The position numbers and the translations under genes were made by a program. The notes under the pieces were generated by a model. The model ran no database searches and was not told where the DNA came from. It saw only the letters and a list, made by a program, of their open reading frames with translations. From Lachnospiraceae bacterium (GTDB lineage: Bacteria > Bacillota > Clostridia > Lachnospirales > Lachnospiraceae), in assembly GCA_024695605.1 (NCBI GenBank), contig JAILHW010000040.1, forward strand, positions 1-52,879: a stretch of DNA of 52,879 bases, in the 5' to 3' direction. This document shows positions 1 to 52,879 of this stretch, piece by piece; within the stretch, counting starts at the first letter, position 1, and each line of letters starts with the position of its first letter.

Positions 1-1424
1 AAGGCCGCATCCGAGCATCTGATCAGATTCAGATAATTGGTCAGTACCTTGGATCGGACTTCCTGATCCGAAACCTGAATATCCTTCGGAAGATCCGCAT
101 AATCCCCGTCATAGGGCGAGTGATTTTGCATCGTCACATTATACAGAAAAACAGGACCATCGTTCTCTTTTTTTGCTTCCTCATACATGCGGATGAGCTC
201 ATCCACATCGGAGGCATCCGAAACATATCCCCGCAAAAGCGTATGCTCCCGATCCTCAATATCCTCCAGTCCGAGATAGGTGGAAAAGCCCAGATTCTCG
301 TAGGCCAAAGGCCTCTGGTATCCGTCCCGCAAAAAAGGATGCATCGCCGAAAGACCCCCATAGCCCTCCGCCTTCAAATCCGTTACCAGACTCTCCATGG
401 GCTTCTTGATCAAAAACTGAAACGGCGCAACGCCGCCGAGATCCTCCATGGACAGTCCTGTTAAAAACTCATACTCACTGTTGGCGGTATAGCCGCCGAA
501 TACGGAAGAATAGGCCGTGCCTTTTACTGTATTTTCCGTAAGCGACTTGATAAAAGGCATCACCTCTTCGTTGGTCTCAAAGCCCTTTCCGACACTCTGC
601 ACATCGGAAAATGCTTCGTTCATCATTACGATCACGTTGGGCTTTTTGTAGGTCTGATCATCCTGCAGATAGGCATCCACATAATCTGCCAAAATGGCAT
701 CTGCTTTTTCCTCCGTATAGCCCTCCGGCTTTTGCAAAACAGCCATCTGCCCGCTACGGATGAAGGTCAAAACCGCACCGTTTGAAGCATAGGATTTCTG
801 GGGATTGAAATGACTGACGGTGACACCCGCCTGTTCCAAAAGACCGCTGAACCCAAACAGATAGACGCATCCGGCTATCAAAAACGCTGCTATGATGGCC
901 TGATTTCTCCGGCCCTTCCCATGAAACTTCACATTCGCGGGAAAGAAGCCCACCAGAAAGATGCCGAGTACATCCGCCGTCATAAAAATCTTCAAATGGG
1001 TATCCGGTGAAAAATGAAACCGATCCGCCACCGACAACGCCGTACCTGCGATCATAAGATCCGGCGCCAAAAGAGGAACACCGCGAAAGCTCTGGGCACA
1101 GATATCCGCCACGGTGAAAACCAGCATCAGAAGAAGCGTCAGGATCATCCCGCCCTTCAGATTGTTAAACAACGTCGTAAACACATAAACCAGTACCAAA
1201 AGAAGCAGCGGATTCAGCAGCGCCACGGGCATCATCAACATAGCCGGATCCCCGGTACACAGCTCCATCAGATAAAACAAAAGAAGGATCAGCCCTACAC
1301 AAATCCCCCCAAATATAACCTGCATTTTTCCCCCTGCCTTAGAGGGCTGCTGCTTTTCTTCTGATATATTCTCCTGTTGACTCTGCTGCTGCAGCTTTGT
1401 TGTCTTTGTATCCTTTACTTCCAC
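1..1424 (-). CDS. LTA synthase family / sulfatase-type membrane protein (3' end truncated by the window edge)
   Basis: Read by hand on the minus strand; not in the ORF track because it runs off the window. Contains ...NVIVMMNEAFSD...FLYNVTMQNHSPYDG..., typical of LtaS-like sulfatases, after several hydrophobic N-terminal segments. Probable GTG start at 1424 with GGAG upstream. Confidence 0.8.
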   Translation of the reverse strand, partial: MEVKDTKTTKLQQQSQQENISEEKQQPSKAGGKMQVIFGGICVGLILLLFYLMELCTGDPAMLMMPVALLNPLLLLVLVYVFTTLFNNLKGGMILTLLLMLVFTVADICAQSFRGVPLLAPDLMIAGTALSVADRFHFSPDTHLKIFMTADVLGIFLVGFFPANVKFHGKGRRNQAIIAAFLIAGCVYLFGFSGLLEQAGVTVSHFNPQKSYASNGAVLTFIRSGQMAVLQKPEGYTEEKADAILADYVDAYLQDDQTYKKPNVIVMMNEAFSDVQSVGKGFETNEEVMPFIKSLTENTVKGTAYSSVFGGYTANSEYEFLTGLSMEDLGGVAPFQFLIKKPMESLVTDLKAEGYGGLSAMHPFLRDGYQRPLAYENLGFSTYLGLEDIEDREHTLLRGYVSDASDVDELIRMYEEAKKENDGPVFLYNVTMQNHSPYDGDYADLPKDIQVSDQEVRSKVLTNYLNLIRCSDAA

Positions 1425-1456
1425 AATCAAATACTCCAAAACTAATCTATTTTTCT

Positions 1457-1720
1457 CGTCCACGAGAGGGCGCAAGGCGTCCGGTGGACGCCTGCTTTGC
1501 GCCGACCGAGCAGGACTTTATGTCCTGCGAGACCGCACGAGATCCGGTGGATCTCGGTTTGCGCCGACCGAGCAGGACTTTATGTCCTGCGAGACCGAAC
1601 CTCTTCGAAGCCCGACGGGCCACGTCCACGAGAGGGCGCTGCGTGCCGGTGGCACGCGTCCAGCGCCGACCGGAGCGAAGCGGAGATACGAACCTCCAGG
1701 TTCGTATCATCCGTGTCGCT
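1457..1720. repeat. GC-rich array of small hairpin cassettes downstream of tRNA-Arg
   Basis: gcaggactttatgtcctgc occurs twice (1510-1528, 1572-1590). Three different stems share the centre CCGGTGG (about 1478-1492, 1538-1556, 1641-1657). gcgccgacc recurs beside them, cgtccacgagagg occurs at 1457 and 1623, and gatacgaacctccaggttcgtatc is at 1685-1708. Confidence 0.8.
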
Positions 1721-1762
1721 AAATAGGAAACACCCGGGGAAATCCCCGAGTGTTTCCTATTT
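1721..1762 (-). terminator. Long stem-loop immediately downstream of tRNA-Arg
   Basis: aaataggaaacacccgggga/aatccccgagtgtttcctattt is an almost perfect inverted repeat. The one mismatch becomes a G-U pair only in the minus-strand transcript, which fits the tRNA direction. Confidence 0.7.
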
Positions 1763-1764
1763 AC

Positions 1765-1838
1765 CGTCCACGAGAGGATTCGAACCTCCGACCTACCGCT
1801 TAGGAGGCGGTCGCTCTATCCTGCTGAGCTACGCAGAC
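1765..1838 (-). tRNA. tRNA-Arg (anticodon CCU)
   Basis: Minus-strand gtctgcgtagctcagcaggatagagcgaccgcctcctaagcggtaggtcggaggttcgaatcctctcgtggacg: 7-bp acceptor stem GTCTGCG/CGTGGAC, anticodon loop CTCCTAA, T-loop TTCGAAT. Confidence 0.95.
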
Positions 1839-1916
1839 ATGTTATATGGAAAACAGCACCCCGGCTGTTTCACACCTAATAACTGTACCAATCTATGCCA
1901 TTTTTGTCAAGCCGAC

Positions 1917-2810
1917 CTATGAAAAGTTGACCTGCCCCTGCATCCAGATCACGCCCTTGAAACGCCTTCCGACCTGTGGCTCGCCCACCAGATCCGCGCT
2001 GTTGATGCAGACATCAAAATACAGATCGTTGCAGCAAAGCGTCATTAGCCAGATCTTTTCCTTGGAAAGCGAATTTTCAAACTGCTCATAGGAGGTGATC
2101 TCCCCGAGGATGGAATACTGATCGCATTCCACTCCATAAGGCATAAAGTAGGTATCCACAAGCGTGAGCACATCCTGCTTTAAAACAAGACGCGAAATGC
2201 TCGAATAGGTATCGATGTCATCCAGCGTCAGGGACTCCATCGCATCCTCATCCCCGTTGCGGGCCGCATCCATCAGCTTGCTGCGGCTGGCGGACTCTTT
2301 TTTCAGCTTCCGCTTATCCGACTCCTTTTTTTCCAAAGGAAGCAGGATCCTTCCTTCGGTGGAAAGCGCGCCGAGGATCAGGGAAGAAGAGGCTTCCGAT
2401 CCGTTCTTTGCGCTTCGGGTCTTTAGATAGGTGATCACATTTTGCAGGTAAAAGATCAGCGAAACGCCGAGCTTTACATCATCACAGACTCCGGCATAGG
2501 ATTCCTTTTCCGCATGCCGCTCTATCGTAACCTCCTCATAGGAGCTGATCTGTGCACCTTTGCAAAAGGGGAAATAATAGCTCAGTGTCAATTGGTTGTC
2601 ATCACTGAATTCGCCGCGAACACCGATGCCGACACCCGGCGCGACCTCCATCAGATACTCGGCAAACAGCATGTCGCTGTCGTCATAAAGACTGATGAAA
2701 TTTCTCTCGTCCGCATGATGGACCACATAAGCCAAAAGGTCATTGACCTGTACGCGGTTTTTGAAATTGGAAAACCCGATGGCCCGCAGGTATTTATGCA
2801 TGGTGTTCAC
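1917..2810 (-). CDS. Conserved Lachnospiraceae-type protein, DUF3881-like
   Basis: 297-aa ORF starting MNTMHKYLRAIGFSNF; family assignment from memory. Confidence 0.7.
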   Translation of the reverse strand: MNTMHKYLRAIGFSNFKNRVQVNDLLAYVVHHADERNFISLYDDSDMLFAEYLMEVAPGVGIGVRGEFSDDNQLTLSYYFPFCKGAQISSYEEVTIERHAEKESYAGVCDDVKLGVSLIFYLQNVITYLKTRSAKNGSEASSSLILGALSTEGRILLPLEKKESDKRKLKKESASRSKLMDAARNGDEDAMESLTLDDIDTYSSISRLVLKQDVLTLVDTYFMPYGVECDQYSILGEITSYEQFENSLSKEKIWLMTLCCNDLYFDVCINSADLVGEPQVGRRFKGVIWMQGQVNFS

Positions 2811-2847
2811 CCCCTCTCATTTTTCGTTCTCCGGTATCTGTTATCCG

Positions 2848-3552
2848 TTATCTTGCGTATTTCAAAATACAGATGATGGCTCTTACGCCGTCCTTAAATC
2901 CGATCTTCTTGCCTTCCTCACTGGTCCTTGGATGGTAGGAAATCGGAACCTCGTGGATCTTGATCCGCATCTTGGTCACCTTTGCCGTGATCTCCGGCTC
3001 AAAGCCGAACCGTTTTTCCTCAATGTCAATGCTCTGGATCACATCACGACGAAACGCCTTGTAGCAGGTTTCCATATCCGTCAGATGCTGGTGTGTAAAC
3101 AGGTTGGACAGAAGCGTTAAAAACTTGTTGGCAAGCCGGTTGGCAAGATACCCCTTTGCCTTGCTCCTTAAAAAACGGGAGCCGTACATCACCTTGGCCT
3201 TTCCCTCAAAAATGGGAGTGACCACCTTTTTGTATTCCTTCGGATCATACTCCATATCGGCATCCTGGATGATCACCACATCTCCGGTAGCAGCGGCAAA
3301 GCCCGTTTTCAGAGCCGCACCCTTGCCTCCGTTCTGTTCATGGTAAATGACTTTGGAAACCAGGGGCGTGATCTTTTCCTTCAGGATATCCCTGGTCCCG
3401 TCTGTGGAACAGTCATCCACAACGATGATCTCCTGCTGCTCGATCCCGCTGTCTCTGACCTTTTCTATGATCTTTTCGATATTGTCCTTCTCATTATAGC
3501 AGGGGATCACCACCGATAAAACAGATCCCTTTGCTGCCTGTTCTTCTTTCAT
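2848..3552 (-). CDS. Glycosyltransferase family 2 (dolichol-phosphate mannosyltransferase-like)
   Basis: SVVIPCYNEKDNIEKII, VVDDCSTDGT and IIQDADMEYDP motifs of GT-A family 2. Confidence 0.9.
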   Translation of the reverse strand: MKEEQAAKGSVLSVVIPCYNEKDNIEKIIEKVRDSGIEQQEIIVVDDCSTDGTRDILKEKITPLVSKVIYHEQNGGKGAALKTGFAAATGDVVIIQDADMEYDPKEYKKVVTPIFEGKAKVMYGSRFLRSKAKGYLANRLANKFLTLLSNLFTHQHLTDMETCYKAFRRDVIQSIDIEEKRFGFEPEITAKVTKMRIKIHEVPISYHPRTSEEGKKIGFKDGVRAIICILKYAR

Positions 3553-3574
3553 TTGCTATACCCCACACAAAGCC

Positions 3575-4864
3575 TTATTTTTTCGGCACCAGAACCTCTT
3601 TGCCGCCCATGTAAGGACGAAGCACCTCGGGAATGGTTACGCTGCCGTCCTCCTGAAGATGATTCTCCAAAAAGGCAATCAGCATTCTGGGCGGAGCCAC
3701 TACGGTATTGTTCAGTGTATGTGCAAAATACTTCTTTCCTTCCTCATCCTTAACACGGATCTTCAGTCTTCTGGCCTGTGCGTCGCCGAGGTTGGAGCAG
3801 CTTCCGACCTCAAAATATTTCTTCTGTCTCGGAGACCATGCTTCCACGTCAAAGGATTTTACCTTCAGATCCGCAAGGTCACCGGAGCAGCACTCCAGGG
3901 TCCTGACGGGAATGTCCATGCTGCGGAACAGATCTACTGTGTTCTGCCACAGCTTATCAAACCACATGGGAGATTCCTCGGGTTTGCAGACCACGATCAT
4001 TTCCTGCTTTTCAAACTGGTGAATTCTGTAAACGCCACGTTCCTCGATGCCGTGCGCTCCCTTTTCCTTTCTGAAGCAGGGAGAGTAGCTGGTAAGCGTC
4101 TTGGGAAGCTCAGCCTCCGGTGTGATGGTATCGATGAATTTTCCGATCATGGAATGCTCGCTGGTACCGATCAAAAACAGATCCTCGCCCTCGATCTTGT
4201 ACATCATGGCATCCATTTCGGCAAAGCTCATAACACCGGTCACCACATTGGAGCGGATCATAAAAGGCGGAACGCAGTAGGTAAAGCCTCTGTCGATCAT
4301 GAAATCTCTTGCATAGGAGATCACTGCGGAATGCAGTCTTGCGATATCACCCATAAGATAGTAAAAACCGTTTCCCGCAACGCGGCCTGCCGCATCCAGA
4401 TCGATGCCGTCAAAACGCTCCATGATCTCGGTGTGATAAGGGATTTCAAAATCCGGTACCACGGGCTCGCCGTATTTGGTAACCTCTACATTTTCACTGT
4501 CATCCTTTCCGATGGGAACGGAAGGATCGATGATATTCGGGATCACCATCATTCTCTTTAAGAGCTCTTCGTCATATTCCTTCTCCAGACCTTCCAGCTC
4601 CGTCAGACGCTCAGCAAAAGCAGCCACCTGCTTTTTCACCTCTTCGGCTTCCTCTTTTTTCCCCTGTCCCATCAGGGCGCCGATCTGCCTGGAGATCTTA
4701 TTTCTCTTGTTTCGAAGATCGTCGGCCTCCTGTTGTGCCTGGCGCTTCTTCTGATCCAGGTCGATCACCTCATCCACCATGACGAGCTTTTCGTCCTGAA
4801 ATTTCTTTTTGATGTTCTCCTTTACAAGCTCCGGATTTTCTCTGACAAATTTCATATCCAGCAT
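3575..4864 (-). CDS. serS: Seryl-tRNA synthetase
   Basis: 429 aa; MLDMKFVRENPELVKENIKKK N-terminal arm, GTSEHSMIGKF, SPCFRKEKGAHGIEERGVYRIHQFEKQEM and NNTVVAPPRMLIAFLENHLQEDGSV motifs. Confidence 0.97.
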   Translation of the reverse strand: MLDMKFVRENPELVKENIKKKFQDEKLVMVDEVIDLDQKKRQAQQEADDLRNKRNKISRQIGALMGQGKKEEAEEVKKQVAAFAERLTELEGLEKEYDEELLKRMMVIPNIIDPSVPIGKDDSENVEVTKYGEPVVPDFEIPYHTEIMERFDGIDLDAAGRVAGNGFYYLMGDIARLHSAVISYARDFMIDRGFTYCVPPFMIRSNVVTGVMSFAEMDAMMYKIEGEDLFLIGTSEHSMIGKFIDTITPEAELPKTLTSYSPCFRKEKGAHGIEERGVYRIHQFEKQEMIVVCKPEESPMWFDKLWQNTVDLFRSMDIPVRTLECCSGDLADLKVKSFDVEAWSPRQKKYFEVGSCSNLGDAQARRLKIRVKDEEGKKYFAHTLNNTVVAPPRMLIAFLENHLQEDGSVTIPEVLRPYMGGKEVLVPKK

Positions 4865-4923
4865 TGCTTTTTCCTCCTGCTTATGGTTTTTTTATGATTC
4901 TCTATCGTATCGAAAACGGATCC

Positions 4924-5928
4924 TTATCGATCATCCGGATCCTCATCATATCTATCCTCATCATAGGCTTCTTCGTATGTCTCGTCCCCATAGCCTTCGT
5001 CATACGAGGCATCGTCGTAAGTACCATCGTCATATGCTTCATCGCCGTATGCTTCATCGTCATATGCATCATCCACAAAGGATTCCTCATAGGCTGTATC
5101 ACGGCGACGCTTTTTGGAGGATCCTTTCTTCACGGAAACGTGAGAGATCTCATCCTCCGAAACAGGAACACTGCGCCGTTTTTTCTTTGACGAGGATCTG
5201 CCCTTATGGGTGACCTCCACGTACTCGCCGTCTCCGTAGTCCGATTCGGATCCAAGCTCCGCGATCAATGCTTCTGCCTCTAACAGATCCGGATCCTCAA
5301 AGGTATCCCGCATGGGACTCTTTCTTTTTTTATCCTCCGAAACGGATGCAGCTGCTTTTCCGGCCGGCCGCGAAGGGGAGCTGACATCATCCTCATTCAC
5401 TCTGGTGCGCATGGTAAAGTTTTGCTCCAGCGCCCTGGCCAGTGCCTCCTGCTCATCTCCTGACAGCTCAATGCTGCTGCTGCCGTCATGGATATCCTTG
5501 ATGTAGCAGTAGCTTCCTTCGGTAGAGTGTACACTGTTCATCAGAAAGCCGTTGTTCTTTTCATCCAAAAGTGCGAGGGCAAAGGAGAGCTTTCCGCCCA
5601 TCTGGTGAAAGGCATCATATTTGACCAGACCCACCTTCTGGAATACGGTCTCCAGCCGCTTGTAAATGTGCCGGATCTCTCTTTTATTCTGGGAGCTCTC
5701 TTTTTTCAGATAATCGATATCGTAAAAAAGAGTTTTGATCTCCTCCTCCATACTCCTGGCACCGGAGCCTCTCATAAATGCTTCGTAGCGCTTTTTCAAT
5801 CCGCTGAGCTTGGACATGGTCACGATCAGCAGGATCAAAAACAAAAGCACCAGTCCCAAAACAATGAGAAACAAAAGTCCGATATCCACGGACCCGAGTC
5901 CCATGCTTTGTAATAGATTACTCGTCAT
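4924..5928 (-). CDS. DUF4446-like membrane-anchored protein with acidic Tyr-rich repetitive tail
   Basis: N-terminal TM segment, coiled-coil/globular region (GGKLSFALALLDEKNNGFLMNSVHSTEGSYCYIKDIHDG) and C-terminal DDAYDDEAYGDEAYDDGTYDDASYDEGYGDETYEE. Confidence 0.8.
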   Translation of the reverse strand: MTSNLLQSMGLGSVDIGLLFLIVLGLVLLFLILLIVTMSKLSGLKKRYEAFMRGSGARSMEEEIKTLFYDIDYLKKESSQNKREIRHIYKRLETVFQKVGLVKYDAFHQMGGKLSFALALLDEKNNGFLMNSVHSTEGSYCYIKDIHDGSSSIELSGDEQEALARALEQNFTMRTRVNEDDVSSPSRPAGKAAASVSEDKKRKSPMRDTFEDPDLLEAEALIAELGSESDYGDGEYVEVTHKGRSSSKKKRRSVPVSEDEISHVSVKKGSSKKRRRDTAYEESFVDDAYDDEAYGDEAYDDGTYDDASYDEGYGDETYEEAYDEDRYDEDPDDR

Positions 5929-5958
5929 ACAGACGCCGCCTTTCTTTTCCCGTTCTTA

Positions 5959-5982
5959 AAAAGTTAGCAGCCGCTAACTTTT
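5959..5982 (-). terminator. Short perfect palindromic hairpin just after the parB stop
   Basis: aaaagttagc-agcc-gctaactttt; in minus orientation the 3' arm continues into a T-run. Confidence 0.55.
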
Positions 5983-6865
5983 ATCGGATCATTCCCGTGA
6001 TCCGGTCAAATTCATCATGAGAATAAAACTCGATCTCGATCCTGCCGCTTCCCTTTTCTTTTGGAATGATGCTGACCTTGGTCCCTAACTGGGTCTTCAG
6101 CTTTTCTTCCATCTTCTGATAAATGGCAAGCAGGCTCTCGTCATATTCCTTTTGTTTCTTTTCCTTCTTTTCCTTACCGATCTCCTTGACGATCTTTTCG
6201 ATGTCACGCACGCTCAGCTTTTCATCAAACACGCGCTCGGCAAGCTCTACCTGCTGCTTGGGATCCTCCACTGCGATCAGGCTTCTGGCATGACCGGTTG
6301 TGAGCTTTTCATCAATGATCATCTGCTGCACTTCATCCGTCAGCTTCAAAAGACGGATGGAATTGGTCACGGCACTGCGGCTCTTGGAAACCCGGTCTGC
6401 CACATCATCCTGCTTTAAGTGAAACTCCTCTAACAGTCTCTTAAATGCACGGGCTTCTTCAATGGGGTTTAAGTCCTCTCTTTGCAGATTTTCGATCAGG
6501 GAGATCTCCACGATCTCCTGCTCTGTCAGATCCTTAACGATCACGGGAACCTCTTTGAGACCCGCAAGTTTGGATGCACGCCAGCGTCTCTCACCGGCTA
6601 CGATCTCCAGGTATTTTTTCCGATCCTTAACGATCAGGGGCTCTAAGACACCAAACTGCTTGATGGAATCTGCCAGCTCCTGCAGCTTGTCCTCATCAAA
6701 GACCTTTCTGGGCTGTTCCCGGTTTGGCTCTACCTTATTGATATTGACTACGGTTACCAGTCCCTTTTCTTCTGCTTCCTGAAGCTTCTTTGCTGCCTGC
6801 GCCTGAGACTTGCTCTGCGGGATCAAGGAATCCAGTCCTTTTCCCAATCCTCTTTTTGCTGCCAT
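5981..6865 (-). CDS. parB: ParB/Spo0J chromosome-partitioning protein
   Basis: LGKGLDSLIP N-terminus, EPNREQPRKVFDEDKLQELADSIKQFG, GERRWRASKLAGLKEVP and ENLQREDLNPIEEA ParB box motifs. Confidence 0.97.
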   Translation of the reverse strand: MAAKRGLGKGLDSLIPQSKSQAQAAKKLQEAEEKGLVTVVNINKVEPNREQPRKVFDEDKLQELADSIKQFGVLEPLIVKDRKKYLEIVAGERRWRASKLAGLKEVPVIVKDLTEQEIVEISLIENLQREDLNPIEEARAFKRLLEEFHLKQDDVADRVSKSRSAVTNSIRLLKLTDEVQQMIIDEKLTTGHARSLIAVEDPKQQVELAERVFDEKLSVRDIEKIVKEIGKEKKEKKQKEYDESLLAIYQKMEEKLKTQLGTKVSIIPKEKGSGRIEIEFYSHDEFDRITGMIR

Positions 6866-6879
6866 ACCTTACCTCTCTT

Positions 6880-7647
6880 TTACTCTTTGCTGATCAGTTC
6901 CGTTGCCAGATTCCGGTAGCTTTCCGCTCCGGTGGATCTGGGTGCATAGATCGTGATCGGCTGGCCGTAGGACGGAGCCTCTGCCAGACTGATGTTTCTC
7001 GGGATCACGGTATCAAAAATCCTTTCCTCCAGGTTGGCTTTTACATTCTCCACCACCTGTGCGGAAAGATTGGTTCTTGCATCATACATGGTGAAAACCA
7101 CACCCTCAAGGGAAAGCTCCGGATTCAGTCTTTCCTTGATCAGATTCACGGTATGGATCAACTGGCTCAGTCCTTCCAAGGCATAAAACTCACACTGGAT
7201 CGGCACGATCACGGAATCAGCCGTGGTCATGGCATTGATGGTAAGCATATTCAAAGAAGGAGGGCAGTCGATCACAACATAATCATAATCATCACGGATA
7301 TAATCGATCTCATTATGCAGGATAAACTCCTTTTTTTCCACACCGATCAGTTCGATCTCCGCAGCCGCCAGATTGACATTGGAGGGCAGCACGGAAACGC
7401 CCGGAACAACCTCCTTGATGATACAGTCAAACACCGAGCAGTCACCCAGCATCAGCTCATAGATCGTGGAGTTGTCCGGCAGGTTGTTCTTATCGATCCC
7501 GAAACCGCTGGTGGTATTTCCCTGGGGATCCGCATCGATCACCAGTACCTTTTTCCCCAGTTCCGCAAGAGCAGCTGCCAGATTGATGGTCGTGGTGGTC
7601 TTTCCGACCCCGCCCTTCTGGTTAGCGAGCGCAATTACTTTTCCCAT
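6880..7647 (-). CDS. parA: ParA/Soj ATPase
   Basis: [21 protein letters not shown] deviant Walker [16 protein letters not shown] Walker B. Confidence 0.97.
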
Positions 7648-7693
7648 ATTGATACCTTTCGTTTCCTATTTATATATAGTAACATATGAATGC

Positions 7694-8551
7694 TTATTCT
7701 TCACCTGCTTCTTCCGGAGCTTCCTCAGGCTCCGGCACAGTCTCTGCCAGAGAAACCGGATCCCAGCCGAAATCCTGATAGGTATCGATCTTCAGACCGT
7801 TGGCATTGGCATACCAGCGAATGAAACCGATCCTTGCATTGATGCATTTCGGATTGGAGGCATCAGTGCTTTCCAAAAAGGCCTTCTTCAATTCCTCATT
7901 GTCGCCGCAGATGGCTTCAACGGATTCCATATAGCCGCTGCCGTCCTCTGCCATTTCAAAGGAAGAGGCCTCATATCCGTTCTCATTCTGACGAAGGTAA
8001 AAAACACCCGGGTAGGAACCGCCGCTTTCGCAGACAAAATTCGTACCGTCCAGGGAATATTCATACACCCAGAAATCTCCGTACACCTTGGTAAAATCAT
8101 CCTCGGTGGTCTCGGTCTTTACGATCACATAGGCAGGAATATTGACGCCGCCCTCATGATTCGGAGTCTCAAATCCCATCTCCTTCCAAAGCCAGAGCGT
8201 GATGGCCTCCTCAATGGAGCCGGATTCCGGACTCTTGTAAACGGGAAGACCTACGATCTGATCCTGCACATCCTGCTCTGCTTCCTCCGGGGGTGCTTCA
8301 GCGGGATCCTCTTCGATCTGAGGGGCTTCTTCCGTCTCTGCTTCCTCTACAGGCGCCTCTTCTTTTTCGGTATCCTCCACAGGTCCGAAGGAAGCCTCGC
8401 CGTTTATTGTCTCAGGCTCACTCTCCTCTGTCGCAGCGGACTCCGATGCAGTCTGCCCGGCGCAGCCGGAAAGGGGCATTGCCATCATCAAAGATACCAT
8501 AGCTGCTGCCAGGTATTGTTTCTTCATCATAATAAACTCCTTATTCATCAT
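7694..8551 (-). CDS. Putative secreted lipoprotein of unknown function
   Basis: MMKKQYLAAAMVSLMMAMPLSGC signal peptide and lipobox, then a Glu/Ala/Pro-rich acidic linker and a C-terminal globular region. The true start may be an internal Met. Confidence 0.8.
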   Translation of the reverse strand: MMNKEFIMMKKQYLAAAMVSLMMAMPLSGCAGQTASESAATEESEPETINGEASFGPVEDTEKEEAPVEEAETEEAPQIEEDPAEAPPEEAEQDVQDQIVGLPVYKSPESGSIEEAITLWLWKEMGFETPNHEGGVNIPAYVIVKTETTEDDFTKVYGDFWVYEYSLDGTNFVCESGGSYPGVFYLRQNENGYEASSFEMAEDGSGYMESVEAICGDNEELKKAFLESTDASNPKCINARIGFIRWYANANGLKIDTYQDFGWDPVSLAETVPEPEEAPEEAGEE

Positions 8552-8685
8552 TCTTTTGACACGGTCTTTATTTTATCACACAAAAAGGGAATAGAACAGA
8601 CATCTTTTTATATTTCACTGAAAAATGAGAAAAGATGATCAAAACGTGCTATACTATAGGCATATGAACGGATCGGAGAGCTGCT

Positions 8686-9258
8686 ATGAAGAAAAAATTC
8701 TGTATTACTTTTAATTCCCCGGTTGTGCTCGGCTTTGTTTTTCTCTGCTTTGTGGCAACCCTGCTCGGGTTTCTGACAGGCGGATATCTGACAGAGCTTT
8801 TGTTTATGACCTATCGCTCCAGCCCGAAAAATCCCATGACCTATATCAGACTCTTTACCCACATCTTCGGACACGGCGGCTGGTCTCACTTCATCGGAAA
8901 TGCCACCTACCTTCTTCTGCTCGGTCCGATGCTGGAGGAAAAATACGGTCCCAAGATCTTAATTGAAATCATCGCACTGACGGCTTTGGTGACCGGCATT
9001 TTACATACGATCCTGTTTTCCGGTTCTGCTCTTTGCGGTGCCAGCGGCGTGGTCTTTGCCTTCATTGTACTGGCGTCCTTTACCGGATTCAAGGATGGAG
9101 AGATTCCGCTCACCTTTGTTTTGGTCGTGGTCATCTTTATCGGTCAGCAGGTGGTGGAGGGTCTGACGGTCAGGGATGACATTTCCAATACCGGACATAT
9201 CATCGGCGGTGCTGTCGGCGCCTTCACCGGATATTTTCTGAATCGAAAACGCTTATAA
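8686..9258 (+). CDS. Rhomboid family intramembrane serine protease
   Basis: GWSHFIGNATYLLLLGPMLEEKYG, CGASGVVFAF (catalytic Ser) and SNTGHIIGGAVGAFTGY (catalytic His). Confidence 0.9.
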   Translation: MKKKFCITFNSPVVLGFVFLCFVATLLGFLTGGYLTELLFMTYRSSPKNPMTYIRLFTHIFGHGGWSHFIGNATYLLLLGPMLEEKYGPKILIEIIALTALVTGILHTILFSGSALCGASGVVFAFIVLASFTGFKDGEIPLTFVLVVVIFIGQQVVEGLTVRDDISNTGHIIGGAVGAFTGYFLNRKRL

Positions 9259-9633
9259 CAGATCCATTCCCGGATCCTTTTCCAGACGACGGATATAAGG
9301 ATCCGGGTCTTTTTTCATTTTTGCCATCATCATAAAGCTTTCCAAAACCAGAGCCTCCTTGTCACAGTCTGCAAAGTTTTTTCCGATATCATGACTGACC
9401 TCATAGCGGCGGAACAGATAAAAGTACAGATCCGTCAGACTGTATCCGCTGCACCGGATCCCGTCAAAAAGGCTGTGATGCTCCAGGTAATAAACGAATT
9501 CTCCAAAAAGCTCATGATCCGGGGCAAGCTCACTCCACAACTCTTCCAGATACTCCTGCTCAAAACCCGCTGCTGCTCCGATCTGATGGAGCGCTTCATA
9601 TGCTTTTACATATCTTGCATCTAAAATGATCAT
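9253..9633 (-). CDS. Conserved hypothetical protein (126 aa)
   Basis: Complete ORF starting MIILDARYVKAYEALHQIG. Convergent with the rhomboid gene, overlapping it by 6 nt. Confidence 0.7.
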   Translation of the reverse strand: MIILDARYVKAYEALHQIGAAAGFEQEYLEELWSELAPDHELFGEFVYYLEHHSLFDGIRCSGYSLTDLYFYLFRRYEVSHDIGKNFADCDKEALVLESFMMMAKMKKDPDPYIRRLEKDPGMDLL

Positions 9634-9651
9634 ACTATAACTTCCTGTTTC

Positions 9652-10329
9652 CTATCTGGTATAGGTACCGGACAGCTTTCCGAAAGCTATGATATTTCCG
9701 GTATCCCCATTTTCATTAACATCCACAAGGGAAGAAATCTGATCGATCCCATTGCTTACCTGATTGACCTTTCCCGCATATCCATCCTTTAAATTTCGAA
9801 GCGCAAATACATATACCTCATAGGTATGCGTCCCGGAGGGAGGATAAGGACCGATGTATCCCGGGCCATCCGGATCCTTGCGGGTAAACGGCGGAACCTC
9901 TCCCCTGGATAAAGAGGTATCTGTCAAAGAATCTGTTTTCATATGGATCCAGTCATATCCGTCCGGATCGATCATATAGACAACATATCCCTTTGCTCCC
10001 TTCACCGGATCCCAGGACAGCTGCGGAGAAAGATTCTCTCCCTTTTCGGTATTTGAGATCACCGGATCCCATACCCCATCATGAAGATCCTGACTCGTAA
10101 CCGTAAACTGCTTTTGTTTTGTCGGATCAGATCCGGAATACTGCCGGACCGATACTGCGAAATAAACAGGAAAACAAAGCAGCAATAAACACAAGCTGAT
10201 CAAAAGCAGTATCTGATCCTTTTTCTTTTTATGAAGAAGAAAGCGGATTGCAAACAAAATAACTGCTACTATAAAAACGATGATCCCCATCGAAATCCCA
10301 TTTTTGATCATCTGATATCCTGTCATCAC
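9652..10329 (-). CDS. Membrane-anchored PEBP (YbhB/YbcL, Raf-kinase-inhibitor-like) family protein
   Basis: Two N-terminal TM segments, then FTVTSQDLHDGVWDPVISN...GENLSPQLSWDPVKGAKGYVVYMIDPDGYDWIHMKT...GPYPPSGTHTYEVYVFAL. Confidence 0.9.
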   Translation of the reverse strand: MMTGYQMIKNGISMGIIVFIVAVILFAIRFLLHKKKKDQILLLISLCLLLLCFPVYFAVSVRQYSGSDPTKQKQFTVTSQDLHDGVWDPVISNTEKGENLSPQLSWDPVKGAKGYVVYMIDPDGYDWIHMKTDSLTDTSLSRGEVPPFTRKDPDGPGYIGPYPPSGTHTYEVYVFALRNLKDGYAGKVNQVSNGIDQISSLVDVNENGDTGNIIAFGKLSGTYTR

Positions 10330-10434
10330 GCATCTCCCAAATGAAACGAAAGTCTGTTAATCGTGTTTCTTTCTGATTCTTATATTCTACAAGATATCAT
10401 ACTTGTCTTTGTTTTTCCATTAGAATAAATGATT

Positions 10435-10504
10435 TGAGGAAAATTGAGATGGCTACGGTGCAGGGGCATTCCCCTGACGCTTTCCGCCATCTCAATTTTC
10501 CTCA
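10435..10504. repeat. Perfect 19-bp inverted repeat with nested 6-bp hairpin
   Basis: tgaggaaaattgagatggc (10435-10453) and its exact reverse complement (10486-10504), enclosing cagggg-catt-cccctg (10461-10476). Confidence 0.9.
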
Positions 10505-10596
10505 CTCTCATTCACATATAAGTTTCTTTTTTCTTTCATACCACATCTTGTAGCATAGAAAAATATACTTCTTCGTTTCACAAAATGGATGAAAAA

Positions 10597-10612
10597 TGTT
10601 TCACGTGAAACA
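10597..10612. promoter_or_regulatory. parS site 1
   Basis: TGTTTCACGTGAAACA, a perfect 16-bp parS consensus palindrome. Confidence 0.97.
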
Positions 10613-10679
10613 TCACAAGATTTTGGGTTTGGATAATTTCAAAAAACACTATCTTGAATTCATTACATAACGCCAAAAA

Positions 10680-10695
10680 TGTTTCACGTGAAACA
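10680..10695. promoter_or_regulatory. parS site 2
   Basis: TGTTTCACGTGAAACA, a perfect 16-bp parS consensus palindrome. Confidence 0.97.
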
Positions 10696-10894
10696 TTTTT
10701 TGTTAAAATCTAAATCTTGTACCCATACTTTTACTTGACCAAAGACTCATATTCGTCCATACTGATACTGTTGAATCATAATTTACAATATGTGCAACCA
10801 TTTGATAATCTATCATCTATTATGATCAAAAGAACCTCATAAACCTGTAAGAAAGCAAACTTACAGTATTTAGGATAAGATAAGGAGAATAATC

Positions 10895-12310
10895 ATGAAA
10901 GAACAAGAAGATTATGATGTATTAAATAATGAGATTCAGGAAAAAATAGTTCCTCATGTTGAATCATTAATTAAAAAAGCAAAAGACAATATTACTGAGA
11001 AAAAATATGTACACCAGAACATGGCTCCTCTGTTTGGTGAAGACTCCTATGAAAATCAATTTCTTTATAAGGATGCAGCTAAGCTCTATGTTTTAAAAAC
11101 TGCCAGGTTCCCTTATGCACATAATACATCAGAGGAAGATCCTGAACAGGAAAAAGCCAATAGACAGGCTGATGATTTAAACTATGATTTTACAAAGTGG
11201 GAAGAAGCCTTTACCAAGGATCTGAATCAAAAATGCGGAGAACTTGAAAAATCTCCTTATTTCAGACGCTTTGTCAGAGACTATTGTATTTCTCACAATG
11301 GAACAATACTGGATACACAAACTCCATTTAATGAAAATGAGTTTGTCGAGCACTATCAGACTTATCATAAAAACATTCAAAAAGCCTCGGAAAACAAATT
11401 TGGTTCTTTGATCCCGGAAACGGACAGTACTTCCACTATAAGCAATATTCAAACACTAATGAAATCAAAAATCAAAGATATAGAAAGCGGTCTTAACAGC
11501 AGCGGGAAAGTCAGTCCTACAGAAAATGTATCCGATGCTGCTGATTATATCATTGCCAAAACCATTACCGGAAAAGCAGCAAAGGCTACTTTCTTCAAAG
11601 GTATTTCCTCTACTACAACAATGACCTATAATCCAAAAACCGGAGATAATGATATTCCGTATATCACCTATAATGACAACGAAATGCATCAAAGAGCGGA
11701 GCTTATGAAACAGCAGATCCTTTCAGATCCTCTCTTTCAGGAAACCATCGCCGAAGAAAATCAAAAGCTGACTAATGTTTATGATTCCTATAAGGCAAAG
11801 GTGAATTCAGAAATCAATAAGAATATCAAAAAACAAAATGCAACCGATCAAAGACTGACGAAGGATAAATTTGAATTCACCAGATATTCAAACTACTTAA
11901 AAGAACAGGGCAACGTACTGGATCAGGATACCATAGCATATTTAAAACGTCTTCATGATGGACTGGAAGAGTACAATAAAGGAAAGAAGCCTTCCGATGA
12001 AATGAAGGAACTGATGGATAATCTGAAGGCAGTCGTAAAAGACAACGCGAAAGATGCTGTCAGCCTTTATAATCTGAATCGATCCGCTTTAAAATATTAT
12101 GATAAGAGACAGGGTATTTTCTTCTCCCCGTTTACGGATGAAGGAAAAGCCCGTCTGGAAACTGTAGGTAACATCATCAAGATCACAGGCGGAAAAATGA
12201 AGCAGATTGACAAGCAATACAACAAAACCAAAGAAGTCAATCAAAAACAGAACAAAAATGATCAAAACAACGAAAAGCAGACGCAGAAAAAATCAGTCGT
12301 TAAAATGTGA
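10895..12310 (+). CDS. Orphan hypothetical protein (471 aa, Lys/Asn/Gln-rich, likely helical)
   Basis: Complete ORF with aaggag RBS upstream of ATG; no recognisable family, TM segment or signal peptide. Confidence 0.8.
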   Translation: MKEQEDYDVLNNEIQEKIVPHVESLIKKAKDNITEKKYVHQNMAPLFGEDSYENQFLYKDAAKLYVLKTARFPYAHNTSEEDPEQEKANRQADDLNYDFTKWEEAFTKDLNQKCGELEKSPYFRRFVRDYCISHNGTILDTQTPFNENEFVEHYQTYHKNIQKASENKFGSLIPETDSTSTISNIQTLMKSKIKDIESGLNSSGKVSPTENVSDAADYIIAKTITGKAAKATFFKGISSTTTMTYNPKTGDNDIPYITYNDNEMHQRAELMKQQILSDPLFQETIAEENQKLTNVYDSYKAKVNSEINKNIKKQNATDQRLTKDKFEFTRYSNYLKEQGNVLDQDTIAYLKRLHDGLEEYNKGKKPSDEMKELMDNLKAVVKDNAKDAVSLYNLNRSALKYYDKRQGIFFSPFTDEGKARLETVGNIIKITGGKMKQIDKQYNKTKEVNQKQNKNDQNNEKQTQKKSVVKM

Positions 12311-12340
12311 TAAAGCCATTTAAATACAAAAGGACAAATT

Positions 12341-13402
12341 ATGAACGAATTCAATTTACCCTATCACCTGATGGTGGAGGAAGGAATCTTTTACCGGATC
12401 CCGGAGGCTATGTCGGATGTAGATCCTTCTCTTTCAGAAAAGAAAATGATCCTTGTAACAGAGGAAAATCTAAAAAGCCTCTTTGCTCCCTATATTGAAG
12501 GGATCCAAAAGAGCTTTCCCAACAGTGAAGTATATCTGATGAAGGATTCAAGCTTTGATGAAGCAACGGACCTTGCCAAGTATATGGCCATGCATGACAT
12601 TTCGCTGGTGATCGGACTTGGAGGCGGAAGCGTTCTGGATCTTGCCAAGTTTGCCGCCTTTGTGGGAAAGCAGCAGTATATCTGTCTTCCCACTACCCTC
12701 TCCAATGATTCCCTGGCATCTCCGGTAGCGGTACTCGGAACGGAAAACAAAGCCAGAAAGAGCTTTCATTGTGAAATCCCGGATGCGATCTTTGTGGATG
12801 TGAATGTGATCAAGAGCGCACCGAAAAGGCAGCTTTTGGCAGGCATCGGAGATACCATTAGCAAATATACGGCTTTGAATGACTGGAAGCTTTCCTGGAT
12901 ACGCGGCAAATCCAAGGGAGATGATTTTGCCTATATGCTTTCCAAGATGGCCTTAAATTCCATTATCTACAATGACCTAAAGGATCTTTCCTCAGAGGAC
13001 TTTATCAAAAGACTGACGCAGGCTCTTGTAATGGGCGGACTTGCCATGGAGATTGCAGGCTCGAGCAGACCCTCCTCGGGAAGCGAGCATCTTTTCTGTC
13101 ATGCCTTAGAGGAAAACTTCAGTGAGGTGACTACGGTGCCCCACGGAATCTCAGTGGCCATCGGCAGCTATGGTGCATGCAAATTCCAAAACAGAAATCT
13201 GTCTAAAATAACAAAAGTCATAAAAGACTATGAGATCCCGGTAAAGCCCTCTGACTGGAAAATTGATGAAAAGACCTTCATCGGTGCCTGGCAAAGTGCT
13301 GCCGCCACCAGAGCGGACCGTTATACGATCTTAAATGAAACCGATCTGTCGGATGAAAGATTAAGAGATCTGTACTATGAAATGGAAGAGGTTTTTTCCT
13401 AA
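12341..13402 (+). CDS. sn-glycerol-1-phosphate dehydrogenase-like (EgsA/AraM), iron-containing alcohol dehydrogenase superfamily
   Basis: VIGLGGGSVLDLAKFAA, CLPTTLSNDSLASPVAVL, GSEHLFCHALE and TVPHGISVAIGSY; metal-binding histidines retained. Confidence 0.8.
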   Translation: MNEFNLPYHLMVEEGIFYRIPEAMSDVDPSLSEKKMILVTEENLKSLFAPYIEGIQKSFPNSEVYLMKDSSFDEATDLAKYMAMHDISLVIGLGGGSVLDLAKFAAFVGKQQYICLPTTLSNDSLASPVAVLGTENKARKSFHCEIPDAIFVDVNVIKSAPKRQLLAGIGDTISKYTALNDWKLSWIRGKSKGDDFAYMLSKMALNSIIYNDLKDLSSEDFIKRLTQALVMGGLAMEIAGSSRPSSGSEHLFCHALEENFSEVTTVPHGISVAIGSYGACKFQNRNLSKITKVIKDYEIPVKPSDWKIDEKTFIGAWQSAAATRADRYTILNETDLSDERLRDLYYEMEEVFS

Positions 13403-13405
13403 GTC

Positions 13406-13437
13406 AAAAAAAGACGCACCATGGCGGTGCGTCTTTT
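13406..13437. terminator. Bidirectional intrinsic terminator between convergent genes
   Basis: aaaaaagacgcacc-atggc-ggtgcgtctttt: GC stem with A-run before and T-run after. Confidence 0.9.
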
Positions 13438-13460
13438 CTGATTCATTCATACACGTTATG

Positions 13461-16112
13461 TTATGACTCTTCATCCTCATTGATGCTTCCGGCGATCAGC
13501 TCCTCTTCGGATTTTCCCTCATCATCATCCACATCATCAGGATCCTCCTGGCTGCTTCGTTCATAATCCGTTTCCTTTAAATGGGAAGCAGCTTCATTGA
13601 TGGCCTGCTCTGCTTCTTCGATGTCATCAAATTCTACAGAACCGTCCGTAGGCTTTTGTCGTACCTTTGCGATCTTGGCTACGGTCACGCCCTTATCAAG
13701 GTTGATCATCTTTACGCCGCTGGTGATCCTGCCAAGCTTGGAAACATCCTCTGCGCGGATCTGAATGATCACGCCCTCAGTGGTAATCATCATGATCTCA
13801 TGGTCATCATTTACACCCTTCACACCAACCACGTCTCCGGTCTTTTCCATGATCTTGTAGCACTTCACGCCCTTGCCGCCTCTCTTTTGAAGCTTAAACT
13901 CATCTAAAGAGGTACGCTTGCCAAGACCTTTTTCGGAAACGATCAGAAGGGATTCACCCTGATGGTCAAGCTGCATACCGATGATCTCGTCACCCGGCAT
14001 CAGATTCATACCGATCACACCCATGGTGGCACGGCCGGTCCTTCTGACATCGGTTTCCTTAAACCGGATACACATACCATACTTGGTCACAAGGAAGATC
14101 TCTGTATTCTCATCCGTGAGCTTCACTTCAATGAGTTCGTCGTCATCACGAAGGTTGATGGCAATGAGTCCTGTCTTTCTGATATTGTCAAAATCGGAAA
14201 TGGCAGTCTTTTTGGCAATACCGGATTTGGTGATCATAAACAGGTTCTTGCCCTGCTGCATATCCTCGGGAGGAATGGGAATCACGGCATTGACCTTTTC
14301 ACCCGGCTGCAGCTGCAAAAGATTGATGATCGCTGTTCCTCTTGCGGTTCTTCCCGCTTCCGGAATCTCATAGGCCTTCAGGCGATATGCTCTTCCATAG
14401 TTGGTAAAGAACATGATATAGAAGTGGGTATGCATCATCAGAAGATCTTCGATATAATCATCCTCGATGGTCTGCATGCCCTTGATTCCCTTACCGCCGC
14501 GGTTCTGGGCATGGAAGTTGTCAACGGTCATTCGCTTGATATAACCAAGGGAGGTCATGGCGATCACAGTATTCTGCTTCGGGATCATATCCTCCATATT
14601 GATCTCGGATGCATCAAAACCGATCTGGGAGCGCCTGTCATCTCCATACTTATCGGAAATCACAAGGATCTCTTTTTTGATCACACCGAGCAAAAGCTTT
14701 TCATCTCCCAAAATGGCCTTCAGCTCTGCAATCTTTTTTACCAGCTCATCATGCTCTGCCTGAAGCTTCTCCCGCTCCAAGCCTGTCAGAGCACGAAGTC
14801 TCATATCCACAATGGCCTGTGCCTGGGCTTCGGTAAACTCGAAGCGGTCCATCAGTCCCTGCTTGGCCTCCTGGGTATTGGCACTGGAACGGATGATGGC
14901 AATGACCTCATCAATAAAATCAAGCGCTTTCAAAAGTCCCTGCAGGATATGATCTCTCTCTTCAGCCTTGTTCAGATCATATTTGGTTCTTCTGGTAACA
15001 ACCTCCTCCTGATGTTTTAAATATAGCTTTAACATTTCCAGAAGGTTTAATACCTTGGGCTCATTATTGACCAAAGCCAGCATGATCACACCGAAGGTGT
15101 CCTGCAGCTGCGTATGTTTATAAAGCTGGTTTAAGATCACATTGGCATTGGCATCCTTTCGAAGCTCAATGACAACTCTGGTACCCTCACGGCTGGATTC
15201 ATCACGAAGATCCGTGATGCCGTCGATCTTTTTGGTCTTGACCAGATCTGCAATCTTGACCAGAAGGTTGGCTTTATTGACCATATAAGGAAGCTCGGTT
15301 GCAATGATCCGGCTCTTTCCGTTGGGAAGGGTCTCAATATTGGTAACCGCTCTGACCTTTACCTTTCCGCGGCCGGTCCTGTAGGCTTCCTCACATCCTC
15401 TGGTTCCGAGGATCGTAGCACCTGTGGGAAAATCCGGAGCCTTTACAATTTCAAGCAACTCTTCGATCTGGGTATCCCGATCCTCCTCTACCCTGTTATC
15501 AATGATCTTTACAACCGCATTGATCACCTCCCGAAGGTTATGAGGAGGGATGTTGGTTGCCATACCGACCGCAATACCCGTGGTACCGTTTACCAGAAGA
15601 TTGGGATAACGGCTGGGCAGTACGGAGGGCTCTTTTTCCGTTTCATCAAAGTTCGGAACGAAATCCACGGTATCCTTATTGATATCAGCTAAAAGCTCCA
15701 TGGAAATCTTGGAAAGACGGGCTTCGGTATATCGCATGGCTGCCGCGCCGTCTCCATCCACAGATCCGAAGTTTCCGTGACCATCCACAAGGGGATATCT
15801 GGTGGACCACTCCTGTGCCATATTGACAAGGGCACCGTAAATGGAGGAATCTCCGTGAGGATGGTACTTACCCATGGTATCACCGACGATACGGGCTGAT
15901 TTACGATGCGGCTTATCCGGGCCGTTGTTCAGCTCGATCATGGAATATAAGACACGTCTTTGAACGGGCTTCAATCCGTCTCTTACATCCGGCAAGGCTC
16001 TTGCCGCGATAACGCTCATCGCATAATCGATGTAAGAGGACTCCATCGTCTTTTTCAGATCAACATTTTTGACTTTGTCGATCGCTTCTTTTTCAAAGAT
16101 ATTTTCGTCCAT
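13461..16112 (-). CDS. gyrA: DNA gyrase subunit A
   Basis: 883 aa; [94 protein letters not shown]; GyrA box QRGGKGVK. Confidence 0.98.
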
Positions 16113-16171
16113 GTTGTACCTTTCTAACTTTTTAAGATATTTAATTTGGATATATAATGATTTCTAAATAA

Positions 16172-18169
<1,998 letters not shown>

Positions 18170-18207
18170 TTATTAAAAATTAAATTATCATTTAGTTTTA
18201 TTAGTTT

Positions 18208-19293
18208 TTATTGATATTCATGGATGACACCGTTTGTAACCTGGTAGATTTGATCCATCCGGATCCTCTCCTTTACAAATTCATCAAGTCCGGTACAGGT
18301 CACGAGCGTCTGAATATTCCCAAGCCTTGATAACAGAAAATTTTGTCTGCTGCTGTCAAGCTCGGAAAGTACATCATCCAAAAGCAGAATGGGATTGTCA
18401 TGCTTCATCTGCCTGATCATCTCAATCTCGGAAAGCTTTAAGGAAAGTGCAGCGGTCCTTTGCTGCCCCTGGGATCCGTACTTTCTGATATCCACGCCGT
18501 TGACTTCAAAAATGAGATCATCCTTATGGGGACCGGTATGGGTCATCTTATACCGAAGATCTCTTTCTTCATTTCTTCTCATATCCTCTTCAAAGCTTTC
18601 AACGGTGGTATTTGGATGATAGATGACCTTGATATCCTCCTTTTTACCGGAAAGATCATAATGGATCTGATTTATAATTAAATTTAAATCCTCATTATAT
18701 TTTTGACGTCTCTCTATGATCTTCTTTCCATAAGATATGAGTTGATTATTCCAAACGGAAAGCACATCCTTCATATGATCCTGAAAGGCCATCTCTTTTA
18801 ACAGCGCATTTCTCTGATTGACAACCTTATTGTACTGCGTAAAGTTGTAAAGATAGGAAGCATCCATCTGGCAAAGCTCCATATCCATAAATCTTCTTCT
18901 CTCAACCGGACCCTCCTTGATGATGGAAAGATCCTCCGGAGAAAAAAATACCACGGAGCAAAGTCCTAAAAGCTGGGAACTCTTTTTGATGCCCTGACCA
19001 TTAATGGCAATCCCTTTTCCTTTATTTTTCCGAAGATGCATATCCACACGGTATTCCATTCCATCCTTATCCCAGACGGAACGGATATGGGATTCATCCT
19101 GATCAAAAGCAATGATTTCTTTATCCTTACTTCCCTTATGAGATTTTGTTGTTGCAGAAAGATAAACAGCCTCTAAGATATTTGTTTTTCCCTGGGCATT
19201 GTCACCAAAAAAAATGTTAATGCCCGGAGAAAGCGTAAGATCACAGGAAGAATAATTTCTATAAGATTCCAGTTTTAAGCTTTTGAGTATCAC
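18208..19293 (-). CDS. recF: RecF recombination/repair protein
   Basis: LKLESYRNYSSCDLTLSPGINIFFGDNAQGKTNILEAVYL and SQGQQRTAALSLKLSEIE...PILLLDDVLSELD. Confidence 0.97.
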   Translation of the reverse strand: MILKSLKLESYRNYSSCDLTLSPGINIFFGDNAQGKTNILEAVYLSATTKSHKGSKDKEIIAFDQDESHIRSVWDKDGMEYRVDMHLRKNKGKGIAINGQGIKKSSQLLGLCSVVFFSPEDLSIIKEGPVERRRFMDMELCQMDASYLYNFTQYNKVVNQRNALLKEMAFQDHMKDVLSVWNNQLISYGKKIIERRQKYNEDLNLIINQIHYDLSGKKEDIKVIYHPNTTVESFEEDMRRNEERDLRYKMTHTGPHKDDLIFEVNGVDIRKYGSQGQQRTAALSLKLSEIEMIRQMKHDNPILLLDDVLSELDSSRQNFLLSRLGNIQTLVTCTGLDEFVKERIRMDQIYQVTNGVIHEYQ

Positions 19294-19302
19294 AGAGCTT
19301 TA

Positions 19303-19518
19303 TCATCCTTTTCTGCAGACTTTGAAGGATTCATTGCCATAGGTAAAAGTATCACCCTCTGTAAGCTTTTTTCCTCTCTGGGTGCATACCTCGCCGTTTA
19401 CCAAAACCTCTTCATCCAAAATCAACATCTTTGCATCCAGACCGCTGCCTACGACACCCGCAAGCTTCATGGCCTGTCCGAGCTTGATAAAATCATCTCT
19501 GATCCATACTTCTTTCAA
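19303..19518 (-). CDS. yaaA: S4-domain RNA-binding protein YaaA-like
   Basis: 71 aa between recF and dnaN; IKLGQAMKLAGVVGSGLDAKMLILDEEVLVNGEVCTQRGKKLTEGD. Confidence 0.9.
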   Translation of the reverse strand: MKEVWIRDDFIKLGQAMKLAGVVGSGLDAKMLILDEEVLVNGEVCTQRGKKLTEGDTFTYGNESFKVCRKG

Positions 19519-19541
19519 AATTAAATCCTCATATAATTTTA

Positions 19542-20648
19542 TTAAGGTTGAACAAAGTTAACAGGCAGGATCAGGTAAAGATAAGAACCTGATTCATCCC
19601 TGATGATACAGGGAGCCTTGCTGTTTACCATGTAAAGGCTGACACTTTCTTCATCAATGGCCTTTAAAGCATCGATCAGGAATTTAGGATTAAAGCCGAT
19701 CATCAGATCCTTTCCTTCCTTGGTGATATCCACCTGCTCATTCATGCTTCCTCTGGTGGAATTGATCCGAAGCTCAAGGCTGCCATCCTTGATATCGATG
19801 ATGATAGGCTTTTTATCGCCTTCCTTCACCATCAGGGTTGCTCTTTCAATACAGTTAATAAATTCTCTTTTGTTGATGCTGACCTTCGTCTCATAATCCA
19901 GAGAAATCATCTGATCCACATTGAAATAATTGCCTTCGATCAGACGGGATACAACTGTCGTACTGTCAAATTCAAAAATGATATGCTTATCGGAGAAGGA
20001 AATCATCACATCCTTATCTGCTTCTCCGCTTAAGATTTTATTGATCTCATTTAGGGTCTTACCGGGAACGATCACCTTGACAGGATCATAGGAATCGCGA
20101 AGATCGGTATTGCGGATGGAAATACGATGTCCATCCAGAGAAACGATCTTTAGCCTGTCTTCATTGATCTCAAACAGCTCTCCGCCCATGATCTTGTTAT
20201 TGTCATTTTCGGAAATGGAAAAGATGGTCTGTCTGATGATCTCTTTTAACGTAAACTGGGAAACCACAACTTCATTGTTTCTCTCCACCTCGGGAAGGTA
20301 GGAAAAATCCTCTCCGTCCTTTCCTACGATGTTGAAGTTGGCCTTTCCGCAGGAAATGAAAGCATTGTAATTTTCATCCGTTTCGATGGAAATCTCCTCT
20401 TCTGTCATCTTCCGGCAGATTTCCACAAACATCTTTGCTTCCAGAGCAATGATGCCCTCTTCTATGATCTCTCCCTCTACGACGGTCTCAATCCCAAGGT
20501 CCATATCATTTGCAATGAGTTTGATCTCTCCGTCTGCAGCGGTAATGAGGATACACTCCAAAATCGGCATTGTCGTATGGGAAGGTACTGCTTTTGATAC
20601 GATCTGTAAACCATTCAGAAGATTCGGTTTTTTAAAGGTCAGTTTCAT
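19542..20648 (-). CDS. dnaN: DNA polymerase III beta subunit (sliding clamp)
   Basis: Starts MKLTFKKPNLLNGLQIVSKAVPSHTTMPILECILITA and ends YLYLILPVNFVQP. The track start at 20696 adds 16 aa; MKLTF at 20648 is the canonical start. Confidence 0.96.
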   Translation of the reverse strand: MKLTFKKPNLLNGLQIVSKAVPSHTTMPILECILITAADGEIKLIANDMDLGIETVVEGEIIEEGIIALEAKMFVEICRKMTEEEISIETDENYNAFISCGKANFNIVGKDGEDFSYLPEVERNNEVVVSQFTLKEIIRQTIFSISENDNNKIMGGELFEINEDRLKIVSLDGHRISIRNTDLRDSYDPVKVIVPGKTLNEINKILSGEADKDVMISFSDKHIIFEFDSTTVVSRLIEGNYFNVDQMISLDYETKVSINKREFINCIERATLMVKEGDKKPIIIDIKDGSLELRINSTRGSMNEQVDITKEGKDLMIGFNPKFLIDALKAIDEESVSLYMVNSKAPCIIRDESGSYLYLILPVNFVQP

Positions 20649-20740
20649 GATGTTGTCCTTTCTTTCCTTCGGGCCTTCGCGCGCCTTAACACACATACAT
20701 AAAAGGATATTAGCAGTATTCTTAATAGGCGTTGTTGATT

Positions 20741-20803
20741 TGTGGAAAACCCTAATTATTATACTATTTTTTAGGGAAAAATGAAATCAAAACTTGTGAA
20801 TAA
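20741..20803. promoter_or_regulatory. DnaA-box-like sites in the dnaN-dnaA intergenic region
   Basis: TGTGGAAAA at 20741-20749 and TGTGAATAA (= TTATTCACA, consensus match) at 20795-20803. Confidence 0.65.
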
Positions 20804-20814
20804 TCCGTTTAAAT

Positions 20815-22176
20815 TCAGTTGACGGAAGCGTTGATTTTTTTCCTTATGGTATCGATCCTTGCGGAAAACTCCGTGCTTTCCTTCATCATATTTTCCAGCT
20901 TTGTGATACCGTGCATGACCGTTGCATGGTCTCTTCCGCCTACATACTTGCCGATTTCATCATAGGTTTTGCTAAGATATTCCCTGCAAAGGTACATAAA
21001 TACCTGTCTTGGCAGTACGATCTCAGAGTTTCTCTTCGTGGAAGCGATATCATCTCTGCTCACATTAAAGTGCTCCGTGATCACATTTAATATGATCTCG
21101 GGAGAAATGGGTTTTTGTTGGGTGGGCTTTATGATGTCTCTTAGATCGATCATGGCCGACTCTAAGGTAATGCCGGTTTCCGGGTGAAGCTTGGATCCTG
21201 CCATAACCTTTTTCAGCGCCCCTTCAAGCTCTCTGATGTTTGAATTTACTTTTTCCGCTATATATTGAAGAATCTCATCATCGATATGAGCATTCATCAT
21301 TTCCATATTTTTGCGAAGAATGGCCATTCTGGTTTCATAATCGGGAGCCTGAATGTCCGCAATAAGTCCCCATTCAAATCTGGAACGGAAGCGTTCATCC
21401 AGGGTGGTAAACTCCTTCGGAGGCTTATCCGATGTCAGAACGATCTGTTTTCCGTCATTGTGCAGGGTATTAAAGGTATGGAAAAACTCTTCCTGCGTGG
21501 ATTCCTTACCGATAATGAACTGTACATCGTCCAAAAGCAAAAGGTCGATGTTTCTGTATTTTTCACGCAGGTTGCTCATGGAAGCTGCATTACCGAACCG
21601 GATGGATTCAATCAGTTCATTGGTAAAATTTTCGGAATTGACATATAAAACCTTCATTTCCGGGTTTTTCTTCAATACGAAATGTCCGATGGAATGCATC
21701 AGATGGGTTTTTCCAAGTCCCGATCCGCCGTAAATAAACAGCGGGTTGTACAAGGATCCCGGAGATTCCGCTACCGCAAGTGCCGCGGAATGGGCAAAAT
21801 TGTTATTTTTTCCTACCACGAAGGTTTCAAAGCTGTATTTTGGATTCAATCTTGCTTTTTCAAGGTTCATGGTAAGCAGCTGGTTGACATCCTCCTGATC
21901 CTCGGACTGCTTGATCTCTTTTTCCAGCAGAAAATTGACCGTATAGTTTTCGTTCATGATCTCCGATACGGCAACCTGGAAATAGGTCAGGTATTTTTTG
22001 GTGATATATTCCTTGACATGGGCCTGGTCAGACTGGATGATGATGGTGACTACATTGCCTTGAACATTATATAGAGTAAGGGGTTTGATCCAGGTATCAA
22101 AGGAGACAGAGGAAAGCTCATATTCCTCTTTGATGTAGGTTTTGATATCGTTCCATTTTTCTTCGATCGGGTGCAT
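20815..22176 (-). CDS. dnaA: Chromosomal replication initiator DnaA
   Basis: PLFIYGGSGLGKTHLMHSIGH, LLLDDVQFIIGKESTQEEFFHTFN, ELEGALKKV and domain IV YVGGRDHATVMHGITKLE. Confidence 0.98.
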   Translation of the reverse strand: MHPIEEKWNDIKTYIKEEYELSSVSFDTWIKPLTLYNVQGNVVTIIIQSDQAHVKEYITKKYLTYFQVAVSEIMNENYTVNFLLEKEIKQSEDQEDVNQLLTMNLEKARLNPKYSFETFVVGKNNNFAHSAALAVAESPGSLYNPLFIYGGSGLGKTHLMHSIGHFVLKKNPEMKVLYVNSENFTNELIESIRFGNAASMSNLREKYRNIDLLLLDDVQFIIGKESTQEEFFHTFNTLHNDGKQIVLTSDKPPKEFTTLDERFRSRFEWGLIADIQAPDYETRMAILRKNMEMMNAHIDDEILQYIAEKVNSNIRELEGALKKVMAGSKLHPETGITLESAMIDLRDIIKPTQQKPISPEIILNVITEHFNVSRDDIASTKRNSEIVLPRQVFMYLCREYLSKTYDEIGKYVGGRDHATVMHGITKLENMMKESTEFSARIDTIRKKINASVN

Positions 22177-22577
22177 AACATACCTCTGCTATCATAAAAG
22201 TGAATTGTTTAGATTATAGGACAATTTGAAAAAAATATCAAATTAGAGGGTGGGTTTTATTTGAAATAAAGTTATGTAAATTGAAACAATCAATGTTGAA
22301 AATGCGTTTATTTTTTTTCCACATTCAAACGTAAGAAAAGACTAAAAAGAAAAGGTTTTGGTGAAAATATAAAGGAGTTTTCCACAATTTACCCACATTT
22401 TGTTTATAAATTTATGTAAATGTGTGTGGATTTTGTGAAAAACGGAAAAATCAAGATGTTGTTGGAGCCAAAAATGAAACTTACAAGATATTGGAAAAAA
22501 ATAATTTTGGATTTTTTTCAGTACAAAATGGAAAGCAAAAAGATTGAAAAAACCTTGCAAAATAAGGCTTTTTAGGC
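22177..22577. other. Probable oriC (dnaA-rpmH intergenic region)
   Basis: Highly A/T-rich between divergent dnaA and rpmH. DnaA-box-like sites: TTTTCCACA 22315-22323 and 22378-22386; TTACCCACA 22389-22397; TGTGGATTT 22425-22433; TGTGAAAAA 22435-22443. Confidence 0.8.
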
Positions 22578-22607
22578 TTGACGAAAACAGATTCTTTCCT
22601 ATATAAT
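22578..22607 (+). promoter_or_regulatory. Probable sigma-A promoter of rpmH-rnpA
   Basis: TTGACG (22578-22583), 18-bp spacer, TATAAT (22602-22607). Confidence 0.8.
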
Positions 22608-22652
22608 TGTAACGATTGTTTTCAGGCTACTGAAAAAGGAGGTGTAAGGATT

Positions 22653-22787
22653 ATGAAAATGACATTTCAGCCCAAGAAAAGACAGCGTTCCAAGGTTCAC
22701 GGCTTTCGTGCAAGAATGAGCAGTGCAGGCGGACGTAAGGTACTTCGTGCAAGAAGAGCAAAAGGCAGAAAGAAACTGACAGCTTAA
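22653..22787 (+). CDS. rpmH: 50S ribosomal protein L34
   Basis: [44 protein letters not shown]; aaaggaggt RBS. The track start at 22578 is not the real start. Confidence 0.98.
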
Positions 22788-22859
22788 TAGACGAAGATAA
22801 TGTTTAGGCCGCAGCGAGTTTGTGGCCTTTTACATTTTCTTACACAGTCAGGTACGTTT

Positions 22860-23216
22860 ATGAAGTTTACGCAGTCATTAAAGAAAAACAGAGAATTCCT
22901 TCAGGTTTACGAAAAAGGAAAATCCAAAAGCAACAGATTATTGATTATGTATGTCCTAGAAAACGATCAGTCCGGTAACAGGATCGGAATCTCTGTGAGT
23001 AAAAAAGTAGGGAACAGTGTGGTCCGCCACCGTGTGAAAAGACTGATTCTCGAATCCTACAGACTACAAGAGGAAATGTTTAATAGTGGTTTAAATATTG
23101 TAGTCGTTGCCCGTCCCGCGGCACGGGATGCAGACTTTCATGAAGTCTCATCGGCAATCATCCATCTTTCATCCCTTCACAGGATCCTTCGTTCATCCGG
23201 TGAAGAAACGAAATGA
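22860..23216 (+). CDS. rnpA: Ribonuclease P protein component
   Basis: MKFTQSLKKNREFLQVYEKGKSKSNRLLIMYVL...RIGISVSKKVGNSVVRHRVKRLILESYR. Confidence 0.96.
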   Translation: MKFTQSLKKNREFLQVYEKGKSKSNRLLIMYVLENDQSGNRIGISVSKKVGNSVVRHRVKRLILESYRLQEEMFNSGLNIVVVARPAARDADFHEVSSAIIHLSSLHRILRSSGEETK

Positions 23217-23251
23217 AAACGAAGTCTTACCTTATTATAATACGATAAGAT

Positions 23252-23473
23252 ATGAAACATAAACCGGTTCAGAAAATCATGATCCATGGGATCAGAACAT
23301 ATCAGAAATACATTTCTCCTTACAAGGGAACAAAATGTCCGTATTATCCCTCCTGCTCCTGCTATGGTCTTCAGGCTGTGGAAAAGTACGGCGCTTTGAA
23401 GGGAGGAGCCATGGCCGTCTGGAGGATTCTTCGTTGCAATCCTTTTTCCAAGGGCGGATATGATCCGGTTTAA
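23252..23473 (+). CDS. yidD: Membrane protein insertion efficiency factor YidD
   Basis: IRTYQKYISPYKGTKCPYYPSCSCYGLQAVEKYGALKGGAMAVWRILRCNPFSKGGYDPV. Confidence 0.97.
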   Translation: MKHKPVQKIMIHGIRTYQKYISPYKGTKCPYYPSCSCYGLQAVEKYGALKGGAMAVWRILRCNPFSKGGYDPV

Positions 23474-23489
23474 GCAGTTGGAGGTTTTT

Positions 23490-24845
23490 ATGGGTATTCT
23501 CATGACCAAAAGTTCAGGTATGATCATCGGTCCCATTTCTACTATACTGGGATATGTGATGAACCTGATCTTCACGGTACTTGACAAGATCGGAGTTCCG
23601 AGTATCGGTCTTGCCATTATCATTTTTACAATTGTTATGTATTTATGCTTGATGCCTCTTACCATCAAGCAGCAGAAATTTTCAAAGCTGTCCGCTAAGA
23701 TGAATCCCGAGCTGCAGGCCATTCAGAAAAAGTACAATGGCAAAAAGGATCAGGATTCCATGGTGAAAATGAATGAAGAGACGAAGGCAGTCTATCGGAA
23801 GTACGGTGTATCTCCTTCCGGAAGCTGCGTACAGCTGATCATTCAGCTTCCCGTAATGTGGGCACTCTATCGGGTAATCTATAACATTCCCGCTTATGTA
23901 CCTTCTATCAAGCAGGTATTTTCCTCTGTTGTAGAGCAGCTGGCCTCTTCCGCAAACTTTGAAAAGGCCACGGAGCTTTTGAAGACCTTTACAAATGCGA
24001 CTATGTACAATAAGCAGTTTTCAAATGAAGCATTTGTATCTGGCAGTGAGTATATGAAAAACACCTTTATCGATGTACTCAACAAAGCTTCCACAACAGA
24101 CTGGAATACGTTAAAGGATTCCTTTCCCGCACTTTCGACGTCCATCGATTCCACGGTTGCATCCATGGAAAAGTTCAATTCCTTTTTGGGAATGAATATT
24201 GCAAATTCTCCCTCTTATGTGATCAAGGATTCTTTTTCAAACGGTGCTTACGGATTGCTGATCGGTGCGATCATGATCCCGGTGCTTGCCGCATTGACGC
24301 AGTTTATCAATGTCAAGCTGATGCCCCAGGCACCCAGCCAGGGAAATGAGCAGGCAGATGCCATGGCATCGAGTATGAAGACCATGAATATGATGATGCC
24401 GCTGATGAGTGCATTTTTCTGCTTTACCCTTCCCATCGGTCTGGGTATTTACTGGATTGCCGGTGCGGTTGTCAGAAGCGTACAGCAGATCGCCATCAAT
24501 CGTCATATCGATACCATCGATTTTGATGCAATGATCGCTGCCAATGAGGAAAAGGAAAAACTAAGACGCGAAGCGGAAAAGAAAAAGGACAAAAACAGAG
24601 TACAGGCTTCTACGGTAAACAGCTATGCCAAGATGAAGGCGAAAAGCGTTTCCTCTGCCATGGATGATAAGGAAAAGGAAGCAATCGTAGAGCGTGCGAG
24701 ATCTCGCGCAAGCAAGCCCGGCAGTATGGCTGCCAAGGCCAATATGGTAAGGGCCTACAATGAGGGTCACGGATTTGCATCGGATGCAGATTCCGATGAT
24801 GCGGGCAGCAGTGATCAGAAAAAGAGTCAGAAGAAGAAAAAATAA
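23490..24845 (+). CDS. yidC: YidC/Oxa1 membrane protein insertase
   Basis: LAIIIFTIVMYLCLMPLTIKQQKFSKLSAKMNPELQAIQKKY; GGAGG RBS before ATG at 23490. Confidence 0.95.
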   Translation: MGILMTKSSGMIIGPISTILGYVMNLIFTVLDKIGVPSIGLAIIIFTIVMYLCLMPLTIKQQKFSKLSAKMNPELQAIQKKYNGKKDQDSMVKMNEETKAVYRKYGVSPSGSCVQLIIQLPVMWALYRVIYNIPAYVPSIKQVFSSVVEQLASSANFEKATELLKTFTNATMYNKQFSNEAFVSGSEYMKNTFIDVLNKASTTDWNTLKDSFPALSTSIDSTVASMEKFNSFLGMNIANSPSYVIKDSFSNGAYGLLIGAIMIPVLAALTQFINVKLMPQAPSQGNEQADAMASSMKTMNMMMPLMSAFFCFTLPIGLGIYWIAGAVVRSVQQIAINRHIDTIDFDAMIAANEEKEKLRREAEKKKDKNRVQASTVNSYAKMKAKSVSSAMDDKEKEAIVERARSRASKPGSMAAKANMVRAYNEGHGFASDADSDDAGSSDQKKSQKKKK

Positions 24846-24861
24846 ATCATCGGAGGTTATT

Positions 24862-25752
24862 ATGGATTTTGAAACATTCAGTGCCAAAACAAAAAGTGAT
24901 GCCATAACGGAAGCCTGCACCAAATTAGGCGTGACTTCCGATCGTTTGGAATATGAAGTGGTAGAAGAAGGAAGCAGCGGATTTTTGGGATTTGCTTCCA
25001 AAAATGCAGTGATCAAGGCAAGAATCAAGAGTGAAGAGACAAGCGTAGAGGAAACTGTTAAGGCTGTGGCCGAGACAAGCGCTGTCGAAGAAGTATCTTC
25101 TATTAATAAAGAAGAGACTAAGACAGAGGAAGTTTCTGCCACTGCTGCTGCACCTTTGGAGTCCGAAGAAAAAGCAGCTGAGAGCAAGGAGCCCAAGAAG
25201 GAAGAAAGAGTGATCCGTCCTGTAAGTGAACAGCACGGCAAAGAGCTTTGCGAAAGAGCAAAGGAATTTCTGACCCAGGTATTCCATGCCATGAATATTG
25301 CTGTTGTGATCGAGACCGTATTTGATACTTCTGAAAACAGTATGGATATCAATCTTTCCGGAGATGATATGGGTATGCTGATCGGAAAGAGAGGACAGAC
25401 GCTGGATTCTATGCAGTATCTGGTTTCCCTGGTTGTCAACAAGGGTGAAGAGGAATATATCCGCGTAAAGGTGGATACCGAGAACTATCGTCAGAGAAGA
25501 AAGGACACCCTGGAGAATCTGGCAAAGAACATCGCCTTTAAGGTTAAGAGGACCAGAAGAAACTTTGCACTTGAGGCTATGAATCCTTATGAAAGAAGGA
25601 TCATCCACTCTGCTTTGCAGAATGATAAGTATGTAGAAACCTACAGCGAGGGAACCGAGCCTTATCGTCATGTTGTAGTAAAGCTTCGTGATGATGCTCC
25701 TGTCGATCGGGAAAGAAGATATGACAGAGGCCGCAGAGGTTCCAGAAGATAA
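24862..25752 (+). CDS. khpB: Jag/KhpB RNA-binding protein (Jag_N, KH, R3H)
   Basis: MDFETFSAKTKSDAITEACTKLG, GLIGKRGQTLDSMQYLVSLVVN-type KH motif and R3H ALEAMNPYERRIIHSALQ. Confidence 0.94.
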   Translation: MDFETFSAKTKSDAITEACTKLGVTSDRLEYEVVEEGSSGFLGFASKNAVIKARIKSEETSVEETVKAVAETSAVEEVSSINKEETKTEEVSATAAAPLESEEKAAESKEPKKEERVIRPVSEQHGKELCERAKEFLTQVFHAMNIAVVIETVFDTSENSMDINLSGDDMGMLIGKRGQTLDSMQYLVSLVVNKGEEEYIRVKVDTENYRQRRKDTLENLAKNIAFKVKRTRRNFALEAMNPYERRIIHSALQNDKYVETYSEGTEPYRHVVVKLRDDAPVDRERRYDRGRRGSRR

Positions 25753-25838
25753 GTTTGCAGCAAACTCATTGGGAAAATCCCATTGTAAAGCATGCCCCGG
25801 GATTTTCCCGGGGTATTTTGCAGGAAAAAGGATATAAG

Positions 25839-27239
25839 ATGAGAACAGATACGATTGCTGCCATTGCAACCGGAAACAATTCTTCCGGTATCAGCATTAT
25901 CAGGCTAAGCGGAAGCGAAGCAATTTCGGTTGCCGACAGGATCTTTGTGTCAAAACAGCATAAGCATATCTTAAGTGTTGTCAAAACCCATACCATTCAC
26001 TACGGATATATCATTCAGCCGGATAAAGAGGAAACAGAAAAAGAGCGGATACTCGATGAGGTTCTTGTATCTGTGATGCGCGCTCCTAACAGTTATACGA
26101 CTGAAGATGTGGTAGAGATCAACTGTCACGGCGGGATCGTGATCACCAATATGATCCTGGAGCAGGTGCTTTTATCCGGCGCAAGACTTGCAGAGCCCGG
26201 GGAGTTTACCAAGCGTGCTTTTTTAAACGGAAGGATCGATCTGAGCGAAGCGGAAGCCGTGATGGAGCTGATCGATGCCGGGAGCCGCGCAGCTGCCATG
26301 AACAGTGAACGGATGCTTTCCGGAAGTCTTTCCAAGATTGTTGAAAGGCTCAGGGAGAGTATTTTGTTTGAAACGGCCTTCATCGAATCGGCTCTGGATG
26401 ATCCGGAGCATTTTGATCTTTCGGGGTATCCCGAAAAACTGTCGGAAAAGATTAAAGAGCTTTTGGATGAGATAGAGGCTTTGCTGCAAAGTGCCGAGGA
26501 CGGAGAGCTGATCAAAAACGGGATCCGTACCGTCATTTTGGGAAAACCGAATGTCGGAAAATCCACCTTTTTAAATCTCATCGCGGGAGCGGAAAAGGCG
26601 ATCGTAACGGAGATTGCCGGAACCACAAGGGATGTCCTGTCGCAAAACCTTTCCATCCGGGGGATCGAATTTGTCTTCATGGATACCGCCGGAATCCGAA
26701 ACACAGAGGATGTGGTGGAAAAGATCGGTGTGGATAAGGCAAAGCAGGCAGCGCAGGATGCGGATCTGATCTTATACATCGCCGACTCTGCGGCAGGCTT
26801 TGATGAGGAGGATGAAAAGATCCTTGCACCCCTTTCGGATAAAAAGATCATTGTTCTTATGAACAAATCCGACCTGCTAGCAAAGCCGGATACAAAGAGC
26901 TTTGATCGGATCGGGAAAAGCTATCAGGTGCTTTCGGTTTCTGCCAAGGAAAACACCGGCATTAGAGAGTTTAAGGATCTGGTGGAGAGTATGTTTTTCC
27001 AAAACAGGCTGCAGTCGGACGATCAGATCTATCTGACCAATATCCGGCACAAGGAAGCACTTGCGGATACCAAAAACGCACTGTTGCATGTGATGGAGAG
27101 TATCGATGCCGGTATGACGGAGGACTTTTATGCCATCGATCTGATGGATGCTTATACATCTTTGGGAAGGATCCTTGGAAAAGAGCTGGGAGATGATCTG
27201 GTAGAGGAGATCTTTTCAAAGTTCTGTCTCGGAAAATAA
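25839..27239 (+). CDS. mnmE: tRNA modification GTPase MnmE
   Basis: [54 protein letters not shown]-terminal FSKFCLGK. Confidence 0.97.
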
Positions 27240-27253
27240 ATGAGGAAGCAGTC

Positions 27254-29398
27254 ATGAATGATAGTGAAAAGAAGTTAGCGATTGCTAACTTTTTAGAAGC
27301 CTATGGGGAAACTGAAAATGTGATCCGGGATGTGGTGGATCTTTGTGTCGTAGGCGGCGGACATGCCGGCTGTGAGGCAGCACTGGCAGGCGCCAGGAAC
27401 GGACTGGATACGGTGATGTTCACAGTCAGTGTGGACAGCATCGCCCTGATGCCCTGCAATCCCAATGTAGGCGGATCCTCCAAGGGGCACCTGGTCAGAG
27501 AGCTGGATGCGCTGGGCGGAGAAATGGGAAAGAATATTGATAAAACCTTTTTGCAGTCCAAGATGCTGAATGCCTCCAAGGGACCTGCTGTTCATTCTCT
27601 CAGGGCACAGGCAGATAAGCAGGCCTATACCCGCTGTATGCGAAAGGTCCTTGAAAATACGCCGCATCTTTTGATCAAGCAGGCGGAGGTATGCGAGCTT
27701 TTGACAGAAAGCCCGAATGATCTGGAGCATCCCGATGATCCCAAGAGGATCATCGGCCTTCGGATAGGAAGCGGCGGCGTTTATCTTTGCAAGGCCATCG
27801 TGCTGGCTACCGGGACGTACTTAAATGCCAGATGTCTTTGCGGGGAAATGATCCAGCATACAGGACCCAACGGTCTGATGGCTGCCACCCATTTAACGGA
27901 TTGTCTTAGGCGCCTTGGCATACAGGTGCAGCGCTTTAAGACGGGAACGCCCGCCAGAATGGATAAACGGTCTTTGGATTTTTCCAGGATGGAGCCCCAG
28001 TACGGGGATGAAAGGGTGGTGCCCTTTTCCTTTTCCACCGAGCCGGAGGCAGTGCAGTCAGAGCAGGTTGCCTGCTATCTGACCTATACCAATGAAAAAA
28101 CCCACGAGATCATCCGTGCCAATTTGGACCGCTCTCCCATTTATGCCGGGATCATCGAGGGAACGGGACCCAGGTATTGTCCCTCCATTGAGGATAAGGT
28201 GGTCAAGTTTTCGGAAAAGCCGAGGCATCAGGTTTTTATCGAGCCGGAGGGTCTTTATACCAATGAGGTGTATATCGGAGGCATGTCCTCCTCCATGCCG
28301 GAGGATGTGCAGCTGGCCATGTACCGGACGGTTCCGGGACTTGAGCATTGCGTGATCGTCAGAAATGCCTATGCCATCGAGTATGACTGCATCAAGGCGA
28401 CCCAGCTGTATCATACGCTGGCCTTTAAGAAGATCGAAGGGCTCTACGGTGCCGGACAGATCAACGGCAGCAGCGGCTATGAGGAGGCAGCGGCCCAGGG
28501 ACTTCTGGCCGGGATCAATGCCGCCATGTATTGTCTTGGAAAGGAGCCCATTACCATAGACAGATCCGAGGGGTATCTGGGCGTATTGGTGGATGATCTG
28601 GTGACCAAGGAAACCAGAGAGCCATACAGGATGATGACCTCACGAGCGGAGTACCGCCTGCTCCTTCGGCAGGACAACGCAGATCTGCGTCTTCGCAAAA
28701 AGGGCTATGTGGCAGGTCTTGTCAGCGATGCGGAGCTTTTGTATGTAGAGGAAAAGCAAAGGATCGTTGAGATGGAGGCAGAGCGTCTGAAGCAGACCAT
28801 GGTGGGCGCCTCCGCCGGGGTGCAGGCATTTTTGGCATCCAAGAACAGCGCGCCCTTAAAGACAGCGGTGTCTCTGGCAGAGCTGATGTGCAGGCCGGAG
28901 CTTTCCTATGAAAGCATCGCGCCCATTGATGAAGAAAGACCCTCCTACAGGATCGAGCATCCCTTATCCTTTCAGCTGATCAAGGCTGATAAAGACTTTT
29001 CCCTGAACAGATCGGGTCCGGAAAAAAGGCTTTTGGATCTTCGCTTTCAGACGGATGGATCCATACAGACGGCGGAAAAGACAGACAACTCTGACGGATC
29101 CTTTTCTACGGAGGGAAAGCTTCCGCAGGATATCATAGAGCAGATCGATATTACCATCAAATATGAGGGCTATATCCATCGTCAGCAAAAGCAGGTGGAA
29201 AGCTTTCAAAAGATTGAAAAAAAGAAGATTCCAAGAGATATTGATTATGCCGATGTAAAGAGCCTTCGCTTGGAGGCAAGGCAGAAGCTGGATGCGCTTC
29301 GTCCGGTTTCCATCGGACAGGCCTCTAGGATCTCCGGCGTTTCTCCTGCGGATATTTCGGTTCTTCTGATTTATCTGGAGCAAAGGAAGGGACAGTAA
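27254..29398 (+). CDS. mnmG: tRNA uridine-5-carboxymethylaminomethyl modification protein MnmG
   Basis: [76 protein letters not shown]. Unusually long (714 aa). Confidence 0.96.
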
Positions 29399-29431
29399 AT
29401 TGCAGGCAAGGGATCAAAGGAAAGGATCAGG

Positions 29432-30226
29432 ATGGAGAAAGAAAACTATCTGAAAGAGCTGCTTGGCCAGTCTCATATCGTGCTTTCGGATGAGCAGATT
29501 GCAAAGCTTGTCCACTTTTATGAGATGCTCATTGAGGCTTCAAAGGTCATGAATCTGACGACCATTACGGAGTATACGGAGGTTTGCCGCAAGCATTTTC
29601 TGGATTCTCTCTCGCTTGCATTTTTGTTTGAAAACACAAAAGAAAGCGGGGGCGCCATCGATCTTTCGGCCGGTCTTTTAAAGCTTTTGAACAAGCAAAC
29701 AGAACGGAGCGTTTCCCTGATCGATGTGGGGTGCGGCGCCGGGTTTCCCGGTATGGTGCTTGCCATCGCGTTTGAGGATCTGCAGGTCACGCTTCTTGAC
29801 AGTCTGAACAAGCGGGTCGGATTTTTGGAATCCGTCATAGAAAAGTTAGCACTTGCTAACTGCAGCGCGGTCCACGCAAGAGCAGAGGAGTTTGCAAAGG
29901 ACAAAGCGCACAGGGAGTGCTATGATCTGGCGGTGTCCCGGGCAGTGGCCAATCTTTCCACCCTTTCGGAATACTGCCTGCCCTTTGTCAAAAAGGACGG
30001 ATTGTTTATCGCTTATAAATCCGCAAAGATCAAGGAGGAGGCGCCGGCAGCGCAGCATGCCATCGATATTTTGGGAGGCCGCTTTGAAAGAGAAAAAGAA
30101 TTTTATCTGCCCGCAGGGGAGGATGCGACAGAGGATTATCGAGATCTGTATGTGATCAGAAAGGTCACGCAGACGCCAGGCAGGTATCCGCGAAAGGCGG
30201 GAACGCCGGCCAGGGAACCATTGTAA
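29432..30226 (+). CDS. rsmG: 16S rRNA m7G527 methyltransferase RsmG
   Basis: VMNLTTITEYTEVCRKHFLDSLSL, SLIDVGCGAGFPGMVLAIAF, DLAVSRAVANLSTLSEYCLPFVK. Confidence 0.95.
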   Translation: MEKENYLKELLGQSHIVLSDEQIAKLVHFYEMLIEASKVMNLTTITEYTEVCRKHFLDSLSLAFLFENTKESGGAIDLSAGLLKLLNKQTERSVSLIDVGCGAGFPGMVLAIAFEDLQVTLLDSLNKRVGFLESVIEKLALANCSAVHARAEEFAKDKAHRECYDLAVSRAVANLSTLSEYCLPFVKKDGLFIAYKSAKIKEEAPAAQHAIDILGGRFEREKEFYLPAGEDATEDYRDLYVIRKVTQTPGRYPRKAGTPAREPL

Positions 30227-30281
30227 GAAAATCATGTAAAGTGATTTACAATCATCATAAAGAAACACGGAGGAATCTAAG

Positions 30282-30602
30282 ATGGAACAAACAATTGAAT
30301 TTCGTTATGACACGCAGCTTTTGCTGGATCAGTACGTCGCAGACGGACAGGATGTGGATGATCTTGCAGATGATCTGGTAGATGAGGTGCGCGATCACAT
30401 TCTTTCCACCTTCAAGGGTGACAGTCTGGTGGTTGCCGCTGACAGCAGCGAGGATGCATTCGGCGGAGAAAAGGCCGTACTCAAGCTGCACTTCCACACC
30501 AACGAGCCCTGGGATGTGCTCTCCTACTGCAGAACCTTAGGAGAGATCTACGATATCGTGGTAGAGGATATGGACCGCCAGTCCAGAGGCTTGAAGGGCT
30601 AA
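30282..30602 (+). CDS. Stand-alone protein resembling the C-terminal domain of FakA/YloV (DAK-kinase-like)
   Basis: GDSLVVAADSSEDAFGGEKAVLKLHFHTNEPWDVLSYCRTLGEIYDIVVEDMDRQ resembles the FakA/YloV C-terminal KVHVHTNDPGKVLEYALKLGEL..IKIENMR pattern (from memory). Confidence 0.65.
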   Translation: MEQTIEFRYDTQLLLDQYVADGQDVDDLADDLVDEVRDHILSTFKGDSLVVAADSSEDAFGGEKAVLKLHFHTNEPWDVLSYCRTLGEIYDIVVEDMDRQSRGLKG

Positions 30603-30614
30603 GCGGCTAAGCAG

Positions 30615-31793
30615 CTAAGCAGCCGCCTTGTCCTTATGAAACAGAAGCTTTAAAAGGATCGGTGTTAAGATAGAGGAAACGATGATCAACAGGATCACGG
30701 AGGTAAAGTAAATGGGCTCGATCAGCCCCGCACTCAGACCCTTCTGGGAAACGATGAGTGCGACCTCTCCTCTTGTCATCATACCGATACCGATCTTTAG
30801 GCTGTCACTGAGGTTGAATCTGCACAGCTTTGCAGCGATGCCGCAGCCGATGATCTTTGAGATCAGGGCAACGAGAACAAAGCCGATGGAAAAGCCCAGA
30901 AGCGGAAGGGTCATTTTTTCCAGATCGGTCTTCAGACCGATGGAGGCAAAGAAGATGGGACCAAAGAGCATATAGGAATTGATGTCCATCTTTTCCGCGA
31001 TGTAATCGGAGTCCTTGATGTTGCAAAGGATGATCCCCGCAAAGTAGGCACCGGTGATATCGGCAATGCCGAAGAAATGCTCGGCGATATAGGAAAGGGC
31101 AAAGCAGTAGGCAAGACCCGCAATGGGAATACGCTGGGTATGGGGATAACGCTTATCGACCATTTTAAAGATCTTGTAGCTGATAAACCCGAAGACCAGA
31201 GCAAACAAAAAGAACAAAAGGGTCTGAACCACGACGATCAAAGGCTTCATGGCAGGATCCTTAAGGCCGATAACAAAGGTCAGGACCATGATCCCGATGA
31301 CATCATCAATGATGGCGGCGGACAGAATGGTCTGTCCTACCTTTGTCTGGAGCTTTCCCATTTCCTTTAAGGCGGAAACGGTGATGCTGACGGAGGTTGC
31401 CGTCATGATGGTACCGATGAAAACGCCCTTATAAAACTCCAGGGACCCGAAGGGCGAAAATCCATAGTAGCAAAAATAAAAGATCGCGCCGAGGGCCAGT
31501 GGTATAAAGACACCGAAGCAGGCAATGAGAAAGGCGATGGGTCCGGTTTTTAACAGATCCTTCAGATCTGTTCCCAGTCCTGCCGAAAACATCAAAAGCA
31601 CAACACCGATCTCCGCCATCTGTACGATGAACGGGGACTGCTCCACAAGGCCCAAAAGACCCGGTCCGATCAAAAGACCTGCTACGATTTCTCCCACCAC
31701 CTGGGGTGCCTTGCATTTTCTTGCTACCAGTCCGAAGAATTTTGCGGCGATTACCAGGATCGCAAGATCCTTAAAGATTTCGTATGTTGCCAT
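30615..31793 (-). CDS. Kef-type (CPA2) cation:proton antiporter
   Basis: CKAPQVVGEIVAGLLIGPGLLG, MFSAGLGTDLKDLLKTG, TMTATSVSITVSALKEMGKLQTKVGQTILSAAIIDDVIGIMVL, MTRGEVALIVSQKGL. Confidence 0.93.
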   Translation of the reverse strand: MATYEIFKDLAILVIAAKFFGLVARKCKAPQVVGEIVAGLLIGPGLLGLVEQSPFIVQMAEIGVVLLMFSAGLGTDLKDLLKTGPIAFLIACFGVFIPLALGAIFYFCYYGFSPFGSLEFYKGVFIGTIMTATSVSITVSALKEMGKLQTKVGQTILSAAIIDDVIGIMVLTFVIGLKDPAMKPLIVVVQTLLFFLFALVFGFISYKIFKMVDKRYPHTQRIPIAGLAYCFALSYIAEHFFGIADITGAYFAGIILCNIKDSDYIAEKMDINSYMLFGPIFFASIGLKTDLEKMTLPLLGFSIGFVLVALISKIIGCGIAAKLCRFNLSDSLKIGIGMMTRGEVALIVSQKGLSAGLIEPIYFTSVILLIIVSSILTPILLKLLFHKDKAAA

Positions 31794-31922
31794 GATATTC
31801 CCTTCTTTTCTCAGCTATCTGTTTCCACAATCTGTTGGTATTACTCTGTCAACCCATCAATTATAGGACAAACAATAGGGAATGTAAAGAAAGAAAATCT
31901 TTCAGAGCAGGACGGTTTGTAG

Positions 31923-31980
31923 TACAATCAAGACAGTTATCAGATACAGCTATCCTATACAGTTATCCATACAGATCATG
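31923..31980 (+). promoter_or_regulatory. Putative -10 followed by ACAG-core direct repeats upstream of the first DUF1700-like gene
   Basis: TACAAT 31923-31928; acagttatcagat 31933-31945, acagctatcctat 31946-31958, acagttatccat 31959-31970, acagatcatg 31971-31980. Confidence 0.5.
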
Positions 31981-32003
31981 TTTGAAAACAATAAGAGGTT
32001 TTT

Positions 32004-32618
32004 ATGAATAAGGAAGAATTCCTGACGCAGCTTGGAGACAGGCTTTCGGGTCTGCCCCGGGAAGCGGTCGAAGACAGGCTTTCGTATTACGCAGAGCTTG
32101 TGGATCACAGGATGGAGGGCGGAATGACGGAAGCCGAGGCGGTTGCCTCCATCGGATCTTTGAATGAAACCGTGGGACAGATCATGCATGAGATCCCTCT
32201 GACAAAGCTGATGAAGCGGACAATGGATCCAAAGCGGGAGACAAAGGTCTGGAAGGTGGTGCTGATCCTTCTGACACTTCCCATATGGCTTCCGCTTCTG
32301 ATTTCGCTTTTTGCCATCGTTCTTTCCATCGGGATCACATTCTGGGCATTGGTGGTTGCGTTCTTTTTTGTCGGGATCGGGATCGCCGCCGTAGCAGTGT
32401 TTGGCCTGTTTGTCGCCATTGGATATGTCATTTCGGGAAAGGCCGTGGGTGGTTTGTTTTTTGTCGGGATCGCCCTGATCCTGGTTGGTCTTTCCATCGT
32501 GATTTTTTTACTGAGCATCGGACTTGCCAGGGGACTTGCGTGGCTTACGGCAAAGACAGCCCTGTTTGTCAAATCATTGTTTGTCAGGCAGGAGAAGGAA
32601 AGTGAGGTGACGGTATGA
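32004..32618 (+). CDS. DUF1700 family membrane protein
   Basis: MNKEEFLTQLGDRLSGLPREAVEDRLSYYAELVDHRMEGGMTEAEAVASIGSLNETVGQI domain, then hydrophobic helices. Confidence 0.9.
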   Translation: MNKEEFLTQLGDRLSGLPREAVEDRLSYYAELVDHRMEGGMTEAEAVASIGSLNETVGQIMHEIPLTKLMKRTMDPKRETKVWKVVLILLTLPIWLPLLISLFAIVLSIGITFWALVVAFFFVGIGIAAVAVFGLFVAIGYVISGKAVGGLFFVGIALILVGLSIVIFLLSIGLARGLAWLTAKTALFVKSLFVRQEKESEVTV

Positions 32619-33355
32619 AAAAAGCGATCATAGCTATCGTCACAGCCGCTGCCCTGATCGTATGCGGCACATCGCTTTGCGGCATCTCTTATGCAAAGAT
32701 GGGAAATGATCTGTCAAAGCTTGGGTTTGTGGAAATGGAGAAGGATGAAGTGAAGATCGAGCAGGAATTCCAAGAGGTCACGATCCGGTCGGATATCGCA
32801 GCTGTCACGATCCAAAGCACGGATCAGACATATTGCAGCGTAGAATGTTATCAGGACAAAAAGGCGCCCTTTGATGTCAGAGTGGAAAATGGGGCACTGG
32901 TGATCGATTCCAAAACAAGAGAGGATCTGACCTGGTATGAAAGGGCCAGCGTTTTTGCAAGCACGCCAAAGGTGATCATCTCTCTGCCAAAAAAGGACTA
33001 TGGGACCCTTTTGGCAAAGATGGATACCGGCAATCTGAAAATAGAGGGACCGCTAACCTTTGAAAGCATGGATCTTACCATGGATACCGGGGATGTGCAT
33101 CTTTCCCGGACGATCACTTCTAAAGAGCTGCATGTCAAAATGGATACCGGCAATTTTACCTTTGAGGATTGTGATGCCGGATCTGTTTCGGCAGAGCTTG
33201 ATACGGGCAATATAGAAGGAAGCTTTTTAAGCCCAAAGGCCATAGAGGCAAAGTCGGACACCGGCAGTGTCCATGTTCCAAAGCAGACAGAGGGGGGAGC
33301 CTGCAGACTGAAAACCGATACGGGGAATATCCGTATTACCATTGCAGAATCATAA
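32615..33355 (+). CDS. DUF4097 family beta-strand-repeat envelope protein
   Basis: Signal-anchor, then repeated MDTGNLKIEG/MDTGDVHLS/MDTGNFTFED/LDTGNIEGSF/SDTGSVHVP/TDTGNIRIT. Confidence 0.88.
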   Translation: MKKAIIAIVTAAALIVCGTSLCGISYAKMGNDLSKLGFVEMEKDEVKIEQEFQEVTIRSDIAAVTIQSTDQTYCSVECYQDKKAPFDVRVENGALVIDSKTREDLTWYERASVFASTPKVIISLPKKDYGTLLAKMDTGNLKIEGPLTFESMDLTMDTGDVHLSRTITSKELHVKMDTGNFTFEDCDAGSVSAELDTGNIEGSFLSPKAIEAKSDTGSVHVPKQTEGGACRLKTDTGNIRITIAES

Positions 33356-33367
33356 GGAGTTGTTCTC

Positions 33368-35077
33368 TTGTCAGCGATCATTTACGGCATTATTGCATTT
33401 ATTTCCCTGATCTGTACGGGGATCTACTTTTACATATGGGTGAAGCATTTTGATGTGAATTTTACCGTGATCTTTATCCTGGTGCCCATTGCGGCTATAG
33501 GATATTATCTGCAGGAAACATCAACTACGCAGGATGGGATCATAAAGGGAATTCAGGTATGCTACATCGGCGGCAGTTATCTGGAGCTGTTCATTGTGCT
33601 GTGTATTTTTAACCTGTGCGGGATCGAGATCAAACGGTGGCTTCGGACGGCACTGTTCTGTGTCTGTACAATGGTCTTTGTTTCGACACTGACCATTGGC
33701 TATACGGACATCTTCTATAAGAGCATGCAGTTTAAAATGGTCGGCAATTATGGGGTACTGACCAGAGAGTACGGGTTCATGCATACCGTCTTTTATGTGG
33801 TGGTCGCTGTGCTCTTTTTATCCGGTATCATTGCGATCCTGTATTCCTATCTGAAGAAAAAGCAGGTTCCGAGGATCGTGCTTTTGCTACTTCTCATACC
33901 GGATGTGATCTGTATGCTGGGATACTTTGTGGGACGAAGACTCCTCGGAGGCATCGATCCCGTTCCCCTGGGTTATGTGATCGCCCAGATCATGTTTTTG
34001 CTTTTGGCCTACAGGATGAGTCTTTACAATGTCAGTGATACGGTGATCGAATCCATGATCCATGAAACCCAGCTGGGATATATTTCCTTTGACTTTAATT
34101 ACCGGTATCTGGGCAGTGATGAGATCGGGAAAAGGATCGTTCCGGAGATTGCCGATCTGGCGGTGGACGAGGTCTTTGGCTATAAGCCCAGTGAAAGAAG
34201 GATCCGGCATTTTCTGGATGATTTCAAAAACGATCCGACGAAAAATCTGTTTACCTACATTGTGGCCGATCCGGACGGTGATCACGATAAGAACCGGATC
34301 TTTAACGCAACGGTCAATTACCTGCATGACGGACGGAAGCGGCGCGGCTATATCGTGACCTTTATGGATGATACGGCAAACCGCAAATACATTCAGCTTC
34401 TGGATACCTATAATGAAAACCTCCAGCAGGAGGTGGAGCAAAAGACGCAGTCCATCTTAGAGATGCATGATAACCTGATCATGAGTCTGGCGATCATGGT
34501 AGAAAGCCGTGACAATTCCACAGGCGGTCATATCAAGCGGACTTCCGAGGGTGTCAGGATCCTGATCGATGAGATCAAAAAGGAGGGAAAGCTGTCCCTT
34601 TCGCAGGAATTTTGCAAGGATGTGATCAAGGCGGCGCCCATGCATGACCTTGGAAAGATCGCGGTAGATGATGCGGTGCTGCGAAAGCCGGGCAAATTTA
34701 CCGATGCGGAATATGAAGAGATGAAAAAGCATGCCGCAGAGGGCGGACGCATCATCTCCGAGATCCTGAAGCAGACCGAGGATGAATCCTTTAAAGAGGT
34801 GGCCCGGAATGTGGCCCACTACCATCATGAGCGGTGGGACGGCTCCGGATATCCGCAGGGACTGGCCGGAGAGCAGATCCCCATTGAGGCCCGGATCATG
34901 GCCATTGCGGATGTGTATGATGCCCTGGTCAGCAAGCGTGTATATAAGGATGCCTTCAGCTTTGAAAAGGCCAACGCCATCATCATGGAAGGCATGGGAA
35001 CCCAGTTTGATCCGAGTCTGAAGCAGGTCTATGAAGCGGCAAGGCCGCGGCTGGAGGAATACTATCAAAATCAGTGA
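33368..35077 (+). CDS. Multi-TM sensor with HD-GYP (c-di-GMP phosphodiesterase-type) output domain
   Basis: Seven or so TM segments, PAS-like middle region, MVESRDNSTGGHIKRT, APMHDLGKIAVDDAVLRKPGKFTDAEYEEMKKHAAEG and HHERWDGSGYPQGLAGEQIPIEARIMAIADVYDAL. TTG start. Confidence 0.93.
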   Translation: MSAIIYGIIAFISLICTGIYFYIWVKHFDVNFTVIFILVPIAAIGYYLQETSTTQDGIIKGIQVCYIGGSYLELFIVLCIFNLCGIEIKRWLRTALFCVCTMVFVSTLTIGYTDIFYKSMQFKMVGNYGVLTREYGFMHTVFYVVVAVLFLSGIIAILYSYLKKKQVPRIVLLLLLIPDVICMLGYFVGRRLLGGIDPVPLGYVIAQIMFLLLAYRMSLYNVSDTVIESMIHETQLGYISFDFNYRYLGSDEIGKRIVPEIADLAVDEVFGYKPSERRIRHFLDDFKNDPTKNLFTYIVADPDGDHDKNRIFNATVNYLHDGRKRRGYIVTFMDDTANRKYIQLLDTYNENLQQEVEQKTQSILEMHDNLIMSLAIMVESRDNSTGGHIKRTSEGVRILIDEIKKEGKLSLSQEFCKDVIKAAPMHDLGKIAVDDAVLRKPGKFTDAEYEEMKKHAAEGGRIISEILKQTEDESFKEVARNVAHYHHERWDGSGYPQGLAGEQIPIEARIMAIADVYDALVSKRVYKDAFSFEKANAIIMEGMGTQFDPSLKQVYEAARPRLEEYYQNQ

Positions 35078-35096
35078 TCCGTGCATACAGAAGTGT

Positions 35097-35127
35097 AAAA
35101 AGATCCCCTTTCGGGGATCTTTTTTTG
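35097..35127 (+). terminator. Intrinsic terminator after the HD-GYP gene
   Basis: aaaaagatcccc-tttc-ggggatcttttttt. Confidence 0.93.
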
Positions 35128-35188
35128 CATAATAAGGCCGTCAAATGCCCATATGGAGGGAAAACCTAAGAAAAATTCAAAAAAGTTA

Positions 35189-35217
35189 TTGACAGAGAAC
35201 AGGGGCGGTGTTATATT
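35189..35217 (+). promoter_or_regulatory. sigma-A promoter for the padR operon
   Basis: TTGACA (35189-35194), 17-bp spacer, TATATT (35212-35217). Confidence 0.8.
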
Positions 35218-35221
35218 TACT

Positions 35222-35295
35222 ACGACAGACATAGTACGACAGTCGGTGCAACGATAGACAAAGCAACGACAGTCGAGGCAATGACAGACGTAGTA
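35222..35295 (+). repeat. Five direct repeats (14-15 bp) in the padR 5' leader
   Basis: acgacagacatagt / acgacagtcggtgca / acgatagacaaagca / acgacagtcgaggca / atgacagacgtagta. Confidence 0.85.
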
Positions 35296-35336
35296 AGAAA
35301 ACTCGCAAGCAGAAACATGCAGAAGGGAGAGAGCCT

Positions 35337-35738
35337 ATGGGAACGGAATCATCCACCATCAGCTCGGACGTGATCCGGGGCTACAATGATACCATGATCC
35401 TGTACATCCTGCAGAAGGCACCGTCCTACGGCTACGAGATATCCAAGCAGATCCGGCTGTTGACAGAGGAAAAATACATCATCAAGGAAACAACGCTGTA
35501 CTCTGCCTTTACCAGAATGGAGAAGAACGGATACATCGAGTCCTACGAGGAGACGGCGGCTGCGGGCAGCGGGAAAAAGAGAACGTATTACAGGATCACC
35601 GAAGCCGGTATACGCTTCTATGAGGAGAAATGCAGAGAGTGGACGCTGACCAAGGAAGTGGTAGAGCACTTTATGCCAGAGGGGAACGATCCGGGCGGCG
35701 GATCGGAAGTGATTTTGCTGGGGATGAAGGAAGATTAA
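35337..35738 (+). CDS. PadR family transcriptional regulator
   Basis: MILYILQKAPSYGYEISKQI...KETTLYSAFTRMEKNGYIESYEE...RTYYRITEAG winged-helix motif. Confidence 0.93.
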   Translation: MGTESSTISSDVIRGYNDTMILYILQKAPSYGYEISKQIRLLTEEKYIIKETTLYSAFTRMEKNGYIESYEETAAAGSGKKRTYYRITEAGIRFYEEKCREWTLTKEVVEHFMPEGNDPGGGSEVILLGMKED

Positions 35739-35774
35739 TCAGTTGGGTCTTTGAAAAGGCATAGGAGGAGTAAA

Positions 35775-36782
35775 ATGGAGACGATCAAAAATTATTTGGA
35801 AAATATGTTTGCCAATCTTCCCAATTCGGCAGAGGTAAAGCGTGCTAAGAAAGAGCTTCTGCAGATGATGGAGGATAAATACAATGAGCTGATTTCCGAA
35901 GGAAAGAGCGAGAATGAAGCAGTTGGCTGCGTGATCTCGGAGTTCGGAAATCTGGATGAGCTGGCAGATGAGCTGGGGCTGGAAGAGGAAGTCAAGATCG
36001 AGAAGGCACAGCTTGAGGAAAGCCCCCGCCACATGGTTTCCTTAGAGGAAGCCAAGGATTACCTTCGGGATATGGGAAAGACGGCTTTCGGCGTGGCACT
36101 TGGCGTAGCCCTTTGCATCTTAAGCGTAAGCTGGCCGGTGATGATCTCTTCCATCGGATTTTTACCGGATGGTCTGGGCGTTCTGTTCATGTTTGCCACC
36201 ATCGCATTTGCAGTCGGACTCTTCGTAGTCTGCGGCAATATTGACAGCCGCTGGAAATACTTAAAGAAGGAGCTTTGCTCCATCGATTATTCCACGGCCA
36301 CCTTTGTTCATCAGGAAAAGGAACGCTTCCATGCAAGCTACGTGGTACAGCTGACCGTGGGCATCGTGCTCTGTGCAGTCTGCTGGCTTCCGGTAGCGGT
36401 CCTTGACGGGATCAATCCTTTGGGACTGACCAGCCTCGGGAAATTTTTGGAAACCATAGGCGTTGTCTTTCTGTTTGTGATCTGCGCCATCGGCGTATTC
36501 ATGATCGTACACGCAGGCAACATCAATTCTTCCTTTGAGCTTCTGTTAAAGCTCAATGACCGGCAGACCGTAGCCGGCAACTTTGTACCGGAGGACTTTG
36601 AGCGGTACGCAAATCCGGTATCCGACGGCTTTATGCAGGTTTACTGGCCGACCGTCCGCGCCTTTTATCTGATCTGGAGCTTTTTGACCTTTGCCTGGCA
36701 TAAGACCTGGATCATCTGGCCCATCGCTGCGGCGGTTCATGCGGTATTAAAGAGCATCTTGAAAAAGGACGAGGAGCTGTAA
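35775..36782 (+). CDS. Membrane protein with DUF1700-like / permease-prefix N-terminal domain
   Basis: METIKNYLENMFANLPNSAEVKRAKKELLQMMEDKYNELISEGKSENEAVGCVISEFGNLDELA, then several TM segments; GGAGGAG RBS before ATG 35775. Confidence 0.85.
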   Translation: METIKNYLENMFANLPNSAEVKRAKKELLQMMEDKYNELISEGKSENEAVGCVISEFGNLDELADELGLEEEVKIEKAQLEESPRHMVSLEEAKDYLRDMGKTAFGVALGVALCILSVSWPVMISSIGFLPDGLGVLFMFATIAFAVGLFVVCGNIDSRWKYLKKELCSIDYSTATFVHQEKERFHASYVVQLTVGIVLCAVCWLPVAVLDGINPLGLTSLGKFLETIGVVFLFVICAIGVFMIVHAGNINSSFELLLKLNDRQTVAGNFVPEDFERYANPVSDGFMQVYWPTVRAFYLIWSFLTFAWHKTWIIWPIAAAVHAVLKSILKKDEEL

Positions 36783-36806
36783 AGGATCAGACAGGAGGAT
36801 AAGCAT

Positions 36807-37661
36807 ATGACAGACGAAAAGAAATTTACGGGTTGGAAAAAAACATATATCGGTCTTTTGAATGCGGCAACGGTGATCTGCATCATCTTGGGACTGATGA
36901 TCCACGTAGGCGGATGGATCGGAGACGATCTGGTCAAAGGATTTATGGGGATCGGAAGGACAGTCTCCTCCGGGGAGCGCAGTACAACCTCCAGAGAGCA
37001 GGCGCTTGGCAGCTTTGATAAGGTTGAGGGCACGGTAGCCATCGGAAATGTGGTATTTGCTTATGGTGATGAATACAATGTTTCCTATGAAAACTACCCG
37101 GAGGCGGAAACACCGAGCCTGAAGCTTTCCGGTTCTACCTTAAAGATCGAGCAAAAGGCCTCCAATCGCTGGGGCATGAACGATATCAAAAACCGTTTCT
37201 CCGGTGCTAAGGTATGCATCACCGTACCCAAGGGAACAGCCGTTGAGGTGGATCTGAATCTGAACATGGGCGCTGTGGAAGCAGAGGATATGACCCTTGG
37301 AAAGGTGAAGCTCGATGCGGATATGGGTGCCATTACCATGAAGAACGTCACTGCCAGAAAGCTGGATCTGAATGCGGATATGGGTGCCATCACTCTGGAA
37401 CAGACAACCTTTGAGGACGGCAATATGAAGGCAGCCATGGGCGGCATCACCTTAGAGGATGTGACCTTTGATGACTGCGAGCTGAAGGCCGATATGGGCG
37501 GCATCAGCGTGACCGGATCCTTCAGTGATCTGGAAGCGGACTGCGATATGGGCGGCATCGACGTACAGTATGACAATGCTGACTGCGAGCTGGATCTGAA
37601 TGCCGATATGGGCGGTATCACCGTCAACGGAGAAAGCGTGGGAAGAAAGTACCACAGGTAA
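36807..37661 (+). CDS. DUF4097 family beta-strand-repeat protein
   Basis: One TM segment, then NMGAVEAEDM/DMGAITMKNV/DMGAITLEQT/AMGGITLEDV/DMGGISVTGS/DMGGIDVQYD/DMGGITVNGE repeats. Confidence 0.88.
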   Translation: MTDEKKFTGWKKTYIGLLNAATVICIILGLMIHVGGWIGDDLVKGFMGIGRTVSSGERSTTSREQALGSFDKVEGTVAIGNVVFAYGDEYNVSYENYPEAETPSLKLSGSTLKIEQKASNRWGMNDIKNRFSGAKVCITVPKGTAVEVDLNLNMGAVEAEDMTLGKVKLDADMGAITMKNVTARKLDLNADMGAITLEQTTFEDGNMKAAMGGITLEDVTFDDCELKADMGGISVTGSFSDLEADCDMGGIDVQYDNADCELDLNADMGGITVNGESVGRKYHR

Positions 37662-37700
37662 ACTGCTCCTATGTGATCTTTCATAAGATCCATATTCATG

Positions 37701-37736
37701 AATCCCTCCTGCCGGGTGCAGGAGGGGTTCTTTTTT
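37701..37736 (+). terminator. Intrinsic terminator of the padR-DUF1700-DUF4097 operon
   Basis: aatccctcctgc-cggg-tgcaggaggggttcttttttg. Confidence 0.88.
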
Positions 37737-37749
37737 GCTTTTTCGGACA

Positions 37750-37796
37750 CAAAAAAAGCACCGTCCCCATGGCCTAACATCCACAAAAACAGTGCT
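37750..37796 (-). terminator. Probable terminator of tRNA-Lys
   Basis: Minus strand agcactg...cggtgctttttttg stem followed by a T-run. Confidence 0.6.
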
Positions 37797-37799
37797 TCG

Positions 37800-37872
37800 T
37801 GCGCGATCAGGGGCTCGAACCCTGGACACCCTGATTAAGAGTCAGGTGCTCTACCAACTGAGCTAATCGCGC
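37800..37872 (-). tRNA. tRNA-Lys (anticodon CUU)
   Basis: Minus strand gcgcgattagctcagttggtagagcacctgactcttaatcagggtgtccagggttcgagcccctgatcgcgca: acceptor GCGCGAT/ATCGCGC, anticodon loop CTCTTAA, T-loop TTCGAGC. Confidence 0.96.
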
Positions 37873-38079
37873 TTTTTTACGTGCTTTCACAGCGCAAATG
37901 TTATTATAGTATAGGAGTTTGGAATTTGCAAGTATTTTTTTTATTTTTCTTGAAATTTTCTTGAAACGCCTCCCTGAAATCTTTCCCGAAAATTCCCCAA
38001 CACTCTGTTAAAATGCCACCTGTTGTGATATACTAAAACGGAATATGAACAGATATTCTCTGAATATGGAGACAGGCTT

Positions 38080-39987
38080 GTGAATAAAAACAAGAAGAGA
38101 TTTAAATTGAACAGGTCTTCCGTATTGATCCTGACAGTGTGTGTTCTGCTGTTTCTGGTAATGGGACTGATCACGTATATCAAGGTCAGTGAGCTGATGC
38201 TCGATCAGAGCAAGCAAAGCGGTATGAATCTGGCGCGGACCATTGCAGCCGAGATCGACGGTGATCGGATGAACGAGGTGCGCTCGGAATCGGATCCCGG
38301 ATATTCCGTGATCCTGAGCATCATGAGCAAATACCGGTACTATACCTATGTCAAATACATCTATACGATGCGGCTGGAGGATAAGGCCAATCTGTCCTTT
38401 GTGGTGGACGGGGATCCGGAGGATCCGGCAAAATGCGGGGAGGCCTATACGCTTACGGATGATATGCTTCCGGCTTTTTCCGGGGAGGTCTGCAGTGATA
38501 CGCAGGTCAGCACGGATGCCTGGGGAAGCTATTACAGTGCCTATGCGCCTGTCTTTTGTGCTGACGGATCGGTGGCCGGTATTGTGGGCGTGGATATCGA
38601 TGTCAATTATATCAATTCCTATCTGAACAAGCTGATGCTGGCGCTGGCGACGATCTGTATCTTCTTTGCCGTGATCACTGTGGGCCTGTATATGCTCTTT
38701 TCCATCGAGCTGACGGGCAAGGATGTGCTGACAGGACTTTATACCTATGAAACTCTGGTCAAAAAGGGCAACAGTCTGAAAAAGCACGGCGAGCTGGTGG
38801 GCCGTACGGCGGTTTTGGTCAATATCAAGGGCTTTAAGTATATCAACAGACAATACGGCTATGATTATGGAAATGAGCTTTTAAAATCTCTGGCAAAGTT
38901 TTTGCGGGAGGGTCTGATCCAGGGAGAGATGATCGCCAGAACGGGAAATGACAATTTCTGCATCCTGGTGATGAACGAGCGCTCCGCTGCCTATATCGCA
39001 AGGCTCAAGCAGACCAATCCCACCTCCATTGATGCCGCTATGCCGGACGGACTTCCCGCCCCGGTGCGGTGCGGTGTTTATACCATCAAGGAGGATGATA
39101 CCATGGAGCAGGTCATGGGGATCTGCACCGTAGTCATGAATGTGGCCAGGAACCGGAAAAAAGAGGATATCGTTTATTACAACCGGGAAATCTACGAAAA
39201 TATCTTAGAGGAGGGAGATCTTTTATCCTCCTATAAACAGGCCATCCGGAACGGAGAGTTCAAGGTCTTTTACCAGCCCAAGGTGGATATCGCCACCAAT
39301 ACCCTTTGCGGTGCCGAGGCTCTGGTGCGCTGGCAGAAGGAGGACCGGTTCATCTCTCCGGGACAGTTCATTCCGCTTCTGGAAAACGAAGGGCTGATCA
39401 CGGAGCTGGATTTTTATGTGTTTGAAACCGTCTGCAATGACATCCGGCTTTGGAAAAATCAGGGGATCACGCCGGTTCCCATCTCTTCGAACTTTTCCAA
39501 GCTCCATCTGAGCAATCCGGATTTTGCCGAAAAGATCGTAAAGACGGCTGACAAGTGGCAGACAGAGCACAGATACCTGGCGGTGGAAATGACGGAATCC
39601 TCCGGGTATTCGGATATGGAGGCGCTGACCACCTTCGTGGAGCAGATGAACAAGACCGGGATCCGGGTCAATATGGATGATTTCGGAACGGGCTATTCGT
39701 CCCTTTCCCTTCTCGGGGATGTGGATATGGATACCATTAAGATCGACAAATCCTTCGTGGATCGGATCTTCGGAGAACGGGAAAGCGGCTCGAAGCTGGT
39801 ATCAAGCGTGATCCGTCTGATCCATGATATGGACCGTGAGGTCATCTGTGAGGGTGTGGAGACCATAGAGCAGGTGAACTTTTTAAAGAAAACAGACTGT
39901 AAGCTGGTACAGGGCTATTATTTTGACAAGCCCCTGGAGCACAGCGTATTTACCGAGAGGCTCAAGCATCCGGCATATGAAAGGTAG
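38080..39987 (+). CDS. Membrane sensor with degenerate GGDEF and intact-looking EAL domain
   Basis: N-terminal TM plus Cache-like extracytoplasmic domain, TM, TGNDN in place of GGDEF, then GAEALVRWQ, MDDFGTGYSSLSLL, IKIDKSFVD, CEGVET. GTG start. Confidence 0.92.
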   Translation: MNKNKKRFKLNRSSVLILTVCVLLFLVMGLITYIKVSELMLDQSKQSGMNLARTIAAEIDGDRMNEVRSESDPGYSVILSIMSKYRYYTYVKYIYTMRLEDKANLSFVVDGDPEDPAKCGEAYTLTDDMLPAFSGEVCSDTQVSTDAWGSYYSAYAPVFCADGSVAGIVGVDIDVNYINSYLNKLMLALATICIFFAVITVGLYMLFSIELTGKDVLTGLYTYETLVKKGNSLKKHGELVGRTAVLVNIKGFKYINRQYGYDYGNELLKSLAKFLREGLIQGEMIARTGNDNFCILVMNERSAAYIARLKQTNPTSIDAAMPDGLPAPVRCGVYTIKEDDTMEQVMGICTVVMNVARNRKKEDIVYYNREIYENILEEGDLLSSYKQAIRNGEFKVFYQPKVDIATNTLCGAEALVRWQKEDRFISPGQFIPLLENEGLITELDFYVFETVCNDIRLWKNQGITPVPISSNFSKLHLSNPDFAEKIVKTADKWQTEHRYLAVEMTESSGYSDMEALTTFVEQMNKTGIRVNMDDFGTGYSSLSLLGDVDMDTIKIDKSFVDRIFGERESGSKLVSSVIRLIHDMDREVICEGVETIEQVNFLKKTDCKLVQGYYFDKPLEHSVFTERLKHPAYER

Positions 39988-39991
39988 TGAC

Positions 39992-40453
39992 ATGATTTAT
40001 TTTCAGGAACTGGTAAACAACAGGATCATCACCACGGCTGTTTTAGCCTGGTGCTGTGCACAGGTGTTAAAGACCATCACCCATCTGATCGTCAACAAGA
40101 AATTTGTCTGGGAACGTCTCCTTGGAGACGGCGGCATGCCCAGTGCCCATTCCGCCACGGTCTGCGGTATGGCGGGCGCCACATTTTTCAGATGCGGAGC
40201 CGCTTCCCCGGAGTTTGGGATCGCATTGATCGTAGCCATCATCGTGATGCATGATGCCTCGGGCGTTCGATTGGAGACCGGAAAACAGGCGGTGCTGTTA
40301 AATAAGATGATGGAATCCTTTATCCGGCTCGGAGATCCTGCGATCAGTGCGGAGGAGAGGCTCAAGGAATTTGTGGGACATACCAAGCTGCAGGTTTTGA
40401 TGGGAGCTCTTTTGGGGATCATCGTTTCGGTACTGATGAACTTGGGTGCATAA
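39992..40453 (+). CDS. Divergent PAP2 family membrane protein
   Basis: LLGDGGMPSAHSATVCGMAGATF and VMHDASGVRLETGKQAVLLN. The track start at 39923 lies inside the upstream gene. Confidence 0.9.
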   Translation: MIYFQELVNNRIITTAVLAWCCAQVLKTITHLIVNKKFVWERLLGDGGMPSAHSATVCGMAGATFFRCGAASPEFGIALIVAIIVMHDASGVRLETGKQAVLLNKMMESFIRLGDPAISAEERLKEFVGHTKLQVLMGALLGIIVSVLMNLGA

Positions 40454-40470
40454 CCGGTAAGGAATAGAAC

Positions 40471-41319
40471 ATGGCATACCTGGCAAACCCTGCCAATACG
40501 GCAGCGGTGTTAAAAAAATATGAGTTTCATTTTCAAAAGCGATACGGACAGAACTTTTTGATCGATCCCCATGTGCTGGATAAGATCATGGACGGTGCCG
40601 AAATCTGCGGCGATGACGTTGTACTTGAGATCGGACCCGGTATCGGGACCATGACGCAGTATCTGGCCGAGCGGGCCAAAAAGGTGATCGCGGTGGAGAT
40701 CGATGATAAGCTGATCCCGGTACTGGCGGATACGCTTTCTTCCTATGATAATGTAACGGTCCTGCATCAGGATATCCTGAAGGTGGATCTTGCAAAGCTG
40801 TCAGAGGAGGAGGCAGGGGGCCGGCCGATGAAGGTTGTGGCAAATCTTCCCTACTATATCACGACGCCCATTCTGATGGCGCTGCTGGAGCAGAGGATTC
40901 CCTTTGAAAGCATTACGGTAATGGTACAAAAAGAGGTGGCCGAACGGATGCAGGCAAGAGAAGGCACCAAGGACTACGGAGCGATCACGCTGGCGATCCG
41001 TTATTTTACCGAGCCAAAGATCATTGCCCAGGTTCCGCCCAACTGCTTTATGCCAAGGCCCAATGTGGGCTCTGCGGTGATCAGGCTGACAAAGCACAAA
41101 ACACCGCCCGTAACTGTCAAAGATGAGGCCAAAATGTTTGCCACCATCCGGGCGTCTTTTAACCAGAGGCGAAAAACCCTGGTCAACGCCCTTGCAGGCG
41201 GAGGCATTGCGGAAAAGGAAAAGACCCTGAAAGCCCTGCAGAGTATGGGACTTTCCGAAACCATCCGGGGAGAGGCGCTGACGGTGGAGCAGTTTGCCAG
41301 ATTATCGGAATTATTATAA
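40471..41319 (+). CDS. rsmA: 16S rRNA dimethyladenosine transferase RsmA/KsgA
   Basis: KRYGQNFLIDPHVLDKI, VLEIGPGIGTMTQYLAERAKKVIAVEID, VANLPYYITTPILMALLE. Confidence 0.96.
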   Translation: MAYLANPANTAAVLKKYEFHFQKRYGQNFLIDPHVLDKIMDGAEICGDDVVLEIGPGIGTMTQYLAERAKKVIAVEIDDKLIPVLADTLSSYDNVTVLHQDILKVDLAKLSEEEAGGRPMKVVANLPYYITTPILMALLEQRIPFESITVMVQKEVAERMQAREGTKDYGAITLAIRYFTEPKIIAQVPPNCFMPRPNVGSAVIRLTKHKTPPVTVKDEAKMFATIRASFNQRRKTLVNALAGGGIAEKEKTLKALQSMGLSETIRGEALTVEQFARLSELL

Positions 41320-41340
41320 GACTTAGGAACAGGTTCGTTT

Positions 41341-42120
41341 ATGTATATGATCACAGATACCCATGCCCATTATGATGATGAGGCCTTTGAAAGCGACCGG
41401 GATGCACTTTTGCTATCCTTACAGGAAAACGGCATCGGACGCCTGATCAATGTAGGTGCCTCGATGAGAGGGTGCCGGGATTCCTACAGGCTGAGCATGC
41501 AGTACCCCTTTGTATATGCGGCCCTTGGCGTGCATCCTTCGGAAACAGAGCAGCTGACCGAAGAGGATATGCAGTGGATTTTGCAGACGGCTAAGGATCC
41601 GAAGGTGGTTGCCATCGGAGAGATCGGACTGGATTATCATTTTCCGGACGATCCGCCCCCGGAGCACCAGAAACAGTGGTTTGCCCGCCAGATCGCTCTG
41701 GCAAAGGAGGCAGGCCTTCCGCTGATCATCCACAGCCGGGATGCCGAACGGGATACGGCAGCGGTGCTGGCCGATGAGCACGCAGAGGAGTGCGGCGGCG
41801 TGATGCATTGCTATTCCTATTCTAAGGAGAGTGCCCGGGACTTTCTGAATCTGGGACTGTATTTTGGCATCGGCGGGGTGCTGACCTTTAAAAACGGAAG
41901 AAAGCTGAAGGAGGCCGCAGCATTTTTGCCCATGGACAGGATCCTGTTGGAGACGGACTGTCCCTACCTGGCCCCTGAGCCCTACCGCGGAAAGCGAAAC
42001 TGCTCTTTGTATCTGCCCTATGTGGTAGAGGAGCTGGCAAGGATCAAGAAGATATCAGAAGAAGAAGTGATCCGGATCACAACGGAGAATGCAAAGCGGC
42101 TTTTTGCTTTGCCGGATTAA
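41341..42120 (+). CDS. tatD: TatD family metal-dependent DNase
   Basis: ITDTHAHYDDEAF, AIGEIGLDYHF, PLIIHSRDAERDT, ILLETDCPYLAPEPYRGKRN. Confidence 0.94.
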   Translation: MYMITDTHAHYDDEAFESDRDALLLSLQENGIGRLINVGASMRGCRDSYRLSMQYPFVYAALGVHPSETEQLTEEDMQWILQTAKDPKVVAIGEIGLDYHFPDDPPPEHQKQWFARQIALAKEAGLPLIIHSRDAERDTAAVLADEHAEECGGVMHCYSYSKESARDFLNLGLYFGIGGVLTFKNGRKLKEAAAFLPMDRILLETDCPYLAPEPYRGKRNCSLYLPYVVEELARIKKISEEEVIRITTENAKRLFALPD

Positions 42121-42139
42121 AACAGAAAGGATATGCCTT

Positions 42140-43129
42140 ATGAAGATCTTATTTTACTGTGCAAAAACCTATGATCAAAAATCCTTTAACAGTGTGCTGG
42201 GTTCTTTCCCGGACATTGAGATCGAGTATATCGAGGAGGAGCTGGGACCCCGTACCGCAGTGATGGCCGAAGGCTTTGATGCGGTTTGCGCCTTTGTCAG
42301 TGCGGATGTGAGCAGCCCTACACTGACCGTATTAAAGGAAAAGGGTGTAAAGTGCGTTTTGATGCGCTGCGCCGGCTTTAACAATGTGGATACCGACAAG
42401 GCAAAGGAGCTGGGGATCATCGTCAAGAGAGTGCCCGGCTATTCTCCGGAGGCTGTTGCGGAGCTTGCCATTGCACTGGCGCTTGCCGCGAACCGCAGAT
42501 TGTATAAGGCATATAATAAGGTCAGAGAAAATGATTTCAGCCTGCGCAACTTAAGAGGCGTGAATCTGTATCAGAAAACCGCCGGGATCGTGGGAACCGG
42601 AAAGATCGGCGCCGCCATGGCCAGAATCTGCCGGGGCTTCGGGATGAAGGTCATCGGCTATGATGTGTATGAGAATCCGGATCTGAAGGACTTTGTGGAA
42701 TATGTGTCCCTGGATGCGCTTTTGGAGCGCTCGGATCTGATCTCCCTGCACTGCCCGCTTCTGGATTCCACCTACCATATGATCAACATCGATACCATCA
42801 AGAAGATGAAGGACGGTGTGATCCTGGTCAACACCTCCCGCGGAGCGCTGGTCAAGACGGACGATCTGATCGAAGGCATCCGGCTCGGGAAATTCTTGGG
42901 CGTGGGACTGGATGTATATGAAGAGGAGACCGGGAACGTCTTTAACGACCGCTCCGATGAGATCATGGAGCACAGCGTTACCGCAAGGCTGTTATCCTTC
43001 CCCAATGTGATCGTGACCTCCCATCAGGGCTTTTATACGATGGAGGCCTTAGAGGCCATCGCCGAGACCACCCTGCAAAACCTTCTGGATGCAAGGGACG
43101 GCAAAAAGACGCCCAATGATGTGGCCTGA
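42140..43129 (+). CDS. D-lactate dehydrogenase-like 2-hydroxyacid dehydrogenase
   Basis: MKILFYCAKTYDQKSF, GIVGTGKIGAAMARICRGFGMKVIGYD, HCPLLDSTYHMI, VILVNTSRGALVKTDDLI, TSHQGFYTMEALEAIAE. Confidence 0.93.
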   Translation: MKILFYCAKTYDQKSFNSVLGSFPDIEIEYIEEELGPRTAVMAEGFDAVCAFVSADVSSPTLTVLKEKGVKCVLMRCAGFNNVDTDKAKELGIIVKRVPGYSPEAVAELAIALALAANRRLYKAYNKVRENDFSLRNLRGVNLYQKTAGIVGTGKIGAAMARICRGFGMKVIGYDVYENPDLKDFVEYVSLDALLERSDLISLHCPLLDSTYHMINIDTIKKMKDGVILVNTSRGALVKTDDLIEGIRLGKFLGVGLDVYEEETGNVFNDRSDEIMEHSVTARLLSFPNVIVTSHQGFYTMEALEAIAETTLQNLLDARDGKKTPNDVA

Positions 43130-43140
43130 GGGTAAATTTT

Positions 43141-43170
43141 TTGACTAGAGACAGCCGGATATGATAGAAT
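43141..43170 (+). promoter_or_regulatory. Probable sigma-A promoter of the 1485-aa protein gene
   Basis: TTGACT (43141-43146), 18-bp spacer, TAGAAT (43165-43170). Confidence 0.55.
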
Positions 43171-43211
43171 AGACAATGTATGTTCACTCATAGAAGCAGG
43201 AGATAACAAAG

Positions 43212-46200
43212 TTGGATAGATTTGAGTATGAAATAAGGGCGAAGGAGATCGTTTCCCTCTATAAACAAGGGGAATACGCCAAAGCAGTCAAGATCGTGGA
43301 TACCATCGATTGGAGAAGGGTCCAGGGTCTTACGATGCTTTACAGGGTCAGCGATATTTACAGGCATACCCGCAGATACGAGGAGAGCCGGGATATTCTG
43401 CTGATGGCCAATGAGATCAGCCCCAATACCAAGAGAGTGGTATATGCTCTCTGCGAGCTTTCGATCATTTTGGAGGATCCGGTTAAGGCGGTCGAATATT
43501 TCGAGCAGTACAAGCAGATCGCACCCCACGAGGTGGACCGCTTTATCCTCCAGTACAAGATCTACGAATCCCATGACGTGTCCCTTGAGGAGCGGATCGC
43601 GGTTTTGGAAAAATACAAGATGTACAACTACGACGATCCCGATCCGAAGTGGACCTATGAGCTGGCATATCTGTATCACCGCATCGGTCTGACCACCAGA
43701 TGCGTGGAGGAATGTGACGAACTGATCCTGTGGTTCGGTGACGGCGAGTATGTGTATAAGGCATTGGAGCTTAAGATGCTGCACGCACCCCTGACCCCTA
43801 CCCAGCAGGAAAAATACAATGCCCGTTTTCTGGAAAAACGGGAGGCCATCGCGCTTGCCGAGCAGGCCGGTATGGAAAACGGCATGGAAACGGATGTACA
43901 GACGCCGATGAACATCAGCGTGAAAAATGTGGCACCCACCAGAGCCAAGACCACCAGGATCCCTTCCCTTCGTATGGGCTGGAAGAACCGGGCAGCAGCC
44001 GCGCAGGTTGAAGAGGATGCGGATATCCGCATTGCGGATGAAAAGGATATGGCCAGATATCACAGAGGCTACAAAAAAGAACAGGAGCCTGCTGTGTATG
44101 AGGAGGAGGCCTACGAGGACGAGGCTGCTTACGGTGAAGATCAGGAGTATGAGCAGGAAGCCTATCCTGAAAATGAGGAAGCCTATGAGGAGGAAGCCTA
44201 CGAAGAGGAGGCTTATGAAGAAGAGGCTTACGACGAGGAGCCTTATGACGAGTCCGAGGAGTATGAGGACGAGGAGTACGAGGAAGAAGAATACGACGAG
44301 GACGAAGAAGACGAAGAGGAATATGAAGAGGAGTACGAGGCCGTAGAGGACGACTTCGAGGAGGAGCCCTACGACGAGGAAGCCTATGAAGAGGATGAGG
44401 AAGGCTTCGAAGAGGAAGAGGACTGGGAAGAGGAAGAAGAGCGTCCCGCCGCCGAGGATCCTGTAAAGCTTGCCGAGACCAAAGATCTTTCAAAGGCCAT
44501 CGGCGCCGTAGTGCTGCCTGAAGGCAGTCAGGCAAAGCCCGCAGAAGAAAAAGAAGCCGCACCGGCAGAGGATGATGATGAGGATATGCGCATCGTGACC
44601 CCGGATGTGGAGGATATCAAGGTCCGTACCATCGATGCCGGCAACCGTTTTGATACCATTAATTTAGAAGAAGAGACCAGTAAATATCTGGCAAAAGAGA
44701 TCGTAAAGCTGATGGAGGAGGATGACATGGAGGCTGCGGATGCGACCCGTGCCCTGCCCATGAATTCCATTTTCCATGACAGCATCGATTCCCTGCAGCC
44801 GCATGTGATCTCCAGAGCCATTGAAATGGCAGAGGAGATGAACAACGAACGGATCGCCAGACAGACCGGACAGATTCCGCAGTTCGGACAGGGAGATACG
44901 GTAGAGATCGAAGAGGTCTATTCCGAGGAAGAACCGGATCAGACCCCCGAAGCAAAGGATAGCGTAGATACAGGGGCGCCTGCAGAAGCAGCCGGGCAGA
45001 CAGCCGGGGCGCCTGAGCAGACAACTGAGATCTCAGCAGAGGAGTCCGCAGAAGAGCCTGCAGAGGAGCCTGCAGAGGAGCCGGTCTATACAGAGGATGA
45101 TTTTGTAGAGATCAATGATGACTTCGAAGAGATCTTCGAGGATGAGGAGGCATTCTATGATGAAGAGGATGCCGCAGATGAGCAGGATTTTGATGAGGAC
45201 GCACCCGTAGATGCGGATATGAGACAGATCACCGCCGATGAGGATATGACCGAGATCACGGCGGATGAGGATCTGACAGAGACGGATGCAGATGAGGAGC
45301 CATATTCCGAGGAGGATCCGGATGAGACCTTCGATCCCGCCATGCTCTTCGATGAAGAGGAATACGAAGAGGATGCGGACGAAGATGCGGATGAAGAGGA
45401 CGCCGAGGCCTTTGATGAGGAAGATCCTGAGGAGGCCATAGAGAGTGATCAGGAGCAGATAGAAAAGGCAGAGGCAGAGGCGGCAGCGCCAAGCGTACAG
45501 GAAGAGCCAAAGGCACAGGCCGATCAGATCGAGCCCATTGTCTTTTCCCAGAGTAAGCCCCTTCCCAAGGAGTTTATTGAGGCGGTTCAGATCGTAGCCA
45601 TGGAAGCTGCCAAGGAAGCGGCGGCAGCGGCAGCGGCGGCAGCAGCCTCCCAGGTAGCGGCAGCGGCAGCCTCCCAGGCAGCAGCGGCGGCAGCAACCCA
45701 GGTGGCACAGGCATCTCAGGTCCAGGCCGCACAGGTAGCCCGTCAGGCAGCGCAGGAAGCGGCAGCGGCTACGGCAGATGCCATGAAGGAGATGCAGCCC
45801 GTCATCGAAAAGACGGAGGCGCCTGCAAAGGCAGAGCCTGAAAAACCGCAGGAGACGGCGCCCGAAGAGCCTGAAAAGCCCATGGTGGAAAAACAGATCA
45901 CCGGACAGCTGAGCTTTCGGGATATCATTGCCGAGTGGGAGGATGTAAAGAAGGCGACCGAGCAGCAGCAGATCGAAGAGATCAAGCAGAAGGTGAAGGA
46001 GCAGAGCAGTCCGCTTCTGAATCATTACGATAACGCATCCGCCTTCGAGCAGGATGAGCTGGATACCATCTCTCCGATGATCGATGTCTTTGACGGGGCA
46101 GAGGAGCTGGAACAGGAAGCCAGGACCACTTTGCAGAAAAAGATGGAGCGCGTATCCGAGGAGGCAGAACAGCAGGAGGCCGGGGAGGATGTGATCCCCG

Positions 46201-47669
46201 AAAAGAGCCTGGAGCCTTCGGATGTGCAGGAGCCGGAAGCAGATGCAGAATCGGAGCCGGAGGCTGTCTTTGATGAGGAAGAAGAGCCCGGGGAGCCGGT
46301 AGAAAATACAGAAGAAGAGCCGGAGGAAGAGCCCGAAGAGCCGGCAGAAGAAACAAAAGAAGATACAGAAGAAGAAACAGAAGACGAGGCCGAAGCCGAA
46401 GCAGAGATGACAGGGGAGCAGACGGCTGATGAGAAGCCAGAGAAGAAGGCGGCATCATCCGGCAGCTTTAATACCGCCGAGATCAACGGACTGGAGGATA
46501 AGCTGGTATCGGCACTTGCAGGCCAGCACTATGATACCTCCAATCTGCAGGCAGAGATCCTGCACAGCATTCTGGATGAGGCAAAGGAGCAGGAGCCTGC
46601 ACCTCTAGCAACCAGTGCAGCCGAGGCCGTGGCAATGGCAAAGGCAGCCCAGCTGGCGGAGCAGGGCGCTGTTAAGAAGGCAGAACAGGAAGAAGATACC
46701 ACTACTCAAAAAGAAGCTGAGACGAAGGAGGCCTCTTTAGGGGAGACTTCCGAGCATAAGGAGATGGACGTAGATAAGCTCTATGCCCAGCTGATGGAGA
46801 AACAGGCAGCCGAGGCCGCGATGCAGGAGAAAGCCGGGGCCGAAGCGGAAGGAGCCGCGCCGGAAAGTGCAAAGAGCCAGAGCGCGGACGCATCCGAAGG
46901 AGAGGAGACAGAGGAAGCCAGAGTCCTGACCAAGGAGGAACGGGATCTGTTTTCCCATGTTGCCAACGGCAAGCAGATGCAGCAGAGACTGGCCCGCATC
47001 ATCGATCAGGCAAGTCTGGAGCCCCTGGCCTCCAATATCCGCGTTGTGGGTGAAAACGGTACCGATCCCGAGACAGTCGGCAGGGAGCTGGTTGCAGCCA
47101 TCGGTCTGTACGCGCCTTCCGTCAGTGAAAAATCCGCGGTGCTGACGGCAGAGGAGCTTTCCGGACAGAATATGGACAGCTTCCTTTCCCAGTACAATGA
47201 CGGATCGCTTGTGATCACAGAGGCAGGCTCCATGACGGCGGATACCGTCAGCAGACTGTTTGAAAAGGCAGGCAGCCTGAGCGGACTTTTGATCGTGCTC
47301 TGTGATACCGATGACAATATGCAAAGGCTGACAGAGGCCAATCCGAAGGTGGAGGAATATGCTTCGCAGAAGCTTGTCGTGGATGTACTCGATAACGACG
47401 GACTGGTATCCTTTGCCCAGGTTTATGCCAAGGAAAAGGAGTATTCCATTGACGAGATGGGCAAGCTGGCACTGTACAACCGCATTGAGGAGCGTCAGCG
47501 TCAGGACCATGCAGTGACCACCGCAGAGGTGCGGGGCATTGTGGATTCCGCCATCGAGAAGGTGGAGAAAAAGGGCATCGGACGCTTCGTGGACGTGCTT
47601 TTGGCAAAACGATATGACAAGGAAGACATGATCGTCCTGCGGGAAAAGGACTTCATGCTGGATAAGTAA
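43212..47669 (+). CDS. Giant acidic multi-domain protein: TPR-like N-terminus, acidic/Ala-rich disordered centre, C-terminal SpoVK/CbbX-like AAA+ fold lacking nucleotide-binding motifs
   Basis: 1485 aa, TTG start with aggag RBS. Helical repeats at the N-terminus, long Glu/Asp/Tyr repeats, polyalanine stretch, then VGENGTDPETVGRELVAAIG, SLVITEAGSMTADTVSRLF, LLIVLCDTDDNMQRLTEANPKVEEYAS and TTAEVRGIVDSAIEKVEKK. Confidence 0.8.
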   Translation: MDRFEYEIRAKEIVSLYKQGEYAKAVKIVDTIDWRRVQGLTMLYRVSDIYRHTRRYEESRDILLMANEISPNTKRVVYALCELSIILEDPVKAVEYFEQYKQIAPHEVDRFILQYKIYESHDVSLEERIAVLEKYKMYNYDDPDPKWTYELAYLYHRIGLTTRCVEECDELILWFGDGEYVYKALELKMLHAPLTPTQQEKYNARFLEKREAIALAEQAGMENGMETDVQTPMNISVKNVAPTRAKTTRIPSLRMGWKNRAAAAQVEEDADIRIADEKDMARYHRGYKKEQEPAVYEEEAYEDEAAYGEDQEYEQEAYPENEEAYEEEAYEEEAYEEEAYDEEPYDESEEYEDEEYEEEEYDEDEEDEEEYEEEYEAVEDDFEEEPYDEEAYEEDEEGFEEEEDWEEEEERPAAEDPVKLAETKDLSKAIGAVVLPEGSQAKPAEEKEAAPAEDDDEDMRIVTPDVEDIKVRTIDAGNRFDTINLEEETSKYLAKEIVKLMEEDDMEAADATRALPMNSIFHDSIDSLQPHVISRAIEMAEEMNNERIARQTGQIPQFGQGDTVEIEEVYSEEEPDQTPEAKDSVDTGAPAEAAGQTAGAPEQTTEISAEESAEEPAEEPAEEPVYTEDDFVEINDDFEEIFEDEEAFYDEEDAADEQDFDEDAPVDADMRQITADEDMTEITADEDLTETDADEEPYSEEDPDETFDPAMLFDEEEYEEDADEDADEEDAEAFDEEDPEEAIESDQEQIEKAEAEAAAPSVQEEPKAQADQIEPIVFSQSKPLPKEFIEAVQIVAMEAAKEAAAAAAAAAASQVAAAAASQAAAAAATQVAQASQVQAAQVARQAAQEAAAATADAMKEMQPVIEKTEAPAKAEPEKPQETAPEEPEKPMVEKQITGQLSFRDIIAEWEDVKKATEQQQIEEIKQKVKEQSSPLLNHYDNASAFEQDELDTISPMIDVFDGAEELEQEARTTLQKKMERVSEEAEQQEAGEDVIPEKSLEPSDVQEPEADAESEPEAVFDEEEEPGEPVENTEEEPEEEPEEPAEETKEDTEEETEDEAEAEAEMTGEQTADEKPEKKAASSGSFNTAEINGLEDKLVSALAGQHYDTSNLQAEILHSILDEAKEQEPAPLATSAAEAVAMAKAAQLAEQGAVKKAEQEEDTTTQKEAETKEASLGETSEHKEMDVDKLYAQLMEKQAAEAAMQEKAGAEAEGAAPESAKSQSADASEGEETEEARVLTKEERDLFSHVANGKQMQQRLARIIDQASLEPLASNIRVVGENGTDPETVGRELVAAIGLYAPSVSEKSAVLTAEELSGQNMDSFLSQYNDGSLVITEAGSMTADTVSRLFEKAGSLSGLLIVLCDTDDNMQRLTEANPKVEEYASQKLVVDVLDNDGLVSFAQVYAKEKEYSIDEMGKLALYNRIEERQRQDHAVTTAEVRGIVDSAIEKVEKKGIGRFVDVLLAKRYDKEDMIVLREKDFMLDK

Positions 47670-47723
47670 CACAGCCTGTGGGGGCAGGCAAAAACGAAAC
47701 AGGGAGAAGAAAGGGGTACAAAC

Positions 47724-49649
47724 ATGGCAGCAAAAAAACAGACCAATCCCATTTTTTTAACAGATGACGACCAGTATCTGTTCGCACAGGGAACCCATTA
47801 TGAGATCTACGAAAAAATGGGCGCTCACGAGACCACGGTGGATGGAAAAAAGGGCGTTTACTTTGCGGTATGGGCACCGAATGCGGAATATGTGAATGTC
47901 GTGGGCGACTTCAACAACTGGGATATCTACAAGGACAATATGCAGCGTCTCGGAGGCGGGCAGATGTTTGCCCTGTTCATTCCCGGCGTGAAAAAGGGCG
48001 ATCTGTACAAATTCGTGATCACCACCAAGGATAACCGCAAGATCTACAAGGCAGATCCCTTTGCCAACAGCGCACAGCTTCGGCCGGAGACGGCTTCCGT
48101 TGTGACGGATCTGAACAGCTTTAAGTGGAGCGATGAAGCCTGGCAGAGCGCCAAGGCGGATAAGGATCTTCTGAAATCTCCCATGGCGATCTATGAGTGC
48201 CACATCGGATCCTGGAAAAAGCATCCGGTAAGCGATCCCAAATCCGAGGATAAGGGCTTTTACAGCTACCGGGAGTTTGCGGACAGCTTTGTGGAATACT
48301 GCAAGGATATGAAATATACCCATGTGGAGCTGATGGGCATTGCGGAGCACCCCTTTGACGGATCCTGGGGCTATCAGGTGACCGGCTACTATGCACCTAC
48401 CTCCCGCTACGGCGAGCCGGAGGACTTTATGTATCTGGTCAATACCCTGCACCGGGCAGGGATCGGCGTGATCCTGGACTGGGTTCCGGCGCATTTCCCC
48501 AAGGATGAATTCGGTCTTGCCATGTTTGACGGCACGCCTTTGTTTGAGTATGCAGACCCGAGAAAGGGCGAGCATCCGGACTGGGGCACCAAGGTATTTG
48601 ATTTTGAGAAAAATGAAGTTAAGGACTTTCTGATCGCCAATGCCATGTACTGGCTGAAGAAGTTCCACATCGACGGACTGCGCGTGGATGCGGTTGCCTC
48701 CATGCTGTATCTGGATTACGGCCGCAGGAACGGCGAGTGGGTACAGAACAAATACGGCAATAACAAGAATCTCGAAGCCATTGAATTTTTCAGACATTTA
48801 AATTCCATCGTCAAAAACGAGTGCCCCGGCTGCATGATGATCGCCGAGGAATCCACGGCCTGGCCGCTGGTAACCGGAGATCCCAAGGAAGGGGGCCTGG
48901 GCTTTACCTTCAAGTGGAACATGGGATGGATGCATGATTTCTGTGCCTATATGAAGCTGGATCCCATCCTTCGAAAGGGCGCCCATTACAACCTGACCTT
49001 TGCCATGAGCTATAATGAGTCGGAAAACTACATCCTTCCGATCTCCCATGACGAGGTGGTGCATCTGAAATGCTCCATGCTGAATAAGATGCCGGGCTTT
49101 TATGTTGATAAATTTGCCAATCTTCGCGTCGGCTATACCTATATGTTCACCCATTGCGGCAAGAAGCTTCTGTTCATGGGACAGGATTTCGGCCAGGACT
49201 GCGAATGGTCCGAGGAGCGGGAGCTGGAGTGGCATTATCTGGCGGATGAGGAACACGGAAGTCTGCATCATTATATGTCAGAGCTGCTTGCGGTGTATAA
49301 CAAATATCCGGCGCTTTATGAGAACGATAACAACTGGAAAAGCTTTGAATGGATCAATCCGGATGACAAGGATAACAGCATTTACAGCTACATCCGAAAA
49401 TCCGCCAACGGCAAGAACAATCTGCTCATCGTATTAAATATGACCCCGATGGAGAGAAAGAGCTATCGCGTAGGCGTTCCGAAAAAGAAAAAATACAAGC
49501 TCTTACTCAACAGTGATGAAAGAGAGTTCGGCGGAACCGGTATGAAGGTTGCCAAGGAAGTATCCGCGAAGGCAGAGGACTGCCACGGCTGGGACAATTC
49601 CATCCTCGTGGATCTGGCACCGTACGCCGCACATATCTATGTGTATTAA
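47724..49649 (+). CDS. glgB: 1,4-alpha-glucan branching enzyme
   Basis: GVYFAVWAPNAEYVNVVGDFNNWD, VELMGIAEHPFDGSWGYQVTGYYAPTSRYG, DGLRVDAVASMLYLDYGR, MIAEESTAWP, LPISHDEVVH. Confidence 0.96.
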   Translation: MAAKKQTNPIFLTDDDQYLFAQGTHYEIYEKMGAHETTVDGKKGVYFAVWAPNAEYVNVVGDFNNWDIYKDNMQRLGGGQMFALFIPGVKKGDLYKFVITTKDNRKIYKADPFANSAQLRPETASVVTDLNSFKWSDEAWQSAKADKDLLKSPMAIYECHIGSWKKHPVSDPKSEDKGFYSYREFADSFVEYCKDMKYTHVELMGIAEHPFDGSWGYQVTGYYAPTSRYGEPEDFMYLVNTLHRAGIGVILDWVPAHFPKDEFGLAMFDGTPLFEYADPRKGEHPDWGTKVFDFEKNEVKDFLIANAMYWLKKFHIDGLRVDAVASMLYLDYGRRNGEWVQNKYGNNKNLEAIEFFRHLNSIVKNECPGCMMIAEESTAWPLVTGDPKEGGLGFTFKWNMGWMHDFCAYMKLDPILRKGAHYNLTFAMSYNESENYILPISHDEVVHLKCSMLNKMPGFYVDKFANLRVGYTYMFTHCGKKLLFMGQDFGQDCEWSEERELEWHYLADEEHGSLHHYMSELLAVYNKYPALYENDNNWKSFEWINPDDKDNSIYSYIRKSANGKNNLLIVLNMTPMERKSYRVGVPKKKKYKLLLNSDEREFGGTGMKVAKEVSAKAEDCHGWDNSILVDLAPYAAHIYVY

Positions 49650-49712
49650 AGGACTGACAGGATCCCGAAGATACCAGGGGATCTGATGATAGATAACAGG
49701 AGGAGAATGAAA

Positions 49713-52700
49713 ATGTATCGCAAGGTGGAAACCAACCTGAATTTTGTGGAAAGGGAAAAAGAGACCGAGAAGTTCTGGTCGGACAACAGGATCTTCGAAA
49801 AGAGTATGGAGATCCGCAAGGACGGCCCGACCTATACCTTTTATGACGGCCCGCCGACCGCAAACGGCAAGCCGCATATCGGACATGTGCTGACCCGTGT
49901 CATCAAGGATATGATCCCCAGATACCGCACCATGAAGGGCTATTTTGTACCCCGTAAGGCCGGCTGGGATACCCACGGACTGCCTGTAGAGCTGGGCGTG
50001 GAAAAGATGCTTGGGATCGACGGGAAGGAACAGATCGAGGAGTACGGCCTGGATCCCTTCATCCAGAAATGCAAGGAGAGCGTCTGGGAATACAAGGGCA
50101 TGTGGGAGGACTTTTCCAAGACCGTCGGTTTCTGGGCGGATATGGATGACCCTTACGTTACCTATCACGATGATTTCATCGAGTCCGAATGGTGGGCACT
50201 CAAGGAGATCTGGAAGAAAAAGCTGCTGTATAAGGGCTTTAAGATCGTTCCCTATTGCCCCCGCTGCGGTACCCCCCTGTCCTCTCACGAGGTGGCACAG
50301 GGGTATAAGGCGGTAAAGGAGCGTTCCGCAACGGTACGCTTTAAGATCAAGGGCGAGGATGCTTATTTTCTGGCATGGACCACGACGCCCTGGACCCTTC
50401 CCTCCAACGTGGCACTCTGCGTAAACCCTGAGGAGACCTATGCAAAGGTAAAGGCAGCTGACGGCTATACCTATATCATGGCCGAGGCCCTTTTGGATAC
50501 CGTTTTGGCAAAGATCGCAGATCAGGCAGAGGAAGGAAAGAAGCCCTATGAGATCTTAGAGACCTATGTGGGCAAGGATCTTGAGAAAAAAGAATACGAG
50601 CCCCTTTTTGCCTGCGCGGGCGAGGCGGCCAAGAAGCAGCATAAGCAGGGACATTTCGTAACCTGTGACAGCTACGTCACCCTGACAGACGGTACCGGTA
50701 TCGTACATATCGCACCGGCCTTCGGTGAGGACGATGCCAGAGTGGGACGCACCTACGATCTTCCCTTCGTTCAGTTTGTAAACGAAAAGGGCGAGATGAC
50801 CGAAGAGACCGACTATGCGGGCCTCTTTGTCAAGGATGCAGACAAGCCCATCCTGATCGATCTGGAAAAAGAGGGTAAGCTCTTTGATGCACCGAAATTC
50901 GAGCATGACTATCCCTTCTGCTGGAGATGCGACACGCCGCTGATCTACTATGCAAGGGAGTCGTGGTTTATCAAGATGACAGAGGTCAGGGATGACCTGG
51001 TAAAGAATAACAAGACCGTAAACTGGATCCCCCCTTCCATCGGAGAGGGACGCTTCGGCAACTGGCTGGAGAACATCCAGGACTGGGGCATCTCCAGAAA
51101 CCGCTACTGGGGAACTCCGCTGAATATCTGGCAGTGTCCGGATTGCGGGCAGATGGACTGCATCGGCTCAAGAGAAGAGCTGGCAGAAAAGAGCGGCAGG
51201 GAGGATGCACAAAAGATCGAGCTGCACCGTCCGTACATCGACGAGGTAACCATTCCCTGTCCGAAGTGCGGCAAGCCCATGAAGCGTGTGCCTGAGGTGA
51301 TCGACTGCTGGTTTGATTCCGGTGCGATGCCCTTTGCACAGCATCACTATCCCTTTGAAAACAAGGAGCTGTTTGAGCAGCAGTTCCCGGCAGCCTTTAT
51401 TTCCGAGGCTGTGGATCAGACCAGAGGATGGTTCTACTCCCTGATGGCAGAATCCACACTGCTCTTTAACAAATCACCCTATGAGAATGTTATTGTACTG
51501 GGACTGGTACTGGATGAAAACGGACAGAAGATGTCCAAGTCCAAGGGCAATGCGGTAGATCCCTTCGAAGCCCTGGCAACCTTCGGCGCCGATGCGATCC
51601 GCTGGTATTTCTACATCAATTCCGCACCCTGGCTGCCCAACCGTTTCCACGGAAAGGCTGTACAGGAGGGACAGAGAAAGTTCATGGGAACCCTTTGGAA
51701 CACCTATGCCTTCTTCGTACTCTATGCCAATATCGACGGCTTTGATGCAACCAAATACAGCCTGGAGCCGGACAAGCTTCCGGTGATGGATAAGTGGATC
51801 CTGTCCCGTCTGAATACCGTGATCGGTGATGTGGATCAGAACCTTGAAAACTACAGGATCCCCGAAGCAGCCAGAGCCATGGATGACTTCGTGGACGAGC
51901 TTTCCAACTGGTATGTCAGATCCTGCCGCGAGCGTTTCTGGGCAAAGGGCATGGAGCAGGATAAGATCAACGCCTATATGACCCTTTATACCTGCCTTGT
52001 CAATCTGGCAAAAACTGCAGCACCCATGATCCCCTTCATGGCAGACGATATCTACAGAAACCTGGTTTGCTCCATCGATCCTGCCGCTCCGGAAAGCGTG
52101 CATCTGTGTGACTTCCCGAAGGTGGATACGAGCCTGATCGATAAGGATCTGGAGGTCAATATGGACGAGGTCAGAAAGCTTGTGACCATCGGCCATGCAG
52201 CCAGAGAGGAAGCCAGGATCAAAAACCGTCAGCCCATCGCGGATATGTATTATCAGGCGGCCAAGGAGCTGCACGGCTACTTTGCCGATATCCTGGCAGG
52301 AGAGCTGAATGTCAAGAAGGTAACCTTTACACAGGATACAAGTGCCTTTACGGGTTATACCTTCAAGCCGCTTTTAAAGACCTTAGGTCCCAGGTACGGC
52401 AAGCAGATCGGCGCCATCAAGTCGTATCTGGCGGATGTGGATGGAAATGAAGCCATGGCCAGACTGAATGCCGGTCAGAACCTGGAGTTTGAGGCGGACG
52501 GCGTTGCCGTATCCCTGGCCAAAGAGGATCTTTTGATCGAAACGGCCCAGAAGGGCAACTACGTATCCAAATCCGATAACGGCATGACCGTGATCCTGGA
52601 TACAAACCTGAGCGAAGAGCTCATCGAGGAAGGATATGCAGCCGAGTTCATCAGCAAGGTTCAGAACATGCGAAAGGATTCCGGCTTTGAGGTGATGGAT

Positions 52701-52877
52701 CATATCCGCATCGGTATCAGGGGCAATGACAGGATCGCAGCGATCGTGGAAAAGAACAAAGCTCTGATGACAGAAAAGCTGTTGGCCGATGAGATCACAA
52801 AGGATGCCTCCTTTGCCAATGAAAAAGAGTGGAAGGTCAATGATGAGACCGTGACCATCAGCGTGGAAAGAGTATAA
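49713..52877 (+). CDS. ileS: Isoleucyl-tRNA synthetase
   Basis: YDGPPTANGKPHIGHVLTRVIKDMIPRYRTMKGYFVPRKAGWDTHGLPVELGVEK, AWTTTPWTLPSNVAL, ENGQKMSKSKGNAVDP. Start chosen for spacing to AGGAGG. Confidence 0.97.
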   Translation: MYRKVETNLNFVEREKETEKFWSDNRIFEKSMEIRKDGPTYTFYDGPPTANGKPHIGHVLTRVIKDMIPRYRTMKGYFVPRKAGWDTHGLPVELGVEKMLGIDGKEQIEEYGLDPFIQKCKESVWEYKGMWEDFSKTVGFWADMDDPYVTYHDDFIESEWWALKEIWKKKLLYKGFKIVPYCPRCGTPLSSHEVAQGYKAVKERSATVRFKIKGEDAYFLAWTTTPWTLPSNVALCVNPEETYAKVKAADGYTYIMAEALLDTVLAKIADQAEEGKKPYEILETYVGKDLEKKEYEPLFACAGEAAKKQHKQGHFVTCDSYVTLTDGTGIVHIAPAFGEDDARVGRTYDLPFVQFVNEKGEMTEETDYAGLFVKDADKPILIDLEKEGKLFDAPKFEHDYPFCWRCDTPLIYYARESWFIKMTEVRDDLVKNNKTVNWIPPSIGEGRFGNWLENIQDWGISRNRYWGTPLNIWQCPDCGQMDCIGSREELAEKSGREDAQKIELHRPYIDEVTIPCPKCGKPMKRVPEVIDCWFDSGAMPFAQHHYPFENKELFEQQFPAAFISEAVDQTRGWFYSLMAESTLLFNKSPYENVIVLGLVLDENGQKMSKSKGNAVDPFEALATFGADAIRWYFYINSAPWLPNRFHGKAVQEGQRKFMGTLWNTYAFFVLYANIDGFDATKYSLEPDKLPVMDKWILSRLNTVIGDVDQNLENYRIPEAARAMDDFVDELSNWYVRSCRERFWAKGMEQDKINAYMTLYTCLVNLAKTAAPMIPFMADDIYRNLVCSIDPAAPESVHLCDFPKVDTSLIDKDLEVNMDEVRKLVTIGHAAREEARIKNRQPIADMYYQAAKELHGYFADILAGELNVKKVTFTQDTSAFTGYTFKPLLKTLGPRYGKQIGAIKSYLADVDGNEAMARLNAGQNLEFEADGVAVSLAKEDLLIETAQKGNYVSKSDNGMTVILDTNLSEELIEEGYAAEFISKVQNMRKDSGFEVMDHIRIGIRGNDRIAAIVEKNKALMTEKLLADEITKDASFANEKEWKVNDETVTISVERV

Positions 52878-52879
52878 AA

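Follow-up and report, generated by a model that had tools for sequence, protein, structure and literature searches.

What could a bacterium gain from keeping an AAA+ domain that appears to have lost the means to hydrolyse ATP? The question is raised by a 1485-residue protein encoded in the window, the whole 52,879-nucleotide stretch of Lachnospiraceae DNA analysed here (contig JAILHW010000040.1), for which the original prediction proposed a TPR-like N-terminus, a long linker and a degenerate AAA+ C-terminus. The reading frame is real: its TTG start codon coincides in the alignment with the MDKYEYKIRAEEI starts of orthologues. A promoter scan remained at chance level (5 found versus 5.0 expected). 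The protein has zero Pfam matches, its NCBIfam matches all fall below cut-off, and inspection of its sequence gave no hint of a transmembrane or localisation signal. Independent tools (profile searches, AF2 and Foldseek) recover the proposed three-part architecture, which is laid out in Table 1.

Table 1. Features of the locus, with positions in the window and the basis of each assignment
Feature	Position	Strand	Basis or occurrence
ksgA/rsmA	40471..41319	+	directly upstream in 16/89 loci, directly downstream in 8/89
Ribosome-binding site AGGAG, 9 nt 5' of the TTG start	43198..43202	+	read from sequence
TPR - acidic linker - putative pseudo-AAA+ protein, 1485 aa	43212..47669	+	ORF and translation
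TPR solenoid, aa 1-222	43212..43877	+	AF2 pLDDT 88.5; PDB profile and Foldseek TPR matches
Acidic, Ala-rich linker, presumably disordered, aa 223-1238, net charge -262	43878..46925	+	composition
Linker motif L1, consensus VKTxDVGxYNTINLQxELAxSMK	44622..44690	+	present in 84/137 members
Segment PLPxxFIxAVQxxAMEAAKEAA, 5' of a poly-Ala stretch	45558..45626	+	10 members
Linker motif L2, consensus EKQITGQ(L/M)SIxDILxEWExxKKxxE....RVxEQTGxLFxxF	45888..46028	+	present in 97/137 members
Second L1-like copy, GQHYDTSNLQAEILHSI	46521..46571	+	L1 profile match
Putative pseudo-AAA+ alpha/beta core, aa 1239-1393	46926..47390	+	AF2, Foldseek, HH comparison
Walker A remnant GENGTDPE, aa 1280-1287 (canonical GNPGTGKT)	47049..47072	+	family and canonical alignments
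Walker B remnant GSLVITEAG, aa 1331-1339 (canonical GVLFIDEAY)	47202..47228	+	family and canonical alignments
AAA lid and C-terminal tail, aa 1394-1485, includes KRYDKEDMIVLREKDF	47391..47666	+	invariant columns; SpoVK-tail homology
glgB, branching enzyme	47724..49649	+	GH13 motifs DGLRVDAV, AEEST, SHDEV by inspection

The N-terminal module, previously read as TPR-like helices at residues of about 1 to 230, is a helical solenoid of tandem TPR-type hairpins with TPR/CTPR profile and Foldseek matches; Pfam TPR_8 lies above cut-off in the orthologue L143 but not in the window protein. The C-terminus is a SpoVK/CbbX/EccA-type AAA+ fold, as had been claimed from the order of its elements. Specifically, structure prediction returns an ordered AAA+ fold for residues 1239-1485 (AF2 pLDDT 85) with CbbX proteins as the top Foldseek matches, the HH comparison with SpoVK-type proteins reaches 98.9% (E 1.2e-17, 212 columns), the A1 profile matches EccA1 at E 1.4e-6, and TIGR02881 matches both the window C-terminus (E 2.5e-6) and all 29 of 29 aligned members. 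With profile E-values of 1e-5 to 1e-17 these matches are above chance, and the window protein remains below the equivalog cut-offs for SpoVK (TIGR02881, 26.7 bits versus 422.95) and CbbX (TIGR02880, 21.7 versus 459.25). When a SpoVK-type origin was compared with a tandem CbbX-like one, 40 of 140 members scored higher with the SpoVK-type profile. The tail KRYDKEDM...EKDF was considered as a new motif and rejected, since the HH comparison places a homologous tail in SpoVK-type proteins.

How much of the catalytic machinery is left? In the window, the Walker A pattern GxxGxGKT has become GENGTDPE, without its lysine, Walker B has lost its aspartate and kept its glutamate (VITEAG for hhhDEA), and the sensor-1 GY, the arginine finger and the sensor-2 arginine are all gone; the two Walker replacements noted in the original prediction thereby hold up against family and canonical alignments. 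Across the family, the Walker B DE pair occurs in 0 of 132 alignable orthologues versus 26 of 26 canonical rows, the sensor-1 position mostly carries D followed by T, Q or E where 27 of 27 canonical rows have G-Y, and the arginine finger and sensor-2 arginine are absent (A1 alignment columns 146, 201, 204). Walker A (GxxGxGK[ST]), which is intact in 26/26 canonical rows, is also intact in 37 of the 132 orthologues, so that orthologues with intact motifs, which the original prediction had named as evidence against it, exist for Walker A and not for the Walker B DE pair. This combination indicates staged decay and not a sequencing error, and nucleotide binding may matter in the lineages of those 37. 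The pattern suggests a catalytically dead AAA+ domain, a putative pseudo-ATPase. It is very improbable that the domain works as an active AAA+ through atypical catalytic residues: the relatives with Walker A and the retained Walker B glutamate would fit such an enzyme, but every other catalytic element listed above is missing from the window protein.

A tree built from the TPR module only (midpoint root) places a single loss of Walker A on the stem of the window's clade (39 rows, SH-aLRT 98). In a sister clade, the AAA core and lid are separated by about 80-215 residues of linker, an arrangement that fits a motor poorly. In some divergent members (L099, L100 and L101) the lid, or else the entire AAA domain, is gone. 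Both the orthologues that keep the P-loop and the clade with the split domain had escaped the earlier reading. In the comparison with the orthologue L031, dN/dS is 0.031 for the TPR module, 0.026 for the dead core and 0.021 for the lid and tail; as such, the degenerate AAA domain is under strong purifying selection (about 0.02-0.03). Of 25 invariant family columns, 21 lie in the lid and tail, versus 13 of 79 in SpoVK-type relatives, and conservation has shifted to the lid. The losses in the three divergent members are what a decaying, non-functional C-terminal domain would produce, but that reading, like a sequencing artefact, is extremely improbable in view of the low dN/dS of core and lid and of the motif state, which recurs throughout the clade and in the 97% identical copy that another genome carries. 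For the window's clade, local mutation, sequencing error and decay are ruled out on these grounds.

Between the two folded ends, the linker is presumably disordered, judging by its composition (24% Glu, 9% Asp, 16% Ala), and evolves at a dN/dS of 0.154 relative to L031. It contains two conserved linear motifs that the earlier reading had missed: in the same comparison, L1 shows zero non-synonymous change and L2 a dN/dS of 0.022. Conservation of the segment PLPxxFIxAVQxxAMEAAKEAA is limited to the window's near relatives.

Orthologues were found in 212 of 250 Lachnospiraceae genomes with a C-terminal query, and a TPR profile recovered them in 234 of the 250 genera sampled; among the high-quality genomes of the family, 191 of 201 encode the protein. 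It was not found outside Lachnospiraceae among sampled genomes of the same class; the protein is near-universal in this family and, within the class, specific to it. Its presence in 234/250 genera makes a SpoVK-style phyletic tie to sporulation unlikely. Literature searches found no description of a TPR-linker-pseudo-AAA+ family.

Which known systems does this protein resemble? Members of the SpoVK/CbbX/EccA clade are classical AAA+ dedicated chaperones whose N-terminal domains recruit the client; in CbbX, RuBP is bound by the lid, and the targets of CbbX and SpoVK are enzymes that handle carbohydrates (Delerue et al. 2023, PMC10659427). Shared with this clade are the AAA+ fold, the element order, the NPxL region, the lid, the C-terminal 'T/YxxEDxIxLxxxDF' tail and an N-terminal domain that varies and may serve to recruit a client. 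In contrast, Walker B, the sensor-1 GY, the arginine finger and sensor 2 are lost here in all members, Walker A is lost in the window clade, and an acidic linker of roughly 1000 residues separates the N-domain from the AAA domain. EccA, of ESX type VII secretion, likewise joins an N-terminal TPR to a CbbX-type AAA+, but it is an intact ATPase encoded in ESX loci, whereas the window protein has a degenerate AAA domain and neither ESX genes nor a Rubisco gene were identified among the window neighbours. To our knowledge, EccA lacks a long acidic linker.

Pseudo-AAA+ subunits such as clamp-loader delta, LAP1/LULL1 and dynein AAA5/6 keep the AAA fold for binding after losing catalysis, and they sit in or adjoin an active ring. 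The present family differs in that most genomes lack an intact relative of the same type and one clade has the core and lid split. A regulatory pseudo-subunit that enters the rings of intact SpoVK/CbbX-type AAA+ proteins of the same cell could be imagined in the window's genome, which also encodes an intact 519-aa relative (NPGTGKTT/FIDEAY). Its chances are slight, however: intact AAA+ proteins of this type occur in 90/250 genomes (E <= 1e-30) versus 234 for the protein, a mismatch that largely rules out such mixed rings as a general role, and the split-clade domain cannot form a normal subunit.

Do the neighbouring genes point to a partner? The glgB gene starts 55 bases 3' of the reading frame on the same strand. 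This order, with glgB at +1 and in the same orientation, recurs at 43 of 89 loci, and in the window clade the gap is mostly 7-60 bp; glgP (glycogen phosphorylase) lies directly upstream in 6 of 89, in another clade. As a marker of function, glgB is upheld only in part, since the neighbourhood varies between clades. Immediately around the gene in the window lie tatD, ksgA, a hydroxyacid dehydrogenase gene, glgB and ileS; in other clades the gene is preceded by recR (16 of 89 loci), with the order dnaX-ybaB-recR-X-cvpA. DUF6240, flagellin and FliS genes lie downstream of glgB in many loci.

One possible but rather unlikely reading of this neighbourhood is a chaperone or scaffold dedicated to GlgB and GlgP, that is, an organiser of alpha-glucan enzymes whose pseudo-AAA lid may act as a sensor for a sugar or sugar phosphate, comparable to the CbbX lid and RuBP. 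Beyond the glgB and glgP positions and the carbohydrate-handling targets of CbbX and SpoVK, this is consistent with motif L2, which in raw counts strongly tracks glgB adjacency (50/56 versus 10/46) and which none of the eight true glgB-less loci (L188-L195) carries. After accounting for phylogeny, however, the association is not significant (4-6 pairs; too few independent changes), and two genomes without matches to glgA, glgB or glgP, G216 (95% complete) and G186 (86%), both keep the protein. A strict partnership with glgB was rejected, as glgB-less genomes, these two included, retain the protein; G006 was dropped as a glgB-less case because its contig carries a partial glgB. Together with the recR-linked clades, G216 and G186 make a glycogen role lineage-specific at most. 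The same retention, the TPR module with its long acidic linker, the housekeeping neighbours (ksgA, tatD and ileS or the recR cluster) and the genes that follow glgB would suit a hub of general cell organisation, associated with the pole, the envelope or the nucleoid, whose neighbourhood merely reflects housekeeping operons; we consider this unlikely, and the apparent lack of a transmembrane or localisation signal argues against it.

The reading we favour, with somewhat better than even confidence, is a Lachnospiraceae-specific, cytosolic, ATP-independent scaffold or adaptor that arose in stages from a chaperone driven by ATP; the scaffold or regulator role of the original prediction is likewise an inference. 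Its ancestor would have been a dedicated-chaperone AAA+ of the SpoVK/CbbX/EccA clade with an N-terminal TPR, which may first have lost ATP hydrolysis (Walker B, arginine finger, sensors) and then, in the window's clade, nucleotide binding (Walker A), with the AAA fold retained as a binding module. In such a scaffold, the TPR would bind one partner, L1 and L2 in the flexible acidic linker could serve as extra docking sites, and the conserved lid and tail would bind a partner or small ligand. For the window's lineage we infer, tentatively, that the co-operonic branching enzyme GlgB is the likeliest partner. Alternatively, the lid could bind a ligand, in which case the protein would be a sensor instead of a scaffold. 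A bolder and improbable extension is that the chaperone was reduced family-wide to a ligand-gated scaffold, with the lid as a small-molecule or partner sensor detachable from the core; together with the TPR and L1/L2, this lid would arrange enzymes of central metabolism (in some lineages GlgB/GlgP) on a large protein of acidic, polymer-like character.

Lachnospiraceae rank among the families that dominate the mammalian gut, and a protein that is near-universal among them is still unnamed. Within this one family, a graded series runs from P-loop kept to P-loop lost, core and lid separated and finally the domain lost. Taken together, this series, maintained under selection, presents how an AAA+ motor turns into a pseudoenzyme and makes the usefulness of the AAA+ fold without ATP directly testable.

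Profile and structural evidence places the C-terminus of the window protein among SpoVK/CbbX-type AAA+ domains. As sole query, the protein matches no Pfam family, and its matches to TIGR02881 (SpoVK, E 2.5e-6) and TIGR02880 (CbbX, E 1e-4) lie far under the equivalog cut-offs. Every member of the C-terminal orthologue alignment A1 (29 rows) matches TIGR02881, the A1 profile recovers EccA1 (1.4e-6) and CbbX (1.1e-5) from the PDB, and HH comparison with SpoVK-type proteins from other Clostridia yields 98.9% and 1.2e-17 over 212 columns, reaching through the tail. The AF2 model of the domain has a pLDDT of 85, with CbbX structures as its top Foldseek matches. The N-terminal region covered by alignment A2 (22 orthologue rows) is a TPR solenoid by profile, AF2 and Foldseek, and the intervening linker (aa 223-1238; 33% acidic residues, net charge -262) is presumably disordered, judged from composition. 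AGGAG, read from the sequence, lies 9 nt 5' of the TTG start, whose position is common to the aligned orthologues.

Coordinates of the studied gene and of other genes noted (window positions unless a locus or contig is named)
Feature	Position	Strand	Basis or remark
TPR - acidic linker - pseudo-AAA+ ORF, 1485 aa	43212-47669	+	ORF and translation
Permease-prefix-domain protein	35751-36782		Adjoins LiaG-like gene
LiaG-like, weak match	36807-37661		NCBIfam LiaG 1e-9, well under cut-off
GGDEF-EAL protein, possible Cache sensor	38080-39987		Just upstream of DUF212 (divergent PAP2) gene
Intact CbbX-like AAA+ (locus L179)	G000:C222:28599-29372		Window's genome
Intact tandem CbbX-type AAA+ (L102)	L102 5160-7361		Other clostridial family; N-terminus possibly TPR-like (by eye)

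Among 250 Lachnospiraceae genomes, one per genus and many of them drafts, the TPR profile matches in 234, nearly always in single copy (191/201 in high-quality genomes). When the sample was widened to the class, full-length members were seen only in Lachnospiraceae, matches elsewhere being intact SpoVK/CbbX-type AAA+ proteins or generic TPRs.

Catalytic motifs are degenerate across the family. The Walker B DE pair is missing from all 132 orthologue rows in which both Walker regions can be aligned, most of them reading I-I-E-[KRNQH]-A-G, and sensor-1 GY, the Arg finger and sensor 2 are likewise substituted in alignment with canonical rows; both Walker motifs are present in 26/26 complete canonical rows. 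An intact Walker A, G....GK[ST], persists in 37 of the 132 (e.g. L108, GRKGSGKTVLAVDIVK) and is absent from the window protein and its clade. Because the DE pair is gone from every row but the P-loop survives in 37, hydrolysis was probably lost first and nucleotide binding later. P-loop members form a grade on a midpoint-rooted tree of the TPR domain only, and one branch (SH-aLRT 98) sets off the window clade (39/39 rows without P-loop); further losses elsewhere bring the total to 10 state changes, versus 39.5 with shuffled labels. Taking the P-loop as ancestral rests on the homologous P-loop of SpoVK/CbbX. The tandem L102 protein may show how the active ancestor was built.

A mixed ring, in which the pseudo-AAA protein would assemble with an intact AAA+, is unlikely because only 90/250 genomes encode an intact AAA+ of this type. 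The window's genome does encode one, of 519 aa, with NPGTGKTT, FIDEAY and weak N-terminal TerB similarity. All intact relatives in the 90 genomes score under the SpoVK cut-off; Lachnospiraceae may thus lack true SpoVK as that model defines it.

Compared with L031, which shares 97% identity with it at the C-terminus, the window protein shows dN/dS values of 0.031 (TPR), 0.026 (dead AAA core), 0.021 (lid plus tail) and 0.154 (linker). Lid plus tail hold 21/25 invariant A1 columns, versus 13/79 in a smaller set of SpoVK-type relatives with the lid counted from I227. The linker carries two recurrent motifs whose order is fixed: L1 (VKTxDVGxYNTINLQxELAxSMK) is present in 42/43 and L2 (EKQITGQ(L/M)SIxDILxEWExxKK) in 41/43 full-length window-clade members. 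Some P-loop members have them as well; no member of the sister split clade does. In L160, L163-L169, L177 and L178, ~80-215 residues of acidic linker (up to ~290 in L177) separate the core (A1 positions up to ~148-155) from lid and tail (155-245). The lid is not recognisable in L099, where a long stretch of the locus is masked as N, or in L100, and no AAA domain was found in L101.

Among 89 loci with a family member, the gene directly 3' of the pseudo-AAA gene is glgB in 43 and ksgA in 8. Its direct upstream neighbour is ksgA in 16 loci, recR (preceded by dnaX-ybaB) in 16 and the glycogen phosphorylase gene in 6. A subclade with glgP immediately upstream and ksgA at most 37 bp downstream (L141, L142, L149, L158, L162, L173) represents a second, separate contact with glycogen genes. 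The dnaX-ybaB-recR setting, usually before cvpA (L160, L163-L169, L176-L178, L190, L191, L193, L194), is not where a TPR/pseudo-AAA protein would be expected. Many relatives (L036-L058, L118-L138) share the run glgB - DUF6240 (~1000 aa) - flagellin - FliS downstream of the pseudo-AAA gene, the last two assigned by reading the sequences.

Delerue et al. (PMC10659427) define SpoVK, CbbX and EccA as one clade of dedicated chaperones, with N-terminal domains that may serve in client recruitment, and note that RuBP, a sugar phosphate, is bound by the CbbX lid. GlgB, whose GH13 motifs are intact in the window by inspection, is a plausible, if tentative, client of the window-clade protein. L2 strongly accompanies glgB adjacency in raw counts (50/56 against 10/46), an association that is not significant over its 4-6 independent changes. 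The pseudo-AAA protein is also retained in genomes without glgB, and in G216 (95% complete) and G186 (86%), where glgA, glgB and glgP gave no match at the thresholds used. The most economical reading is that the family would have kept its putative client-binding parts (TPR, linker motifs and lid) while discarding the motor, and we infer that these proteins act as scaffolds or adaptors.
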